Assembly (NCBI GenBank): GCA_021325275.1
Contig: JAJPHL010000034.1
Coordinates: 1-64,000, forward strand
DNA: 64,000 nt
Source of the DNA: Terriglobia bacterium
GTDB taxonomy: Bacteria > Acidobacteriota > Terriglobia > JAJPHL01
Direction of reading: 5' to 3'
The notes beneath the pieces were generated by a model. The model had not been told where the DNA came from. It made no database searches and saw only the letters and a list, made by a program, of their open reading frames with translations. Made by a program: the position numbers and the translations under genes. Position 1 is the stretch's first letter, and each line of letters opens with the position of its first letter. Of this stretch, positions 1 through 64,000 are shown piece after piece.

Positions 1-245
1 CGGCGTTCGCCGCGCACCGACAGGACGTTATTGTCCAGGCGGATATCGACGTCGGACAAATTGACTCCCGGCAGATCGGCCTTCAGCACGATCTCTTTCT
101 CCGTCTCATAGATGTCCACGGCCGGAGCCCAGGTGCCCAACGGCTCCTCGGTTGTACCCGACTGGCGGGTGGCCTCGAAGCTACGGTTCAGGCGATCCTG
201 GAGAGCGAGCAGGTCTCGGAACGGTTCCCAACGAACAAGTGACAT
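1..245 (-). CDS. Hsp20 family small heat-shock protein (5' part; 3' end off the window)
   Basis: The reverse strand reads MSLVRWEPFRDLLALQDRLN and continues into the start of an alpha-crystallin domain (PAVDIYETEKEIVLKADLPG, then a VDIRLDNNVLSVRGER strand). This is the usual layout of bacterial Hsp20 proteins, which are ATP-independent holdases for unfolding proteins in the cytoplasm. About 81 codons are visible; the family usually has 140-160, so roughly half is missing beyond base 1. The ATG is fixed by a strong AGGAGGT ribosome binding site at 255-261. A consensus promoter and a CIRCE-like dyad lie just upstream, so heat-inducible expression is likely (inference). Confidence 0.93.
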   Translation of the reverse strand, partial: MSLVRWEPFRDLLALQDRLNRSFEATRQSGTTEEPLGTWAPAVDIYETEKEIVLKADLPGVNLSDVDIRLDNNVLSVRGER

Positions 246-278
246 ATTGGATCTACCTCCTAAGGTTAATCTAACCAC

Positions 279-305
279 ACTGCAATCATAAAATATGAGT
301 GCAAT
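279..305. promoter_or_regulatory. CIRCE-like inverted repeat (possible HrcA operator)
   Basis: GCAATC (282-287) and GAGTGC (297-302) form inverted arms separated by exactly 9 nt, as in the HrcA operator core GCACTC-N9-GAGTGC, with one mismatch in 12 core positions. The outer three bases on each side match poorly (about 12 of 18 positions over both full arms). Position over the -10 box of a heat-shock gene supports the call. HrcA itself is not in the window. Confidence 0.5.
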
Positions 306-313
306 ACTGTCAA
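285..313 (-). promoter_or_regulatory. Housekeeping-type promoter of the Hsp20 gene
   Basis: On the minus strand TTGACA (308-313) is followed after exactly 17 nt by TATGAT (285-290), about 40 nt upstream of the Hsp20 start codon. This is a near-perfect sigma-70-type promoter. The CIRCE-like dyad at 279-305 overlaps its -10 region, a position where a repressor would block initiation. Confidence 0.8.
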
Positions 314-350
314 GAATTTTATGCACCTTCATTTTCATTGATATACGGAC

Positions 351-383
351 AAAGAAAAAGGGGACCGCCGGTTGGCGGTCCCC
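351..383 (-). terminator. Rho-independent terminator after TonB receptor 1
   Basis: A perfect 10-bp stem (360-369 with 374-383, GGGGACCGCC pairing with GGCGGTCCCC) with a 4-nt loop is followed on the minus strand by TTTTTCTTT. It lies 35 nt past the stop codon of the receptor gene. Confidence 0.9.
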
Positions 384-417
384 AAGAGAATCTACGAAGT
401 GGCGCCTTTTGTTAGGC

Positions 418-3400
418 TTAGAAGGTGATCTTCCCGCTCAACTGGAACACACGCGGAGAAGAGTCAAATCCCAAGAACGTGCCGTAGGGGCTGGTCGGGG
501 TGCCGGCCATACCCAGGATCTGTCCGAAGGTCGGATCGCCAAACGTGGAGTCGGGCTGACCGAAGTTCGGGTGGTTGAACACGTTGAAGGCCTGGAAGCC
601 GATGCCGAACTTCACGCGCTCGCCGAGCGGCACGTTCTTGAACAGGGACATATCCACGTCGAAGAAATGCGGACCAACGAACTGGTTGCGGTTCTGCGTC
701 GAGAGGCCTTTGTAGACCGTGAAGCTCGCCGCATTGGAATCGACAAAAGCGTTGATGTTCAAGCACGGCGTGACTGCGGCGGACGCGTTGCAGGTGGTCT
801 GCGCCGGACCCTTGCCGGTGTACGTCGCCAGAAGCGCGCCGCCGCCGTTGCCGAGGGCCGTGTTGCCGTCGGTAACCGAGAACGGCAGACCCGAGCGCCA
901 GAACACCTTGCCCGACCACTGCCAGCCACCCAACACGGCGTTGGTGACGTGGTTGCTGAACTTGTAGGTTGGCGTGACCAGGAAGTCGCCGTTCAGGTTG
1001 TGGCGGATATCGTAGTCGGCGTTGCCGTAGTTCAGCGCGCGCAGGCTCAGCGGAGAAATCTGGCCCAGCGTGGAGTCGCCGTAGGTGAAGATACCGCCGT
1101 TGGACACTTCGTCCAGGGTGTGCGACCAAGTGTAGTTCAAGTGGCCGGCCACCCAACTGGAAAAGCGCTTGTTCAACGAGAAGCTCAGACCGTTGTAGTT
1201 GGAAACGGCTCCGGTCTGCACTTCGGTAACGGTGCCATAGTTCGGAACGCGAGGGTTGGCAGGGATGCCTGCCACGCCCGGATAGATCTGATAGAGATCG
1301 TACGCGTTCGGCCAAGCGTTGCTATACGGCACGTGGATGCTGTGGTTGCCAACGTAGTTGGCGATGAACACCATCGAGTTCGACAATTGGTGCTGCACCT
1401 GGATGTTCCACTCCTGCACTTGGAGACTGTGCAGGGTGCCGTTGAACGCCGTGAAGCTCGGCGCCGCGAACGTCGATCCGAGAGCCGCCAACTGCGAAGC
1501 GATTTGCGAATACGTCTTGGTTAAGCTGAAAGCCGAAGCGGACGATTGCCAAACCGCGGCGCCGCCGGTTGCTCCGGTGGCGAAGGGCGCGATGCCCGCC
1601 GCCGGACGGACGCGGATGGCCACCGCTTCCGGAGGATTGGCGAGCAGATCGTCCACCAAGCCGGCCGGCAGATTGTCGTAGAACAGGCCGATGCCGCCGC
1701 TGATGACCGTCTTCCGATCGCCGAAAGGCGACCAGGTGAAGGCCGCGCGCGGCGACCAATTGAGGCTATCCGTTCCGGGATACGCCTGGTGCAAACCGCT
1801 GGCGATATCGGAAGCGTACGGAACTGTTCCCGGCGTGGCGCTATTGAAGCTCGGTACCGCGCTGAGCGGTCCCACGTAATCGGCGAAACAGTTGAACTGG
1901 CAAACCGGATTGGAGTTGTGCTCCACACGCAGTGCCAGGGTGACCTTCAGGTTCGAGCGAACGTTCCACTCGTCCATCGCGTACACGCCCATACCCCACA
2001 GCGCGATCGGCACGTCGGCGGCGAAGTTCAGCGACTTGCGGTACTGATACGCGAGACCATTGGCGAAATTCTGCAATCCCGCGCCAACGTATCCGAAGTA
2101 CACGGCCGGTGAATTGAAGAAGAAGTTGTGGTCGCTGATATCGTAACGGCGGAAATTCTCGCCGAACTTGAAGTTGTGGTTGCCGTGAACATAGGTGAAG
2201 TCGTCGATCAACTGATACTGCGTCACGTTGCGCCCTTGCGGGAAACTGCCGAGCGCGTTGAAGCCGGTGAATGGCATCGGGCTCGAGGTCGCGATTTGAT
2301 ATGGGAACGTCGCAGCCGCTTGCGGACCCTGCGCGAACAGCGCCTGGTAGTAGCTGAACGTGCCCATAAACGAGTTCGTGGCATGCGGTCCGAAAATATG
2401 AGTCTCGTTCAACTGCGTGTCCCAAGAAGGTTGCGGCGAGAGCGCGTTGAAGGCCGGGTTGATCGGACTGATCGTGGTCGGCTGCACGCCATGATCGCCC
2501 TTGTAGCGGAAGTACGCCGTGTCGTTGTCGCCGAAGCGATGATCGACGCGGAACGCCAAAATCCACTCGCTGGCCAGCGCCGTGGGCGTCGCTTGGAAGC
2601 GCGCCGCGCAAGGCGTGGTGGCGGGATTGTAGCCGGGAAGGGTCAGCGAATTGCAAGCCGAGCTATTGGCGATCGTCTTGGCGGCGGCCGCGCCGGGCGC
2701 GCCGGCCCACAGCGAGAACATCTGCTGATAGGTGCTGGCTTCACTCGGTTGCTTCGCAGTGACGTTGGCGATCACCGCGTTGGCAAACGCCGTGGTGGGA
2801 ATCGTCACCACATCGACGTTCGGCAACACGAACTTCAAACCTTCGTTATCGACGAAGAAGAACGTTTTGTCCTTGAAGATGGGACCGGACACCGAATCGG
2901 CCCACTGATTCGCGTTCGAGAACGGACGGGCCGTCGCAGTGGAATTATTGAACCAATCGTTGGCGTTCAAAACGCGGCCGTTCCACCAATACTGCGCGTT
3001 GCCATGGAACTGGTTGCTGCCCGACTTGGTCACGTAGGTAATCTGTGCGCCGGAGAGCTGGCCGAACTGGCCCGAGTACGGATTCGCCACCACCGAGGCT
3101 TCCTGCAATTCGTTCGATCCCAGCGTCAAGTTCGTGGCGCCGGAATTGTTGATATTGAAGTACGGATCCATGTCGTTCTCGCCGTTGATCGTGAAAAGAT
3201 TCGACGTCGCCGGCAAGCCGTTGACGGTGAAGTTTCCGTATCCGCCCATGGGATTCGTAACGACGCCCGGCGCGGTGTCGGCGATATTGGTGATGTCGCC
3301 ACCGGCGTTGGGCAACAGTTGCAATTGCGCTTGCGTGAAATTCGTGTTCTGGCTCGCCGTCGTCGTCAACAGCGGAGCGTCTTCGGTCACCGTGACGGTC

Positions 3401-3762
3401 TCCGTCGGTTTGCCGACTGGCAGCGTCAACGAAACGGTCACCGCCGTGCCGACCGAAACGACGATGCCGCTGCGATCGACTTTCTGAAATCCGGGATGCG
3501 TCGCTGAGACGGCGTAGTTGCCGGGCTTCAGCAGCGTGAAGCGATATTCGCCCGTGCCGCTGGTCGTCGTGGTCTGCGTAGCACCGGTATCGGTGGAGCG
3601 CACGGTCACCGTGGCGGCGGGAACAACCGCGCCGCTCGGATCGTTAATGGTTCCTTGAATGTCGCCCGTCTGGAGCGACTGGGCCGCGAGCGGATAGCCA
3701 ACCACAACCATCAACGCCATCGCGGTCAGGAGGACGGTGGAAAACTTGCTAAATCGAGTCAT
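418..3762 (-). CDS. TonB-dependent receptor 1, Oar-like, with carboxypeptidase-regulatory N-terminus
   Basis: Outer-membrane receptor of about 1114 residues, probably importing an oligosaccharide or peptide ligand using TonB energy. Seen in order: signal peptide (residues 1-28), a carboxypeptidase-regulatory-like Ig-fold domain (GTINDPSGAVVPAATVTV and the YRFTLLKPGNY motif, about 30-115), a plug domain (FTINGENDMDPYFNINNSG region; TYVTKSGSNQFHG) and a long beta-barrel ending in a terminal phenylalanine (LSGKITF), the usual outer-membrane assembly signal. The ATG at 3762 begins MTRFSKF; it has AAGGAAA upstream, and an upstream in-frame ATG would only add ten residues before the signal peptide. 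It is a close paralog of receptor 3 (8680-12078). Divergent from receptor 2. Substrate cannot be told from sequence. Confidence 0.93.
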   Translation of the reverse strand: MTRFSKFSTVLLTAMALMVVVGYPLAAQSLQTGDIQGTINDPSGAVVPAATVTVRSTDTGATQTTTTSGTGEYRFTLLKPGNYAVSATHPGFQKVDRSGIVVSVGTAVTVSLTLPVGKPTETVTVTEDAPLLTTTASQNTNFTQAQLQLLPNAGGDITNIADTAPGVVTNPMGGYGNFTVNGLPATSNLFTINGENDMDPYFNINNSGATNLTLGSNELQEASVVANPYSGQFGQLSGAQITYVTKSGSNQFHGNAQYWWNGRVLNANDWFNNSTATARPFSNANQWADSVSGPIFKDKTFFFVDNEGLKFVLPNVDVVTIPTTAFANAVIANVTAKQPSEASTYQQMFSLWAGAPGAAAAKTIANSSACNSLTLPGYNPATTPCAARFQATPTALASEWILAFRVDHRFGDNDTAYFRYKGDHGVQPTTISPINPAFNALSPQPSWDTQLNETHIFGPHATNSFMGTFSYYQALFAQGPQAAATFPYQIATSSPMPFTGFNALGSFPQGRNVTQYQLIDDFTYVHGNHNFKFGENFRRYDISDHNFFFNSPAVYFGYVGAGLQNFANGLAYQYRKSLNFAADVPIALWGMGVYAMDEWNVRSNLKVTLALRVEHNSNPVCQFNCFADYVGPLSAVPSFNSATPGTVPYASDIASGLHQAYPGTDSLNWSPRAAFTWSPFGDRKTVISGGIGLFYDNLPAGLVDDLLANPPEAVAIRVRPAAGIAPFATGATGGAAVWQSSASAFSLTKTYSQIASQLAALGSTFAAPSFTAFNGTLHSLQVQEWNIQVQHQLSNSMVFIANYVGNHSIHVPYSNAWPNAYDLYQIYPGVAGIPANPRVPNYGTVTEVQTGAVSNYNGLSFSLNKRFSSWVAGHLNYTWSHTLDEVSNGGIFTYGDSTLGQISPLSLRALNYGNADYDIRHNLNGDFLVTPTYKFSNHVTNAVLGGWQWSGKVFWRSGLPFSVTDGNTALGNGGGALLATYTGKGPAQTTCNASAAVTPCLNINAFVDSNAASFTVYKGLSTQNRNQFVGPHFFDVDMSLFKNVPLGERVKFGIGFQAFNVFNHPNFGQPDSTFGDPTFGQILGMAGTPTSPYGTFLGFDSSPRVFQLSGKITF

Positions 3763-3881
3763 TGTTTGATTTTCCTTTCCCTGTCGAAGCAAGGAGGCAA
3801 GTTTCGCCCCGGCACCACGCCGGAGCTCTTGCGAGTTCAGAAGTGCAATTTGGTAACCAACCCCACATGGAAATGCAATCC

Positions 3882-3910
3882 ATAGTAAATGCTTGAAAAC
3901 AAGCCAACAA
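3882..3910 (-). promoter_or_regulatory. Candidate promoter of TonB receptor 1
   Basis: On the minus strand TTGTTG (3905-3910), a 17-nt spacer, then TACTAT (3882-3887). The -10 box has the same sequence as that proposed for divergent receptor 2. It leaves a leader of about 110 nt. Confidence 0.45.
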
Positions 3911-4233
3911 TGTGTACTTTTTCATACGTAGGCAGCACCACATTTCTAGCGGGCGTCACAGATTCATACATCTTTACGTACGAATGACTGGTCCTTTATG
4001 AAAAACAGTATTCTGGGAGATGAGAGAGGCTAGCGGGCGTCTCCAAATCGGGAATCTGGATCGAAAAGGCTCATTCCGGCGCTCGAACTGGCCGATCGAC
4101 CATCACTCTCGGCCTTTCGGATCGATCTAAGGTCCGAAGAATACAAAATACCGTACCCTCTTGATCTGGCTAGTAAGCCAAATTACAATTCAGACTCCCG
4201 TCGGAGCCCTCGTCCACAGCGCGGAAAAAATAA

Positions 4234-4263
4234 TTGACATTAAACAGTATTGATGCTTACTAT
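4234..4263 (+). promoter_or_regulatory. Candidate promoter of TonB receptor 2
   Basis: TTGACA (4234-4239), an 18-nt spacer and TACTAT (4258-4263). The leader to the chosen ATG at 4391 would be about 120 nt. Confidence 0.55.
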
Positions 4264-4390
4264 TGGCAAATCGCTCTACGGGAAGGGGAAATTGATGTCA
4301 AGTCGTTTTTGGAAACGCGTTTCCGACTTTGCGCGACAACCATTGTTCAGAGACTTTTGCACCCACCATTCGATGGGAGAGGAGATCAAA

Positions 4391-7300
4391 ATGAATCTGA
4401 AGGCGTTCTCGCTTCTGTTAGCCGTGGCGTTTCTAGCAAACCTCGGCGCAGCACCCTCGCTGTACGGTCAAGGCAGCGTTTCCGGCGGCTCCGTAGTGGG
4501 AGCGGTCACGGATTCCTCGGGCGCGGCAGTTCCAAATGCCGAAGTCACATTAACCGACGTCGGCACCAAGGTCGCCCGAACCACGAAGAGCAACGGAGCG
4601 GGGCTGTATGCCTTCCGCGAGGTGCCGGTTGGCACCTACAACCTCAAGGTTTCGACGTCTGGGTTTCGCACTCTCGAGATCGCCCGTGTAGAAGTCACCG
4701 TCGGTGGCACGCTTACCTTGAACGCCAAGCTAGAGGTGGGCGCTATTTCTGAAGTGGTGGAAGTGAAGGCCCAGCCCGGCGCGGAACTGCAGACCCTGGA
4801 CGCCACGATGGGCGCGACGATCGGCGGCAAGGACATGTTGAACCTGCCCACCATCGCCCGCGACGCTTCCTCGTTGATTTACCTCCAGGCCACAGCCGCG
4901 CCTACGTTCAACGGGGCCCTCAGCAACATCTACAGCGGCCAAGTGGCCGGCGCCTTTTCCGACCAGAATTCGGTCCAACTCGATGGCGGAAACAACAGTT
5001 CCACACTGGACGGCGACAACGCTACGTACGTGGGACTGCGCGGCGGCGCCATGCAAATGCCGGTGGAGAGCGTCGAAGAGTTTCGAGTAAACACCAACAA
5101 CATGACCGCCGATTTTGGCAGTTCCGGCGGCGCCCAGGTGATCGTCAGTACCAAGCGCGGGACGAATCAGTTTCACGGATCCGGTTACGATTTCTTCCAG
5201 GCCAATTGGCTGAATTCCAACGACTGGTCCAACAATTTTAACGGCATCGCCAAGCCCAAGCAGCATTACAACCGCTTCGGCGGCGCGCTCGGCGGACCGA
5301 TGCTTCCTGCGATGCTGGGAGGCAAGACGTATTTCTACATGAACTTCGAGGGTGAGCGCTACCCGCGCAGCGGGCCGTTGACCAAAACCGTGCCCTCCGA
5401 CGCGCTACGCGCGGGCATCATTACGATTCGCGACGCCAGCGGAACTCCCATCCAGTACAACCTGAAAACCGCCATGGTCTGCGGAGCGGCGGGCAACTCG
5501 CCTTGCGATCCCCGCCTGGCAGGCATGAGCCCGGTGGTCAGCAAAATCTGGAGCTACGAACCGGAACCGAACCTTTTCACATCCGGCGACCGCCTCAATA
5601 CCTTCGGGTACCAGTCCAATTTGTCGTACCCGTTGACCAACAACTTCGGCGTGGTCCGTATCGATCACGACTTCGGAGACAAGAACCGTTTCTTCGCCAG
5701 CTATCGGATTTTCTCGCAAGACAATCCCACCACCAACCAGGTCGATATTGGAGGCGTGCTGCCCGGCGACACCAAAGGCCAGCCGGCCCCGGCGTCGATC
5801 ACCGTCGACCAACCGCGTTACGTGGTGCTCGGCTTGAACACTTCGGTCACTCCTTCCATCACCAATGATTTGCACTTCAATTATCTGCGCGACCAGTGGC
5901 AGTGGCTGCGCGCGGGGGCCAATCCGTATATCCCAGGCGTGCCGGCGGGCGTCACCATTGGCGGCGACTCCAGCGGCGCCTTGGTTCCCCTGAACATCGA
6001 CACTCAAAACTCACGTCCCCGCTTGTGGAATTCGCATAACTTCGATTTCCGCGATGGCGTGAGTTGGCTCAAGGGGAATCATTTAATCCAGGTGGGCGGC
6101 GATTTCCTGCACCAATGGTTCCACTTTGATCGCTACGACAACGTGACCGGAGGACTGACGCAGGACAAGTACCTCATCCAGAGCTCCGGCATCTCATTCT
6201 CGTCCGCTTTTCAGCCGGTGGTTTGCACGACGGCCCTGACGCACAACTGCATCCCGTCGTCGCAACTCGGTACTTACAACGGCTTCTACGCGGACATCCT
6301 GGGAATGGTGGCTCAGAACAACATCGTCGCCACGCGCACCGGCTCGAACCTGACCTTGAATCCTCTCGGCTCACCGGTCGCGTCGTACAGCCACGTGGAG
6401 AACTACAGCGTCTATTTCAACGACGCTTGGAAAATCAGCCCGCATGTCACGATCAACTACGGTCTGAACTACAACATTCAGATGCCGCCCTACGAGTTGA
6501 ACGGCGCTCAAGACACCCTGGTGGACCAGAACGGCGTGCCGATCACCACCGCTCAGTTCTTGCAGGCGCGCCAGTCCGCGGCTCTGCTGGGACAGAATTA
6601 CAATCCCACGCTGGGATTCTCGCCAGTCGGCGCGGTCGGTCTGAAATATCCGTACGCTACGGACTATCGTCAACTCGCGCCACGCGTTTCTGTCGCTTGG
6701 AATCCCTCGTCGAGCGGCGATAGCTGGTTCAGCAAATTGCTAGGTAACAATGCCACGGTGATCCGTGCGGGTTACGGCCGTTTCTATACTAAGAGCTTGG
6801 GAATCGATCTGGTTTCCGATCCGGTTTTGGGCGATGGCTTCTTGCAAACTGTTTCCTGCGCGGATCCGACTTCGGCGGGCGCCTGCACCAAGTCCAGCGG
6901 CACGACGCCGGCCTCGGCCTTCCGTCTGGGAGTGGATGGGAACACCGTACCGCTGCCGGCCATTCCGCAGACACTGGCCACGCCCGTCCGGCCCGGCGTG
7001 AATGCCGCCTACGAGACCTTTGCATCGTATCTGGATAGCGGCTGGAAACCGGGCTCCTCGGACCAAATTACATTCAGCATCCAACGCCAACTGAAGGGCA
7101 ACACGATCCTCGAGGTTGGATACGTCGGAGTCTTCGCCCGGAACCTGTTTCAGGGCATCGATCTGAACGATGTGCCCTACATGATGACGCTCGGCGGCCA
7201 GAGTTTCCAAGCTGCCTACGCTGCCGTCTCCAAACAGCTCCTACCCACATCGCAGGGTGGGGCTGGCGTCGTTCTGGGTTCCAAAACGGTGCTGCCGGCG

Positions 7301-8365
7301 CAACCGTTCTTCGAGAGTGCTTTGAAAGGCAGCAGCTACTGCACTGGATACGCGAACTGTACCACGGCCGTCGCGCAGCAAGAGCAGTCGTACATCACAA
7401 CTCAAGATGTGACCTCCATGGTGAGCGATCTGGACGGCGCGTGGCTCTTTGGCCCCATGTTGCCGTCGAGCACTCAAACCGAGCTGAACTACGGCGCGAC
7501 CAGCATGGGCTTCTCGAACTACAACGCCCTGACCGTCACCTTGAAGAAGCGGATGTCGAACATGACGCTCAACTCCAACTTCACCTATGCGAAAGCAATG
7601 GGTACGATTGGAATCAACCAGGCCTACACGGAGAACAACGCCAACGATCCCTGGGATCTTCGCAAGGACTACGGCCCGCAGTTTTTTGATCACAAGTTCG
7701 TCTTCAATTTGTTAGGCACCTACACTCTTCCGTTCGGCAAGGGCCAGCACTGGAAGACCAACAATGGGATCGGCGACCGCATCATCGGTGGCTGGTCCGT
7801 CTCGCCGATCTTCACGATAGCGAGCGGATTGCCGCTCAGCATCTACAGCGGCTACACCTCTGCTTCCGGCGATCAGCGCGGGAACGGATACGTGACCAAC
7901 GGCTGCACGGCTGTTCCCATGTCCAGCATGAGCTACAGCAACGGTCCGGTCTTCGGCGTCAAGAGCGATGGCAACGTGGGCGTGAACGGAGACTCCAACA
8001 ACGGCGGTTCCGGCGTGAATATGTTCTCGAACCCCACGGCCGTCTACAATAACTTCCGTCCCTACATTCTCGGCGTCGACGGGAATTGCGGCGGCGGCGG
8101 CATCCTGCGCGGTCAGTTGCGCTGGAATGTGGACTTGGGTATCACCAAGGACACCGCGATTACCGAACGTGTGGGCTTCCAGATTTACGGGCAGATCTTT
8201 AACCTCTTCAACCACATGATGTGGGGCGATCCTTACTTGGACTTGCAGGATCCGGCTGATTTTGGCGTGCTCGGCGGCCAGTTCAATGCGTTGCCCTTAA
8301 GCGGCGCAGGTGCATCGGCCAACTTCACTCGAGTGATTCAGCTAGGGCTGCGAATCCACTTCTAA
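4391..8365 (+). CDS. TonB-dependent receptor 2, Oar-like
   Basis: About 1324 residues. Signal peptide (MNLKAFSLLLAVAFLANLG...), carboxypeptidase-regulatory-like domain (GAVTDSSGAAVPNAEVTL, FREVPVGTYNLKV), plug region (QLDGGNNSSTLDGDNATYVG; VIVSTKRGTNQFHGSGYDFF) and a beta-barrel ending LGLRIHF with terminal phenylalanine. The ATG at 4391 is chosen over the upstream in-frame ATG (4250) because AGGAGA lies just upstream and the signal peptide begins there. It belongs to a different subfamily from receptors 1 and 3: the plug text is not alignable by eye beyond general motifs. A strong terminator follows. Ligand unknown; outer-membrane uptake is the family role. Confidence 0.93.
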   Translation: MNLKAFSLLLAVAFLANLGAAPSLYGQGSVSGGSVVGAVTDSSGAAVPNAEVTLTDVGTKVARTTKSNGAGLYAFREVPVGTYNLKVSTSGFRTLEIARVEVTVGGTLTLNAKLEVGAISEVVEVKAQPGAELQTLDATMGATIGGKDMLNLPTIARDASSLIYLQATAAPTFNGALSNIYSGQVAGAFSDQNSVQLDGGNNSSTLDGDNATYVGLRGGAMQMPVESVEEFRVNTNNMTADFGSSGGAQVIVSTKRGTNQFHGSGYDFFQANWLNSNDWSNNFNGIAKPKQHYNRFGGALGGPMLPAMLGGKTYFYMNFEGERYPRSGPLTKTVPSDALRAGIITIRDASGTPIQYNLKTAMVCGAAGNSPCDPRLAGMSPVVSKIWSYEPEPNLFTSGDRLNTFGYQSNLSYPLTNNFGVVRIDHDFGDKNRFFASYRIFSQDNPTTNQVDIGGVLPGDTKGQPAPASITVDQPRYVVLGLNTSVTPSITNDLHFNYLRDQWQWLRAGANPYIPGVPAGVTIGGDSSGALVPLNIDTQNSRPRLWNSHNFDFRDGVSWLKGNHLIQVGGDFLHQWFHFDRYDNVTGGLTQDKYLIQSSGISFSSAFQPVVCTTALTHNCIPSSQLGTYNGFYADILGMVAQNNIVATRTGSNLTLNPLGSPVASYSHVENYSVYFNDAWKISPHVTINYGLNYNIQMPPYELNGAQDTLVDQNGVPITTAQFLQARQSAALLGQNYNPTLGFSPVGAVGLKYPYATDYRQLAPRVSVAWNPSSSGDSWFSKLLGNNATVIRAGYGRFYTKSLGIDLVSDPVLGDGFLQTVSCADPTSAGACTKSSGTTPASAFRLGVDGNTVPLPAIPQTLATPVRPGVNAAYETFASYLDSGWKPGSSDQITFSIQRQLKGNTILEVGYVGVFARNLFQGIDLNDVPYMMTLGGQSFQAAYAAVSKQLLPTSQGGAGVVLGSKTVLPAQPFFESALKGSSYCTGYANCTTAVAQQEQSYITTQDVTSMVSDLDGAWLFGPMLPSSTQTELNYGATSMGFSNYNALTVTLKKRMSNMTLNSNFTYAKAMGTIGINQAYTENNANDPWDLRKDYGPQFFDHKFVFNLLGTYTLPFGKGQHWKTNNGIGDRIIGGWSVSPIFTIASGLPLSIYSGYTSASGDQRGNGYVTNGCTAVPMSSMSYSNGPVFGVKSDGNVGVNGDSNNGGSGVNMFSNPTAVYNNFRPYILGVDGNCGGGGILRGQLRWNVDLGITKDTAITERVGFQIYGQIFNLFNHMMWGDPYLDLQDPADFGVLGGQFNALPLSGAGASANFTRVIQLGLRIHF

Positions 8366-8384
8366 GCTCGAAGCGCAAATGATT

Positions 8385-8419
8385 ACGGGCGCCCTGATGG
8401 TCGGGGCGCCCGTTTTTTT
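8385..8419 (+). terminator. Rho-independent terminator after TonB receptor 2
   Basis: ACGGGCGCCC (8385-8394) pairs with GGGCGCCCGT (8404-8413), followed by a run of seven T (8413-8419), 20 nt past the stop codon. Confidence 0.93.
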
Positions 8420-8679
8420 CAGGCCCTAGTCGAAGCTGCCCCCAACGTATGGAAGGATTCGTAATTCTGAATCTATTTACGATTATCTGTAGTACAAGTG
8501 ATAATCGATGCTGTCCTGAATTCCGTGCAAAGCCAAACTATCCGTGAACTATCGCTTGTCTCAACTTTGGGCAGAGTATTGCTGGCCAAGTACTCGTAAT
8601 CGCTAGGCCGAAGGAGCAGCTCAACTCGCTTCCGCTCGGGTTTTGTCGCTAGCCCCAGGTCCAGGAGAGGATGAAGCTC
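8420..8679. other. Intergenic region upstream of TonB receptor 3
   Basis: No gene seen. It contains the perfect dyad at 8480-8507. The remainder up to the ribosome binding site AGGAGAGG (8663-8670) shows no further structure recognised by eye. Confidence 0.5.
8480..8507 (+). promoter_or_regulatory. Perfect 8-bp inverted repeat overlapping a possible promoter
   Basis: CGATTATC (8480-8487) and GATAATCG (8500-8507) are perfect inverted arms 12 nt apart. The right arm contains GATAAT, a -10-like box, with TTTACG 18 nt upstream (8476-8481) as a weak -35. A repressor or activator site controlling receptor 3 is plausible. Confidence 0.5.
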
Positions 8680-11600
8680 ATGCGTAGATTCCTTTTGATC
8701 CTGCTTATGGCGCTTGTCGCCACGATGGTTTTCGCGCAAACCGAAACCACCGGCGATTTGACCGGCGTAGTGAAAGACTCGTCCGGCGCCGTCGTCGCCG
8801 GCGCGACCGTCATCGCCACGAGCCTGAGCACCGGCGAGACGCGCACCGTTACGAGCAACAACAGCGGCGTGTACCGTTTCTCGTTGCTGAAACCGGGCGT
8901 GTTTCAAGTTTCGGCTTCGTCCTCGTCGCTGAAATCCGACATCACCAGAGTAACCGTCGGCGTTGGACAAGCACCCACCGTCGATCTCGTGGCCAAAGTG
9001 CAAACGGTGCAGGAAGTCATCGAAGTGTCCGCCGCGGCCACCGCGGTGAACACGGAGAACGCCAATCTCTCGGCAACGTATGGATCGCAACAAGTGCTCG
9101 ATCTCCCCGCGCCGGGCGGCGATCTCACTACGATCGCGTTCACCGTGCCGGGCATCGTGGTCAGCACCGGAATGGGCTACGGTAACTTCAGTTCGCACGG
9201 ATTGCCGGGCACCTCGAATCTGTTCACCATCAACGGTAACGATTACAACGATCCCTACCTGAACCTGAATAATTCCGGCGCCAGCAATTTGCTCCTGGGA
9301 CAAAACGAAATCGCTGAAGCCGCGGTGGTGCAGAACGGCTACAGCGTGCAGTATGGACGCCAGGCCGGTGCGCAAGTGAACTACGTGACGAAGTCCGGGT
9401 CGAACGATATCCACGCCAGTTTGACCTACAACTGGAACGGCGACGCGCTGAACGCCAACAGTTTCTTCAACAATCTCGACGGCGTGAAGAAATCGCGTGC
9501 GATTTCGAATCAATACGGTGCGCTCGTGAGCGGACCGCTGAAGAAGAACAAAGTGTTTTTCCTCTTCGACACCGAGGGCCTCCGCTACGTGCTGCCCTTC
9601 TCGGGCGTCGTCACCATTCCCTCGGCCGCGCTACAGACCCTCACGCTGGCCGACATTCCAGCGATCGCCGCGCCGATCTACACGCAAGCCTTCGCGGCGT
9701 GGAACAGCACGCCGGGCATCGCCGCCGCGGTGCCTGTGACCAACGGCTCAGGCCTGCTCCAGGACGGCAGCGGACGGATGGGCTGCGGCGACGTGACCGG
9801 CGTGCGCACCAAGAGCGGCATTCTCGGCAAGACGGCTTCCTGCGCCCAGGCGTGGGCCACGTCTGCGTCGAACGAGAATAAGGAGTATCTCGTCACCAGC
9901 CGCCTCGATTGGAACATCAACGACAACCAGAAACTTTACTTCCGCTTCAAGACCGATCAAGGATTGCAGCCGACCGAGACGAGCTTGGTGAATCCGCTCC
10001 TGGACGTTCAGAGCAATCAGCCGCAGTACGAAGGACAAATCAATCACACCTGGGTGATTCGCCCGAACATCGTCAACAATTTCATTTTCTCGGCGCTCAC
10101 CTACAGCGCCATCTTCACACCGGCGAACATTCCCGCGACTACCAGCGTGTTTCCCACGGCCTTCGAAATGCCCGGCGGCCAAGTCGGCGGCGGATCGAAT
10201 GCCGCCGGCTTCACGAGCCTGGGTCCCCCGCTCGGATGGGATGCTTGGCCGCAAGGACGCAACTCGAGCCAAGGCCAGATCGTCGACGATCTCTCGTGGG
10301 TGCACGGATCGCACACCGTCAAAGTCGGCTTGAATTACCGCAAAAATCTGGTGAGCGACTTCAGCGACTCCGAAGGCGGCATCGGTTCGTATTTCTTCTC
10401 CGATCTGGCGACTTTCGTGCAAGGCATCACCGGCGGCAATTTCTTCAGCTTCTACTTCCGGCAGTTCTCGCCCTTCCAAGACACGCACATCCGCTTCTAC
10501 AACGCCGGATTCTACGCGCAGGACGAGTGGGCCGTGCGGCACGATCTGAAAATCACCGCGGGATTCCGCATCGATCGCACCGCGAATCCTTCGTGCACAG
10601 ACAACTGCTTCAACAATTTCAACGTTCCGTTCTCCCAATTACAGAAGGGCTTCAACATTCCCTACAGCTCGTCGATCACTACGGGCGGACACCACGCCTA
10701 CTACAGCGTCGACGGCGCGGTCTTCGATCCGCGGGTGGGCGTAGTGTGGAGCCCCGCGAATCATTCGACCTGGGTGGTGAGCGGAGGCGTCGGATTGTTT
10801 TCGGATCTCGCGGCGGGCGTGCTGGTATCGAGCATCTTCACGAACTTCCCCACGCCTTATGACGCGTTCGTCTTCGACGGATCACCGATCGGACCGGAAT
10901 CAGGAGCGGCCGCGGGATCGGCGCCAGCCGTGGCAATCGCGCAAAACAGCGCGGTGAAGTCGGGCTACGCGAAGAACGCCACGTTGTCGCAGCTTTCCAA
11001 CACCACGGGCGGCGTCTTCTCTCCACCAAACTTTTTCTCCATCCCCTCGCAGTTCACGACGCCGAATTATGTGGAGTGGGATTTCCAAATTCAAAAGCAG
11101 ATCGCGCAGAAGAACGTCGTGATCGTCACCTACAGCGGCAATCATGGCTACAGTCTGCTGGCGCAAAACGGATGGCTAAACGCCTACAACGGCGGCGGAC
11201 TCCCCGGCTTCTCGCAATTGCCCGCCGCGCCGCCCGATCCGCGCTTCGCCACGGTGACGGCACTGACCAACAGCGGATGGTCGAACTACGACGGCCTCAC
11301 GGTGCAATACAAGCGCGCGTTCGGCTACGGATTTGCCGGCCAAGTGAATTACACCTGGAGCAAAGCGCTCGACACGGTGTCGAACGGAGGCGCGGGCCTG
11401 CCTTTCACTCTCGCGACCACGGCTTACACCGGGCAATCGAATCCGGTGATCCAAAACACCTACAGCTATGCCGACTACGATATTCGCCACAACTTCCTCG
11501 GCGACTTACTGTGGGATCTGCCGTTCAAATATCATCATGCTTGGGCGACGAACCTGCTGGGCGGCTGGACCTTCTCCTCGAAGATCTACATTCGTTCGGG

Positions 11601-12078
11601 TACACCGTTCAGCGTAGTGGACAGCTTGCTGAGCGGTGAGTTGGGCGGCGGCTTCGCGGGAATCCCCGGGACGCTGCTGGCCACGTCGACCGCGACCGGA
11701 TCGACAATGCAGCTCACCTGCACGCCGCGCGCGGTGAACACTCCTTGCCTCGACGCCAATAACTTTGTGGCGGCGGGAGCGGAAACGGGTCTCGGCAACT
11801 TGCCGCGCAATTCCTTCCGCGGTCCCGGCTACACGAGCTTCGATTTCGCGGCGTACAAGGGATTCCTGCTGCACGACAAATACAAGCTCACGCTCGGCGC
11901 GAGCATGTACAACGTGTTCAATCACCCGAATTTCGCGCCCCCGAACAACGACATCGCGTCAGGCGGTTTCGGTTCGATTGAAGGCTCCGTGATTCCGCCG
12001 ACCAGCGCGTACGGCGCGTTCCAGGGGTCGTCGGTGTCCGGCCGCGTCGTGGTGATGAACGGAAGAATTACCTTCTAA
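8680..12078 (+). CDS. TonB-dependent receptor 3, Oar-like, paralog of receptor 1
   Basis: About 1132 residues. Signal peptide (MRRFLLILLMALVATMVFAQ), carboxypeptidase-regulatory-like domain (GVVKDSSGAVVAGATVIA; YRFSLLKPGVFQVSA), plug (LFTINGNDYNDPYLNLNNSG; NYVTKSGSNDIHASLTY) and barrel ending MNGRITF. The plug segment GLPxTSNLFTING is shared almost word for word with receptor 1, so the two are duplicates of each other. An ATG at 8671 is also in frame, but the ribosome binding site AGGAGAGG abuts it directly, which favours 8680. The gene ends at the 41-bp perfect hairpin that also ends purB. Confidence 0.92.
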   Translation: MRRFLLILLMALVATMVFAQTETTGDLTGVVKDSSGAVVAGATVIATSLSTGETRTVTSNNSGVYRFSLLKPGVFQVSASSSSLKSDITRVTVGVGQAPTVDLVAKVQTVQEVIEVSAAATAVNTENANLSATYGSQQVLDLPAPGGDLTTIAFTVPGIVVSTGMGYGNFSSHGLPGTSNLFTINGNDYNDPYLNLNNSGASNLLLGQNEIAEAAVVQNGYSVQYGRQAGAQVNYVTKSGSNDIHASLTYNWNGDALNANSFFNNLDGVKKSRAISNQYGALVSGPLKKNKVFFLFDTEGLRYVLPFSGVVTIPSAALQTLTLADIPAIAAPIYTQAFAAWNSTPGIAAAVPVTNGSGLLQDGSGRMGCGDVTGVRTKSGILGKTASCAQAWATSASNENKEYLVTSRLDWNINDNQKLYFRFKTDQGLQPTETSLVNPLLDVQSNQPQYEGQINHTWVIRPNIVNNFIFSALTYSAIFTPANIPATTSVFPTAFEMPGGQVGGGSNAAGFTSLGPPLGWDAWPQGRNSSQGQIVDDLSWVHGSHTVKVGLNYRKNLVSDFSDSEGGIGSYFFSDLATFVQGITGGNFFSFYFRQFSPFQDTHIRFYNAGFYAQDEWAVRHDLKITAGFRIDRTANPSCTDNCFNNFNVPFSQLQKGFNIPYSSSITTGGHHAYYSVDGAVFDPRVGVVWSPANHSTWVVSGGVGLFSDLAAGVLVSSIFTNFPTPYDAFVFDGSPIGPESGAAAGSAPAVAIAQNSAVKSGYAKNATLSQLSNTTGGVFSPPNFFSIPSQFTTPNYVEWDFQIQKQIAQKNVVIVTYSGNHGYSLLAQNGWLNAYNGGGLPGFSQLPAAPPDPRFATVTALTNSGWSNYDGLTVQYKRAFGYGFAGQVNYTWSKALDTVSNGGAGLPFTLATTAYTGQSNPVIQNTYSYADYDIRHNFLGDLLWDLPFKYHHAWATNLLGGWTFSSKIYIRSGTPFSVVDSLLSGELGGGFAGIPGTLLATSTATGSTMQLTCTPRAVNTPCLDANNFVAAGAETGLGNLPRNSFRGPGYTSFDFAAYKGFLLHDKYKLTLGASMYNVFNHPNFAPPNNDIASGGFGSIEGSVIPPTSAYGAFQGSSVSGRVVVMNGRITF

Positions 12079-12085
12079 CGCTCGG

Positions 12086-12185
12086 AAAAAACCATACCGC
12101 AGATGAACGCAGATGAACGCAGATAAGAACTGATGTATCCGCCTTTATCTGCGTTCATCTGCGTTCATCTGCGGTATGGTTTTTT
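12086..12185. terminator. Bidirectional hairpin: perfect 41-bp inverted repeat of the GATGAACGCA family
   Basis: The arms 12086-12126 and 12145-12185 are perfect reverse complements over 41 nt with an 18-nt loop. Each arm is built from a 10-nt unit, GCAGATGAAC, repeated. The ends are A6 and T6, so it can terminate transcription in both directions. It sits between two convergent genes and overlaps two bases of the purB stop codon. Related copies occur at 50322-50414 and, decayed, at 13522-13596. Confidence 0.9.
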
Positions 12186-13497
12186 ATCTTCCGAACACTC
12201 GCTCGAAGATCGCGCCGACGTTATGAAGCTGGCGCTTCAAGTCAAACGCCGCCGCGATTTCCGCGGCCGTAACGGCCATCGCGATGTCCGGGTCCGCTGA
12301 AACCATCGCGCGGAAATCGCCGCCGGTTTCCCACGCCTTCAGAGCGTTTCTTTGCACCCAGGAGTATGCGGTCTCCCGCGATACGCCCTTCTTCTCAACC
12401 AAGTCCAAGAGGAGCTGGCCGGAGAAAATCAATCCGCGCGTCGATTCGAGATTCGACATCATCCGCGCGGGATCGACGCCTAGCGTTTCCACCAGCGACG
12501 CCGTACGGTCGAGCAAATAATCCATCAGAATCGTCGAGTCCGGCAGAATGATGCGCTCCACCGACGAGTGCGAGATGTCGCGTTCGTGCCACAGCGCCTG
12601 ATTCTCCATCGCCGCCTGCGCGTTCGAGCGCAGCACGCGCGCCAATCCGCAGATTTGCTCGCTGACGATGGGATTTTTCTTGTGCGGCATGGCCGACGAT
12701 CCCTTTTGTCCCGCGCCGAAATGCTCCCACGCCTCGCGGACTTCGGTGCGCTGCAAGTGACGCACTTCCAGGGCGATTCTCTCGAGCGATCCGCCGATGA
12801 CGGCGAGCGTCGCCAGATACGCCGCGTGCCTGTCGCGCTCAATCACCTGCGAGGCAATCTCGGCGGGACGCAATCCCAGCTTCGCGCAAACGCGTTCTTC
12901 GATCGCGGGGTTCAAATGCGCGAACGTTCCAACCGCGCCCGACAGTTTTCCCACCCTCAAACCCTCTGCAGCGGCGCGAAAGCGTTCCAGGTTGCGTTGA
13001 TTCTCGCTCCACCAATTCGCGAGCTTCAATCCGAAAGTCGTCGGCTCGGCGTGAATACCGTGCGTGCGGCCGATGGTCGGCGTGTCCTTGAATTCATAGG
13101 CGCGGCGCATCAACACTTCGCCCAGGCAAATCAGTCCCGCCTGAATCTGCGCCGATGCTTCGGCCAACAGTAACGCCTGCGCGGTGTCGACCACGTCGTT
13201 GGACGTGAGTCCATAGTGCAGGAAGCGCCCGGCTTCACTTGCGCCTGCGTCTGCAAGCTTCTCCGCGACCGCTGTCGTGAACGCGATCACGTCGTGCTTC
13301 ACTTGCTTTTCGATTTCGAAGATTCGCGCGACGTCGAACTTCGATTTCGCGCGCAACGTCGCGGCAGCGGACGTGGGAATCATCCCGGCTTCGGCTTCGG
13401 CGTCGGCCACGGCGAGTTCCACGTCGAGCCAGCGCTGAAAGCGGTTTTCGTCGCTCCAAATGCGCGCCATCTCGGGGCGCGTATAACGCGGGATCAT
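12184..13497 (-). CDS. purB: Adenylosuccinate lyase
   Basis: 437 residues, normal length. Catalyses two fumarate-releasing steps of purine synthesis (SAICAR to AICAR; adenylosuccinate to AMP) as a cytoplasmic homotetramer. Signature loop GSSAMPHKKNP at 266-276 with the catalytic serine, catalytic histidine region GRTHGIHAEPTTFG near 143-156, and the N-terminal MIPRYTRPEMARIWSDE typical of the family. The start has GGAGG 4 nt upstream. It follows selA on the same strand but is separated from it by a decayed repeat hairpin, so it may be transcribed separately. Confidence 0.97.
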   Translation of the reverse strand: MIPRYTRPEMARIWSDENRFQRWLDVELAVADAEAEAGMIPTSAAATLRAKSKFDVARIFEIEKQVKHDVIAFTTAVAEKLADAGASEAGRFLHYGLTSNDVVDTAQALLLAEASAQIQAGLICLGEVLMRRAYEFKDTPTIGRTHGIHAEPTTFGLKLANWWSENQRNLERFRAAAEGLRVGKLSGAVGTFAHLNPAIEERVCAKLGLRPAEIASQVIERDRHAAYLATLAVIGGSLERIALEVRHLQRTEVREAWEHFGAGQKGSSAMPHKKNPIVSEQICGLARVLRSNAQAAMENQALWHERDISHSSVERIILPDSTILMDYLLDRTASLVETLGVDPARMMSNLESTRGLIFSGQLLLDLVEKKGVSRETAYSWVQRNALKAWETGGDFRAMVSADPDIAMAVTAAEIAAAFDLKRQLHNVGAIFERVFGR

Positions 13498-13521
13498 TTA
13501 GCCTCCGGCGAACGAATTAAG

Positions 13522-13596
13522 CCAATGAACACAGATAAACGCGGGTGAAGAAAGCGGCTTCCTATCCGTGTTCATCGGCGTTCATCTGTGGTTACA
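13522..13596. repeat. Decayed hairpin copy of the GATGAACGCA family between selA and purB
   Basis: The left half (around ATGAACACAGATAAAC, 13524-13539) and the right half (GTTCATCGGCGTTCATCTG, 13570-13588) are imperfect inverted copies of the 10-nt unit seen in full at 12086-12185. The TGA stop codon of selA falls inside the right half, so the last residues of SelA (CNHR) are encoded by the repeat. Confidence 0.65.
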
Positions 13597-14934
13597 TTTC
13601 TTCAGTACTTCGATCAGCGTTGCGTCTTGCTCTGGGAACACCGTTCGCAAGTCTATCAGCAAGCGATCCTCTTCCACCCGCGCGATCACCGGCGTCGATC
13701 CAGCGCGCAAACGGCGCTCCAGTTCCGCGGCGCTGCACGAAGGATCGGCGATCGACACCAGCGTCGTCAACAGAGTCTGGCCAGGTGTCGATCCTCCGCC
13801 GGCTACCGATTCACCGGGGCGAAGCTCAATACTCCATCCGATGCGAGCCAGGGCGGCGGTTAGCGCTTGTGCGCGCACGGCAATTTCTTCTGGCGACATG
13901 CGAATCATGCGCACAACAGGCAAATCACTCAACCGTCCCGCGACCCAACTAAGCAATGTCGCGCCAAGCGCGGCGTACGTCAAGCGACCGGCGCGCAAGG
14001 CACGGAACAGCGGACTCTTTCGCACACGCTCGACCAAATCCGCGCGGCCGGCGATGATTCCCGCCTGCGGTCCACCGAGCAGCTTGTCGCAGGAGAACGT
14101 CACGAGGTCGACGCCCGCGCGCAACGACGCCGCCACTTGCGGCTCCGGCGCCATCGCGCCCGGCAAGTCGAACAAACATCCGCTGCCCAGATCCTCTACC
14201 AGGGGCACGCCAATCTCTTTCGCCGCCTTGCTCAGTTCTTCAAGCGACGGCCGCTCCGTAAATCCTACAACTTGAAAATTGCTGGGATGCACACGCAAGA
14301 GCAAGCGCGTGTTCTCGCACGCCGCTTGTTGGTAATCCGAGACACGTGTGCGATTCGTCGTGCCGACCTCGCGCAGGATCGCGCCTGATTCGCGCATGAT
14401 ATCCGGCACTCGGAACGATCCGCCGATTTCCACGAGTTCTCCGCGCGAGACAATCGCCTCGCCGCCTCCCGCGATTTCATGGAGAACCAAGAACACCGCG
14501 GCGGCGTTATTGTTCACCACAATCGCCGGGACACCAAGCAATCGCTTCAAGAGCGCCGCCGCATGGACGTCGCGCTTGCCGCGTTTTCCCGCCGCGAGAT
14601 CGTACTCGAGATTCGTGTATCCGGCCGCCGCTTCGGTCACGGCTCGCACGGCGTCCGCGCTGAGCGGCGCGCGACCCAAGTTCGTATGCAGGATCACACC
14701 CGTGGCGTTGATCACCGGCCGTAGCGTCGGCGCGATTCCGCGCCGAATCGCCGCGGCTATGCGTTCTTCCACGTCGCCAAGAGATCCGCCCGCGCGCAAT
14801 TCCTCGCGCACCTCGTTCAGCACTTCGCGCACGACAGACGTGGCATACTCCACTCCGCACTCGGCGCTTAACGCCGCGATTGCAGGACGCGAGAGGATCT
14901 CGTGCACAGCGGGAATATCGCGAAGCGTCGTCAT
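13582..14934 (-). CDS. selA: L-seryl-tRNA(Sec) selenium transferase
   Basis: 450 residues. Pyridoxal-phosphate enzyme converting seryl-tRNA(Sec) to selenocysteinyl-tRNA with selenophosphate. Family landmarks: INATGVILHTNLGRAPLS (75-92), EYDLAAGKRGKRD (110-122), and SCDKLLGGPQAGII (281-294), where K284 is the expected PLP lysine. The open frame runs upstream to 15378 but that part is the shadow of the YihY gene. The ATG at 14934 has GGGAGG 3 nt upstream and overlaps the YihY stop codon (ATGA), so the two are translationally coupled. No selB, selC or selD is in the window. Presence implies that the organism makes selenoproteins. Confidence 0.95.
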   Translation of the reverse strand: MTTLRDIPAVHEILSRPAIAALSAECGVEYATSVVREVLNEVREELRAGGSLGDVEERIAAAIRRGIAPTLRPVINATGVILHTNLGRAPLSADAVRAVTEAAAGYTNLEYDLAAGKRGKRDVHAAALLKRLLGVPAIVVNNNAAAVFLVLHEIAGGGEAIVSRGELVEIGGSFRVPDIMRESGAILREVGTTNRTRVSDYQQAACENTRLLLRVHPSNFQVVGFTERPSLEELSKAAKEIGVPLVEDLGSGCLFDLPGAMAPEPQVAASLRAGVDLVTFSCDKLLGGPQAGIIAGRADLVERVRKSPLFRALRAGRLTYAALGATLLSWVAGRLSDLPVVRMIRMSPEEIAVRAQALTAALARIGWSIELRPGESVAGGGSTPGQTLLTTLVSIADPSCSAAELERRLRAGSTPVIARVEEDRLLIDLRTVFPEQDATLIEVLKKCNHR

Positions 14935-15803
14935 GATCCTCCCTGCAATGCAGCGGGAGTTGCGGACGCGTGCGCGCCCACCAGCAAAATCATCGACGCG
15001 CAAAACGCCCAGAACAAAATCGTCACGGAAACAGAGAATGGTCCGTAGGCCGCTTTGAAATCGAGCCACGGTAGCGACCAAATGTAGAGATACTTTACTG
15101 CTTCGGTCAGCACCCCGGCGAAAACGGCGGCCCGGAACATAGGTTTCGCGGGCACGCGACCGTTGGGCAAAATGTAGTAGAGCAGAAAAAACGTCAAGAT
15201 CGTCACCGGCAGCGCGACGGCCTCCATTCCCAGGCGACGAATGGAGTCGCCGAGAGAGCCGGCGCTGAAATGTTCGTTCACGGCGGTCAAGTGCGCGCCT
15301 GCCAGAATCACGGAGAGAAACGCCAGTGATCCGCAGAAAAACGCCAGGCCGAACGAAATCGCTTGGTTCATCAGCCAACTGCGATTCGTGGGAATTCGCC
15401 AGATGCGATTCAGCGCGACTTCCAAGGGCAACAGCGCGCCGTTGCAGGTGAACAGCAGCAGCACCACCGAAATCACTCCCGACTTGCGCGATAGCGCAAG
15501 GACCTGCACGTTGCGCGCCAGAAAGTCGGAATCGGGATGTTGCGGATCGAAGTACGGCAAGTTGGCGCGCAGCATTTCGAGCACCGCGTCGTGTCCGGCG
15601 CTAGAGTGAATCCACTTGCAGAGTACCAGCAGCATCACGCAAAACGGAATGAAGGAAAGTAAGACGTTGGCGGCGATCGCGAACGCGTAGACGTGCACTT
15701 CCGTGGCCAGCAGGTAGCGCAGGCTCGGCGACCAACGAGTCCACAGCGAACGATGCGGCTGGATGCTTCGCGTGGCGGTGGCAGGCGTACTGAGGATGCT
15801 CAT
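14931..15803 (-). CDS. YihY/BrkB family inner-membrane protein
   Basis: 290 residues with about six hydrophobic segments, matching the YihY/UPF0761 (formerly 'ribonuclease BN') family. Recognisable text: YAFAIAANVLLSFIPFCVMLL near the N-terminus, GALLPLEVALNRIWRIPTNRSW in the middle and FAGVLTEAVKYLYIWSLPWL before the last helices. The biochemical role of this family is unsettled; the old RNase BN assignment is known to be wrong. Directly followed by selA with a 4-nt overlap. Confidence 0.85.
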   Translation of the reverse strand: MSILSTPATATRSIQPHRSLWTRWSPSLRYLLATEVHVYAFAIAANVLLSFIPFCVMLLVLCKWIHSSAGHDAVLEMLRANLPYFDPQHPDSDFLARNVQVLALSRKSGVISVVLLLFTCNGALLPLEVALNRIWRIPTNRSWLMNQAISFGLAFFCGSLAFLSVILAGAHLTAVNEHFSAGSLGDSIRRLGMEAVALPVTILTFFLLYYILPNGRVPAKPMFRAAVFAGVLTEAVKYLYIWSLPWLDFKAAYGPFSVSVTILFWAFCASMILLVGAHASATPAALQGGS

Positions 15804-15929
15804 CGCGGGCTTCTAATCGGAACGCTTCAAGTATAGCAAGACCCATCAACTCCCCGTATTCCCGGCCCAGGCCCTTCGCTTCTTCCGCAAATCCGCGCCG
15901 CAATGCATGCTGGAAGTAGGAGGAAACGA

Positions 15930-16322
15930 ATGCCTGCTTTAACTCGACGCGCTAAGAGTAATCGCCGCAAGATGAAGTCGATTCCGCAACCGCTTTCCGC
16001 CGAACGCCGCCGCGCCGCCGCCGACCGCCGCACCGCGCGCAGCAACCATCGCGTGCCGCTCGCGCTACCGGTGCGAATTTGCACGATGGGAGAGGATCGC
16101 CTCGACGAAATCACCGTCACTCACGACGTTAGCGGCAAGGGACTCTACTTTTTCTCGAGCAAGCCGTTCCAAGCCGGCCAACCCGTCTCGGTGGCGCTGA
16201 ACTATCAGCCGGATATTCCGGACGCCTTGGCGCTGCCCGCCGAAATCGTGCGCATCGACACGTCGCCGGGCGCCGGTGGACACGGCTCAGCAGTTAGAGG
16301 TATCGCCGTGAAGTACGTGTAG
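15930..16322 (+). CDS. PilZ-domain protein (candidate c-di-GMP receptor)
   Basis: 130 residues. After a basic, proline-poor N-terminus there is an arginine-rich stretch (RRTARSNHRVPLALPVRI) and then THDVSGKGLYFFS, which together match the RxxxR and [D/N]xSxxG c-di-GMP-binding motifs of PilZ domains. The ATG at 15930 is set by AGGAGG six nt upstream, not the earlier in-frame ATG at 15903. Single-domain PilZ proteins usually act as adaptors in motility, polysaccharide or regulatory pathways; which one is not visible here. Confidence 0.75.
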   Translation: MPALTRRAKSNRRKMKSIPQPLSAERRRAAADRRTARSNHRVPLALPVRICTMGEDRLDEITVTHDVSGKGLYFFSSKPFQAGQPVSVALNYQPDIPDALALPAEIVRIDTSPGAGGHGSAVRGIAVKYV

Positions 16323-16354
16323 ATTCCCTCAAAAACTCGCGTGAGTTGCGATAT

Positions 16355-16380
16355 CCTGAATGTCGCGACATTTCAGGAGG
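16355..16380 (+). promoter_or_regulatory. Dyad/hairpin overlapping the ribosome binding site of the small basic protein
   Basis: CCTGAATGTCG (16355-16365) is followed immediately by its inverted copy CGACATTtCAGG (16366-16377, one extra T). The right arm includes AGG of the Shine-Dalgarno AGGAGG (16375-16380). As DNA it is an operator-like palindrome; as RNA a hairpin could partly sequester the ribosome binding site. Confidence 0.5.
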
Positions 16381-16385
16381 AGTTT

Positions 16386-16541
16386 TTGAATACCAAGGGA
16401 ATCAAGGATAGAGCGGAGCGCAAGGCCAAGAAGCGCGCCGCGCGCAAGAAACGGCCGCCGCTCGCGAAATCGACCGCCGACCGCGGATCGCAGAAGCGGA
16501 AAGTGCGGAAGAAGGGTCCGGGCACGGCGAAACGCCGCTAG
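16386..16541 (+). CDS. Very basic small protein (51 aa), function unknown
   Basis: A TTG start is preceded by AGGAGG with 5-nt spacing, a far better start than the in-frame ATG at 16341, which has no ribosome binding site. The product is about half Lys/Arg (for example KAKKRAARKKRPPLAK and KRKVRKKGPGTAKRR), has no hydrophobic core and is probably disordered. It could bind nucleic acid or ribosomes, but no family was recognised. A 15-bp hairpin of the CACAAAGA family follows within 20 nt. Confidence 0.55.
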   Translation: MNTKGIKDRAERKAKKRAARKKRPPLAKSTADRGSQKRKVRKKGPGTAKRR

Positions 16542-16558
16542 GACAATCGTAAAGACAA

Positions 16559-16605
16559 AAAGAGCACAAAGAAGACCAACCCATCGGTTTTTCTTTGTGC
16601 TCTTT
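16559..16605. terminator. Hairpin of the CACAAAGA family between convergent genes
   Basis: AAAGAGCACAAAGAA (16559-16573) pairs perfectly with TTCTTTGTGCTCTTT (16591-16605). Flanking units (ACAAAAA, CTTTGTGTTTTTG) extend it with mismatches. It lies between the convergent small basic protein gene and the amino-acid permease gene, ending 10 nt from the permease stop codon. The same unit family recurs at 63633-63825. Confidence 0.75.
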
Positions 16606-16614
16606 GTGTTTTTG

Positions 16615-18102
16615 TTATGACTTCGTTCTTAGCTTACTGTTTTTGAAACCGTAGGCGAAATACAATACGAGTCCCACCACGAGCCAAACTGCAAAGCGAA
16701 TCCACGCGGTGTCGGGCAACCCCCTCATGAGGAACAGGCAGGCCGCCGCCGACAAGATCGACACCGGCCACACGAACGGCACACGGAACGGACGTGGACG
16801 TTCCGGTTCCTTGTAGCGCAAGACCAAGACTCCGATACTCACTAAGACGAACGCGAATAACGTGCCGATGTTAGTCAGGTCGTACGTCTCCGCGTCATCG
16901 CCAATCAGCGCCCAGAAGGCCACGAACAATCCGGTCGCCAGCGTGGTGGCCCAGGGGATGTGCGTCCTCGGATGGATTTTTGCCGCCCACTGCGGAAGCA
17001 GACCGTCGCGAGCCATTGCGAAAAAGATGCGCGGCTGTCCATATTGAAAAACCAGCAGCACCGCCGACATCGAGACCGCCGCACCGAGCGCCACGATCCA
17101 GCCCACGGTTTTGAAGCCGGCAAATTGCAAGGCGTACGAAAGGGGATCGGCGGCATCGCCCAGTTTCGTGTAGGGAACCATACCGGTGAGCACCGCGCCG
17201 ACAATGATGTAGATCAGGGTGCAGATCGCCAATCCACCGAGAATGCCGATCGGTAAATTTCGCTGCGGATTCTTGGTCTCCTCGGCGGCGGTGGAGATCG
17301 CGTCGAAACCGATGTAGGCGAAAAACAGGATCGCCGCGCCTTGGTGAATGCCGCTGAATCCGTTCGGCGCGAAAGGATGGTAATACTGTGCGTTCAGGTG
17401 CGTGGCTCCCACCGCGACGAATAGCGCCAAGACGGCCAGTTTGATGATCACGAAAACGTTGTTGGCGTTGGCGCTTTCGCGCGCACCGCGCAAGAGCAAC
17501 CACGTGATCAGCATCACAATGCCAAACGCCGGCAAGTTGATCAGAATCGGAATGCCCAAGACGTGCGGGGCTTTGTCCAGGAGCCCGTGGACTTGAGGAT
17601 CGTGGCTGAGCAGGGCACGGCGGTATCCCATCGCCAACCAATCCGGCAAACTGACGCCGAACCCGCGTAGCAGCGTGTTGAAATAGTCGCCCCAAGAAAT
17701 CGCCACGGCGACGTTGCCTACCGCGTACTCGAGAATCAAATCCCAACCGATGATCCACGCGACGATCTCGCCGAGCGTCGCGTAGGAGTAAGCATACGCG
17801 CTGCCCGCTTGCGGAATCATGGCGGCGAGCTCGGCGTAGCACAATCCCGCGAGCGCGCAGACCGCCGCCGACAAGATAAACGACAGCACCAAGGCCGGGC
17901 CGGCGCCCAAACGAATCACCTCGCCCTTGGGACCCAGTTGTCCGGCCGCCGCCGTGCCGATCGCGCCGAAGATCCGCGCGCCGATCACCGCGCCGATCGC
18001 CAGCATGATCAAATCACCGGCGCCGAGCGTGCGCTTCAGTCCTCCGGTTTCCGTCTCCGCCATCATTGCGGCGATCGGTTTTCTCTTGAAGAGTTGAGAC
18101 AT
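16615..18102 (-). CDS. APC-family amino-acid permease
   Basis: 495 residues with about 12 transmembrane segments. The N-terminal GLKRTLGAGDLIMLAIGAVIG with the helix-1 glycine-rich break, and the GFDAISTAAEETKNPQRNLP motif, match the cationic amino-acid transporter/YfnA branch of the APC superfamily (proton- or sodium-coupled uptake across the inner membrane). The ATG at 18102 gives MSQLFKRKPIAAM; a -10-like TATAAT ends 6 nt before it and no ribosome binding site is seen, suggesting a leaderless message. Divergent from padR. Substrate not determinable. Confidence 0.9.
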   Translation of the reverse strand: MSQLFKRKPIAAMMAETETGGLKRTLGAGDLIMLAIGAVIGARIFGAIGTAAAGQLGPKGEVIRLGAGPALVLSFILSAAVCALAGLCYAELAAMIPQAGSAYAYSYATLGEIVAWIIGWDLILEYAVGNVAVAISWGDYFNTLLRGFGVSLPDWLAMGYRRALLSHDPQVHGLLDKAPHVLGIPILINLPAFGIVMLITWLLLRGARESANANNVFVIIKLAVLALFVAVGATHLNAQYYHPFAPNGFSGIHQGAAILFFAYIGFDAISTAAEETKNPQRNLPIGILGGLAICTLIYIIVGAVLTGMVPYTKLGDAADPLSYALQFAGFKTVGWIVALGAAVSMSAVLLVFQYGQPRIFFAMARDGLLPQWAAKIHPRTHIPWATTLATGLFVAFWALIGDDAETYDLTNIGTLFAFVLVSIGVLVLRYKEPERPRPFRVPFVWPVSILSAAACLFLMRGLPDTAWIRFAVWLVVGLVLYFAYGFKNSKLRTKS

Positions 18103-18108
18103 CGGACG

Positions 18109-18114
18109 ATTATA
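18109..18114 (-). promoter_or_regulatory. TATAAT box 6 nt before the permease ATG (leaderless candidate)
   Basis: Minus strand TATAAT, six nt, then ATG. No Shine-Dalgarno sequence lies between, and initiation 7 nt after the box would start at the A of ATG. No good -35 is seen. Confidence 0.6.
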
Positions 18115-18147
18115 TGGTTTTCTCTGCAATCCCGCTTACTTCCATGT

Positions 18148-18172
18148 GGATATAACCATTGACATTATATCC
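18148..18172. promoter_or_regulatory. Perfect PadR-type operator dyad
   Basis: GGATATAA (18148-18155) and TTATATCC (18165-18172) are perfect 8-bp inverted arms with a 9-nt spacer. The spacer contains the -35 TTGACA (18159-18164) of padR. AT-rich dyads over their own promoter are typical of autoregulated PadR repressors, so this is the likely PadR operator. Confidence 0.75.
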
Positions 18173-18186
18173 GTCTCGGGTATAGT
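18159..18186 (+). promoter_or_regulatory. Promoter of padR (leaderless candidate)
   Basis: TTGACA (18159-18164), 16-nt spacer, TATAGT (18181-18186), then six nt to the padR ATG at 18193. No Shine-Dalgarno sequence precedes the ATG, so transcription likely starts at or next to it. Confidence 0.75.
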
Positions 18187-18192
18187 TGACGT

Positions 18193-18543
18193 ATGAACAA
18201 GCCCGATTCCCTGCTGCCGTTGCAACCGGCTACTTTTCACATCTTGATGGCACTCGCCTATGAAGACCGTCACGGCTACGCGATTATTCAAGATGTCGCG
18301 GCGCGCACGGCCGGCGAGATCAAACTGAGCGCCGGCACGCTGTATCGCTCGGTGCAGCGCATGTTGGAACAAGGATTGATTGTCGAAACCCGCGAGCGTC
18401 CCGCACCCGAGCACGACGACGAGCGCCGCCGCTACTATCGCATCACGCCGTTCGGCGAAGAAGTCGCGCGCGCGGAGGCGAAACGCCTGGCGCAGCTTGT
18501 GAAAATGGCGCGAGCTTCGGGATTCGCCGCGGGCAAGGCGTAG
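18193..18543 (+). CDS. PadR-family transcriptional repressor
   Basis: 116 residues. Winged-helix core: PATFHILMALAYEDRHGYAI, then a recognition segment LSAGTLYRSVQRMLEQGLI, then the wing with ERPAPEHDDERRRYYRITP; the YYRIT block is diagnostic for PadR. Short PadR-s1 type with a single C-terminal dimerisation helix. It lies 12 nt before the ADOP permease, the standard pairing in acidobacteria, and probably represses that operon and itself through the dyad at 18148-18172, releasing on drug or envelope stress (inference). Confidence 0.93.
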   Translation: MNKPDSLLPLQPATFHILMALAYEDRHGYAIIQDVAARTAGEIKLSAGTLYRSVQRMLEQGLIVETRERPAPEHDDERRRYYRITPFGEEVARAEAKRLAQLVKMARASGFAAGKA

Positions 18544-18555
18544 GAGGAAACGGCC

Positions 18556-21117
18556 ATGCAGCGTTTTTATCGTGCTCTATTGCATCTTTATCCAGCGTCG
18601 TTCCGCCAGGAATACGGCGAGGAAATGCTCCGCGTATTCGCGCGCGGCGATCGCTCCACTGCCGCGATCGTCGGCGAGACGATCGTGAACGCCGCCGCCG
18701 TGCATCTCGACATTCTCCGCCAGGACTTGCGGTATGCGACACGCACGCTCATGCGCTCCCCGGGATTCGCGATCACCGCGATTCTTGTGGTGGCGTTGGG
18801 AGTGGGCGCGAACACCGCGGTGTTTTCGCTCACCGATCACATTTTCTTGAGCCCGCTGCCATTTCCCGCGCCGGATCGTCTTGTGAAATTGTGGCAAGCG
18901 CAGCCGGGATACGGCCGCATGGAATACTCGCCCGCCAACTATCGCGATATGAAGAATGCCGCGAAGTCCTTCGAAGCGGTCGGGCAATATTTCTCGCAGT
19001 CGCTGAATCTGGTAGGGGACGGCGAGCCGGTCCGCGTCGAAGCGGGACAATTAAGTTCCGACGTGATGCCGGTTCTCGGCGTGGCGCCGGCGATGGGCCG
19101 ATGGTTCTCCGTCGAAGACGATATCGACGGCGCGCCGCACACCGTCATCCTCAGCGACGGCTTTTGGAAGTCGCGCTACGGCGCGGATCCGGGAATCTTG
19201 GGACACAAGTTGCTGCTCAACAACGCGCCTTACGTGGTGGTCGGCGTGATGCCGGCATCGTTCCGCTTTCCGCGGCGCGACATCGATCTGTGGGTTCCCA
19301 ATCCGCTTACTGTTGCCGCTTTCTCCGATCGCAATAACAATTATCTAAACGTGATCGCGCGGATGAAACCCGGCGTCACATTGGAAGCCGCGCGCGCCGA
19401 AGGCAATGTGATTGCGCGGCAACTCGAGGCGCAATATCCACGCGAGGACGAGAAAACAGGCGTGAACATGTATCTGCTAAAGGACGACATTTCGGCGCAA
19501 TCGCGCTTGCTGCTCGGCACGCTGGCCGGCGCCGCGGCGTGCGTGCTGTTAATCGCCTGCGCGAATCTCGCGAATCTACTCTTGGCTCGCGCGATGGCGC
19601 GGCGCAAGGAACTTTCCGTGCGCGCGTCGATGGGCGCGGGGCGGGAAAGACTCGCCCGCCAGATGATCACCGAGAGTTTGATTCCTTCTTTGCTCGGCGG
19701 CGTGCTCGGCGTGGCCATCGCCATCTCCGCAGCACCGGCGTTGACGCGTCTCGCCCCAACGAATCTGCCGATCAGCGCGGCGCCACCGTTAAATTTGCGA
19801 CTCTTCGGCATGGCCGCGCTGTTTACGTTGATCACCGGCATGGCCTTCAGCGTGATTCCCGCCTGGCGCATCGGCAGCAAGACGAATTTCAGCGGACTCC
19901 GCGAAGGATCGCGCTCCGGCGGCGGACAAAAAGCCCGCTTGCGTTCCATTCTCGTGGTGGCGGAGGTGGTGGTGTCGGTAGTGCTCCTGGTTTCCGCGGG
20001 ATTGTTGCTGCGGGCGCTTTGGCGCGTGCAGTCGGTGAATCCCGGGTTCCAACCGTCGCACGTGCTCACGATGCGCACCGTGTTGCCGTGGCCGAAATAT
20101 CAGAACACCGCGGTGGCCGACACGTTTTATCGCCGCGTGCTCGGCGACGCGCGGCGCATCCCCGGCGTCACGGGCGCGTCGTACATCAGCTTTTTGCCGA
20201 TGGTGATGGGCGGAGGGATTTGGCCCATCACGGTCGACGGGCAAGTCAACGTTCAGCGCAACGCCAATCACACGGCCAGCTCGCGATTCGTCTTGCCGGG
20301 ATTCTTCGAGTCGATGGGGATTCCGCTGCTGCGCGGCCGCGACATTGAGGAAGCCGACGACAGCAAGCGGCCCCCGGTCGCGGTGGTCAGCAAATCGTTT
20401 GCGGAAAGATATTGGCCCGGCCAGGATCCGCTGGGCCGTCACTTCAGCTCCATCAACGGCGATCAGATGGTAGTGGGCGTGGTGGGAGATATCCTGGTGC
20501 GCGGACTCGAGCAAACGAGCGAACCGCAAATGTATTTTGCCGCGCGCCAAATGCCCGATGCGTCATTCATTTTTTATCAGCCGAAAGATTTCGTGGTTCG
20601 TTCCACGCTGCCGCCGGCGACGCTTGTGCCCTTGTTGCGCGACATCGTTCACGCCGCCGATCCGCAGCAGCCCATCTCCGACGTGCAAACAATGGAAGAC
20701 GTGATCGATGCCGAAACGGCGTCGCGCCAGTTGCAAGTTCGCGTAATTCTGTTGTTCGCCGCCACCGCGTTTCTACTCGCGGGCATCGGCATTCACGGTG
20801 TGCTTTCGTTCGCGGTTTCGCAACGAACACCGGAAATCGGAGTGCGGATCGCGTTAGGAGCGCAGCGCGGCGACATTCTTGGAATGATCTTGCGTCAAGG
20901 CGCGTGGCTGGCGCTCGCGGGACTCGTGCCGGGCGTCGCCCTCGCGTATTGGGCCGCGCTGGCGATGCAGGCGCTGCTCGCTGGCGTGCAGCCGGGCGAT
21001 CTCACGACATTCGCATCGGCCGCGGGACTCGCCGGCGTGATGACGATCGCCGGATGTCTCGTGCCCGCGTTGCGCGCCGTGCGCATCGATCCGCTCACGG
21101 CGATTCGCGCGGAATAG
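18556..21117 (+). CDS. ADOP-type ABC permease (duplicated MacB/FtsX-like)
   Basis: 853 residues. An N-terminal cytoplasmic extension of about 75 residues (MQRFYRALLHLYPASFRQEY) precedes DLRYATRTLMRSPGFAITAI, the hallmark join of acidobacterial duplicated orphan permeases. Two MacB-type periplasmic domains and two FtsX-like permease units follow (GAAACVLLIACANLANLLLA around 325-345 and the C-terminal unit ending RIDPLTAIRAE). No ATPase gene is adjacent, hence 'orphan'. Strong AGGAGG site 8 nt upstream. Probable role: macrolide, peptide or lipoprotein-type export at the inner membrane; substrate unknown. Confidence 0.93.
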   Translation: MQRFYRALLHLYPASFRQEYGEEMLRVFARGDRSTAAIVGETIVNAAAVHLDILRQDLRYATRTLMRSPGFAITAILVVALGVGANTAVFSLTDHIFLSPLPFPAPDRLVKLWQAQPGYGRMEYSPANYRDMKNAAKSFEAVGQYFSQSLNLVGDGEPVRVEAGQLSSDVMPVLGVAPAMGRWFSVEDDIDGAPHTVILSDGFWKSRYGADPGILGHKLLLNNAPYVVVGVMPASFRFPRRDIDLWVPNPLTVAAFSDRNNNYLNVIARMKPGVTLEAARAEGNVIARQLEAQYPREDEKTGVNMYLLKDDISAQSRLLLGTLAGAAACVLLIACANLANLLLARAMARRKELSVRASMGAGRERLARQMITESLIPSLLGGVLGVAIAISAAPALTRLAPTNLPISAAPPLNLRLFGMAALFTLITGMAFSVIPAWRIGSKTNFSGLREGSRSGGGQKARLRSILVVAEVVVSVVLLVSAGLLLRALWRVQSVNPGFQPSHVLTMRTVLPWPKYQNTAVADTFYRRVLGDARRIPGVTGASYISFLPMVMGGGIWPITVDGQVNVQRNANHTASSRFVLPGFFESMGIPLLRGRDIEEADDSKRPPVAVVSKSFAERYWPGQDPLGRHFSSINGDQMVVGVVGDILVRGLEQTSEPQMYFAARQMPDASFIFYQPKDFVVRSTLPPATLVPLLRDIVHAADPQQPISDVQTMEDVIDAETASRQLQVRVILLFAATAFLLAGIGIHGVLSFAVSQRTPEIGVRIALGAQRGDILGMILRQGAWLALAGLVPGVALAYWAALAMQALLAGVQPGDLTTFASAAGLAGVMTIAGCLVPALRAVRIDPLTAIRAE

Positions 21118-21125
21118 CGAATGCC

Positions 21126-22754
21126 TCAATGATCTAAACCGAACGTGGGGTTCTTGGTGCTGCCGCCGATTTTGATTCTCAAGTACGTACCCGCGCCGTT
21201 TTTCTCGAAAAACGGATCGATCGGTTTGGCGAGCCAGCGCTTCCATCCTGTGAGCATCTCGGAGAGTCGGGCGTCCATGGCGATCGCGCCGTGAAAATCC
21301 ATTTCGTCCTGATCGAGCGCCAGCGACCCGTGCATTTTCACGCCCGCGCCGGGAACGGCGAATGCCAGCGATTCGAAATTGAGATTCTGATCCTCGAGAT
21401 GAAAAACGCCCTGCATGCTGGAGAAAACGTCCTCGATGGAATGATCGGACGGGCGGCCTTGCCCGCGGCGGCTCAGTTCATCGAGGACTTTTTGTACTTT
21501 CACGCGCAGGAATTGCCCGCTTTCGATGTCGAAGTGCCCACTGAAGCGCAACTTTTCGCGCACTTGTCCGGTCAGCGGAGGCACGACGATGTGCGCTTTC
21601 AAGGCGATCTCACCGGTGAGGAACGGTTCGCCTCTCATCGACAGCAGCAACAGGTCGCGGATGTCACCGTGCGCCATGTCCACATCGAACTCGATCGAGC
21701 GGCGCACGTCTTTCTCACGCTTCATCACCGTGCCGCTCGTGACGAACTGCGTTTTGCCCAGGCGCGCATGTATTGGATGGAGAGTGGTATTACCATTCTC
21801 GCCGTCGACGATCGCGGAAAACTCGGTGTGAAGCGGCACGGGATTGCCGCTGCGCTTCAACCGGAAATCCGGAACTTCCGCCGCGCCCTCGACGGCGATG
21901 GCGCCGAGCGTTCCAGAAAAGTTTCCCGTCGAGCTGACTTTGCCGGCGATGGCATTGAACACACCGAGGTCGGCGTTTTCGAAAATGTAATTGCCGCGCA
22001 CCGGTGAGTCCGCGGGATTGGCGGCGTTCCATGGTCCAAACGTTCCCTGACTCTTCACGATGCCCGGCGGCTTTGGATTGTCGAGCGAAACGCCGTACGC
22101 CATGGCGTTTCCCGTGCGCGTCGGTTGCAGACGTAATTCGTGGATCGTGAACTCGAGCGGCGCACGCGTGGGATCGCGCGGAAGAATCGTGAGGCGGCCG
22201 TGAACAATGTCGAGATCGTCGATGCGTGTTCCGGCGACTTGCTCCAGAGTAAATCGCGGACGTTTCGCACCTACGCCCGGCAGTGCGGATGCGTTCTGTG
22301 GCGCGGCCGTTGCCTCCCTAGGCGGCACGTTGATCTCCAAGCCGTCGACGAACATGTGTGGGACCACGGCAGGCGGTGCGATCACCGACCCTAAGTCGAG
22401 ATCGAAGGAAAAGGATTTTGCCGTGAGCAACGGCGGCGCATTCGATGCGTCGAGCCTGTGCAGGACCAAGCTGGTTCCCTGCACATGGGCGATCGTACCC
22501 TTGCCGCGCGTCAGCCACAGACGGACGGGCGAGAGTTTCGGCAAGTCCACGCGGAAATCGCCCAACTCGACGCGCGCTTGAAAGCGTTGCTCGAGATACT
22601 CTACGGCGAGGTCGTGGATCAGCGGTTGGTAGCGCGACGCCAGAGACGCCGCAACAAAGGCCAGCACGCCGAGAATTGCCAGCGTCCCGGCGCCTGCGAG
22701 AATGAGCCAAAGCTTCTTGGACCGCCGACGCGTTAGCGTGGTGGATTGGCTCAT
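21126..22754 (-). CDS. AsmA-like envelope protein
   Basis: 542 residues. A basic N-terminus and one transmembrane helix (LWLILAGAGTLAILGVLAFVA region, about 14-37) are followed by a long periplasmic part of beta-strands resembling AsmA/DUF748 proteins (QARVELGDFRVDLPKLSPVR; SSTGNFSGTLGAIAVEGAAE; C-terminal GTYLRIKIGGSTKNPTFGL, the typical AsmA ending). Such proteins are thought to carry lipids across the envelope. Its ATG has TATAAG six nt upstream and no ribosome binding site. Convergent with the ADOP gene with an 8-nt gap; divergent from nadE. Confidence 0.8.
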   Translation of the reverse strand: MSQSTTLTRRRSKKLWLILAGAGTLAILGVLAFVAASLASRYQPLIHDLAVEYLEQRFQARVELGDFRVDLPKLSPVRLWLTRGKGTIAHVQGTSLVLHRLDASNAPPLLTAKSFSFDLDLGSVIAPPAVVPHMFVDGLEINVPPREATAAPQNASALPGVGAKRPRFTLEQVAGTRIDDLDIVHGRLTILPRDPTRAPLEFTIHELRLQPTRTGNAMAYGVSLDNPKPPGIVKSQGTFGPWNAANPADSPVRGNYIFENADLGVFNAIAGKVSSTGNFSGTLGAIAVEGAAEVPDFRLKRSGNPVPLHTEFSAIVDGENGNTTLHPIHARLGKTQFVTSGTVMKREKDVRRSIEFDVDMAHGDIRDLLLLSMRGEPFLTGEIALKAHIVVPPLTGQVREKLRFSGHFDIESGQFLRVKVQKVLDELSRRGQGRPSDHSIEDVFSSMQGVFHLEDQNLNFESLAFAVPGAGVKMHGSLALDQDEMDFHGAIAMDARLSEMLTGWKRWLAKPIDPFFEKNGAGTYLRIKIGGSTKNPTFGLDH

Positions 22755-22760
22755 AGACGC

Positions 22761-22777
22761 CTTATAAACATTATAAT
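22761..22777. promoter_or_regulatory. Back-to-back -10 boxes of the AsmA-like gene and nadE
   Basis: TATAAG on the minus strand (22761-22766) ends six nt before the AsmA-like ATG; TATAAT on the plus strand (22772-22777) ends seven nt before the nadE ATG. Only 5 bp separate the boxes, so the two polymerase footprints overlap and the promoters should exclude each other. Recognisable -35 boxes are missing on both sides. Confidence 0.6.
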
Positions 22778-22784
22778 TGAGGAG

Positions 22785-24470
22785 ATGAGACTGGCTCTGG
22801 CGCAGATCAACACCACGGTCGGCGACTTCGCGGGAAATCGCGCCAAGATGACGGCGTATGCGCGGCGCGCGCAGTCGGCCGGCGCGGAGTTGGTCCTGTT
22901 CCCCGAGCTTTCGCTGTGCGGATATCCGCCGCGCGACCTCGTGGAGAAGCCCGATTTCATCGCGCGCAATCGCGCGGAACTAGAATGTCTGGCGCAAAGT
23001 ACGAGTGGCATTCGCGTGATCTGCGGATTTGTGGGACCCGCCCCCGCGGAAAGCGCGCGCACCGCGATGAATTGCGCCGGACTTCTTGACGGCGGCGAAG
23101 TCCGGTTCATCCAGCAAAAGATGCTGCTGCCGAACTACGACGTCTTCGACGAGGCACGCCACTTTTGGCCTGCGTCGTCGCAGTCGCTGGTGGAGATCGG
23201 CGGAGCGCGCGCGGCGTTGACGATTTGTGAAGACATTTGGAACGACAAGGAACATTGGAAGAAGCGCTATTACACACGCGATCCCGCCGAAGAGTTGCTG
23301 CGCGGCGGCGGCGACGTGCTTCTGAACATTTCGGCGTCGCCGTACAACTTGGGCAAGCGCGAGCTGCGGCGCGACATGTTGCGCGCGTTGGCGATCAAGC
23401 ATCGGGTGCCGGTGGTGCTCGTGAATCTCGTCGGCGGCAATGACTCGATCGTCTTCGACGGGTCAAGCTGCGCCATCGACGTGGAAGGAAACGTCCGCGC
23501 GTCGGCTGCGAGCTTCGAGGAGGATCTGGTTTTCTACGACACCGCGTCGAATTCGGGCGACAGGCACGCGGAAACACCGGAGGGCGCGGAATCCGTCTAC
23601 GCCGCCCTGGTGCTCGGGGCGCGCGACTACGTGAAGAAGTGCGGATTCGCGCGCGCCATCGTGGGGCTGAGCGGCGGCATCGACTCCGCGCTAACCGCGT
23701 GTCTCGCCATGGAAGCGCTGGGAGCCGCCAACGTCACAGGCGTGGCGATGCCGGGTCCGTACAATTCGCCCGACAGTCTGGAAGATGCGGCCGTCATGGC
23801 GAAGCATCTCGGCATCCAGTTCCTTGAGATCCCGATCCATGCGCCGTTCGCCGCGTATCGCGCCGCGCTGAAGCCGGCCTTTGCCGGGCGCGCCGAAGAC
23901 GTAACGGAGGAAAATCTGCAATCGCGCATTCGCGGCACCACGCTCATGGCGCTGTCGAACAAGTTTCAGGCGCTGGTGTTTTCCACCGGCAACAAGAGCG
24001 AAATGGCGGTGGGCTACGCGACGCTCTACGGCGATATGTGCGGCGGACTGGCGCTGCTCGCCGATGTTCCGAAGACCATGGTCTACGAATTGTCGCGACT
24101 GGCAAACACCCGGCTGAACGGCGCCATCCCCGAGCGCGTCTTCACAAAAGCGCCGAGCGCCGAGTTGCGGCCGAATCAAAAGGACAGCGATTCGCTGCCC
24201 GAATACAGTGTGCTCGATCCGGTGCTGAAGGCGTATATCGAGGAGTATCAGGCGCCGGAGCGTATCTCACAAGATCTTCACTTGCCAATCGAGCTAGTGC
24301 GCGATATATGCTGGCGTGTGGATCGAAATGAGTACAAGCGCCAGCAGGCTGCGCCGGGAATTCGCGTGACCAGCAAGGCGTTTGGCCCCGGGCGCCGGTT
24401 TCCCATCGCGCAAAAGTATGCCGAGGGGCCAGAAGCGAAACATGAAAGAGCTTACGTTGAACACCAATGA
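22785..24470 (+). CDS. nadE: Glutamine-dependent NAD+ synthetase
   Basis: 561 residues; makes NAD+ from nicotinic-acid adenine dinucleotide using ATP and ammonia from glutamine. N-terminal nitrilase-type amidase with catalytic E41 (FPELSLCGYPPRDL), K112 (IQQKMLLPNYDVFDE) and C148 (LTICEDIW); C-terminal synthetase with the PP-loop GLSGGIDSA (294-302) and FSTGNKSEMAVGY. Length is normal for the two-domain form, with about 16 extra residues after the usual RRFPIAQKY end. ATG at 22785 has GAGGAG immediately before it and a TATAAT box 7 nt upstream, so the message is leaderless or nearly so. Confidence 0.97.
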   Translation: MRLALAQINTTVGDFAGNRAKMTAYARRAQSAGAELVLFPELSLCGYPPRDLVEKPDFIARNRAELECLAQSTSGIRVICGFVGPAPAESARTAMNCAGLLDGGEVRFIQQKMLLPNYDVFDEARHFWPASSQSLVEIGGARAALTICEDIWNDKEHWKKRYYTRDPAEELLRGGGDVLLNISASPYNLGKRELRRDMLRALAIKHRVPVVLVNLVGGNDSIVFDGSSCAIDVEGNVRASAASFEEDLVFYDTASNSGDRHAETPEGAESVYAALVLGARDYVKKCGFARAIVGLSGGIDSALTACLAMEALGAANVTGVAMPGPYNSPDSLEDAAVMAKHLGIQFLEIPIHAPFAAYRAALKPAFAGRAEDVTEENLQSRIRGTTLMALSNKFQALVFSTGNKSEMAVGYATLYGDMCGGLALLADVPKTMVYELSRLANTRLNGAIPERVFTKAPSAELRPNQKDSDSLPEYSVLDPVLKAYIEEYQAPERISQDLHLPIELVRDICWRVDRNEYKRQQAAPGIRVTSKAFGPGRRFPIAQKYAEGPEAKHERAYVEHQ

Positions 24471-24606
24471 GGTCCAGGACCTTCCCGTTCTGCGAGGCAG
24501 AAACTCTCCGGAATATCTGCTGGGGGACGACGTGATGGAACGCGTCGGCAAGCTCCTGGCTGGGACACGCCGGAATGACGTAGAGGTAGCGGGCTTCGCG
24601 GCTTAG
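24442..24606 (+). CDS. Small protein (54 aa) overlapping the end of nadE, unknown
   Basis: Starts MKELTLNTNEVQDLPVLRG inside the last 29 nt of nadE in another frame and ends 27 nt before the phosphoesterase gene. Composition is protein-like (acidic/hydrophobic alternation) with no signal peptide or membrane segment. The only ribosome binding site is a weak GAGGGG about 12 nt upstream. No family recognised; it may be spurious. Confidence 0.35.
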   Translation: MKELTLNTNEVQDLPVLRGRNSPEYLLGDDVMERVGKLLAGTRRNDVEVAGFAA

Positions 24607-24633
24607 CGCCGAGGGCACGTTTCAGGAGATCTT

Positions 24634-27129
24634 ATGCGCAAAGTCTTTCCATTGATCGTGATCGTTCTCGCCGCGCTCGCGGCGATTTCCGAAATGCCGC
24701 CGACCAAAGTCGGCAAGATGCCGGACGGCAGCTCGCTGCTCACTACCGGTTGGCGCGTCGCGCCGGAGGGAATCCAGATTCCGCTCGACCGCGACACCTA
24801 CCCGATGAACATGGTGTGGCATCCCGATGGAAAAAATCTTTTCATCGTGAACAGCGGCTATCGGCCGCCGTCGGTGATGATCGTCGACACTTCGGACTTC
24901 AAGACTGCCTTGCGTGTGGCGCAGCCCGATGCCTGGCTCGGTCTCGCGATCAACAAAGCGGGCGATCGCTTTTACGTTCCGCAAGCGAATCTTGGATCGG
25001 TGCGGGAATTTTCCTTCACCGCCGGACAAGACCCCAAACCGTTGCGCAGCTTCCAACTTTTCCCCGTTCCCGCTCCGCCGCCTACCGCTCGCGATGGAAA
25101 AGTCCCCGTGCGTCTGCTGCCGAAAACGGATTATCTCGGCGACGCCGCGATTTCCGCCGACGGAAAATTCCTCTATGTGGCGAACCTGCAGGCGAACCTG
25201 GTCCACGTGATCGATCTGGCCTCGGGCGACATGTCCCGCAAGTGGACCACCGGCACGCATCCCTACAAATTGCTGCCGGTCGGCGAAAAGCTGTACGTTT
25301 CGAACTGGGGCGCGTCGAGTATTTCGATCCTCGACGTGAAAGACGGAAAGACCGTGCTGACCTTCGAGACCGGCGGACATCCCACCGCGATGCTTTTGCA
25401 CAACGGACGCCTCTACGTCACGTGCAGCAATACGAATTTCGTGTACGTGCACGATCCCGACACGGGAGTCGTCCGCGAAAAAATCAACGTTGCGTTGCAT
25501 CCCAAGTCGCCGCCGGGAACCACGCCGAATTTTCTCTCGTTTTCGCCCGATGGCAAGCGGCTCTTTGTCGCCAACGCCGACAACAACACCGTGGCGGTAG
25601 TGGACGTGCCCGGAAAAGGCGAGACCGGCGGATCGACCGTCGCGGGATTCATTCCCACCGGCTGGTATCCCATGGCCGTGACGATTTCCGGCGACGGCCG
25701 GCGCATGTTCATCGCCAATGGCAAAGGCGAGCATAGTTTTGCGAATCCGGAGAATGGCCGCAGCGGTCCGAGTACGCCTGTCCAGCAAGGCGACGCGGGG
25801 CGTCCCGGTTACGGGCCGAATCTCCAAAAAGGATCGATCAGTGTGGTCGACATGCCGCAAGGCGAGGCCTTGGCCGTACTCACGCGACGCGCCATCGCCG
25901 ACTCGCCGTACCGCGACGAATTGCTCGAGCGCGCCCCGGGCCAGAGCGTAGCGATTCCCACGCGTCCCGGCGATTCCTCGCCGATCCAGCACGTCATCTA
26001 CGTGATCCGCGAGAATCGCACGTACGATCAGATTTTCGGAGACATGAAAGAAGGCAACGGCGATCCCAACTTGTGCTTCTTCTGCGACGTCACGCCGAAC
26101 GCGCACAAGCTGGCCCACGAGTTTGTGTTGCTCGATAACTTCTACGTAAACTCCGACGTCTCGGCCGATGGTCACGCCTGGAGCATGGGTGCGATTTCCA
26201 ACGACTTCACGGCCAAGCTTTGGCCGTCCGGTTATGGCGGCCGCCGCAATCACTACGATTCCGAAGGCGACGACGACAACGAAGAAGCCGGCGGCGGATG
26301 GCTTTTTACCAACGCCATCAAGAAAGGCGTTTCATTCCGCGCGTACGGTGAGTGGCTGCACAACGACGGGACCGCGCCGAAGCCCGTTCTCCCGAACGAC
26401 AAAATTCTCGCCGGACACTTCGATCCCATGTATCGCGCGTGGGATTTGGAATATCCCGATCAGAAACGCGTCGACGAATGGCAAAAGGAATTCGCGGAGT
26501 TCGAGAAGAACGGCAACTTGCCGAAGCTGGAGATCGTGCGGCTCGGCAACGATCACACCAACGGCACGCGTCCCGGCGGCGCGACGCCGCGATCGCTGGT
26601 GGCCGATAACGATTACGCACTCGGCCGTCTCGTGGAAACCGTCAGCCACAGCCGTTACTGGAACTCGACGGCAATTTTCGTTTTGGAAGATGATGCACAA
26701 AGCGGCCCGGACCACGTGGATTCGCACCGCAGCCCGGGATTCGTGATCAGTTCGTGGACCCACAAGGGCGCCACCGATTCCACGATGTATTCCACCGTGA
26801 GCATGCTGCGCACGATGGGATTGATCCTCGGAATGCCGCCGATGAGTCAATACGACGGCGGGGCGATGCCGATGCATTCCGTTTTCATGGACAAGCCGGA
26901 TGTGCGGCCGTACGACGCCGCTAAGCCGGTGGTCGATCTCGAGGAGAAAAACAAACCGACCGCACCGATGGCCAAGGAGTCGGCGGCGCTCGATTTCTCC
27001 GAAGCGGATCGCGTCGACGAAGATTTGATGAATCGCATTCTGTGGGCATCGGTAAAAGGCAATCAGCCAATGCCCGCGCCGGTGCGCAGCGTGTTCCCGG
27101 CGATGTGGATTTTGCATGCGCAACGATAG
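24634..27129 (+). CDS. Beta-propeller plus phosphoesterase (alkaline-phosphatase superfamily), secreted
   Basis: 831 residues. Hydrophobic N-terminal signal (MRKVFPLIVIVLAALAAI). Residues about 45-430 are a YVTN/lactonase-type propeller (repeats such as NLFIVNSGY, FLYVANLQANLVHVIDL, RLFVANADNNTVAVVDV). From about 450 the PF04185-type phosphoesterase domain begins: IQHVIYVIRENRTYDQIFGD, then VLLDNFYVNSDVSADGHAW and FVLEDDAQSGPDHVDSHRSP, with metal-binding Asp/His residues. Probably a periplasmic or surface phosphodiesterase; substrate unknown. AGGAGA 6 nt upstream of the ATG. It may head the transcript with the three GT-C-like genes that follow 12 nt later. Confidence 0.88.
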   Translation: MRKVFPLIVIVLAALAAISEMPPTKVGKMPDGSSLLTTGWRVAPEGIQIPLDRDTYPMNMVWHPDGKNLFIVNSGYRPPSVMIVDTSDFKTALRVAQPDAWLGLAINKAGDRFYVPQANLGSVREFSFTAGQDPKPLRSFQLFPVPAPPPTARDGKVPVRLLPKTDYLGDAAISADGKFLYVANLQANLVHVIDLASGDMSRKWTTGTHPYKLLPVGEKLYVSNWGASSISILDVKDGKTVLTFETGGHPTAMLLHNGRLYVTCSNTNFVYVHDPDTGVVREKINVALHPKSPPGTTPNFLSFSPDGKRLFVANADNNTVAVVDVPGKGETGGSTVAGFIPTGWYPMAVTISGDGRRMFIANGKGEHSFANPENGRSGPSTPVQQGDAGRPGYGPNLQKGSISVVDMPQGEALAVLTRRAIADSPYRDELLERAPGQSVAIPTRPGDSSPIQHVIYVIRENRTYDQIFGDMKEGNGDPNLCFFCDVTPNAHKLAHEFVLLDNFYVNSDVSADGHAWSMGAISNDFTAKLWPSGYGGRRNHYDSEGDDDNEEAGGGWLFTNAIKKGVSFRAYGEWLHNDGTAPKPVLPNDKILAGHFDPMYRAWDLEYPDQKRVDEWQKEFAEFEKNGNLPKLEIVRLGNDHTNGTRPGGATPRSLVADNDYALGRLVETVSHSRYWNSTAIFVLEDDAQSGPDHVDSHRSPGFVISSWTHKGATDSTMYSTVSMLRTMGLILGMPPMSQYDGGAMPMHSVFMDKPDVRPYDAAKPVVDLEEKNKPTAPMAKESAALDFSEADRVDEDLMNRILWASVKGNQPMPAPVRSVFPAMWILHAQR

Positions 27130-27141
27130 CGCGCACAGTTC

Positions 27142-29010
27142 ATGACTCGCACGGCTGTGCGGTTTGCCATCTACGCCGCGACAGCCGTGGGTGTCTTCTG
27201 GCTGCCGTTTCACGTCCCGCCGCTGCACCAGGTCTATTCCGTCTCGCAGGCGTTTCACTTCAACAACCAGGTAGCGATTCTCGCGCTGCTCGCCGGCGTG
27301 GGGATCGCCGCGCTGTGGGGAATGTTGGGACCGCAGCCGCACGCGCCGCAAGACACACCCGAGAACACAGGCCAACTTCCCTGGTGGCCGCTGGCGCTGG
27401 CGTGCGCGGTAAGCAGCGTCGAGCTCACGATGATCACGCTTGCTTCCGGCTGGCTACCGATGGATTCGGCGGCCTACTTCGTCTACAAGCTTTTCGAGAT
27501 GCAGGCGGGCGCGATTCCCTATCGCGACTTCGAGTTCGCCTACGGCCCCGCGATGTTGTATGTGCCTGTGTTTCTCCGTGCCGTCACTGGAATCTCCGTC
27601 AACGCCGCGTATCTCGCTTCGTTGTGGATCTTCGCCTGGGGCGGATTGCTGATGTTGTGGTGGGTGGTGCGACAGGCGCGCGCCGCGCGAAGTGTGAAGA
27701 TCGCGGCGTTCTTGCTGCTGGCCTCGTTTCCGGCGCTGAATCCGGAGTTTGGGATCTCATACACGATGACGCGATACATCGCCGGCTTCGCGGCGCTCGC
27801 CGCCGCGCGGATCGCGGTAGAGAAGTTAACGAGACGCTGGGCGCTGGTGGGCGTGTGTCACACCCTGCTGACGGCGGCCGTGTTCTCCATCTCTCCCGAA
27901 GTCGGGCTGGCCTTCTGCGCGGCGCTGCTGGTCTATTGGATCTCGGAGTATCGAGCTGGATGCCGTTGGATCCTCGGTAGCGCAGCCGTGCAAATCGTTT
28001 TGGTAGCTGGGCTGGCGGCGATCGCGCCGCACAATACGTTTCTCGCGATCTTTGGTTTTAGCGCCGGCGGAAACAACTTGCCGATCTTCCCGTCGCCGTA
28101 CGTTTTGCTCTACATCGGATCGCTGATGCTCGGCGTCGCTCCTTTGCTCGCCGACGCGGGACGCACAATCCTGTTCGGACAGGAACAAGGAGTCGCGCGA
28201 TACCGCATCTTCGGCGCGGCAACCGGCGCATTCGCCGTGCATACGCTGGCGATGATTCCCGCGGCGCTGGACCGGCCCGACACCGGACACGTGATCTACA
28301 ACGGCGCCGGCGCGTTTCTTCTCGCGATGCTGATGCCGTGGCCGAAGCCTCGCGCGGGCCGCCGGGAAGTCCCGCTGCGCTGGCTCTATCAGGGCGCATT
28401 CATCGTGATTTTTCCGATTCTTTCCGTCTGGATGGGACGCGGATACATGCTGCCCGGTCTCGAGTATCTCGCCAAACTCCGCGTCGCCGAGTGGAGCAAC
28501 GCCCACGCCGGCAGCGCACTGGCCGGCGTGGCGAAAACAGCGCTAGGTCCGGGCGAATGGGACTTCTTGCAGGGGAACAGCGCGAGTATCCGGCGGCGGA
28601 GTCTCGAAAACTCTTTCCCCGCGCTCAACGAATACGGGAAAGTCTGCGATCCGGTTGGCGAACCAGAGATTTATGCCATCCTGGGCCGCCACGACGCCCT
28701 GAAACCGGAGTATTATTTCGCCATCACCGACGAAACACCTCTTTCCGAAGTCATACGCAAAGTCGACGACGTGCGCGCCTGCGCTTATGTGATTCTTCCT
28801 GGCGATGCCCTCAGGGGATTGCCGCCGGTCCTGCCGCTCGACCTGGATTACTACAGCCAACTCCTGATGTTTCCCGTGTGGGGACCGCCGAAGTTTCCGC
28901 CGCCCGCGCCAAAGAAAGAGTTTTTCCGCTACGTGAAAGATTCCTTTGTTGCCATTCGTCAGGTCACGCCGGGAATGTATCTCTGCAAGAAGCGTGCCGG
29001 AGCGCCGTAG
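27142..29010 (+). CDS. GT-C-like multi-pass membrane protein, copy 1 of 3
   Basis: 622 residues with about 11-12 hydrophobic segments and a soluble C-terminal tail of about 120 residues. The first large loop holds PYRDFEFAYGP (126-136), which resembles the acidic loop motif of GT-C glycosyltransferases (ArnT/PMT/GT39-like) that use lipid-linked sugar donors at the outer face of the inner membrane. Other blocks shared with copies 2 and 3: FHFNNQ near residue 40, the S-PE(V/I)GLAF segment, and a tail with LLMFP and YLC. No exact family was recognised; a sugar-transfer function is inference. Confidence 0.7.
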   Translation: MTRTAVRFAIYAATAVGVFWLPFHVPPLHQVYSVSQAFHFNNQVAILALLAGVGIAALWGMLGPQPHAPQDTPENTGQLPWWPLALACAVSSVELTMITLASGWLPMDSAAYFVYKLFEMQAGAIPYRDFEFAYGPAMLYVPVFLRAVTGISVNAAYLASLWIFAWGGLLMLWWVVRQARAARSVKIAAFLLLASFPALNPEFGISYTMTRYIAGFAALAAARIAVEKLTRRWALVGVCHTLLTAAVFSISPEVGLAFCAALLVYWISEYRAGCRWILGSAAVQIVLVAGLAAIAPHNTFLAIFGFSAGGNNLPIFPSPYVLLYIGSLMLGVAPLLADAGRTILFGQEQGVARYRIFGAATGAFAVHTLAMIPAALDRPDTGHVIYNGAGAFLLAMLMPWPKPRAGRREVPLRWLYQGAFIVIFPILSVWMGRGYMLPGLEYLAKLRVAEWSNAHAGSALAGVAKTALGPGEWDFLQGNSASIRRRSLENSFPALNEYGKVCDPVGEPEIYAILGRHDALKPEYYFAITDETPLSEVIRKVDDVRACAYVILPGDALRGLPPVLPLDLDYYSQLLMFPVWGPPKFPPPAPKKEFFRYVKDSFVAIRQVTPGMYLCKKRAGAP

Positions 29011-30714
29011 GTGAAGAAATCCGTCATCTACGCGGCCACGGCGGCCGGCGTTTTCTGGCTGCCCTTTCATGTTCCGCCCTTTCGCGTGATGCCTTCGATG
29101 TCGCAGGCGTTTCACTTCAACAATCAAGCGGCCATGGCGGCGTTGTTGTGCGGAATCGCGGCGATTGCATTGGTGAGTCGGCGCGAAAAAGGTCACGAAG
29201 CGCGCGTTGACGCCGCGCAGGCGCAGATGGGCGCTGTTCCGCTAGTGATTGCGCTCGCCGTGTCGGGCGTGGTTCTGGTGATGATCTGTCTCGCGTCGGC
29301 GTGGTATCCCTTCGGCGGCGGCGCATATTTCGTGAATCGCTTGTGCGAAATGGCCGCCGGCGCGACACCGTATCGCGACTTCGAATTCAGCTATGGCCCC
29401 ACGATGTTGTATTTCCCGATGCTGCTGAGCAAAGCTTTTGGAATCCAGCTTCTGCCCGCGTATCTCGCGACGCTGTGGATTTTCCTGTGGGGCGGGTTAT
29501 TTCTGTTGTGGTGGATTGTCAGGCAATCGCGCGGCGTGTTGCAGCGCGATCAAACGATTGCGTTCCTGCTGCTCACGGTGGTACCCGCGCTCAACGCCGA
29601 GTGGGGATTGCAGTACATGCCGGTGCGATTCGTTTGTGGCTTCGCGGCGCTGCTCGTCGCACGAATGGCGGCGGAAAGACTTGCGGGGCGATGGGCCCCC
29701 GTAGCGGCGTGTCATCTCGGCCTGACGGCGGCGGTGTTCTCGATTTCCACTGAAATCGGGCTCGCGTTCCTCGTTGCGCTGATTTCATATTGGTTTTTTG
29801 AGTTTCGCTCGGGCCGCCGCTGGATGGCGTTAACCGCCGCCGCGCAGATCGCGGCGATGATTCTGTTCGTCCTGCTGGCACCGAAAGAATTGTTCCTCTC
29901 CGTGAGTGTCTTTTCCGCGGGAGGCAGCGCGCTGCCGTTGTTTCCGTCGCCGTACATTTTGCTGTACGCCGGATCGCTTCTGTTGGTGATCGCACCCGCG
30001 CTCGGCCGTGCGGACGGTGTGTTCGGCACGCTCACGCCGGTCTTCGCGATCAACGCCATCGCGATGATGCCGGCGGCTCTGGGACGCTCCGATCCCGGTC
30101 ATGTACTTTTCAACGGCGTGGGGGTTTTCCTCTTGGCACTGCTCGCTCCGCCTATCCGGCCGCATTGGATCTATCGCGGCATCTTCTTGCTTGTCTTTCC
30201 GGTGCTCGCATTGTGGATCAATCCAGGCGGCAATTTGATTTGGTTGGCGAGAGTTGCCGAGTCGGCACGGCGCAACGCTCAGTTGATCAGGCAGAATAGT
30301 TTGGACCGCCGTTGGCCCGAGATCGCGCGCTACGGAAAAATCTGTGTGCCGTTCGGCGATCCCGATGTCTACTACGTGCTGTCGCGGCATAACGCCTTGC
30401 AACCCGGATACTATTACTCAATTACCGTGGAGTCGCCCGAACCCGAAGTGGAGCGCCAGATCACCGACGTGCAGTCGTGCCAGTACGCGATCGTCCCCGG
30501 ACAGATTCTGGCCGGCGCGCCGCCGGTGGTGAGCGTCGACCTGACGTACGCGAGCCGCCTTCTGATGTTTCCCTTGACCAGTACTTACGGCACGCCGCCG
30601 GTGCCGGCGCCTGCTCCCGCGGAGGCTTTCGCAGACTACGTGAAGGCGTCGTTCATTCCTCTGCGACAGGTCACGGCGACGCAGTATCTTTGCGTGAGGA
30701 AACCGGGTTCATGA
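29011..30714 (+). CDS. GT-C-like multi-pass membrane protein, copy 2 of 3
   Basis: 567 residues. Starts with GTG immediately after the stop codon of copy 1, so translation is probably by reinitiation. Same architecture: FHFNNQ near 40, PYRDFEFSYGP in the first loop, STEIGLAFLVALISYW, SPYILLYAGSLLL, and a tail with VDLTYASRLLMFP and QYLCVR. Shorter than copy 1 mainly in the linker and the segment after the last helices. Overlaps copy 3 by 4 nt (ATGA). Confidence 0.7.
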   Translation: MKKSVIYAATAAGVFWLPFHVPPFRVMPSMSQAFHFNNQAAMAALLCGIAAIALVSRREKGHEARVDAAQAQMGAVPLVIALAVSGVVLVMICLASAWYPFGGGAYFVNRLCEMAAGATPYRDFEFSYGPTMLYFPMLLSKAFGIQLLPAYLATLWIFLWGGLFLLWWIVRQSRGVLQRDQTIAFLLLTVVPALNAEWGLQYMPVRFVCGFAALLVARMAAERLAGRWAPVAACHLGLTAAVFSISTEIGLAFLVALISYWFFEFRSGRRWMALTAAAQIAAMILFVLLAPKELFLSVSVFSAGGSALPLFPSPYILLYAGSLLLVIAPALGRADGVFGTLTPVFAINAIAMMPAALGRSDPGHVLFNGVGVFLLALLAPPIRPHWIYRGIFLLVFPVLALWINPGGNLIWLARVAESARRNAQLIRQNSLDRRWPEIARYGKICVPFGDPDVYYVLSRHNALQPGYYYSITVESPEPEVERQITDVQSCQYAIVPGQILAGAPPVVSVDLTYASRLLMFPLTSTYGTPPVPAPAPAEAFADYVKASFIPLRQVTATQYLCVRKPGS

Positions 30715-32553
30715 ACCGCACGACCACGCAAGTGACCATCTACGTCGCGACGATGCTCGGAGTTTTCGCGCTGCCGTACTACGTGCCGCGCTTCTCGGAC
30801 ACGTTTTCGATTTCCGCCGTCTTTCATTTCAACAATCAAGCGGCGATCGTCGCGCTGGCCGCCGGCTTTGCCGCCGCGATTCTTTGGCATTGGCGATTCT
30901 CGAGCGAAAATCCTTCCCCCGCGGGCGACAACGGTCCGCTGCCACTGTGGCCGCTTCTCGTCACGTTCGGCGCCACGGCTGTCTGGATGATCCTCGACTG
31001 GCTGGCCGCGATTCTTGGCACCACGTCGAACGCGCCGTATTTTCTGTACAAACTTTTTTGCTTGCAAGCGGGTCTCCGGCCGTATCGCGACTTCGAATTC
31101 GCGTACGGGCCAGGAATGCTCTACATCCCCGACGCGGTGATTCGCGTCACGGGTCTCTCGGTGGTGGACGGTTATCTCCTCGCGTTGTGGGTCTTCGTAT
31201 GGTTCGGATTGTTGATGCTGTGGTGGGTGGTGCGCGAGGCGCGCGCCGGCACGCGCGACAAAATCGCCGTGTTTCTTGTGGCCGCGGCGTTCCCGGCGCT
31301 CAATCCCGAATACGGCATCGAATACAACCTCACGCGCTACGTCGCGGGACTCGCGGCGCTCGTCGCGGCGCGGTTCTTCGCCGACAAACTTTCCGAACAC
31401 TGGCTCGAAACGGGATTCTGTCACGTGATCCTGACTCTGGCGACGTTTTCCATCTCGCCGGAAATCGGATTGGCGTTCCTCGCGAGCCTGATGGCGTATT
31501 GGCTTCAAGAATTCCTGGCAGGCGAGCGATGGATCGCGCTCAGCCGCCGTCCACATGGGTTTGCTCGCGGGATGCGTTCTCGTCGCGCCGCGAGGCACAT
31601 TTCTTTCGGTCGGCGGATTCGGCGCGGGACAGAACAACCTTCCGCTCTTTCCCTCGCCATACAACTTGATCTATGTGGGATCGTTGATGCTGGCCGTCGC
31701 GCCCATGCTCGCGGCCTCGGCGCGCGATCGCGTTACGTCACGCGCGCGTACGGGAGTCTTCGGCAATCTCACGGCGCCGATCGCCGTGCAAGCCGCCGCG
31801 ATGATTCCCGCCGTGTTTGGCCGCGCCGACGGCGGCCACGTCTTTTACAACGGCACCGCGGTTTTTCTGCTGGCGTTGTTTTATCCGATGGATTCCACCG
31901 CTGCGACGGCGGCGAAATCACGATGGTTTCCGCGCCGTGCCATCTATAGCACGGCGCTTCTGGTCACGTCGCTCGTGCTCGGCATCGGACTCGATCGCGT
32001 GGCCTTGCTGCCGTCGCTCGGCAATCTGGCGGCCTTGCGCCTGACGGCGTGGTCGGTGGATCATCCCGGCTCGTTCCTCGGTGATATCGTGCCGGGAGCG
32101 TTCGGTCCGGACGCGTGGAAACGCCACGAGAGAGACCTGGCTTATTTCCGCGCGATCGATCTGGAAAATCGCATCAAAGACCTGCGGCCGTACGGAAAGA
32201 TTTGCGAACCCATCGGGCACCCGGAGATTTTCATTCGTCTCGGCGAGCACGGATTGCTGCAGCCGGAATACTACTATGCGCTCAGCGAAGAATCGCCGCG
32301 CTCCGCGATGCAACGCAAAGAGAAGGATGCCGGCGCCTGCGAATACGCAATTCTTCCCGGGATGATCGCGACCGAAGTTTTGCCCGCCGGCAAGTATGAC
32401 ATTCCGGCGCTCGAGAAGATTCTGATGTTTCCCATTGGCGTCGACCCCGTTTTCAGGCCGCCGGATCGCGCGTACTTGAAATACTTGCACGAACACTTCG
32501 TGCCCATCGAGCGCCTCACGCCGGACGAGTATCTTTGCCGCCGCGTGCGCTAA
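30711..32553 (+). pseudogene. GT-C-like multi-pass membrane protein, copy 3, frameshifted
   Basis: Begins MNRTTTQVTIYVATMLGVF and aligns with copies 1 and 2 (FHFNNQ, PYRDFEFAYGP, SPEIGLAFLASLMAYW) up to ERWIALS near 31543, then the frame goes to junk. The homologous continuation (MGLLAGCVLVAPRGTFL..., SPYNLIYVGSLML, tail KILMFP and EYLCRR) is in another frame from about 31545 to 32553. By comparison with copy 2 (WMALTAAAQ) two bases are missing in the GC-rich run at about 31541-31550. Either a real inactivating 2-nt deletion or a sequencing/assembly error; without it the protein would be about 614 residues. Confidence 0.75.
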
Positions 32554-33665
32554 AAGCCCTTGCGCTGAATCGCCAGTTCATTCGGCCACGGATTCCCTTC
32601 GAGATACTTCCCGTAAGCCTTTTGGCCTTTCAGAAAATATCCCAGAAATGCCGTGCTGTAGGAATTCACGATCGCATACGTCGTTTCCATCGGCGTGAAT
32701 GCCTCGCCGATGCCGTCGCCGAACGAGTGGGACAACTTGAACATGTCGGTGAACGAGTAATGACCGCCGTTGATCAACTCCAAAAGCATCGACGGACCCG
32801 AGTGCGCTTCGTAAACGTTCTTGATCATCATGTTGCCGATTTGTCCGATGGTTCCATCCTTGCGGCCGAGGAAATAGAGCGACGGTATCGTGAGATTCGT
32901 GTGCTTCGACGGCGCGGCGGCCATGCCCACCATCGCCGCGAACCGCGTGTCGGCGTCCGCCGCCTGCACGGCGCAATACGACCCCAGGGACATTCCGCTG
33001 ACCGCACTGTGCGCGGTGTCGATGTGTCCGGCAAAGCGCTTGGCCTGCTTGTCGTCGGATTTCCCCTTGTCCCACAAGATCATTTCGTCGAGCAATTTGC
33101 TCATGTCCTTGGGGCGATCTTCGGTGGAATGCGCACGCTCCTTCGATTGGTAGCGGATCAACTGGCCGTCGATGATCGCGTGGCGCGAATTGCCGGTGTG
33201 ATCGGGCGACACGACGATGTATCCGTGGCTGGCGAGATAATCGCACCAAAACGTGTTCTGCTGGCGCGAACCGCCGTTGCCATGGCCGAAAATCACCAGC
33301 GGAAAACGGCCCGCGCGCACGGGAGCGTCGCGCACCGAGTTGTTCCAGAAAATCTTGTCCAGCTCATCCGCCGACAGGTGATAGCTCGCTTGAATCACCG
33401 CCGCGACTTCCGGAGTGATGCCGCCTGGGAAAAAATCGTGGAATCGATTCTTCGGCATGTTGCGCGCTTCGTCCGTGGCGGGATACCAAATCTCGGTGAC
33501 CAGCGTGCGCGGCTTTTCGGTGAAGCGATCGGTGCGTGTGGAATCGACAATCACGGTAGTGGTGACGCCGACCGGATACGGGCCTTCTTTACTGGGATCG
33601 GGAGGAGTTTGAGCTTGAACAAAAAGTGCGGCGCCCGCCAACATGGCGGTTAACAAAGTCTTCAT
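32550..33665 (-). CDS. Secreted alpha/beta-hydrolase (PAF-acetylhydrolase/dienelactone-hydrolase-like)
   Basis: 371 residues with a signal peptide (MKTLLTAMLAGAALFVQAQ). Oxyanion-type motif FGHGNGGSR near 126-134, DYLASHGYIVVSPDHTG strand, nucleophile elbow GMSLG with S226, an acidic candidate in FLGRKDG and a late histidine in NGGHYSF. This arrangement is that of large hydrolases of the platelet-activating-factor acetylhydrolase type. Substrate unknown. It lies 4 nt after the YfcC gene, on the same strand, so the two are probably co-transcribed. Its stop codon overlaps that of GT-C copy 3 on the opposite strand. Confidence 0.85.
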   Translation of the reverse strand: MKTLLTAMLAGAALFVQAQTPPDPSKEGPYPVGVTTTVIVDSTRTDRFTEKPRTLVTEIWYPATDEARNMPKNRFHDFFPGGITPEVAAVIQASYHLSADELDKIFWNNSVRDAPVRAGRFPLVIFGHGNGGSRQQNTFWCDYLASHGYIVVSPDHTGNSRHAIIDGQLIRYQSKERAHSTEDRPKDMSKLLDEMILWDKGKSDDKQAKRFAGHIDTAHSAVSGMSLGSYCAVQAADADTRFAAMVGMAAAPSKHTNLTIPSLYFLGRKDGTIGQIGNMMIKNVYEAHSGPSMLLELINGGHYSFTDMFKLSHSFGDGIGEAFTPMETTYAIVNSYSTAFLGYFLKGQKAYGKYLEGNPWPNELAIQRKGF

Positions 33666-33669
33666 GTCG

Positions 33670-35013
33670 CTACTTTAACCCGAAAGCCAGGGCGAACAGA
33701 ATAGCGCCAAGGCCTAGCGTCAGCAGCATGGCGTAGACCGGCACGATGAATCGCACCCATTCCTCGAACTTCGCGCCGCTGGCGGCGAGCGTCGCGACGA
33801 GCGCGCCGTTGGTCGGCGTGAGCAATTCGCACAAACCCGCGCCCATTTGATAAGCAAACACCGTAACTTGGCGCGAAATCCCCAGCAAATCGGAGAGCGG
33901 CACGAGCAGCGGCATCGTCAACACCGCTTGACCGCTGACGCTGGGCACCGGAATGTGGATCAACGTGTGCGCCGCCACCATGCCGGCGGCGGTAGCCGCC
34001 GCGGGCCAATGCGAAAGCGGCGTGAAAAGCGCTTTCACCACTGTGTCGACGATGCGTCCGTCGTCCATCACCACGAAGATGGCGCGCGAAAATCCGATCA
34101 GCAGCGCGGCGTACGCCATTCCGCGAAATCCTTCCACAAACGCATCGGCGGTTCCCTCCACTCCGAGTCCGCCGATCACGCCGGCGATCACGCCCATCAT
34201 GAAAAACATTCCCGCGAGTTGATCGAAATCCCAATCCCAGCGCGACACGCCGGCCACGAGCAGCGTAAACGCCGCGATCACCGACGCGAGTACAAGAATG
34301 TGCCGCCAGGTCCACGACGTTTTCGGGGCGGCCGCGACGGTCTCTTCTGTCGCCACACGATTCGGCCGCGTCCAACGAATGGTCCAGAAAATCCAAATGG
34401 CCAGCGCGAGAATCATCGCGATCGTGCGAAATTGCCAACCGGAGAGCAAGGGCAGTCCCGCGAGTTTTTGGGCGATTCCCACTTGAAACGGATTGATGGG
34501 ACTGAACGCCGCCGCCACCGCAGCCGCGCCAAGGCTCGCCGCAACACCGGTGAGTACCGGAAAGCCAAGACGCCGCATCAACAGAACGAGCAGCGGCACG
34601 AACGCTAGGATTTCTTCCTGCATGTTTTCGAGCGCACCGCCGGCGGCGAAGGCCATCGCTAGAATCGGAATCACCAGAATGCCGCTCTTCCCGAGCGACC
34701 CAACCAGCGAATCGATCAGCGCTTGCAGCGCGCCGGTCTTGTCGACTACGGTGAAGGCTCCGCCCACGAGAAACACGAAGAAAATCACCGAGCCGGCGCT
34801 GAGCATTCCTTTGGGGATCGCAGTAAGCGTGTCGAAGAAGCCGAGCGGTGTGGCGGGCATCGGCTTGTAGCTGCCGGCGACCACCACGTTGCGGCCGGTG
34901 GTGGGATCGTCCTGGCGATCGTAGCGACCCGCGGGAAGGATGTGCGTGAGGATCGCGGCGAGCGCGATGCCCGCCGCCATCAAGACTAAAGGATGAGGAA
35001 AACGAAGCCGCAT
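33670..35013 (-). CDS. YfcC-family membrane carrier
   Basis: 447 residues, about 11-12 transmembrane segments. Typical YfcC/DcuC-like text: LVLMAAGIALAAILTHILPAGRYDR at the start, IFFVFLVGGAFTVVDKTGAL, AFSPINPFQVGIAQKLAGLP, and the C-terminal MGAGLCELLTPTNGALVATL. The family is related to C4-dicarboxylate and arginine/ornithine carriers and its substrate is usually unknown. TATCAT ends six nt before the ATG and only GCAGG intervenes, so a leaderless or very short leader is possible. Upstream of the hydrolase gene in the same transcript. Confidence 0.85.
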   Translation of the reverse strand: MRLRFPHPLVLMAAGIALAAILTHILPAGRYDRQDDPTTGRNVVVAGSYKPMPATPLGFFDTLTAIPKGMLSAGSVIFFVFLVGGAFTVVDKTGALQALIDSLVGSLGKSGILVIPILAMAFAAGGALENMQEEILAFVPLLVLLMRRLGFPVLTGVAASLGAAAVAAAFSPINPFQVGIAQKLAGLPLLSGWQFRTIAMILALAIWIFWTIRWTRPNRVATEETVAAAPKTSWTWRHILVLASVIAAFTLLVAGVSRWDWDFDQLAGMFFMMGVIAGVIGGLGVEGTADAFVEGFRGMAYAALLIGFSRAIFVVMDDGRIVDTVVKALFTPLSHWPAAATAAGMVAAHTLIHIPVPSVSGQAVLTMPLLVPLSDLLGISRQVTVFAYQMGAGLCELLTPTNGALVATLAASGAKFEEWVRFIVPVYAMLLTLGLGAILFALAFGLK

Positions 35014-35019
35014 CCTGCG

Positions 35020-35025
35020 ATGATA
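35020..35025 (-). promoter_or_regulatory. TATCAT box 6 nt before the YfcC ATG (leaderless candidate)
   Basis: Minus strand TATCAT, six nt, ATG. No convincing -35. It falls in the 19-nt gap after the Gld-like operon, which ends here on the same strand. Confidence 0.4.
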
Positions 35026-35032
35026 TGCGCTT

Positions 35033-36442
35033 TTACTTAAATTCCGTGATCATCCTCTGAAGATCGCCGAACTCGACGGTGTCGAGCAAGTACGTGGTCG
35101 GATCGCCTTCCTTCGCCGCGTAGGCCTGGCCGTCTTTCAGGATCATCATCACGTGTTGCGTCTTGCCGCTCAAGGTGACCTTCACATCCACCACGGGTTT
35201 ATCCAAGCCGTACTTCGCTTGCTCGGCGGCGTCGTCGGACGGATAGTCCTTTGCGCCCAGGCGTCGCAACAAGCTGATGAAGGCCTGAACTTTTTCACTG
35301 TCGAGTTTCTTGCTTCCGGCGAACCACTGGTCTTCCTTCTTGTCCTTGTCCGGCTTGCGTTCGACGGTCACGCGGAAATTATCGACGCGCAATTCCATCT
35401 TGTCCGGATCGCCGAAGTTGATGTCGAAGATGCTGGTGCGGCGGAAAGCGTTCACGCCTTTGTCGTACGTGGTGCCCGCAGTGCTCGCCAGTTTGAAGAT
35501 GCCGGGCATCTCCGAAGTCTTGGCATAGTAATTCTTTTGAGTCGCGTCGCCGGGTTTCTTAGGATCGGCCTTGATGATCTGTTCCTGGATCGTCATCTTG
35601 TGCGATCCGGCCGGATCGATCACTTCAACCGTCGCCCAGGGCTTCGAGAAATCGAGCTTGCGCGCCTCGGCACTCTTCTCGTCGTCGGTGTAAACGGAGT
35701 CGTACGGCGACGACGCCGTGCGCACAAGTTCCTCGACGGCGTAGTTTTCCGCGCGCATAGCATGCGGCTGCACGAATTGCCATTCCGTTCCGCTGCGTGT
35801 AAACTCCATCATCTTGTTCTTAGCGCCTTGCGTGTTGGTGAACAACACTTTCGAGACGTGATCCACGTCCACGCGCAACATTCTTCGATCGCGCAGGTCG
35901 GGCACGGATTTGTCGAGACTCGACTTCACCGTGCTGGTCACGCCGAACAATTTGTCGCTCGCGCCGGGCGGCGTTCCGTTGCCGCTGACGCGCGCATACA
36001 CGGGGTTGCCTGTGGGCGCGACATCGCCCAGGTCCACTTCCACTTTTTTGCCGTCGGCGAGCGTGGCTTGCACGACGGTGGTGGGCTGAGTCAAACCGTA
36101 CGGCGACCAGTCGGTAACTTTGTCCGAGACCACTTGCTCGTTCCCAAGCGACGCCAGCGACGTGGCCAGCGCTTTGGCCGCGGCGGGATCGGCGGCCATC
36201 TCCTTCGGTTCGCGGATCGTCCACGTTCCGCGAACGTCTTTGTCGAGCGTGAGGGAGTCGTTCTGCGCAGGGCGCGAGATGTGAATCTCGTTGATCTGAT
36301 CGTCCTTGATCGAAAGCATCTGGGCCTTCGGCGTGGTATCGGCGACGGTGTCGGGCTTCGGCGGATGCTTGTCGGAATACCAGATGGCGCCGCCCAACAG
36401 CGCCAGCGTCACCAGCGCGATCAACAGACGCATCGGTTTCAT
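35033..36442 (-). CDS. DUF4340-domain protein of a Gld-like ABC export system
   Basis: 469 residues. One N-terminal membrane helix (MRLLIALVTLALLGGAIWY) and a periplasmic part with repeated DUF4340 units (TWTIREPKEMAADPAAAKAL; DWSPYGLTQPTTVV; KYGLDKPVVDVKVTL). DUF4340 proteins regularly follow GldG-like genes. ATG at 36442 has GAGGAG 8 nt upstream and is 4 nt from the end of the GldG-like gene. Role: probably a periplasmic partner of the ABC complex; nothing more can be said. Confidence 0.85.
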   Translation of the reverse strand: MKPMRLLIALVTLALLGGAIWYSDKHPPKPDTVADTTPKAQMLSIKDDQINEIHISRPAQNDSLTLDKDVRGTWTIREPKEMAADPAAAKALATSLASLGNEQVVSDKVTDWSPYGLTQPTTVVQATLADGKKVEVDLGDVAPTGNPVYARVSGNGTPPGASDKLFGVTSTVKSSLDKSVPDLRDRRMLRVDVDHVSKVLFTNTQGAKNKMMEFTRSGTEWQFVQPHAMRAENYAVEELVRTASSPYDSVYTDDEKSAEARKLDFSKPWATVEVIDPAGSHKMTIQEQIIKADPKKPGDATQKNYYAKTSEMPGIFKLASTAGTTYDKGVNAFRRTSIFDINFGDPDKMELRVDNFRVTVERKPDKDKKEDQWFAGSKKLDSEKVQAFISLLRRLGAKDYPSDDAAEQAKYGLDKPVVDVKVTLSGKTQHVMMILKDGQAYAAKEGDPTTYLLDTVEFGDLQRMITEFK

Positions 36443-36446
36443 GGCG

Positions 36447-37865
36447 CTATCTCCTCTTCCACCACACCAAAACGGCCACAAGGATGATCAACAGCGGCAA
36501 TCCAAAGACGTTGGTCAAAAGAATGCGGCTCATCTGAGACTGATTCAGTTGCAGGCGGCGATCCTCTACGTCTTTCGGGCGTATTGAAATGAGATCTTCG
36601 TCGTTGCAGAGCCAATTCATCATGTTTAGAAGCAGATCCTTGTTGCCGCCCGGAAATCCCAATGTGGAGTTGGTGACGAAACGCGAGCTGCCCGTGACGA
36701 CAAAGCGTCCATTCGCCGCCTTCGGCGCATCGGGTGCGGCGTTGGGCGGCGCGGGAATGTTGTAGATCGCCGCAACACCCATGTTGATGGGACCCGCGGT
36801 GTCGCGCTTGGGATCGATCGCGATTTTGCCGCTGCGGAAATCCTTCACGGCAAAACTCTTGGATGTCGTACTGAAAAGCTTTTCTACCGTGACGCCGCCG
36901 CGCACCGGCCCCGGCACGACGCTGCGCGCCAGCGGGAACAGCGTCCCGGTGCCCTTCAGGTCGCGCCCGATCACGTGATCTTCGTACGAGGCGACGAGCG
37001 GAGAAAACTCATCGGTACCGTAAAGTTGTCCCAGGCCGCTCAAATCCACCACGAGATCGTCGTTGACGGACACCGACCATTCGTCGAGCATCTTGGTCAA
37101 CGCCGTCGTGTCGACTCCCTTCGTGAGCGGGTCCAGCATGAACAGGGCGCGTCCGCCGCCTTCCACAAACTTCTTGATCGCGTCGATTTCCACGCTAACA
37201 AAATCGTTCTTGGGACCGCCGACAACCAACACCGTGCAATCGGACGGAACCGCCGGCGTTCTTTCGAGCAGCGAAACCGGCTTTACGATGAAGTTGGCGC
37301 CTTCCAGCATCTGTTTGAGTGCCGAAAAACCATCGGCCTTGGTATTTTCCAAATCGTGCTCGCCGTTACCGGTGAGGAAACAGGCCGTGCGTTTGTTCGG
37401 CTTCAACGCGCGAATCATCGCGTTGGTGATTTCCTGTTCCGTCAATCCCCTGGCTTCCTCATGGCGCCCGCCCGTCTCGACGATCACCGTGCCGAGCGTG
37501 CTGATGTTCATGTCGCGCGCCAATTTCGGCGTGCGCCGCGGGTCGACGTATTGCACCGTGATCTTCGGCGACAAGTTCGCGTAGCGCGTCAGTTGATCCT
37601 TGGGGCTGGGGCCGAAGCGGCTTTCGGTCCAGCGTTCGGCCTCGTCGAAGTAGTAGATCTTGACGTCGTCCTTCAGGTTGTGCGCGATCTTGACGGTTTG
37701 TTCGGAGAGGGTGTAGAGCTTGGTTTCCGTCAGATCTTTGGTCTTGTTGTAGCGATTCGCGAGGTAGTTCACGGCGCCTAGAATCGCCAGCACCACGAGC
37801 AAGTATCCCGCGAGAAACGCGCTGAACTTGGTTTGCCGCGCTTTCATGAATCCCTGATCAGCCAT
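36447..37865 (-). CDS. GldG-like ABC transporter auxiliary protein
   Basis: 472 residues. An N-terminal transmembrane helix (FLAGYLLVVLAILGAVNYLA), an extracytoplasmic GldG/ABC_transp_aux (PF09822-like) domain with KTKDLTETKLYTLSEQTVKI, ACFLTGNGEHDLENTK and GGRALFMLDPL, and a C-terminal helix before WWKRR. In Bacteroidetes the homologous GldG works with GldA/GldF in gliding and secretion; outside that phylum the export substrate is unknown. AGGAG 8 nt upstream of the ATG; third gene of a tight four-gene operon. Confidence 0.9.
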   Translation of the reverse strand: MADQGFMKARQTKFSAFLAGYLLVVLAILGAVNYLANRYNKTKDLTETKLYTLSEQTVKIAHNLKDDVKIYYFDEAERWTESRFGPSPKDQLTRYANLSPKITVQYVDPRRTPKLARDMNISTLGTVIVETGGRHEEARGLTEQEITNAMIRALKPNKRTACFLTGNGEHDLENTKADGFSALKQMLEGANFIVKPVSLLERTPAVPSDCTVLVVGGPKNDFVSVEIDAIKKFVEGGGRALFMLDPLTKGVDTTALTKMLDEWSVSVNDDLVVDLSGLGQLYGTDEFSPLVASYEDHVIGRDLKGTGTLFPLARSVVPGPVRGGVTVEKLFSTTSKSFAVKDFRSGKIAIDPKRDTAGPINMGVAAIYNIPAPPNAAPDAPKAANGRFVVTGSSRFVTNSTLGFPGGNKDLLLNMMNWLCNDEDLISIRPKDVEDRRLQLNQSQMSRILLTNVFGLPLLIILVAVLVWWKRR

Positions 37866-37868
37866 GGC

Positions 37869-38639
37869 TTAGCTCCTCCACCGCAGCGATTCCATGGAGC
37901 GCGACGTCAAGAACAGGCCCAGGAAAATAAAGGAACAGTAGTACACCACGTCTTTCAATTCGATCACGCCCTTCGAGAACGATTCGAAATGCGAGGTGAT
38001 GGAAAGATACGCCAGCGCCTGCGCGACGGGACCGAAGGAGAAGAAGGTAATCCACTCCATCACCCACAGCATCAGGAAGGCGCCAAAAGTCAGTACGGCG
38101 GCGATGATTTGATTCTTCGTGGTTGAGGAAAGGAACGTTCCCAAACTCAAGAACGCGCCGCCCATCAGAATGAGTCCGAGATACCCCACCGCCAAGGCGC
38201 GCCAATCGGGCTTGCCGTAAAGAAAAAGGTTGGCGATATTCAAGAGCGAGACCGCCAGCAATCCGGCGTAGAGCAGGAGCGTCGCCAGCCATTTGCCCAG
38301 GATGATTTCGAGATCGGTCACCGGCGAGGTCAACAGGAGTTCGATCGTGCCGGAGCGTTTTTCCTCGGCGAACAAGCGCATGGTGATCATCGGCATTAGG
38401 AACAGAATGATCACGCTGGCGTTGCCGAGCAGCGGACGAATGATGTAATCGTTCAAGTTCATCGGCGGCGCGCCGCCCTGCGACATCGCCGCGCGGAGCG
38501 ACTGGCTCATGAACGACGCCGTCGCCGCGTAAAAGAAATATCCGAAAATCAGCGCGAACATCGCCATCACGATGTAGGCGATGGGCGAAGCGAAATAGGC
38601 GTTGAGTTCGCGCTTCGCCAAGGTCCAAACGTTGCTCAT
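37869..38639 (-). CDS. ABC transporter permease (GldF/ABC-2 type)
   Basis: 256 residues with six hydrophobic helices. MSNVWTLAKRELNAYFASPIAYI is the standard opening of GldF-like permeases, and EEKRSGTIELLLTSPVTDLEI is the ABC-2 coupling motif. The ATG at 38639 is preceded by GGGAGGAG and overlaps the ATPase stop codon (ATGA); the longer open frame to 38780 is the ATPase gene in another frame. Confidence 0.92.
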   Translation of the reverse strand: MSNVWTLAKRELNAYFASPIAYIVMAMFALIFGYFFYAATASFMSQSLRAAMSQGGAPPMNLNDYIIRPLLGNASVIILFLMPMITMRLFAEEKRSGTIELLLTSPVTDLEIILGKWLATLLLYAGLLAVSLLNIANLFLYGKPDWRALAVGYLGLILMGGAFLSLGTFLSSTTKNQIIAAVLTFGAFLMLWVMEWITFFSFGPVAQALAYLSITSHFESFSKGVIELKDVVYYCSFIFLGLFLTSRSMESLRWRS

Positions 38640-39640
38640 TGGGCTCCTCCCGTGGGAGATTCGGCGACCGGCTCGGACGAGGCGGCCGCTGGGGTCTCGA
38701 CGGCTTGGTCGTGCGTGGTCAGTTTCAAGAAGATATCTTCCAGGCTCAATCCCAGCGGACGCAGCTCGTGCAGTTTCCATCCGGATTGCACGACCGCCGT
38801 GGCAATCTCGCTGCGGACGTATTGATCCTTGGCCGCTTCCACTTCAAAAATCGCGCGGCCCGAGCGCGCACCTTCACGCTGCTCGACGCGGCCGACGCCG
38901 GCCAGTTTCGCCAGCTTGCCGGCGATTTGTTCCGCGGGACCCTCCACGTCGACAAAAACCGTTTCGTGTCCTTGCAAGCGCGCCGTGAGATTCTCCGGCG
39001 TGTCGATCGCTTCCAGTTTTCCGTTGTTGATGATGATGATGGACTCGCAGGTGCTCGAAACTTCCGGCAGGATGTGCGTGCTGAGGATAATCGTGTGCTC
39101 ACCGGCGAGGCTGCGGATCAACTTGCGCGTCTCGATGATTTGCTTGGGATCAAGGCCGGCGGTCGGCTCGTCGAGAATCAGCAGCGGCGGGTTGTGGATC
39201 AGCGCCTGTGCCAATCCCACGCGCTGGCGATAGCCCTTCGAGAGTTTCGCAATCAGTTTGTTGCGCACGTCGCCGAGCGAGCAGCGCTCAATCACTTCGG
39301 CGGTGCGTTTGCCGACGTCGGCTGAACTGATGCCTTTGATGCGTCCCGTGAACTCGACGTATTCGCGGACCTCCATCTCGGGATAAAGCGGCGGCGTCTC
39401 GGGCAAATATCCGATGCGGCGCTTCACTTCCATGGGATTTTCGAGAACGTCGAAGCCATCGACGGTGGCCTTGCCTTCGCTGGGCGGCAGAAAGCACGTC
39501 AGCATGCGCATCGTGGTGGTTTTCCCAGCTCCGTTGGGTCCCAGGAAGCCGACGATGTCGCCTTTTTTAACTTCGAAGCTGATATGGTCCACAGCCGTAG
39601 CGCGACCGTAGCGTTTGGTAAGTCCTTCAACCTGAATCAT
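38636..39640 (-). CDS. ABC transporter ATP-binding protein (GldA-like)
   Basis: 334 residues. Walker A GPNGAGKTT (34-42), signature LSKGYRQRVGLAQAL, Walker B LLILDEPTAGLDP and switch histidine in LSTHIL. After the nucleotide-binding domain comes an extension (about 225-334) with a proline/alanine-rich tail. First gene of the operon ATPase-permease-GldG-like-DUF4340. A minus-strand TATATT at 39680-39685 could be its -10; the leader would be about 35 nt, with AAGGA before the ATG. Confidence 0.95.
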   Translation of the reverse strand: MIQVEGLTKRYGRATAVDHISFEVKKGDIVGFLGPNGAGKTTTMRMLTCFLPPSEGKATVDGFDVLENPMEVKRRIGYLPETPPLYPEMEVREYVEFTGRIKGISSADVGKRTAEVIERCSLGDVRNKLIAKLSKGYRQRVGLAQALIHNPPLLILDEPTAGLDPKQIIETRKLIRSLAGEHTIILSTHILPEVSSTCESIIIINNGKLEAIDTPENLTARLQGHETVFVDVEGPAEQIAGKLAKLAGVGRVEQREGARSGRAIFEVEAAKDQYVRSEIATAVVQSGWKLHELRPLGLSLEDIFLKLTTHDQAVETPAAASSEPVAESPTGGAQ

Positions 39641-39689
39641 GGGTTTAGGGTTCCTTGCGGATTAAAAAAGCGCACTTCTAATATATAGC

Positions 39690-39710
39690 AAAAGGACCTA
39701 GTACCGGTCC
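39690..39710 (-). terminator. Weak terminator after the DCC-MBL fusion gene
   Basis: GGACC (39694-39698) pairs with GGTCC (39706-39710) over a 7-nt loop; on the minus strand the stem is followed by TTTTG. A short stem, so termination may be partial and the Gld-like operon could receive read-through. Confidence 0.4.
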
Positions 39711-39715
39711 AACTT

Positions 39716-41179
39716 TCAGACTTGATTGGGTCGGGAGGATTCCATTTCGTAGACTTCCGGAAGTACGCCGCCGGCCCCCCGGCGCTGAAAGCTCCTGACC
39801 AACTCGGTCCTCGAGAACTCACCGCCGCTCAGCACCCGCGCGGCTAGATCCGCTCCGAACCGTTCCCAACTCCACCGGCTCCCCCAGGGAAAACAGGTCG
39901 CGGCAATCGCTGCCGGCGGCATTCCCTCGGATTGTCCGATCTCGATTTGCCGGCGAATCCAGTGGAAAAAGTTCAGCTTGGTTCTCAATTCTTCTTCCGG
40001 CGCGACGCGGATCACCACGTCCGGAATGTCTGGGACCAAATTGCTCAACGTATGAATGTGACCGTGCCCTTCCACCAAAATCTCGACACCGAGATTGAGT
40101 AGCCGCTCGAGGGTCTCGATCCAAGCCAAGCTGTCCACATCGGGATTCGGCGAAGAAAAGTAGCCGCCCATGAATGAATCGCCGGCGAAGAGAAGCTTGT
40201 ACTGAGGATCGTAGAAACTTACGTGATCGTCGGAGTGTCCCGGCGTAGGAATCACTTGCAAGACGCCGCCGGAAGCGGTCGGGACACGTTCGCCCAACGT
40301 TTTCGGCGCCACGGTGAGATTCGGCGGCTGTCCAATGATCATTGCTCGCATCCACGGAACGCGCAACGTCCGCAGACGCTTGGAAGTTTCGGCCGCAAGC
40401 GCTAATTCCGCGCCGGATCGAGCGGCCAGCCATTCGAGGCTACCGCTGTGTTCTTCGTGATGATGCGTCGCGGTGACCGTGGTGATGGCCAACGGCTGCG
40501 CGTCCAAGTGCCGGCGCAGGGACCCGCGCATCTTCGACGAGCCTGGATCGATCATTACACCGTCGTAGCACACCGCCCAGAATCGTTCGCCAAAGAGCAG
40601 CGGAACAAAATCCGCCGTCGGGCTGCCGAGAAACAACAGCGTCAGGCGTCCATCGAGCAAGGTGATCCGGCGGCGAAATGTCCGGACATACGCGCGCAAG
40701 TTCGTCCCCAGCGATGCAATCCAAACGCCCACGACCAGCGGCAATCGCCAGAAGAATCCGATTGAACGGCACGTCCAGAACGCGCCCGACGCGGTCCGCC
40801 GGCGTACTTCCGCAGGTTTGGCCGACGCGCAAACGCCTCCTCGGCACCGGCTCACCGCATGACGATTCGCGGCGACGTAGCGATAGAGCCCGCGACCCAG
40901 CCACGAAAACGGCGGAACCGCGCCGACCGCACCAATCAGCCAAGTGGGAGGAAACAATCGCGCGAGGCGAGCAACGGCGTCCCAGCCGACATACGTCTTC
41001 TCTGCAATCACCACATGCAGTTCGCGAAGACAATTTTCCATCACGAGACCGGCAGGCAGCGGCACCGAACTGAGCGCGATCACATCCACCACGCCGCGAC
41101 GATCGAGAACGCGCAGCCAGCTTACGCCTGCTTGGCAAACCTCGCATTGGTCGTCGTAGTAAACGTGAAATCCGCGCAT
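39716..41179 (-). CDS. Fusion of a DCC/DUF393 thiol-disulfide-like domain and a metallo-beta-lactamase-fold hydrolase
   Basis: 487 residues. The N-terminal about 115 residues match DUF393/DCC proteins (VYYDDQCEVCQ with CxxC, then WDAVARLARLFPP and a Cys-rich end CRGGVC). A hydrophobic stretch follows (FFWRLPLVVGVWIASL). From about 175 a metallo-beta-lactamase domain carries ATHHHEEHSGS (HxHxEH instead of HxHxDH), TPGHSDDH, FAGDSF and EGHGHIH, the complete set of metal ligands with one Asp-to-Glu change. The ATG at 41179 is used because GAGGG lies 5 nt upstream; a TTG at 41191 is also in frame. Last gene of the exporter-SET operon. Substrate unknown; a quinone/thiol-ester or lactone-type hydrolase is possible. 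Confidence 0.8.
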   Translation of the reverse strand: MRGFHVYYDDQCEVCQAGVSWLRVLDRRGVVDVIALSSVPLPAGLVMENCLRELHVVIAEKTYVGWDAVARLARLFPPTWLIGAVGAVPPFSWLGRGLYRYVAANRHAVSRCRGGVCASAKPAEVRRRTASGAFWTCRSIGFFWRLPLVVGVWIASLGTNLRAYVRTFRRRITLLDGRLTLLFLGSPTADFVPLLFGERFWAVCYDGVMIDPGSSKMRGSLRRHLDAQPLAITTVTATHHHEEHSGSLEWLAARSGAELALAAETSKRLRTLRVPWMRAMIIGQPPNLTVAPKTLGERVPTASGGVLQVIPTPGHSDDHVSFYDPQYKLLFAGDSFMGGYFSSPNPDVDSLAWIETLERLLNLGVEILVEGHGHIHTLSNLVPDIPDVVIRVAPEEELRTKLNFFHWIRRQIEIGQSEGMPPAAIAATCFPWGSRWSWERFGADLAARVLSGGEFSRTELVRSFQRRGAGGVLPEVYEMESSRPNQV

Positions 41180-41187
41180 CGCAACCC

Positions 41188-41589
41188 TCAAAAGTCGAGG
41201 TTACTGAAATCTTCGTCGAGCGTGCGGTAGTCGATGGTGAGTTCTTCGCCCGCGGCGATGTCGCGCGCCGCCGTTATGTCGTCTCCCACGTATTTCAAGT
41301 TTGGATCGCCGGCGTGATTCATGTACCACCATGCGCCCATGCGATTGAAGTCGGAGGGAATCCAAATGCCTTCCTTCGTCTCGACGCCGTATCGATTCAC
41401 CAAGGTCTTCAGCGGTTCTTCGGTGGGCGCTTCGGCGATCAGCACGCAGTCTTCGGTGGCCTTATCGTCGGGGAAAACGATGTCACCCGCGCGCCACGGC
41501 GCCCACGTATACACGCCGACGCCTTGAATGCCCGAAGCGGCCAGAAAGAACTGCGGTTGTTGAAGCCGTTGCGTTTGGAGAGTCGTCAC
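41188..41589 (-). CDS. SET-domain protein (putative lysine methyltransferase)
   Basis: 133 residues. A compact SET domain: IQGVGVYTWAPWRAGDIV (residues 21-38, the GxG...G segment), MNHAGDPNLKY (90-100, NH motif binding S-adenosylmethionine) and GEELTIDYRTL (114-124, containing the catalytic tyrosine). No pre- or post-SET cysteines, typical of bacterial SET proteins. Begins with GTG overlapping the exporter stop codon (GTGA) and ends 8 nt before the DCC-MBL gene, whose ribosome binding site overlaps this stop codon. Target protein unknown. Confidence 0.85.
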   Translation of the reverse strand: MTTLQTQRLQQPQFFLAASGIQGVGVYTWAPWRAGDIVFPDDKATEDCVLIAEAPTEEPLKTLVNRYGVETKEGIWIPSDFNRMGAWWYMNHAGDPNLKYVGDDITAARDIAAGEELTIDYRTLDEDFSNLDF

Positions 41590-43514
41590 AACGCCGGTGC
41601 TCCGGCGCCGCCCCCGCGGACGGCCGGGATCACCGCTTTGGGCAATTCCGGCGTGAAATCCTCGCCGGGATTGATGAAGCGGTTGAGTTCCAGCTTGTAT
41701 TGTTTGTCGTAAAGCTGGCGATAGCGGCCGTTCACGGCCAGCAATTCATCGTGCGTGCCGCGCTCGACGACTTCTCCGTGCTCCAGCACCAGAATCTGGT
41801 CGGCCGAGCGGATCGTTGAAAGCCGGTGCGCGATCACAAACGTGGTGCGTCCTTCGCGCAACGCGCGCAAGCCATCCTGAATCATGCCTTCGCTTTCGCT
41901 ATCCAGGCTCGACGTCGCTTCATCGAGAATCAGAATGCGCGGGTCCGCTAAAATCGCACGGGCGATCGCGATGCGCTGGCGTTGACCGCCGGAAAGCTTG
42001 ACACCCCGCTCGCCGACCACGGTGTCGTATTTCTCCTTGAATTCGTTGACGAACTCATCGGAGTGCGCGATCTTGCTCGCCGCGACGATTTCCTCACGCG
42101 TCGCGCCGGGCTGCGCGAAACGAATGTTGTCCGCGATGGTCCCGTCGAACAGAAAATTGTCCTGCATCACCACGCCTAGATGCTGGCGGTAGCCGCGCAA
42201 CGGAATCGTCGCCAGATCGCGGCCGTCGACGGTGACCCTTCCACTCAACGGACGATTGAACGCCATCACCAAACTGATCAGTGTGCTCTTGCCCGATCCC
42301 GACGATCCCACCAGCGCGGTCGTCGAGCCGAGCGGCGCGTGGAAGGTAATGCCCTTCAACACGGGAACATCTTTGTTGTACTCGAATGTGACGTTTTCGA
42401 ACGCCACATCGCCGTGCAGCGCGGTCAACGGCTCCAAGCGGTCGTCTTCCTGATCCTCGGTGAGCATGGCGCGGATTTCGTAGATGCGATCGAGTCCGGC
42501 GAAGGCCTCGGTGATCTGCGTGCCGATGGAGGCGATGGAAATCAACGGCGCCGCCACCAGTCCAATGAAGAACATGTACATGATGAAATCGCCGAGCGTC
42601 ATTTGCTTGTGGACCACGGCGCTGCCGCCGATGGTCATCATGACCACGCCCACCGTGCCGATCACCAGCGTCGCAAACGATCCGGTGGCGGAAATTCCCG
42701 TGATCGACTTGGCGATGTTCCGGAAAAGTTTGTGGACGCCTTTCGCGAACACCAGTTCTTCGCGGCGTTCCGCCGTATACGCCTTCACCACGCGGATGCC
42801 GCCGAGGGTTTCCGCGAGCCGCCCAGTAATATCCGCGGTGATCTTGCCGCGCTCGCGAAACAGCGGACGCAATTTCGTAAACGCCAGCGACATCGCGCCG
42901 CCGAACGCCAGCAGCACGACCAGGATCGCCGAGGTCAAGCGCCAATTCAGATAAAACAGCACACCCATCGCGATGATTGCGGTGAATAAACCGCCCGTGA
43001 GTTCGATGAGTCCCGTGCCGACAAGATTGCGGATGCCTTCGGCGTCGTTCATGACGCGTGAAATCAGGATGCCGGTTTGTGTGGAGTCGAAATAGCGCAC
43101 CGGCAGGCGCGCCACGTGCTCCATGACCTTCTTACGCATGTCGGTGATGGCGCGCTGCGCAGTCACGCTGATCACCTGGGAGTTCGCGAACGCGGTGGCC
43201 GCCTGAATCAGCGTCGCGCCACCGCCGGCCAGCGCCAATTTCGAGAGCAATTCGACGTGACCCTTGTTAATCACGTCGTCGATAAAGTATTTCGTGGTGG
43301 TGGGCAAGACCAATCCGGCCACGCGGCTCACCAGCATCAGGCTGAATCCCAACGTCAGGTTCCAGCGATGCTGGAACATCAGGAGCTTTGCTTCGGCCCA
43401 CGCGTTCGTGTAATTGGTCGGTTTCTTGGCGGGTTTTGGGTCCACTGATCTATGGTATCGCAAGTTCGGATGATCCCTGGCCGCCGCCGCCGGAACCGGA
43501 AGTTTGTGCCCCAT
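41586..43514 (-). CDS. ABC exporter, fused membrane and ATPase domains (MsbA/lipid A exporter-like)
   Basis: 642 residues. Six transmembrane helices (from WNLTLGFSLMLVSRVAGLVL to the LGDFIMYMFFIGLVAAPL segment) followed by an ATPase domain with Walker A GSSGSGKST, Q-loop VMQDNFLFDGTIADNI, signature LSGGQRQRIAIARAI, Walker B ILILDEATSSLD and H-loop IAHRLSTI. ATG at 43514 (MGHKLPV) is a cautious choice with no clear ribosome binding site; upstream in-frame codons run into the divergent PQQ gene. Followed by overlapping SET and DCC-MBL genes. Likely exports a lipid or peptide across the inner membrane. Confidence 0.92.
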   Translation of the reverse strand: MGHKLPVPAAAARDHPNLRYHRSVDPKPAKKPTNYTNAWAEAKLLMFQHRWNLTLGFSLMLVSRVAGLVLPTTTKYFIDDVINKGHVELLSKLALAGGGATLIQAATAFANSQVISVTAQRAITDMRKKVMEHVARLPVRYFDSTQTGILISRVMNDAEGIRNLVGTGLIELTGGLFTAIIAMGVLFYLNWRLTSAILVVLLAFGGAMSLAFTKLRPLFRERGKITADITGRLAETLGGIRVVKAYTAERREELVFAKGVHKLFRNIAKSITGISATGSFATLVIGTVGVVMMTIGGSAVVHKQMTLGDFIMYMFFIGLVAAPLISIASIGTQITEAFAGLDRIYEIRAMLTEDQEDDRLEPLTALHGDVAFENVTFEYNKDVPVLKGITFHAPLGSTTALVGSSGSGKSTLISLVMAFNRPLSGRVTVDGRDLATIPLRGYRQHLGVVMQDNFLFDGTIADNIRFAQPGATREEIVAASKIAHSDEFVNEFKEKYDTVVGERGVKLSGGQRQRIAIARAILADPRILILDEATSSLDSESEGMIQDGLRALREGRTTFVIAHRLSTIRSADQILVLEHGEVVERGTHDELLAVNGRYRQLYDKQYKLELNRFINPGEDFTPELPKAVIPAVRGGGAGAPAL

Positions 43515-43553
43515 CTTACGCGCAACGACACGCGATTCCGTTAGTCTAAAGAA

Positions 43554-44792
43554 ATGATGCCTCTTCGCCTCCGGTGCGCCGCAGTTACCTGTGTGCTGTT
43601 TTTTCTCTCGTCGCTTCACTCACAGGATTGGACCCAATGGCGCGGACCCAATCGCGACGGCGCGGCCACCACATTTCAGGAACCAAAAGTGTGGCCCGAG
43701 CGTCTGCAACAAGTTTGGAAGGTCGATGTGGGACTCGGCTACGCCAACCCGATCGTCGTGGGACGCCGTGTGTACATGCACACGCGCCAAGGCGGCAATG
43801 AAGTGGTGGCGTGCTTCGATCTCGATTCCGGTAAGCAAGCCTGGAAACAGAGCTATCCCGCGCCTTACAAGATGAATCCCGCGGCGGCGTCGCACTTGGA
43901 AGGCCCGAAGTCAACGCCGGTGGCCGCCGATGGGCGATTGTTCACGTTCGGCATCAGCGGCGTGCTTACGGCGTGGGATCTGGCAAGCGGCAAACAAATC
44001 TGGGGCCACGATTTCACGAAAGAATACTCGGAAACGTGGCCGGATTTCGGCGTGGCGATGTCGCCGCTGGTCGACGGCCGCATGTTGATCGCGCACGCCG
44101 GCGGCAACAAAGAAGGAATGCTCGCAGCTTTTGATGTAAAGACGGGCGCGGTCCTGTGGAGTTGGAAGGGCGACGGCCCGAGCTACGCCTCGCCGATCGT
44201 CGTGACGCTCGACGGCGTGCGCCAGGTGGTCACGCAATCGCGCGACAACATCATCAGTGTCGCGGCGGCCAACGGCGCGCTGCTGTGGAAACTTCCTTTT
44301 AAAACTGCCTATACACAAAACATCATCACGCCCGTCCTATACAAAGACACGGTGATTCTCTCGGGTCTCGATAAGGGCGTCTTCGCCGTGCGTCCGCGCA
44401 AAAGCGGCGCCGGATGGACCACCGACAAAGTTTGGGAAAACGCCGACCTGCCGATGTACATGAGTTCGCCGGTGCTCTCCGGCGATTATCTCTACGGAAT
44501 GACGCACAAGAAGAAAGGCGCGTACTTCTGCCTCGACGCGCGCACCGGCAAAACGCAATGGGTGACCGACGGCCGCGAGGCGAACAATGCCGCGTTGTTC
44601 ACCACCGCGGCGTCGCTCTTGATCTTGAACGATTCAGGGCAATTGCTGGTGGTGAAGAAAAATCCGCGCGCGTACGAACTGGTCCACAAATACACGGTCG
44701 CCGACTCCGCAACGTGGGCCGCGCCCAGTTTCACGGGATCCCGGCTGCTGATCAAGGATACAAACAATCTGGCGCTTTGGAGAACGGAATGA
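43554..44792 (+). CDS. Secreted PQQ-type beta-propeller protein 1
   Basis: 412 residues with a signal peptide (MMPLRLRCAAVTCVLFFLSS). DWTQWRGPNRDG after the cleavage site is the standard start of these outer-membrane-protein-assembly/PQQ-like propellers; W-docking repeats follow (SGKQAWKQ, SGKQIWGH, TGAVLWSWKG, NGALLWKL, TGKTQWV). No cofactor ligands can be assigned, so it may be a non-enzymatic scaffold. Four-nt overlap (ATGA) with the paralogous gene 2. TAGTCT lies six nt before the ATG, a weak leaderless candidate. Confidence 0.88.
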   Translation: MMPLRLRCAAVTCVLFFLSSLHSQDWTQWRGPNRDGAATTFQEPKVWPERLQQVWKVDVGLGYANPIVVGRRVYMHTRQGGNEVVACFDLDSGKQAWKQSYPAPYKMNPAAASHLEGPKSTPVAADGRLFTFGISGVLTAWDLASGKQIWGHDFTKEYSETWPDFGVAMSPLVDGRMLIAHAGGNKEGMLAAFDVKTGAVLWSWKGDGPSYASPIVVTLDGVRQVVTQSRDNIISVAAANGALLWKLPFKTAYTQNIITPVLYKDTVILSGLDKGVFAVRPRKSGAGWTTDKVWENADLPMYMSSPVLSGDYLYGMTHKKKGAYFCLDARTGKTQWVTDGREANNAALFTTAASLLILNDSGQLLVVKKNPRAYELVHKYTVADSATWAAPSFTGSRLLIKDTNNLALWRTE

Positions 44793-46081
44793 GATTTCGT
44801 TTGTCGATCGTGCTCTTAACAGCGGTGGCTTGTTGTGCGCAATCGCACCCGAAAGTTGTGGCGGCCAGCGCGAAGAAGTCCGCCGCGACGCCAAGCTCTC
44901 CCGCCGAAATCGCGGGATGGCCCGGCTACGGCGGACCGACGCGCAACTTCGTGGTGCCGGACGCGGGCCTCGCGAATCAATGGCCGGCCACGGGACCAAA
45001 AGTTTTGTGGAAGCACGAATTGGGCGACGGCTACTCCGGCATTTCCGAACACAACGGCAAACTTTTCACCATGTTTCGCCGCGATGGACATCATGAAGTG
45101 ATCGCCGCGCTGAATGCCGCCGACGGAAAGGTCGTTTGGCAGTATCCGTTCGAATCTGGATCGATCGGCGATAAGGATTTGTCGTATGGGCCCGGTCCAC
45201 ATGTGGAGCCCCAAGTGGTTGACGGCCGCGTTTTCGCGGTTGGCATCGCCGGCAAAATGTTTTGCCTCGACGGGCAAACCGGCAAGGTGATCTGGCAGCA
45301 CGATCTGGTGGCCGATTTCGGCGCGGAATCGATGGGGCGCGGCTACGGCAACAATCCACTGCCGTACAAGAACACGATTCTGTTGCCCATCGGCGGCGCG
45401 CACGCCATGATCGCCCTTGGGCAGGGCGATGGAAAACTCGTTTGGCAGAGCAAAAACTCCTACAAGAACGGCTACGCCGCGCCGATCTTGATTCGCGTGA
45501 ACGGACAGGAGCAAGCCGTCTTTTTCATGGGCAACGAGATCGTCGGGCTCGATCCCTCGACCGGCGCCGAGTTGTGGAAACACGCGCATTCCACCGAATG
45601 GGGCTTGAACATCAGCATGCCGGTTTGGATGGGTGGACGCTATCTCTTCATGTCGAGCGCCTACAATGCCGGCAGCCGCTTGCTTGAACTGGAGCGCGAC
45701 ATCAACACCACGGTCAAAGAAAAATGGTTCACCAACAAACTGCGCATTCACATCGGTGACGCCATTCCGTGGCACGATTGCATCATCGGCGCGAGCGGCG
45801 ACTTCGGTCCGGCGTTCATCACGGCGATCAACGTGAACACGGGCCAGGAACTATGGCGCGATCGCTCCGCCGGCAAGGCCGACATGGTGTTGGCCGGCGA
45901 CAAACTCGTGCTGGTCTACGAAGACGGCTCCGTGGCGCTGGCGAAGCCCGACAATTCCGGATTGCATGTGATCTCGCGCGCCGAGTTGCTGAATCACAAC
46001 GCCTGGACCGCACCGACGCTGGTGGGAACGCGGCTCTACTTGCGCGATCGCCAGCAGGTGATGGCCGTGGATTTGAAATAG
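44789..46081 (+). CDS. Secreted PQQ-type beta-propeller protein 2
   Basis: 430 residues; start at 44789 overlaps the stop codon of propeller 1. Signal peptide MRFRLSIVLLTAVACCAQ, then a WPGYGGPTRNF motif equivalent to WTQWRGPNRDG of gene 1, and repeats DGKVVWQY, TGKVIWQHD, DGKLVWQS, GAELWKHA, TGQELWRD. A tandem paralog translated together with gene 1; a paired periplasmic function is probable but unknown. Confidence 0.88.
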   Translation: MRFRLSIVLLTAVACCAQSHPKVVAASAKKSAATPSSPAEIAGWPGYGGPTRNFVVPDAGLANQWPATGPKVLWKHELGDGYSGISEHNGKLFTMFRRDGHHEVIAALNAADGKVVWQYPFESGSIGDKDLSYGPGPHVEPQVVDGRVFAVGIAGKMFCLDGQTGKVIWQHDLVADFGAESMGRGYGNNPLPYKNTILLPIGGAHAMIALGQGDGKLVWQSKNSYKNGYAAPILIRVNGQEQAVFFMGNEIVGLDPSTGAELWKHAHSTEWGLNISMPVWMGGRYLFMSSAYNAGSRLLELERDINTTVKEKWFTNKLRIHIGDAIPWHDCIIGASGDFGPAFITAINVNTGQELWRDRSAGKADMVLAGDKLVLVYEDGSVALAKPDNSGLHVISRAELLNHNAWTAPTLVGTRLYLRDRQQVMAVDLK

Positions 46082-46102
46082 CGCGCCATCACGGTTCGCT
46101 CG

Positions 46103-46108
46103 TATAAT
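46103..46108 (+). promoter_or_regulatory. TATAAT box 8 nt before the DUF1254 ATG (leaderless or 1-2-nt leader)
   Basis: A perfect TATAAT in the 35-nt gap after propeller 2, followed by 8 nt and ATG. No Shine-Dalgarno sequence is present. No -35 at the right distance was found. Confidence 0.5.
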
Positions 46109-46116
46109 CACTGCCC

Positions 46117-47505
46117 ATGATCCTGCGAGCGATCCTCTCTCTGGCGCTGTTGTTCAGCGCCGCTCCACAAGCGCCCGCTCCCAGCGACATTCGCGCGATC
46201 GCCGGGCGCGCCTACACGTTCGCGTATCCCATGGTGTTGATGGAGTTCACGCGGCGCGCCGCCGTCGAGCGCGGTAACGGCGTGATGAATCGCTTCGTGC
46301 ATTCGCCGGCGTTTCCCGACGCGAGTTTCCATCAAGTGATCCGGCCGAATGCCGACACGTTGTACTCCACGGGATGGCTCGACCTGAGCGCCGAGCCGAT
46401 CATGTTGCACGTGCCCGATACGCACGATCGTTATTATCTGATGCAGTTCATGGACGCGTGGACCGATACGTTCGATTGCCCCGGTAAGCGCACCATGGGC
46501 ACCAAGGAGCAGTGGTTCGCAATCACGGGTCCCGGTTGGAAGGGAACGGTCCCCGATGGCGCTAAACAAATCAAGTCGCCGACAAATTCCGTGTGGCTTT
46601 TGGGGCGCACGCAGACCAACGGTGCATCGGACTATCCAACGGTGCGTGGATTGCAGCGCGGATATACGCTCGTGCCGATGAGCCAATATCCCAATGGAGT
46701 GTCGGCGGCTGGAATACCCGCTCCGCAGTCGGTGCAAGCACAGCGCGCCGCGGGCGCTGCGCCGGTCACGCCGCCGAAACAAGTGGAACGCCTCTCCGCG
46801 CGGGAGTTTTTCGACACGTTCGCGCAATTGCTCGCCGCGAATCCGCCGCATCCCGGTGATGAGGCAATGATGAAAGATCTGGCGCGTATTGGCATTGAGC
46901 CGGGCAAATCGTTTCACGCCGATGCAATGGGCGCCGGCGCCGCCCAAGCCATCGACGAAGGCGCGCACGCGGCTGCCGAGCGATTGTCCGCGATGGACGG
47001 CCGAGCGGGAAGCGCGAATCGCGATGGATGGTCTGGATTTAGTTTGAAAGTTGGGCGCTACGGCAACGACTACGAGGCTCGCGCGGCCGTCGCGCGCATC
47101 GGACTCGGCGCGCTGCCGCCCGAGGACGCGATATACATGCACAGTCACCAGGACGCGCAAGGCCAGGAGTTTGATGGCGCGCACAAGTACCGCATCCATT
47201 TCGACAGAGGGCTCACGCCGCCGGTGCGCGCTTTCTGGTCGTTGACGATGTACAGTCCCGACGGGTATTTCGTTCTGAATCCGATCAACCGCTTCGCCAT
47301 CGGCGATCGCGACAAACTGGAAATGAACGCCGACGGCTCGCTGGACATCTACATTCAGCACGACGCGCCGGGCGGATCGAAAGACGCGAACTGGCTCCCT
47401 GCGCCGGCAGGCGCGTTCAATCTCAGTTTGCGGATGTATTGGCCAAAGGAAGAAGTGATGAACCGCAAGTGGACGCCGCCGGGTATCCACAGATTCACGG
47501 ATTAA
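46117..47505 (+). CDS. DUF1254/DUF1214 domain protein, secreted
   Basis: 462 residues with a signal peptide (MILRAILSLALLFSAAPQ). AYTFAYPMVLMEFTRR and RPNADTLYSTGWLDLSAEP are DUF1254; the C-terminal RAFWSLTMYSPDGYFVLNPI, YIQHDAPGG and NWLPAPAGAFNLSLRMYWP are DUF1214. The two-domain protein is widespread in soil bacteria; its biochemical function is unknown. The last codons (GIHRFTD) are encoded by sequence resembling the ATCCACAGATT repeat that follows, so the C-terminus may have been extended by repeat insertion. Confidence 0.9.
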   Translation: MILRAILSLALLFSAAPQAPAPSDIRAIAGRAYTFAYPMVLMEFTRRAAVERGNGVMNRFVHSPAFPDASFHQVIRPNADTLYSTGWLDLSAEPIMLHVPDTHDRYYLMQFMDAWTDTFDCPGKRTMGTKEQWFAITGPGWKGTVPDGAKQIKSPTNSVWLLGRTQTNGASDYPTVRGLQRGYTLVPMSQYPNGVSAAGIPAPQSVQAQRAAGAAPVTPPKQVERLSAREFFDTFAQLLAANPPHPGDEAMMKDLARIGIEPGKSFHADAMGAGAAQAIDEGAHAAAERLSAMDGRAGSANRDGWSGFSLKVGRYGNDYEARAAVARIGLGALPPEDAIYMHSHQDAQGQEFDGAHKYRIHFDRGLTPPVRAFWSLTMYSPDGYFVLNPINRFAIGDRDKLEMNADGSLDIYIQHDAPGGSKDANWLPAPAGAFNLSLRMYWPKEEVMNRKWTPPGIHRFTD

Positions 47506-47512
47506 AAAGATC

Positions 47513-47612
47513 ATCCACAGATTACACAGATTGCACAGATTAAGGACTGAGGATTCGGCCAATGCTAGCGTTGGCGCAATCCTAATCTGTGCAATCTGTG
47601 TAATCTGTGGAT
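47513..47612. terminator. Bidirectional hairpin of the ACAGATTAC family between convergent genes
   Basis: Arms 47513-47542 and 47583-47612 are perfect 30-nt reverse complements made of 9-nt ACAGATTNC units. The 40-nt loop contains its own small stem, GCCAA...TTGGC. A-rich and T-rich ends flank it (AAAAAG; TTGTTTTT). It sits between the convergent DUF1254 and ArsR-like genes, 7 nt past one stop codon and 17 nt from the other. Confidence 0.88.
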
Positions 47613-47629
47613 TGTTTTTCAAATCCTAC

Positions 47630-48331
47630 CTAAGCGGTGGATTCGATTCCAAACCGCGAGCGCAATTCGCTTCGCCCGATGACTGTGACGCGTAGCGCGC
47701 GACTATCAAGTTCGCGTGTGACCCACTTTTTCTTCAGCGCCGCGTCGAGGATTGCCGCGCCCAGCGCGCCGCCGATGTGCGGACGCCGTTCGCTCCAATC
47801 AAGACAGGCGCGCGCGAACTGGCGCCGCCGCGAGCGGGCGCCGGCGACATCGATCCCCAGACGTGTAAGCGCCGACGCTCCCGCCGGCGTAACTTCATAA
47901 TTCATGCCGCGGTGTGTCGCGTGCGAGGAGAGCCATTTCATGGCGCGAAAATGATCGTGCAACCGGACGGCCAGATGCCCGGCCATATGATCGTAGCAAC
48001 TGCGCGCGGTGACCAGTGCATCGGGCGTCGACGGCGTGAACTCGGTGGGGCGAGCCCCGGCCAAAACACTGAGTCCCTCCAGCACGTAGGCCACGCGCGG
48101 ACCGTTCAAGCTGTAGTAGCGATGCTTGCCTTGCGCCACGACCGTCACCAGACGCTCGCCCTTCAAGCGATCGAGATGCACGCTCGCCGTCGAGGGACTG
48201 ACTTCGGCCAGCATCGCCAACTCCGTGCTGGTGCGCGCGCGGCCGTCGAGGAGCGCGTAGAGCATCGACGCGCGTGCCGGTTCCCCGATCGCCGAAGCGA
48301 CCTTGACCACCGCGACGTCCGCTGCATCCAT
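47630..48331 (-). CDS. ArsR-like winged-helix regulator
   Basis: 233 residues, longer than usual for ArsR because of a C-terminal extension of about 130 residues. DNA-binding part: [39 protein letters not shown] (recognition helix), [22 protein letters not shown] (wing). The C-terminal half ([31 protein letters not shown]) occurs in other DNA-binding proteins of this type and has unknown ligand. ATG at 48331 with TATCAT six nt upstream and a perfect 6-bp dyad over it, suggesting autoregulation. Divergent from the NIPSNAP gene, a common pairing with ArsR regulators. Confidence 0.85.
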
Positions 48332-48333
48332 AG

Positions 48334-48349
48334 TTTGATGATAATCAAA
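48334..48349. promoter_or_regulatory. Operator-like dyad and -10 box of the ArsR-like gene
   Basis: TTTGAT (48334-48339) and ATCAAA (48344-48349) are perfect inverted arms with a 4-nt spacer. The minus-strand TATCAT (48338-48343) inside it ends six nt before the ArsR-like ATG and has TTGCGC 17 nt upstream as a weak -35. Binding here would block the regulator's own promoter and could affect the divergent NIPSNAP gene. Confidence 0.6.
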
Positions 48350-48382
48350 GTATGCCGGACGCGCAAGTGTCATGCTGGGCGC

Positions 48383-48724
48383 ATGAAAATCACATGCCTC
48401 ATCCGCTACCAGATCGATCCATTCCAACGCGATGCGTTCCAGAAGTACGCCGAGAATTGGGGACACATCATTCCCCGCTGCGGCGGCCACTTAATCGGTT
48501 ATTTTCTGCCGCACGAAGGAACCAACGACGTGGGATGGGCGCTCGTCGCGTTCGAAAGCCTGGCGGTCTACGAAGCGTTTCGCGCGAGAATCCACGCCGA
48601 CGCCGAGGGGCTCGCGAATTTCGCTTTCGCCCGTGAAAAGCGGTTCATTTTGCGGGAAGAACGGAATTTCGTGCGGATCGTCGAGGGAACGTTCGAAAAG
48701 CCTTCGACGTTTTCGGAAGGCTAA
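48383..48724 (+). CDS. NIPSNAP-family protein
   Basis: 113 residues: [72 protein letters not shown]. This is the short bacterial NIPSNAP fold (ferredoxin-like dimeric alpha/beta barrel), role unknown. The start is chosen by the family's conserved first strand; the ribosome binding site is poor. Its last four bases overlap the end of the TPR gene on the other strand. Confidence 0.88.
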
Positions 48725-49032
48725 CCGCCCAGTTCCGCGAGCGCCGCTTGCATCTCCGACGCCGCATGCGGGTCGCCCACGCGAGTGGCCGTCTCGATCC
48801 CGGTGCGATACATTGCGCGCGCGTCATCGCGGCGTCCCAGTTGATCGAGTGTTTTCGCGCCGTGAAAATACGCCGCGCAATAATTGGGATTGGCGGCGAT
48901 CAAGCGTTGATACTGCGCCGCCGCTTCGTCGAGACGCCCCAGTCCCGCGAGTTCCTGCGCGAGGCCGTAGCCCAGCAACGCATTGCCGGGATCTTGCGCG
49001 AGCAAAGCTTGCAGTTGTTCGAGTCGCGGCAC
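48721..49032 (-). CDS. Small tetratricopeptide-repeat protein
   Basis: 103 residues, about three TPR units ([58 protein letters not shown]). No signal peptide. A GTG start overlaps the stop codon of the upstream cytochrome gene (TAGTG), so it is translated by coupling and probably works with that protein or its assembly (inference). Confidence 0.8.
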
Positions 49033-50294
49033 TATTTGGAACCGCCGGGACCAGTGCCACCCTCGACCGCGGGCGCCGCGTCGATCGTAAATGTGATTCC
49101 GGTGTACTGCATTTCGTCCCAGGTCTGCTGACCCCAGCGGACGCTCTTCGTGGGGTCGGGATTCGATTTGTTGGCGGTGGAATTGTCGTAGTGCGCGATG
49201 CCCTTGATCCGCGCCCCCTTGGGCACGGCCAGCGGTTTCGCGAAAACGTAATACGTCTGCCAGTTGAAATCGTACTTCGGCACTGAGAGGATCGCTTCGT
49301 CACGGCCGTCAGGATAAATCACGTGATATTCCCAGCTCTTGCCGCGCAGATGGGTGTGCGGCAGCAGCCCTTGGACGTGGGCGTTCTCGGTGAATTGAAT
49401 TTCCGAATCCACTTCTTCGTTGTCCGCACCCGCGGGAATCTTCAGCATAGGATTGCTGAACGCCGCGTTGCGAACTTCCACTTCCGGCGCATGCTTCGCG
49501 AAAATAATCCCCAGGCTCGAGCGATCTTCCGCTTCCGTTCCGTTGGAGGTGTAGTGGATCTGGAAGACCACTTTCGCGCCCGCGCGAATCAGCATGGCTT
49601 GCCCCAAGGGAAACGTCTGCGCGTTGGTGCCCGGCGCGGTCGATGCGATCAGCGAAATCGATTCGCTGCGCCTGCCGGCGCGCGCGGGAATCTTGGGAAT
49701 CGTAGATTCGAACGCCTGCGGACGCGGCTCGCCGGGTTCCTGGCAGAAAACCAAAATGTGATGCACCACGGCGCGCGTGCCGGGACGCACTTCAATCGCT
49801 TGCACCCACTTGTCGGTGGTGAAATTCGTGGGCATGGTGAACATCTGGTAATCGATAGTGCCCGACGCCGGCACTTTGTACGGCTCATTCATCGAAATCA
49901 CCACGTCCGGCGTGCCAATTTCCCAACCGTTCGCGAATTTCGGCGCGGCCGGCAAGTCCTTGGCGTCACCCTTCGGCGCGCCGCTCGACGCCCAACGCAC
50001 CAGCGTCTCGCGATCGTGCGCGTTCAGCCGGCGATCGTTGGCGAACGTGCCCACCGGTTGCGTCGAGTGCCACGGCGGCATCGCGCCCGACGCCACTTTC
50101 TCCTTGATCGCCGCGGCCCACGGGCGCGCGTCTTCGTAGGTGATCAGCGACATCGGCCCGATCTCGCCGGGCCGATGGCAGGTCACGCAGTTCTTGTAGA
50201 GAATCGGCGCGACGTCTTTGGAAAAAGTAGGGATTGCATCAGCCGCAAACGCGGCCGCGGAAAAAAGAACGAGGGGGAGGATGGCACGTTTCAT
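49032..50294 (-). CDS. Secreted c-type cytochrome fused to a copper type II monooxygenase-like domain
   Basis: 420 residues with a signal peptide (MKRAILPLVLFSAAAFAAD). CVTCH (36-40) is a haem c site in an N-terminal cytochrome-like segment (FSKDVAPILYKNCVTCHRPG; SGAMPPWHS gives the distal Met candidate). The C-terminal two-thirds resemble peptidylglycine-monooxygenase-like (Cu2_monooxygen) folds: VVHHILVFC, QIHYTSNGTE, HTHLRGKSWEY and a final WGQQTWDEMQ. Common in acidobacteria and planctomycetes; electron-transfer or oxidase role in the periplasm is plausible but unproven. Followed by the coupled TPR gene. Confidence 0.85.
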   Translation of the reverse strand: MKRAILPLVLFSAAAFAADAIPTFSKDVAPILYKNCVTCHRPGEIGPMSLITYEDARPWAAAIKEKVASGAMPPWHSTQPVGTFANDRRLNAHDRETLVRWASSGAPKGDAKDLPAAPKFANGWEIGTPDVVISMNEPYKVPASGTIDYQMFTMPTNFTTDKWVQAIEVRPGTRAVVHHILVFCQEPGEPRPQAFESTIPKIPARAGRRSESISLIASTAPGTNAQTFPLGQAMLIRAGAKVVFQIHYTSNGTEAEDRSSLGIIFAKHAPEVEVRNAAFSNPMLKIPAGADNEEVDSEIQFTENAHVQGLLPHTHLRGKSWEYHVIYPDGRDEAILSVPKYDFNWQTYYVFAKPLAVPKGARIKGIAHYDNSTANKSNPDPTKSVRWGQQTWDEMQYTGITFTIDAAPAVEGGTGPGGSK

Positions 50295-50321
50295 AACGAA
50301 TCGATTTTACCACGCTCGGAT

Positions 50322-50414
50322 AAAAGCTTGCCGCAGATGAACGCAGATGAACACCGATAAAAATCGATCTCAGGTTTTATCTGCGTTCATCCGCGTTCAT
50401 CTGCGGTTGCTTTT
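50322..50414. terminator. Hairpin of the GATGAACGCA family between M23 and cytochrome genes
   Basis: Left arm 50322-50362 and right arm 50374-50414 are imperfect inverted copies built from GCAGATGAACGC units, with A-rich and T-rich ends and an 11-nt loop. Same family as 12086-12185. It lies in a codirectional gap, 6 nt from the M23 stop codon and upstream of the cytochrome gene, so it terminates the M23 message. Confidence 0.8.
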
Positions 50415-50419
50415 TCCTG

Positions 50420-51325
50420 TTATTCGTCGGATCCAAGCGACGCCGAAAGGCCCGAGCGTTTGAACGTCGCGCCGTGACCCATGTACTTCATGGGATTCAC
50501 CGGGCCGCCGTTCACTCGGACTTCGTAGTGCAGATGCGATCCCGTGGAGCGCCCGGAGCGTCCCACGTAGCCGATGATTTCGCCGGCGGTAACGGCTTGT
50601 CCCACCGACACGGCGAATCCCGAAAGATGCGCGTAGCGCGTCACGACGCCGCGGCCATGCTCGATGTCGAGCATTTGGCCGTACCCGGCGTAGCGTTCGG
50701 CGTACACCACCACGCCGTCGGCGGTGGCTTTCACCGGCAGTCCATACGGCGAGGAAATATCCACGCCCGAGTGGAACGCGCCTTCTTCGGTGAACGGATC
50801 CATGCGATCGCCGAACGATCCGGTAATGGGACCTTCAACCGGCCACAAGTTCGGCAGCCGCAATCCGGCCCAATGTTCGCTCAAAAGATTTTGCCGCTGG
50901 AAGGGACTCGCGTAACTGGCGCGGATCAACAGGCGATACTGCTCGACGGAATTGCGATACTCTTCCGGCGCCACGCGATTCTCGTCGCTGGGCGCTTCGG
51001 CTTTGGTGACTTGCTTCAAGCCGTAGGCCATCGACACTTCGCTGGCCAGCGACTGCAGCGAAGCGAGCTGTTGCTGCTGTCCGCTGATGGTCCCTTGCAG
51101 ATCGCTGTAGCGTTTTTGCAGCGCTTCCACTTCGCTGCGCATGTGATTGTAGTGCGCCGTCTTCAAAAGCATCCGCGAATAAGAAAAGACGCCGCCCAAA
51201 ACGGTGGCCGACCCTACCACCGCCAGCGCCGCCACCACATAGAGGGCGTAATAGGGCACGTGAATCCGGCGGATGCGTCCCTTGATGCTATGAGCTACAA
51301 CGAAAATAAAATAGCTTTGAGACAA
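50420..51325 (-). CDS. M23-family peptidoglycan peptidase, membrane anchored
   Basis: 301 residues. One N-terminal membrane helix (YYALYVVAALAVVGSATVLG), a coiled-coil region (about 55-100, SEVEALQKRYSDLQ, QQQQLASLQS) and a C-terminal M23 (LytM/LasA) domain with zinc ligands H185 and D189 (HSGVDIS) and HLHYEV (H264, H266). Domain order is that of periplasmic cell-wall endopeptidases or EnvC-like regulators; since the ligands are intact, catalysis is likely. The TTG start has GGGAG 6 nt upstream; no in-frame ATG fits. A consensus promoter lies at 51499-51527. Confidence 0.9.
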   Translation of the reverse strand: MSQSYFIFVVAHSIKGRIRRIHVPYYALYVVAALAVVGSATVLGGVFSYSRMLLKTAHYNHMRSEVEALQKRYSDLQGTISGQQQQLASLQSLASEVSMAYGLKQVTKAEAPSDENRVAPEEYRNSVEQYRLLIRASYASPFQRQNLLSEHWAGLRLPNLWPVEGPITGSFGDRMDPFTEEGAFHSGVDISSPYGLPVKATADGVVVYAERYAGYGQMLDIEHGRGVVTRYAHLSGFAVSVGQAVTAGEIIGYVGRSGRSTGSHLHYEVRVNGGPVNPMKYMGHGATFKRSGLSASLGSDE

Positions 51326-51498
51326 CCATTACTCCCTATGATTCCATCCGCTGAACCCTTGCAATGGCGACCGTGGGTTTCGGAAAACGGATGAGTTTTG
51401 GAACTGCTCGGGTAAAGCTGACTACCGAACTCTCAGGTTAGATCTCGGTGACCCCTAAGCCTCTCGTTGGAGTCGACAGCGTTTGCGAACCGTGTCGT

Positions 51499-51527
51499 AA
51501 TGTATCAAGGGTCCGAAGGTGTGTCAA
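51499..51527 (-). promoter_or_regulatory. Promoter of the M23 peptidase gene
   Basis: Minus strand TTGACA (51522-51527), 17-nt spacer, TACATT (51499-51504). The leader would be about 165 nt. It lies in the 287-bp gap shared with divergent thiL, for which no promoter was recognised. Confidence 0.7.
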
Positions 51528-51612
51528 CCAAGAAATCGCCAAAACGACTACTGTAACCTGATGCAAACAAAGGGTCGCTACAAATTTCCATTTATTGGGA
51601 TATAAGGAAGAC

Positions 51613-52470
51613 GTGCAAGAACGGGCTTTGATAGCGAGAATCCGCAAGCTGGCGGGACAGCACGGCGGGCGGCTGCGAGTGTCAATCGGCGACGATTGCG
51701 CCGTCTGGAAACCAGACCCAGGACTAGAAACGGTCATCACGACCGACCAGCTTGTTGAGGGCGTGCACTATCTCTCGGGATCACCTGGGCGCGCCTTGGG
51801 CGCAAGGCTTGTCGGACGCGGACTCTCCGACATTGCGGCGATGGGCGGCGATCCTCGCCTGGCATTCCTCAACGTCGCTTGGCCCGCGACTCTGCCCGAA
51901 CGTTGGTGTCTCGATTTTCTACACGGATTCGCGACAGAAGCGCGGCGCTGGAAGACAGCATGGGCGGGTGGCGACGTTTCGAGCGTCGCCGGACCGTCGG
52001 TCGCGTCGATTACGATGATCGGCGAAACGCCAAAGGGTGGGGCGCTCTTGCGATCGGGCGCGCGCGCCGGTGACCTTATATATGTCAGCGGAAAATTGGG
52101 CGCGCGGCCTCGCAAGATTACGCCAAGGCTGGCACTCGGCAAAGCGCTTCGCGGCGTCGCAACGGCGTGCATGGATCTCAGCGACGGCCTGTCCACGGAT
52201 CTACATCATTTGTGCGATGAAAGCGGCGTCGGCGCGGTGATCGAAGCGAAACGCATCCCCGCCGCGGGGAAATCGTTGCATCACGCGTTGAATTGGGGCG
52301 AGGATTACGAACTGCTGTTCACCGCGCGCGTATCCACGCGCGTGGAGGCGAGAATCGCGAGTGTGCCGATCACCTGCATTGGCCGCTGCACCCGGCGTGG
52401 TGTGCTGATCGAAGATGCCGCGGGGCATCGTGCTCCGATGGAGCCGCGTGGCTGGGAGCATTTCAGTTAG
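51613..52470 (+). CDS. thiL: Thiamine-monophosphate kinase
   Basis: 285 residues; phosphorylates thiamine monophosphate to the pyrophosphate with ATP. Motifs: IGDDCAVWKP (Mg/ATP site), TTDQLVEGVHY, GLSDIAAMGGDPRLAFL, WAGGDVSS and MDLSDGLSTDLHHLC. A GTG start is preceded by AAGGAAG, a better fit than the in-frame TTG at 51595. A little shorter than the usual 310-330 residues. Divergent from the M23 gene and convergent with the BNR propeller gene. Confidence 0.95.
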   Translation: MQERALIARIRKLAGQHGGRLRVSIGDDCAVWKPDPGLETVITTDQLVEGVHYLSGSPGRALGARLVGRGLSDIAAMGGDPRLAFLNVAWPATLPERWCLDFLHGFATEARRWKTAWAGGDVSSVAGPSVASITMIGETPKGGALLRSGARAGDLIYVSGKLGARPRKITPRLALGKALRGVATACMDLSDGLSTDLHHLCDESGVGAVIEAKRIPAAGKSLHHALNWGEDYELLFTARVSTRVEARIASVPITCIGRCTRRGVLIEDAAGHRAPMEPRGWEHFS

Positions 52471-52473
52471 CGG

Positions 52474-53586
52474 CTACACCACCGCAACCTTCACGTTGTG
52501 AATCGGCGGCAGCGAATCGAACAAACAATCCCAATGTTCACCGCCGTCGCGTCCGATCCATAACTGACCGGTCGTCGTGCCGAAATAAAGCGCCGGCGAC
52601 TTCAACTCGTCAATCGTCATGGCGTCGCGCTGAACGGTGAAGAAGCTTTGCTTCTTCGGCAATCCGCGCGCCAGCCGGTTCCACGACGCGCCGCCGTTTT
52701 CGCTACGCCACACCGCCGGCGCGTTGTCCGGACAGGTGCGCGTCTCCCCCGCGAGCGGCAGCACGTAAACCGTGTCGGCGTCATCGGGATGCACGACGAT
52801 CGGAAATCCGAAATCCGACGGCAATCCTTTGGCGATCGATCGCCAAGTGCGTCCGTAGTCGTCGCTGCGAAGCACGCCGATGTCGGGGCGCGGTCCGCCC
52901 GGGCCGGTCCAATTGGCCCATCCGCCGTGATTCTGCATGTACAAGCGGCCCGGCGCGTCGTCGTGCCGCACAATCTTGTGGACACATTGTCCGAACTCCG
53001 GGTACGGATCGGGATTGAAGCCCGCGCCGACGCCTTGGTTCGACGCCGTGAACGTCTCGCCGCCGTCTTCGCTGAGATAGTGCCCGCCCGTTGAAATTCC
53101 CAGGTGCACGCGATTCCCGTCGCGAATGATCGTGTGCATGCACAAGCCGCCCGCGCCCGGCTGCCACTTACGCGCGTGCTCGTGATTGCTGATGCCGGGG
53201 ACCATTTCCCACGAATCGCCGCCGTCACGGCTGCGGAACAACGACGCCGGCTCCACGCCGGCCCACAAATCCTTTTTGCCAGCGCCCACTTCCAGCGACC
53301 AAATGTTGGCGAGCGCGCGTCCGTCGTCTTTGGGGAACGCCGGCGCGGATTTCGTCTCCTTGAAGCTCTTCCCTAGGTTGGTGGAGCGCAGCACTTTCAT
53401 CCCGAAGAACGGATTGCAACACGAGGCATAGATAGTCGGCGTCCCACGCGTGTCGACGAGCGTGGAGTACACCGGAACACCGGTGCCGTACGGCCCGCGC
53501 AGCGCGAAACTCCGCCGCGGCTTTCCGGATTCCGCAACGAACACGCCTTTCCTAGTGCCAATCGTGAGAATCACTCGTTCCGCCAT
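52474..53586 (-). CDS. BNR/sialidase-like beta-propeller protein
   Basis: 370 residues without signal peptide. Asp-box (BNR) turns: STNLGKSF, SRDGGDSWEMV, SEDGGETFTA, SDDYGRTWRSI, SENGGASWNRL, GRDGGEHWD. It begins MAERVILTIGTRKGVFVAE. Annotated homologs are called exo-alpha-sialidase or WD40/YVTN/BNR-like, but no catalytic Tyr/Glu pair or FRIP motif of true sialidases is visible. GGAGG 8 nt upstream of the ATG. Directly after the MoaD-like gene (4-nt gap), a pairing I recognise from other genomes (knowledge, not checked here). Confidence 0.85.
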   Translation of the reverse strand: MAERVILTIGTRKGVFVAESGKPRRSFALRGPYGTGVPVYSTLVDTRGTPTIYASCCNPFFGMKVLRSTNLGKSFKETKSAPAFPKDDGRALANIWSLEVGAGKKDLWAGVEPASLFRSRDGGDSWEMVPGISNHEHARKWQPGAGGLCMHTIIRDGNRVHLGISTGGHYLSEDGGETFTASNQGVGAGFNPDPYPEFGQCVHKIVRHDDAPGRLYMQNHGGWANWTGPGGPRPDIGVLRSDDYGRTWRSIAKGLPSDFGFPIVVHPDDADTVYVLPLAGETRTCPDNAPAVWRSENGGASWNRLARGLPKKQSFFTVQRDAMTIDELKSPALYFGTTTGQLWIGRDGGEHWDCLFDSLPPIHNVKVAVV

Positions 53587-53590
53587 TTTT

Positions 53591-53878
53591 TCAGCCTCCC
53601 GAAACCGCCGGCAGGATCGTGACTACGTCCCCCGGCGCCAGTGTGGTGTCGATTCCGTTCAGATCTCGCATATTGTCCGCGTTTACGAAAACATTCAAGT
53701 GCTTTCGCAGCGCGCCTGTTTCATCGCAGACATTGCAATACAACGCGGCTTGATTCCGCTCCAACTCCTCCAGCACGCCGCGCACGGTTTGCGCTGAAAT
53801 CGGCAGTTGCGACGCGCCTGCACAGTATGGACGCAATGGAGCCGGTACGTGAAGTCGAATATTTGACTCGGGCCCCAT
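53591..53878 (-). CDS. MoaD/ThiS-family ubiquitin-like protein
   Basis: 95 residues of beta-grasp type: IRLHVPAPLRPYC first strand, VRGVLEELERN helix, FVNADNMRDLNGIDTTLAPG, and the C-terminal LPAVSGG ending in the Gly-Gly that is adenylated and thiocarboxylated in sulfur carriers. Upstream in a likely two-gene operon with the BNR propeller. thiL is nearby but on the opposite strand, and molybdopterin or thiazole synthesis genes are absent, so the sulfur recipient is unknown. Confidence 0.85.
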   Translation of the reverse strand: MGPESNIRLHVPAPLRPYCAGASQLPISAQTVRGVLEELERNQAALYCNVCDETGALRKHLNVFVNADNMRDLNGIDTTLAPGDVVTILPAVSGG

Positions 53879-53947
53879 GAATTTGAGATTACCACTGCTC
53901 GTGCGATAACGCCCGCGCCGAGTTCTGCGTTGTCGATGAAATCTGCT

Positions 53948-56900
53948 TTATCTCAATACGAGAGTGACCGTGTTGCTGGCGGCGCCCCCCACATTCACAA
54001 CCAACGGCGCCGGGCCGGCCGCTAGGCCGCTGGGAATCTGTACGTTTACTTGATACAACCCCACAAAGGTGGGAGCAAGTCCCGCAAACTGCACCTGCGC
54101 AGGTTGGCCGCCCACCGTCGCCGTCACCGGCGCGACGACCATCGCCAATGGCGGCGAGGCCGGCGCACCCGCGGCTGTCGCGACCGCTGGATTCGTCGCG
54201 CCCAAGCCCGTTGCGAAAACCTCGACGACGTCTCCTGCGGCGGCCGGCGCTGATGCATTCACCAGCACGTTCTGCACATTCAGGATCGCGCCCTGTCCAG
54301 TGCCCTGCTGATTAATGGTGAAGATTCCCGGCGCTGCCGGCGCTACCACGATCGTCTCCGGCACGGTCAGCGCTCCGCCCTGGCTGACGACCGCTTGCGG
54401 CCGGTTGTTCACGGGCAGTTCGTAGGGAATCTGCGCGTTGATCTGCGCGGCGCTGGAATAAAACAGGGGCGCATTGATCCCGCCTACGGTGATTGCGGCG
54501 CCGCTCAACGTAAACGGCAACGGTACCGTGCTCGCGCTGCCCGAGGAGTTGGCCATATTGCCGCCGAACACAGATACAATGCCCCCCGGCGACAGCGGCG
54601 CTGCCGGCGCAAAGCTGGCCGCGTTAACCAAGCCTCCGGGAAACACCACCGGCACACCGGCGTTCCCACCCACTTGTCCCTGAACCGTCACGACCGCGGG
54701 GGCGAGCGGCGGCGATGTGACTCGCGCCGTCACAGTAACCGCCGATGAAGTGTTCCCAGGACGCCACGTAGCCGTGTAGACACCGTTTTGCAAGCTGGCC
54801 AGCGCCAGTGGCGCATCCCCATTCGAAAAGCTCGCTACCACCGTCGCGTTGGTGACCGGGTTCCCGCAGTCGTCGGCCACTTGCAGTTCAATGCTCGTGG
54901 GCCATGCGATCGGCGACAGGAAGTTACTTCCCAAGCTGCGAAACAATCCCAGCAATTGCGTTGGCGAGCACGACGATCCTGCACCATCCACCGAGACCGA
55001 GTTCGTTCCCGGCCCCGATCCCGTGACCAGAAACAGAAGATTCACTACTTGGAGCGGGCTATTGTCGCCGAAAACAAACGTGAGCGCGCCGCGATAGACG
55101 CCTGGAGCCAGCGTTCCCAACGATGGCTGGACTACGATCGTGCGGCTTGGATTGCCGGGCGTGAGTTGCGCATTCAGCGGCAAGGCCTGCGCCCAATTGC
55201 CGCCCGCCGTCACCAACCCAGCGGAATATGTCGTCGTCGCCGGCCCAACCAAGGATACTTGCACGGTCTGTGATCCTGGATCGGAGGTCCCAGCTCGCGC
55301 GGTGAAGATGAGTCCGGCCGGCTGCACGATCACTCCGGGATCGCTGCCCGCCGGCAACACGTTCAACTCCACGGTGACCACTTGCGGCGAGTTGTTCGCG
55401 CCCGGCGCGCTGACCTGAATCAGCGCGCTATATTTGCCCGCCGCCAAGCCGCCGAGGTTCGCGCCAACCGCGAAAGAAGAAACTTGCTGCGATCCCGCCA
55501 CGCTGTTTCCGCTGCTTGGCGTAATCGTCAGCCAACTGCTGCTGAAGAACGTGTTGGAAGGGGCCGTGGAAATCGCGCTCCAGTTCATGGTTCCTTGCCC
55601 GGTATTCAACACGCCGATGGTCTGCGGCTGCAGCGGAGCGCCGCCCGCCACTCCGATGAATTGCAATCCGCTCTGGCTCAGCAGAATCGTTTGCGTTGGC
55701 GGCTGCACAACCAGCGTGACCGGAACCGTAATGCTGTTGCCGTTCGAATCGGTCACCACCACCGAACCGGAATAGACTCCCGTTGCCAGGCCCGTAAGAC
55801 TCGCGGTGACTTGCACGGCGACGGCGGCGCTCCCGCCGGAAGACGCGGAGAGGCTCAGCCACGATCCTCCGCTGGCCGTCGTGGTTCGCGCGGTCCAGCT
55901 TGCGCCGGAGATCTGCAACGATTGCAGCGCGGGACTCGCCCCTCCCGCGACACCTTGAAAACTCAGCGCGGCCGGCGCGACCACCAGATGCGGCGCTACG
56001 CACGGGGGAAGCGCCACCAGCACATTCACCGTCTGCGTCGAAGGAACCGCGCCCGGCGCTTGCACGGTGATGGTTCCGCCGGAAGGCGCCACCGTCCCGG
56101 TTGCCGATCCGATGGTCACCGCGATAATGGCGGGCGTGGTTCCCGAAGTGGATGAGATGGAGAGGGACGATCCCGTCACGCTGGCCTGCCACGCGATACC
56201 GGGCACCGAACTGCTGATCACGAGTTGCTGCGTGGCGGTGGCGGAGGGATCGCACGGCGCGGTGAAGCCGAGCGACGCCGGCGTAACACTGAATGCCGGC
56301 GCGGTCGCCAGGACCACGCGGACGCGGTCGGTCATCGGGTCCGCGATGTATAGATTGCCTGCGGCGTCGACGGCAACGGCCGCAGGGTTCTTGAGCACGG
56401 CGCTCGTAGCGGGCCCGCCGTCACCGAGCGCTTGCCCCTGCGTCGATCCCGCATATGTGCTGATCGTTCCACCGGGGCTCACCTTGCGGATGCGTCCGAT
56501 GCCGCCGCCTTGATCCGTGACGTAGAGATTCCCTGCCGCGTCCAATGCTACTCCGTGCGGATTGGTGACCGATGCGCTGGTGGCTGGTCCGCCGTCTCCC
56601 ACTCCCGGTGAAAAGCCAGGTGTGCCGTTTCCAGCGACGGTGGTGATCGTCCCTGCGGTGCTGATCTTGCGGACCCGGTGGTTGAGCGTGTCGGCGACGT
56701 AGACGTTACCCGCGGCATCGACGGCCAGATTGGCGTTACCACCCAGGCCCATGTTCAAGGCCGCGGCGGTCGCAGCTCCGCCGTCGCCGGAGAATCCTGC
56801 CGTGCCGTTCCCCGCAATGGTGGTGATAATTCCGCCGCTGACTTTTCTGATTCGCGCGTTTCCAGTATCGGCGATATACAAATTACCCGACGCATCGAAA

Positions 56901-58480
56901 GCCACGCCGTTCGGGCTGTTTAGCAATGCACTCGTGGCCGGGCCGCCATCCCCGGAAAAACCGAAGTTGGTGGCACTGCCCGCCACCGTGACGATCAGCC
57001 CGTTCGAGCCAATCTTCACGACACGACTACTGCACTGCAGGCCGAAATACGCGCTGCCCGCGGCATCGAACGCTAATTGTGTGACGTACCCGATATTGGC
57101 GCTGGTCGCTGCGACGCCATCGGCGGAACAAGAATCTCCCAGGACGCCGCTGCCGGCGAAGGTAGAAATGATCTCCGTCGCCCCGATGCCGTTAGGGCCA
57201 GCCGTGGAATTGAGCGTCCGTGTCACCTTGCGGATGCGATGAAAGAAGCCGCCCGTATCGGAGATGTACAGGTTGCCCGACGGATCGACGCTCACGCCTT
57301 GGGGCTGGTCCATGCTCGCGCTGGTGGCGGGTCCGCCGTCGCCTGCGAATTTGAAGTCGCAGGTGCCGGCGACCGTGCTGAGCATTCCGCTGGCGTTCAT
57401 CTTGCGCACGCGGCAATTATCTGTGTCGGCGATGTATAGATTTCCCGCGGAATCCACCACCGATGCCGACGGCAGACTCAAGCTTCCGTTGACGGCCTGC
57501 CCGCCGTCGCCGGTGAAGCCGCTGAAGTTTCCGCCGGCGATGGTGTTGATCGTGCCCGCCGGCGTGACCTTACGGATTCCGCCGCCCGTAGCGATGTACA
57601 GATTTCCCACGGAATCCACGTTGATGCCGGAGGGTGAGAACACAGGCGCGCTCAACGCCGAACCGCCGTCGCCCGAGTAATTTCCCACGCCGCTTCCCGC
57701 CACCGTGGTGATGGTCCCGCCGCTCACCTTGCGGATCCGGTTGTTCAGGGTGTCGGCGATGTACACGTTACCCGCCGCATCCACGGCCACCGCAAGGGGA
57801 CCATTGAGCATGGCACTGGTTGCAAGCCCGCCGTCACCAGAGAAACCGGCTTGGCCGTTTCCCGCAACCGTGGTGATGGTTCCACCGGGAGTCACTTGGC
57901 GGATGCGGTTGTTGCTGCGATCGGCAATGTACAGGTTGCCGCTTGAGTCCACGGCCACGCCGGTCGGTTGGTTGAGCGATGCGCTGGTGGCGGCACCGCC
58001 GTCACCGGAGAATCCTTGTGTGCCATTGCCGGCGTATGTGGAGATGATCCCGCTCGGCGTCAGCCGGCGAACCCGGCCGTTGGTGAGATCCGAGATATAC
58101 AAGTTCCCCGCGTTATCGAAGGCGATGCCCCAGGGAGATCCCATCGCCGCGTTGGTTGCCAGTCCGCCCTCTCCCGAAAAACCCAGGAATCCGTTGCCCG
58201 CCAGAACGGTCAGCGTGCCGTTCGACGAAACGCGGAAGACAATATTGTTGTTGCCATCGGCTGCGACGACGTTGCCGGAAGGGTCCAGAGCGACGGAGAG
58301 GATTTGGCCCGTTGGCGCATTGATGGCGGGCTGGCCGTTGCCGTTGAAGATCCAGCTGCTTCCGGCCGTGGTAGAGATGATCTGGCCGTGAACGGGAAGG
58401 ATTGTTAAAAGTGCGGCGAGCAGGCCTAGCGTGCAAACTGACTTCCCCAAAGAAACGGGAGGCAGAGACACTACTCTCAT
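53948..58480 (-). CDS. NHL-repeat protein with Ig/BACON-like region and TIGR03437 C-terminus
   Basis: About 1510 residues, secreted (signal peptide ends at PVHGQ). Twelve NHL-like units with the pattern GVAVDxxGNLYIADxxNxRIR / ITTVAGNGxxGFSGDGG form two propellers' worth of blades (about 35-720). A serine/threonine-rich region with Ig- or BACON-like repeats follows (SFQGVAGGASPALQSLQI; LQFIGVAGGAPLQPQTI). The last about 250 residues (LVNAASFAPAAPLSPGGIVS; VFATGLGATNP; APTFVGLYQVNVQIPSGL) are the TIGR03437 domain first described in Solibacter. Probably a cell-surface or matrix protein. Start at 58480 (MRVVSLPPV); the ORF extends 14 codons further without a ribosome binding site. Confidence 0.9.
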   Translation of the reverse strand: MRVVSLPPVSLGKSVCTLGLLAALLTILPVHGQIISTTAGSSWIFNGNGQPAINAPTGQILSVALDPSGNVVAADGNNNIVFRVSSNGTLTVLAGNGFLGFSGEGGLATNAAMGSPWGIAFDNAGNLYISDLTNGRVRRLTPSGIISTYAGNGTQGFSGDGGAATSASLNQPTGVAVDSSGNLYIADRSNNRIRQVTPGGTITTVAGNGQAGFSGDGGLATSAMLNGPLAVAVDAAGNVYIADTLNNRIRKVSGGTITTVAGSGVGNYSGDGGSALSAPVFSPSGINVDSVGNLYIATGGGIRKVTPAGTINTIAGGNFSGFTGDGGQAVNGSLSLPSASVVDSAGNLYIADTDNCRVRKMNASGMLSTVAGTCDFKFAGDGGPATSASMDQPQGVSVDPSGNLYISDTGGFFHRIRKVTRTLNSTAGPNGIGATEIISTFAGSGVLGDSCSADGVAATSANIGYVTQLAFDAAGSAYFGLQCSSRVVKIGSNGLIVTVAGSATNFGFSGDGGPATSALLNSPNGVAFDASGNLYIADTGNARIRKVSGGIITTIAGNGTAGFSGDGGAATAAALNMGLGGNANLAVDAAGNVYVADTLNHRVRKISTAGTITTVAGNGTPGFSPGVGDGGPATSASVTNPHGVALDAAGNLYVTDQGGGIGRIRKVSPGGTISTYAGSTQGQALGDGGPATSAVLKNPAAVAVDAAGNLYIADPMTDRVRVVLATAPAFSVTPASLGFTAPCDPSATATQQLVISSSVPGIAWQASVTGSSLSISSTSGTTPAIIAVTIGSATGTVAPSGGTITVQAPGAVPSTQTVNVLVALPPCVAPHLVVAPAALSFQGVAGGASPALQSLQISGASWTARTTTASGGSWLSLSASSGGSAAVAVQVTASLTGLATGVYSGSVVVTDSNGNSITVPVTLVVQPPTQTILLSQSGLQFIGVAGGAPLQPQTIGVLNTGQGTMNWSAISTAPSNTFFSSSWLTITPSSGNSVAGSQQVSSFAVGANLGGLAAGKYSALIQVSAPGANNSPQVVTVELNVLPAGSDPGVIVQPAGLIFTARAGTSDPGSQTVQVSLVGPATTTYSAGLVTAGGNWAQALPLNAQLTPGNPSRTIVVQPSLGTLAPGVYRGALTFVFGDNSPLQVVNLLFLVTGSGPGTNSVSVDGAGSSCSPTQLLGLFRSLGSNFLSPIAWPTSIELQVADDCGNPVTNATVVASFSNGDAPLALASLQNGVYTATWRPGNTSSAVTVTARVTSPPLAPAVVTVQGQVGGNAGVPVVFPGGLVNAASFAPAAPLSPGGIVSVFGGNMANSSGSASTVPLPFTLSGAAITVGGINAPLFYSSAAQINAQIPYELPVNNRPQAVVSQGGALTVPETIVVAPAAPGIFTINQQGTGQGAILNVQNVLVNASAPAAAGDVVEVFATGLGATNPAVATAAGAPASPPLAMVVAPVTATVGGQPAQVQFAGLAPTFVGLYQVNVQIPSGLAAGPAPLVVNVGGAASNTVTLVLR

Positions 58481-58574
58481 TCCCGGTATGCTACCACGAA
58501 CGTCGTTGTTGATCCCATCCATGGGCGCCGCGGTAACGTCTCAGTTTTAATTCTTGATCCCGCGGAGCCGGATA
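58481..58574. other. Spacer before the REP/RAYT remnant
   Basis: No gene or strong site; contains the start region of the NHL-protein gene on the minus strand, with a weak TAGCAT about 7 nt before its ATG. Non-repetitive up to the left repeat arm. Confidence 0.4.
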
Positions 58575-58666
58575 AGCCTGCGCAGCAGGCGATACAATGT
58601 TAGCCCCAGGCGTGAGCCTGGGGAAGACGGAGCAAAAAAGCGAGCCTGCGAAGCTGGCGGCACAAA
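58575..58666 (+). repeat. Left 92-nt arm of an inverted REP-like repeat pair
   Basis: This arm and 58852-58943 are the same length and inverted. Aligned, they match except for scattered bases and a divergent patch around 58623-58638. Each arm is a string of small palindromes: GCCTGCgcaGCAGGC, CCCCAGGCgtgaGCCTGGGG, then GAGCCTGCGAAGC. Such paired palindromes are typical of REP doublets mobilised by RAYT transposases. Confidence 0.85.
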
Positions 58667-58681
58667 CACCTTGCCAGGCGC

Positions 58682-58831
58682 CAGCGCGTCCCAAAATCGC
58701 AGGTTGAGATCGTGCGAAAGTACATCCGCAACCAGCAGCAGCACCATCGAAGGATGGTCTTCGACGACAACTTCCAAAAGTTATTGCGCGCGCACGGAAT
58801 CGAATTCGAAGAGAAACGCTTGCGGACCTGA
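58682..58831 (+). pseudogene. C-terminal remnant of a RAYT (REP-associated Y1) transposase
   Basis: In frame from about 58682 the sequence reads QRVPKSQVEIVRKYIRNQQQ followed by HHRRMVFDDNFQKLLRAHGI, then EFEEKRLRT and a TGA at 58829. The IRNQxxHH...F...F..LL..HGIEFxE pattern is the standard C-terminus of RAYT transposases. About 150 upstream residues, including the HUH and catalytic Tyr, are absent, and no ribosome binding site or start precedes it. Relict, not functional. Confidence 0.85.
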
Positions 58832-58851
58832 CGGCCAAAATGGTGAAGCGA

Positions 58852-58943
58852 TTTGTGCCGCCCGCTTCGCAGGCTCATTGCTGCTGCTAGGTTTCCCCAG
58901 GCTGACGCCTGGGGCTAACGTTGTACCGCCTGCTGCGCAGGCT
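58852..58943 (-). repeat. Right 92-nt arm of the REP-like inverted pair
   Basis: Inverted partner of 58575-58666, with the same palindromes (CCCCAGGCtgacGCCTGGGG; GCCTGCtgcGCAGGC). See the mobile-element entry. Confidence 0.85.
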
Positions 58944-59070
58944 CGCTTGCATCAAGTCCAACCGATAGCGATGTGAACGACGGAAATACCGCCTGCTCCG
59001 CGGGATCGATTTCAAACTGAGACACAATGGGGGCCGCTCTCCTCGATCCGGAAGCTACCTCCTCTGCAAA

Positions 59071-59154
59071 CTGATCAGCGCGAACCTCATCGACAATCAT
59101 GGTCTGCGGAAATGTCGTTGAGTCCCCGGGGTTTTCCGGGCCAATTTCCACCTG
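59071..59154 (-). pseudogene. 3'-end fragment of a GH16 gene (scar A)
   Basis: The minus strand encodes GPENPGDSTTFPQTMIVDEV followed by RADQ, matching the end of the intact GH16 protein at 62829-63620 (WPGNPDDSTTFPQTMIVDYV, then RVYQ) in most positions, with the same nucleotide run CGACAATCAT. No upstream catalytic part is present. Confidence 0.85.
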
Positions 59155-59211
59155 TTGACAGCGGGGAATATTCAACATAATCTGCGGTCGGAACGGATTT
59201 TAGGAGGAGAA

Positions 59212-61056
59212 ATGCACGAGAGCCGTCGGGAATATCTCACCCACCACAGGTCGGCGCGCGCGTGGGCGGCGCTCGACCGCGCCACCAACGATCAAATGCG
59301 GGTGACCTACGATCCCATTGTGATCGAGCAAGACAGCCTCAATGGAAAGCATGTCGTGATCGTTGGTTCCGGTGTCGCCGGACTGACAACTGCGTACGAG
59401 TTGCTCTCCCACAACAGCGACATCAAGGTCACAATTTTAGAAGCTCTCGACCGCACGGGAGGTCGCTGCCTAACACTGCGCACGGGAGACACGCTGACCG
59501 AAGACAAGAACAGCAATCTGGAAAGCACGCCCGGCGAAACGCAAGTGGTGCGCTTCGAGCGTCCCGTTGGCGACCGCGAGCCGTATCTCAACGCGGGACC
59601 CGGACGCATCCCTTCGAGTCACAAGCGCCTGCTCGATTATCTGCGTCGCTTTGGCGTCGAGGTTGAGATTTACGTCATGGCCAGCGATTCCAACATGACG
59701 CAGATGAAAGGCGGTCCGAACGGGAACAAACCGATCGTCAACCGCCAGCTCACCCACAATACTCGCGGCTGGATTGCGCAAATGGTGTACCAAAACGCCG
59801 CGACACTGCTGGGAAAATCCGGCCACATTGAGAGCCGCGTCGAACAATTGCGCTCGTTGATGGTGACCTTCGGCGATTTGACGCAGGACGGCCGTTATGT
59901 CGTGGGCACCGCCAAGCCTGGGCAAGACGATAAGGTGGACGCCTCCGATCGCGCCGGTTTCGACGAATTGCCCGGAGTCAGGCCCGGCGAAATCGCCAAG
60001 GCGCTGGGTCTCGATCAATTGCTCGCGTCGGAGTACTGGAAGAAGACGCGTTTTTACCAACCCGCCGATTTTCTCTGGCAGCCGACCCTTTTCCAGCCCG
60101 TCGGCGGCATGGATCAGGTGCAGCACGCCTTCCGTCAACAAGTCGCGGCGCTCGGTGGAGTGTTCCATCTGAACAGCCCGGTCACCAAGATCGACTACGA
60201 CCAGCAAAAACGCCAGTTTCTCATCTCGGCCAGGGGTCATGCGACGCCGTTTCGCGCCGACTATTGCTTCTGTAACCTGGCGATTCCGTTTCTCAAAAAG
60301 ATTCTCTCCAAGCGGCTGCAATCCCCGAGTGAGAGAAAAGGATTTTCAAGCAAGTTCAAGGACGCGCTCCACGCCGTCTATGACGCGCAGGCTAACGAAG
60401 ACGAGACCGAGCGATTCCTCGCCTGCACCACAAAGGTCGGCTGGCAAGCGGACCGCGCATTGTGGCAAGGCCACCCATTCCACACGCACAAGGATTCCGA
60501 GGGCTGCTCGGTGGCGACCTGCGAAAATGCCGAAATCGGTGTGGTGCCGATCTACGGCGGAATCTCCTGGACCGAGCACCCGATTACGCAGATTTGGTAT
60601 CCGTCCAACAACTATCATGATCGCAAAGGCGTGCTGACGGGCTGCTACAACTTCTCCGAAAACGCCGCGTCCTTCGGCCACATGTCGGTGGAGAAACGCC
60701 TGCGCGAAGCGAAGGCCGGCGCGGCGCTCTTTGGCAAGCGGTTTGCCGCCGGCCTCGGGCGTGGCGTCACAGTCGCGTGGCAGAACATGCCGCACATCAA
60801 GGGCGGCTGGGCCCAGTGGCAAAACGTCAAACGCAGTGTCCACCACTACAATCACATCATTCAAGGCACGGGTGTCGACGGCGCCAGGAAGCCTTGTTTC
60901 TTCATCGTCGGCGATCAAGTATCGTCGTTGCCGGGTTGGCAAGAAGGTGCGATCGCCTCAGCGCTGAACGCCATCAGCCGCTTGGCGCGACCGGACAGAG
61001 TGCTGCCGTTCTTGAGCGCGTTGCCGGACACGAAACTCATGGTGGAAGGCTTGTAG
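59212..61056 (+). CDS. FAD-dependent amine/L-amino-acid oxidase-like protein
   Basis: 614 residues. FAD-binding Rossmann start VVIVGSGVAGLTTAYELL with E77 in TILEALDRTGGR, and the C-terminal FAD motif FFIVGDQVSSLPGWQEGAIA, diagnostic for the flavin amine oxidase family (monoamine oxidase, L-amino-acid oxidase, tryptophan monooxygenase). No signal peptide. A ribosome binding site AGGAGGAG lies just upstream of the ATG at 59212. Oxidises an amine or amino acid to the imine and H2O2 (or a monooxygenase variant); substrate not predicted. Flanked on both sides by GH16 scars, so it may be part of an inserted block. Confidence 0.88.
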   Translation: MHESRREYLTHHRSARAWAALDRATNDQMRVTYDPIVIEQDSLNGKHVVIVGSGVAGLTTAYELLSHNSDIKVTILEALDRTGGRCLTLRTGDTLTEDKNSNLESTPGETQVVRFERPVGDREPYLNAGPGRIPSSHKRLLDYLRRFGVEVEIYVMASDSNMTQMKGGPNGNKPIVNRQLTHNTRGWIAQMVYQNAATLLGKSGHIESRVEQLRSLMVTFGDLTQDGRYVVGTAKPGQDDKVDASDRAGFDELPGVRPGEIAKALGLDQLLASEYWKKTRFYQPADFLWQPTLFQPVGGMDQVQHAFRQQVAALGGVFHLNSPVTKIDYDQQKRQFLISARGHATPFRADYCFCNLAIPFLKKILSKRLQSPSERKGFSSKFKDALHAVYDAQANEDETERFLACTTKVGWQADRALWQGHPFHTHKDSEGCSVATCENAEIGVVPIYGGISWTEHPITQIWYPSNNYHDRKGVLTGCYNFSENAASFGHMSVEKRLREAKAGAALFGKRFAAGLGRGVTVAWQNMPHIKGGWAQWQNVKRSVHHYNHIIQGTGVDGARKPCFFIVGDQVSSLPGWQEGAIASALNAISRLARPDRVLPFLSALPDTKLMVEGL

Positions 61057-61095
61057 GACCGGCTCATGAGACCGCGGGGGCCGAATTGGCCTGAT

Positions 61096-61722
61096 TCAGC
61101 GCCCCTCAAGAAACCGGTCCTTGAACTTGTCGGTGAATTCCGCGGGATATGGCTTGGGCGGCGACGTTTCGTTGCAACTGAACTGTAGCCCGGCTTTTAC
61201 TATGAAGGTCTTGTGGTTCGGATTGGAGTCTCTTACCGCGACCTGTCCGGAGAGCACGGTAACAAGCGTCACAGCCAGGTTGCGACTCTCGATAAAGAAA
61301 TCGGAGCGACCCAGCGCGCCGACGACGCAATCATTTGTTCGGGTCTCGAAACTCGAATCCGGTTTGACGAGATTCGCAGATTGTAAACGAACAAATCCAT
61401 CGAACAATTCCATCGCGGTTCGCTGTGTGCGCGCGTGATGCTGAATAACCCGGAGTCTTGTCGACGAGCTCAGAGAAACCAGCGAGCCGTCTGTTAGCTG
61501 CGCAGAGATGCGTCCGTCGTCGCCGGTTCTCAAGATTTCTCCCCACTGAACTGATCCTCCGACAGTCGCGGCCTTGGCGCGCTCTTCGGCTCCGAACTTC
61601 AGGGGAATTCCCACAATGGTGGCGGGTGACGCCACCCCAGTGATCCGCCCGGCGTTTTGGGCCGTGGATGAGAACCCCAAGAGGAGAATAGACGCAATCG
61701 CTAAACGGTCGGGAACCCGCAT
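61096..61722 (-). CDS. FecR-domain protein, secreted
   Basis: 208 residues. Signal peptide (MRVPDRLAIASILLLGFSSTAQ), then a FecR-like beta-roll: VQWGEILRTGDDGRISAQLT, GSLVSLSSSTRLRVIQ, ETRTNDCVVGALGRSDFFIE and VTVLSGQVAVRD. No anti-sigma N-terminal helix, so it is a stand-alone FecR fold rather than a signalling anti-sigma factor. Start ATG has TATATT six nt upstream and no ribosome binding site. Confidence 0.82.
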   Translation of the reverse strand: MRVPDRLAIASILLLGFSSTAQNAGRITGVASPATIVGIPLKFGAEERAKAATVGGSVQWGEILRTGDDGRISAQLTDGSLVSLSSSTRLRVIQHHARTQRTAMELFDGFVRLQSANLVKPDSSFETRTNDCVVGALGRSDFFIESRNLAVTLVTVLSGQVAVRDSNPNHKTFIVKAGLQFSCNETSPPKPYPAEFTDKFKDRFLEGR

Positions 61723-61728
61723 GGCTGA

Positions 61729-61734
61729 AATATA
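61729..61734 (-). promoter_or_regulatory. TATATT box 6 nt before the FecR-domain ATG (leaderless candidate)
   Basis: Minus strand TATATT, six nt (TCAGCC), ATG. No Shine-Dalgarno sequence between. Confidence 0.5.
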
Positions 61735-61800
61735 TACCTTGGCCGGGGGGATGACGTCTCAACGGTCGAAACTAGGGGCCGAGTTCGCTTAACCCTTAAT

Positions 61801-61825
61801 CGTTTGCGGAAACGTCGTCGAGTCG
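61801..61825 (-). pseudogene. Short 3'-end scar of GH16 (scar B)
   Basis: 25 nt matching 62871-62895 of the intact GH16 gene at 24 of 25 positions, in the same orientation. It encodes DSTTFPQT, then the frame stops after a few codons. Too long a match to be chance. Confidence 0.75.
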
Positions 61826-61861
61826 GTCATGGCTCTCGGTGAAAGCTGGCGCTTCGTGCGA

Positions 61862-62791
61862 CTAAAAGGACGGCCCGAAAACCTCGCGTACGCTCGAGCC
61901 CGTATACCGCGAGGAGTACCATGTCCACTGCGCCCATAGGCGTTCGCGCCAATCGTCGAGTTTTTCACTGCCGGGCTTCGCGAACTTCTCGCACTCCTTC
62001 AAGTAGGAGAACACGGGAGCGATTTGGCCGTAACGCAGTAGTTCATTCGCAAGCGCCATTTCCGGCCCAGTCGACGCCAAGGCAGACGATCCGTCAATTT
62101 GGCCCGATTTCAACAAATAGCCGCCAGCCTTCTGGAAATCGCCTTGCTTCAGCGCCACCAAACCCAACACCGTGTCGGCCTCGTGGATGGCCCAGGCAGG
62201 GTCGGGAGCTGCGGTCGATGCCAGCAGCTCCGCTGCATAGGCGTTGGCCTGATCGAATGCGCCGGCTTCCGCCGCGAGCCTGCCCAAGGCGGGCAATAGG
62301 ATCACCCGGCGGTGCTCGTCGCCGCCTCGACTATCCTGTTCGAGATCGGCAAGCACCTGTTGCTGGCTACGAGGAAACCTCTTGCGAAGCTCGAGCGTTC
62401 GCTTTTTTGCTTTGTCCAATTCCGATCGGTCTGCGCGGTATGGCTTGGTGTTGGCATCGCGAAAAGAGACCAACGCCGACGTATAGGCCGGAACAGGTTG
62501 ATCGTGCCGCAACACTGGTTGATACCGGAATTGCATCGCGGCATCGATGGCCGCTTGACGCAAAGGACGCGGCCCGACCAGCACTTCGGCGGCGGCGACG
62601 TTTCCTTCTGCGTCCACGGTCAAGAGAAGGCTCACGAGCCCGCCGACATGATTCTGCCGCGCCGGATCAGGATAAATCGGATCTACCCGCTTGAGCGGCA
62701 AGAGCGGCACATACGCTTGCACGTTGAGTGAGGCGGGAGGTGTCGCCTGTGCGGCAGCCATCGCGCAGAAGAGCGTCGCGATAGGGAACAT
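61862..62791 (-). CDS. TonB C-terminal-domain protein with TPR-like C-terminus
   Basis: 309 residues. A signal peptide-like start (MFPIATLFCAMAAAQA), then a TonB_C domain at about 25-110 (VDPIYPDPARQNHVGGLVSL; VDAEGNVAAAEVLVGPRPLR; AAIDAAMQFRYQPVL). No anchoring proline-rich linker to ExbBD is visible, so it is a stand-alone TonB_C module common in acidobacteria rather than a classical TonB. The rest has helical TPR-like repeats (GDFQKAGGYLLKSGQ). Start at 62791, with TATACT six nt upstream and GGAG too close to be a good ribosome binding site. Confidence 0.82.
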   Translation of the reverse strand: MFPIATLFCAMAAAQATPPASLNVQAYVPLLPLKRVDPIYPDPARQNHVGGLVSLLLTVDAEGNVAAAEVLVGPRPLRQAAIDAAMQFRYQPVLRHDQPVPAYTSALVSFRDANTKPYRADRSELDKAKKRTLELRKRFPRSQQQVLADLEQDSRGGDEHRRVILLPALGRLAAEAGAFDQANAYAAELLASTAAPDPAWAIHEADTVLGLVALKQGDFQKAGGYLLKSGQIDGSSALASTGPEMALANELLRYGQIAPVFSYLKECEKFAKPGSEKLDDWRERLWAQWTWYSSRYTGSSVREVFGPSF

Positions 62792-62797
62792 GACTCC

Positions 62798-62803
62798 AGT
62801 ATA
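62798..62803 (-). promoter_or_regulatory. TATACT box 6 nt before the TonB-domain ATG (leaderless candidate)
   Basis: Minus strand TATACT, six nt (GGAGTC), ATG; TTGCTT 18 nt upstream is a possible -35. Confidence 0.5.
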
Positions 62804-62828
62804 GCGCCGCGCCGTCGCCCGAAGCAAC

Positions 62829-63620
62829 TTACTCCGCCGCCTGATAGACGCGCACGTAATCGACAATCATCGTTTGCGGAAATGTCGTCGAGTCGTCCGG
62901 ATTGCCGGGCCAATTTCCGCCCACGGCGAGGTTCAGGATCAGAAAAAACGGGTGATCGTAAACCCATTTCGCGCCTTGAGGCAACGACGCGGGCGTGACC
63001 TTTGAATAGGTCGCGCCGTCGATGGAAAACTCGATGGAATCTCGCGTCCACACGGCGGCGAATACGTGAAAATCGTCGGAAAGTTTTTGGCCCGCCGGCA
63101 ATGCTTGCTGGGCGGTGATTCCTTTGTCGCCGGAATATCCAGGACCATGAACGGTCCCGTGAACGATGGAAGGCTCGCGGCCGATGTTCTCCATGATGTC
63201 GATTTCGCCGCACGACGGCCACCGCGCGGTGTCGATATTGTCGCCCAGCATCCAAAACGCCGGCCAGATTCCTTGGCCGAATGGAATGCGGATGCGCGCT
63301 TCCACCTTGCCGTAGGTAAAAGTGAATTTCTGTTTGGTCTTGATGCGCGCCGATGTGATCTTGCCGGCGTCGCTCCGCTGCGTGCGGATTACCAAGTGGC
63401 CGTCGCCGTCGAGAAACGCGTTCTCCGTTGACTTGGTGTATTCCTCAAGCTCGCGGTTGCCCCAGCCAGTCGCGCCCACGTCGTACGTCCATTTCGCGGA
63501 GTCGGGCGCGGAGTTCGCAGGACCGGAAAACTCGTCGCTCCAGATGAGTTTCCAATTTGTCTGCGCGGTCGCGGAGCTGCCAAGCACGCAAACGGACATC
63601 AAGAACGCACGAAGCCTCAT
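62829..63620 (-). CDS. GH16 endo-beta-glucanase
   Basis: 263 residues with a signal peptide (MRLRAFLMSVCVLGSSATAQ). Single GH16 domain: LIWSDEFSG near 25-33, FGQGIWPAFWMLG and the catalytic GEIDIME (138-144) with E139 nucleophile, D141 and E144 acid/base. C-terminal VDYVRVYQ is typical. Beta-1,3- or beta-1,3-1,4-glucanase (laminarinase/lichenase) type, secreted. ATG at 63620; the longer frame to 63689 is the translated hairpin repeat, not protein. Its last codons are the source of scars A and B. Confidence 0.93.
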   Translation of the reverse strand: MRLRAFLMSVCVLGSSATAQTNWKLIWSDEFSGPANSAPDSAKWTYDVGATGWGNRELEEYTKSTENAFLDGDGHLVIRTQRSDAGKITSARIKTKQKFTFTYGKVEARIRIPFGQGIWPAFWMLGDNIDTARWPSCGEIDIMENIGREPSIVHGTVHGPGYSGDKGITAQQALPAGQKLSDDFHVFAAVWTRDSIEFSIDGATYSKVTPASLPQGAKWVYDHPFFLILNLAVGGNWPGNPDDSTTFPQTMIVDYVRVYQAAE

Positions 63621-63632
63621 GAGCGCATTGAA

Positions 63633-63825
63633 CCACAAAGACACAAAGAACACAAAGAAAAGGAAGCACGATGAACGACCCCGAACCACGGCCTTCGTTC
63701 TTCATCCTGTGAGTCCTGTCCATCCTGTTACGACTTCCCTTTCTTCTCTGAGTGCTCCGTGCTCTCGGTGTTCTCGGTGGCAATCTTTGTCCTTGGTTTT
63801 CTTTGTGTTCTTCGTGTCTTTGTGG
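63633..63825. repeat. Composite intergenic hairpin block with three unit families
   Basis: Outer arms of the CACAAAGA family (63633-63661 and 63797-63825) are inverted with 28 of 29 matches. The 135-bp inside holds CATCCTGTGAGTCC...CATCCTGTTA (about 63704-63730) and a CTCCGTGCTCTCGGTG...CTCGGTGG series (about 63752-63780), two further unit types, each with a period of about 9-10 nt. It lies in the divergent gap between the GH16 and kinase genes, unlike the other copies which lie at gene ends. Confidence 0.85.
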
Positions 63826-63832
63826 TGAAATC

Positions 63833-64000
63833 GTGTCCGTGCCACTGAAACCCGGGATACAACTCGGACCCTATGAAATCCTCGCGCCGCTCGGCGCGGG
63901 AGGAATGGGCGAAGTGTATCGCGCGCGCGACACGCGATTGCAGCGCGAGGTGGCGGTAAAAGTTTTACCCGCGTCGTTCGCGGCCGATGCCGAGCGTCTG
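63833..64000 (+). CDS. Serine/threonine protein kinase (5' part; continues beyond the window)
   Basis: 56 codons reading [20 protein letters not shown], then [20 protein letters not shown], then AVKVLP. This is the N-lobe start of a Hanks-type kinase: glycine-rich loop [10 protein letters not shown] and the ATP lysine in VAVKVLP. GTG at 63833 (or the in-frame GTG at 63839) is 8 nt after the right hairpin arm. In this phylum such kinases often carry C-terminal propeller or TPR domains, which are not visible here. Confidence 0.93.

Follow-up and report, generated by a model that had tools for sequence, protein, structure and literature searches.

The 64,000-nt stretch of Terriglobia DNA analysed here (hereafter, the window) carries two adjacent genes on the reverse strand (Table 1), the first encoding a small protein of the ThiS/MoaD family of sulfur carriers and the second a propeller protein. 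The stop codon of the carrier gene is separated from the ATG of the propeller gene by only 4 nt, and the junction reads GGA GGC TGA AAAA ATG. The open reading frames and the Pfam match bear out the original prediction of a beta-grasp protein ending in Gly-Gly just ahead of a propeller. As had also been predicted, molybdopterin and thiazole genes are absent from the vicinity, with the refinement that the convergent neighbour, located 3 nt from the propeller stop codon, is thiL (51595..52470; TIGR01379, 225 bits). A comparison of neighbours in related loci revealed that thiL is not a recurring companion of such pairs, and a thiamine link through this gene was therefore rejected. Just upstream of the pair, a 1524-aa NHL-repeat protein with a BACON-like region is encoded on the same strand at positions 53948-58522 of the window.

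Table 1. Coordinates of the carrier-propeller pair and its sequence features in the window.
Feature	Position	Strand	Remarks
ThiS/MoaD-family sulfur-carrier-like gene	53591..53878	(-)	95 aa, C-terminus Ser-Gly-Gly (...ILPAVSGG*); ORF and Pfam ThiS
Gly-Gly codons of the carrier (GGA GGC)	53594..53599	(-)	sequence
Shine-Dalgarno GGAGG of the propeller gene, inside the carrier Gly-Gly codons	53595-53599	(-)	sequence
Cytosolic seven-bladed Asp-box (BNR) propeller gene	52474..53586	(-)	370 aa, YP_299179.1/3b7f family

Sequence features of the carrier and the propeller

The carrier matches the Pfam ThiS family (PF02597) with an E-value of 3.6e-12 and a score of 47.1 bits, above the cut-off of 22.5, and its best PDB match is CysO of M. 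tuberculosis (3dwg, 5.4e-14). The scores against curated models were below their cut-offs, being 18 bits versus 66.15 for the MoaD equivalog TIGR01682, 52.3 bits versus 60 for the SAMP1 equivalog NF041918, which is the best NCBIfam match, and 42 bits for an archaeal MoaD model. The nearest characterised carrier is thus CysO, rather than MoaD as suggested by the label "MoaD-like" initially given to this protein.

The propeller carries a BNR/Sortilin-Vps10 match in Pfam, and its best PDB match is 3b7f (E-value 4.7e-58, residues 5-366). Five strict Asp boxes and one degenerate box (GRDGGEHW) were found, while 0.009 strict boxes would be expected in shuffled sequences; this agrees with the six boxes originally counted, although the fold of the family is nonetheless seven-bladed. 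The 3b7f family corresponds to the seven-bladed "YP_299179.1 family", called functionally uncharacterised in the 2009 survey of Asp-box proteins, which treats the propeller (YP_299179.1, Reut_B4987, 3b7f) alone and does not mention MoaD; its tunnel measures 9 by 11 Å, and the top face is the likely functional face, the bottom face being marked by the Asp boxes (PMC2716378). The AlphaFold model of a homologue (L070) was most similar to 3b7f (Z 51.1, 353 residues, 1.7 Å), followed by GH74 (Z 28), with YCF48 bound to the D1 peptide and sortilin as further fold neighbours; a family missing from these lists was not counted as excluded.

Neither a hydrophobic leader nor a signal peptide was found in the window propeller, which is therefore taken to be intracellular, as it had appeared at first reading. 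In most loci with an upstream carrier, only 4-11 nt separate the end of the carrier from the propeller match, a gap too short for a leader. The near-invariant positions in 114 propeller sequences include T11, K13, W96, H151, S165, H203, Q218, H220, R240, and R320. As judged from strand order and the Asp-box rule for the bottom face rather than from coordinates, most polar residues among them would be located at the starts of the innermost strands or in the loops between strands 2 and 3, that is, on the top face around the tunnel. The near-invariant residues of pocket type (K13, W96, H151, H203, Q218, H220, and R320) are also present in propellers without a linked carrier. Lys/Arg/Ala-rich C-terminal tails of 30-40 residues were found in the propellers of three loci with a downstream carrier (L062, L070, and L074; about 7077-7225). 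Such tails resemble those of nucleic-acid-binding proteins, and the window propeller has none.

Conservation and co-divergence of the pair

Relatives were taken from the organism's own class, from a species-level genome collection (80 loci), and from plasmid records (six loci), and carriers beside propellers were detected by iterated profile searches. A same-strand ThiS gene adjoins the propeller in 91 of the 112 assessable loci, being located downstream in 56 and upstream in 35 cases; for the untruncated loci of the species collection, the proportion is 63 of 74. Judged by record titles, linked loci occur in 11 phyla; some of these records are metagenome bins that could be mis-sorted, but the pair is also carried by replicons sequenced to completion from Cupriavidus, Burkholderia, Pseudomonas aeruginosa, and Mitsuaria. 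The pair of Cupriavidus metallidurans CH34 is that of locus L117. Of 199 sampled genomes from the organism's own phylum, 68 contain the propeller, and in many of them a carrier is adjacent, in either order, according to a comparison of coordinates by eye. The pairing is thus not confined to this genome, an outcome that had been set beforehand as refuting the original prediction.

All 32 loci of the clade comprising the window propeller are linked, always with the carrier first, and this clade spans Acidobacteriota, Planctomycetota, Verrucomicrobiota, Rhodothermota, and Bacteroidota. The carrier-first order requires two origins on the propeller tree, the order shifting while the linkage persists. 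Among the thousands of genes in a genome, one to three encode such carriers, so that well under one adjacent locus would be expected by chance. A chance neighbour was ruled out by the overall frequency of linkage, its spread over phyla, the uniformly linked clade, and the co-divergence of the two proteins.

The distance matrices of propellers and carriers are correlated with r = 0.857 (0.915 within Acidobacteriota), while the best of 2000 shuffles gave 0.115. Two pairs of loci from different phyla, L080/L081 and L082/L107, are nearest to each other in both proteins, showing that the pair moves between phyla as a unit. On the carrier tree (n = 112), a single branch with an SH-aLRT support of 92 splits 92 propeller-flanking carriers, including that of the window, from 20 others adjoining cysteine synthase (CysM), threonine synthase (ThrC), E1 domain, or other genes. 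This tree, built on an alignment of only 91 columns and with a small non-propeller set, makes a good but not final case for a separate carrier lineage private to propellers.

Loss of the Gly-Gly in homologues had been set beforehand as a possible refutation of the predicted pairing, and the motif is retained in all 91 propeller-linked carriers, forming the exact C-terminus in 72 of them; the reading frame continues beyond it in the other 19. In the window and in most upstream-linked loci, the Gly-Gly codons (GGA GGN) also supply the propeller gene with its ribosome-binding site, GGAGG, and in L054-L057 the carrier frame extends six residues past the Gly-Gly into the propeller start, with GGAGG retained. 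Selection on the carrier protein is still needed, since a ribosome-binding site does not explain the Gly-Gly of the downstream carriers. In L074 (7183-8733) and L088 (7089-8393), the carrier frame continues past the Gly-Gly into a DNA base-excision gene, identified as a methyladenine glycosylase by Pfam and presumably MutY-like according to our own reading. These seeming fusions look like read-on into the downstream gene and were left out of the evidence; this arrangement may be due to chance, as may the presence of UDG and NAD-ligase genes among the scanned neighbours.

Clustering of 846 genes, together with a Pfam scan covering 55 neighbours, revealed no third gene conserved beyond a few loci, and a phage origin was rejected, no phage match being found. 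Three Acidobacteriota belonging to one family have a YciI-like gene after the propeller gene, and the carrier gene is next in two of the three; the order in L123 (2606-5316) and L124 is propeller, YciI-like protein, carrier, and DUF427 protein. A YciI gene is also located near the P. aeruginosa pair (L118, 3699-5095), which, by gene order, is probably PA1355-PA1356. PA1356 (PA14_46750) begins in the manner typical of these propellers and appears in a list of Tat candidates (PMC6085387), in contrast to the cytosolic look of the family.

The partnership is not obligate, since 21 of the 112 propellers, found in Streptomyces, several Nocardioidaceae, and others, and including one paralogue in the genome under study, have no adjoining carrier. 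The genomes of 11 unlinked loci contain carriers beside ThrC-like, CysM, or E1 genes, or without an informative neighbour, and no such carrier included in the tree groups with the propeller type; therefore, a propeller can exist without a private carrier. Unlinked propellers perhaps use a general carrier or have a different role. The own-genome paralogue (C31; L116, 4731-6231) is followed by a gene for a 125-aa protein that contains a Cys/His-rich stretch and matches no Pfam family. In Actinobacteria (L127, L130-L136), a carrier ending in AGG, which we take to be ThiS-like, is located beside a presumably threonine-synthase-like PLP gene, both names coming from our own reading of the sequences; in many cases a cold-shock gene and groEL are located close by.

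Charging machinery and structural modelling

In the same genome, genes for a cysteine synthase and a JAB peptidase are clustered at C55 (L114, 4432-7481) with that for a ThiS-ThiF-rhodanese fusion. This arrangement corresponds to the CysO-type system already described (Iyer 2006, row 4c; PMC1779556), and a second PALP-ThiS pair is present at C16. The C55 machinery could charge the carrier of the propeller. E1 is near universal across the genomes with the pair and hence uninformative as a test, and JAB, with a score over the cut-off in 23 of the 26 genomes searched for it, is too frequent to be of diagnostic value; it is equally common in genomes whose carriers run past the Gly-Gly and in the others.

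The L070 carrier alone was modelled by AlphaFold with a pLDDT of 93, the last three residues being near 55. A fused model, in which the L070 propeller with its Lys/Arg-rich tail is read through into the carrier (503 residues; 79 alignment rows, six of them paired), had a pLDDT of 91 and a pTM of 0.87, with a disordered linker. By our estimate, a freely floating carrier in such a fusion would give a pTM of about 0.73, and the difference weakly hints that the carrier may dock on the propeller. The terminal Ser-Gly-Gly is disordered in the fused model, with a mean pLDDT of 46 against 55 for the carrier alone, so that the model predicts no insertion of the Gly-Gly tail into the propeller tunnel.

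Possible function of the pair

A functional partnership between the carrier and the propeller is strongly supported. Accordingly, the part of the original prediction concerning a partnership stands firmly, while the proposed chemistry, sulfur transfer or conjugation, is plausible from the protein family, the Gly-Gly, and the presence of E1 and JAB. In the MoaD-MoaE, ThiS-ThiG, and CysO-CysM systems, the gene beside the carrier encodes a client, an activator, or a processing enzyme. We favour, with a probability of about 0.45, a dedicated sulfur carrier whose client, the propeller, takes thiocarboxylate sulfur for a pocket-bound substrate. An E1-rhodanese enzyme, with its gene elsewhere in the genome, would adenylate the C-terminal Gly-Gly of the carrier and convert it to a thiocarboxylate; the charged carrier would then dock on the propeller, its dedicated cytosolic client, which would pass sulfur from the thiocarboxylate to a small molecule bound in the conserved pocket of the top face. 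This reading is favoured by the linkage across phyla in both gene orders, the invariant Gly-Gly, the separate carrier lineage, the co-divergence of the two proteins, the lack of a third conserved neighbour, the missing secretion signal of the propeller, the charging machinery of the genome, and the pTM of the fused model. The unlinked propellers, the occurrence of pocket residues in them, the disordered tail of the fused model, and the carriers with frames running past the Gly-Gly count against the client reading.

The CysO-CysM-Mec+ system (M. tuberculosis Rv1335/Rv1336/Rv1334; Iyer 2006, rows 4c/4d, PMC1779556) comprises a carrier of the same subfamily with a Gly-Gly, whose gene is likewise located beside that of a client. 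However, this client is a PLP cysteine synthase instead of an Asp-box propeller, and the propeller-linked carriers form a separate group. Neither a cysteine synthase nor a JAB gene is found near the window pair or is conserved beside other pairs, and, unlike CysO clusters, the carrier-propeller cluster contains no JAB or E1. MoaD-MoaE and ThiS-ThiG also combine a beta-grasp carrier ending in Gly-Gly with a dedicated partner, but no MoaE or ThiG homologue is encoded beside the window carrier. YCF48/HCF136 and sortilin Vps10 are peptide-binding Asp-box propellers without glycosidase activity as well, although they belong to other subfamilies, have no carrier partner, and show weak sequence similarity to the window propeller. 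By analogy, the pair may work like known carrier-client pairs, while being a member of none of those tested.

Alternatively, the carrier could be attached to proteins as SAMPs and TtuB are, with the propeller acting as a target-recognition adaptor or the main target and JAB removing the carrier. The closest curated models, those of the archaeal ubiquitin-like modifier SAMP1 (52 bits) and of archaeal MoaD, point in this direction despite scores under the cut-off, as do the presence of JAB and E1 in the genome, the frequent use of propellers as adaptors, and the Lys/Arg-rich tails of the three homologues, which could serve as acceptors. Such ubiquitin-like conjugation nevertheless seems somewhat unlikely, since no E2-like, E3-like, or third conserved gene is found near the pairs, JAB is too widespread to be informative, and a Lys-rich tail is missing from the window propeller. 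We consider it unlikely that a non-catalytic propeller merely sequesters or protects the charged carrier in a regulatory or storage complex, as Asp-box propellers hold peptide C-termini: peptide binding by fold neighbours (YCF48 with the D1 peptide, sortilin with neurotensin) and the suggestive docking in the fused model would fit, but the Gly-Gly tail is disordered in that model, and the near-invariant His, Arg, Lys, and Gln residues suggest an active or ligand site, not a mere cage.

If the small protein had lost its sulfur chemistry and now served the propeller only as a structural subunit, part of the Gly-Gly could have been kept as ribosome-binding-site codons, which would agree with the Shine-Dalgarno position in most upstream-linked loci and with the retention of GGAGG in L054-L057; the equal invariance of the Gly-Gly in the 56 downstream carriers, free of that constraint, makes this quite improbable. 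Database records name the propeller "exo-alpha-sialidase", and GH74 is its next fold neighbour, but it is highly improbable that the protein is a common glycoside hydrolase or sialidase placed beside a carrier gene by accident, in view of the absent signal peptide, the lack of the FRIP motif of GH33 sialidases in a pattern search, and the carrier linkage across 11 phyla. Moreover, a single 370-aa propeller of the seven-bladed 3b7f family corresponds neither to the six blades of GH33 nor to the two tandem seven-bladed propellers of GH74. The database labels "exo-alpha-sialidase" and "glycosyl hydrolase" are probably wrong.

No description of the carrier-propeller pair was found in the searchable literature, which included few subscription journals. 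A crystal structure of the propeller family has been available since 2007, with no function assigned, and the link to an apparently private, phylogenetically distinct carrier in 11 phyla makes this propeller a directly testable pathway, the culturable genera with the pair including Cupriavidus, Burkholderia, Pseudomonas, Kribbella, and Lentzea. The odds slightly favour the 3b7f-family Asp-box propellers being a new class of sulfur-carrier clients, or else bacterial partners in ubiquitin-like conjugation, and thus part of a widespread, undescribed two-protein pathway for a thio-product or protein tagging. To our knowledge, no propeller is present among the client folds of described sulfur-carrier systems, and, if the proposed role is true, the propeller would add a new client fold to them.
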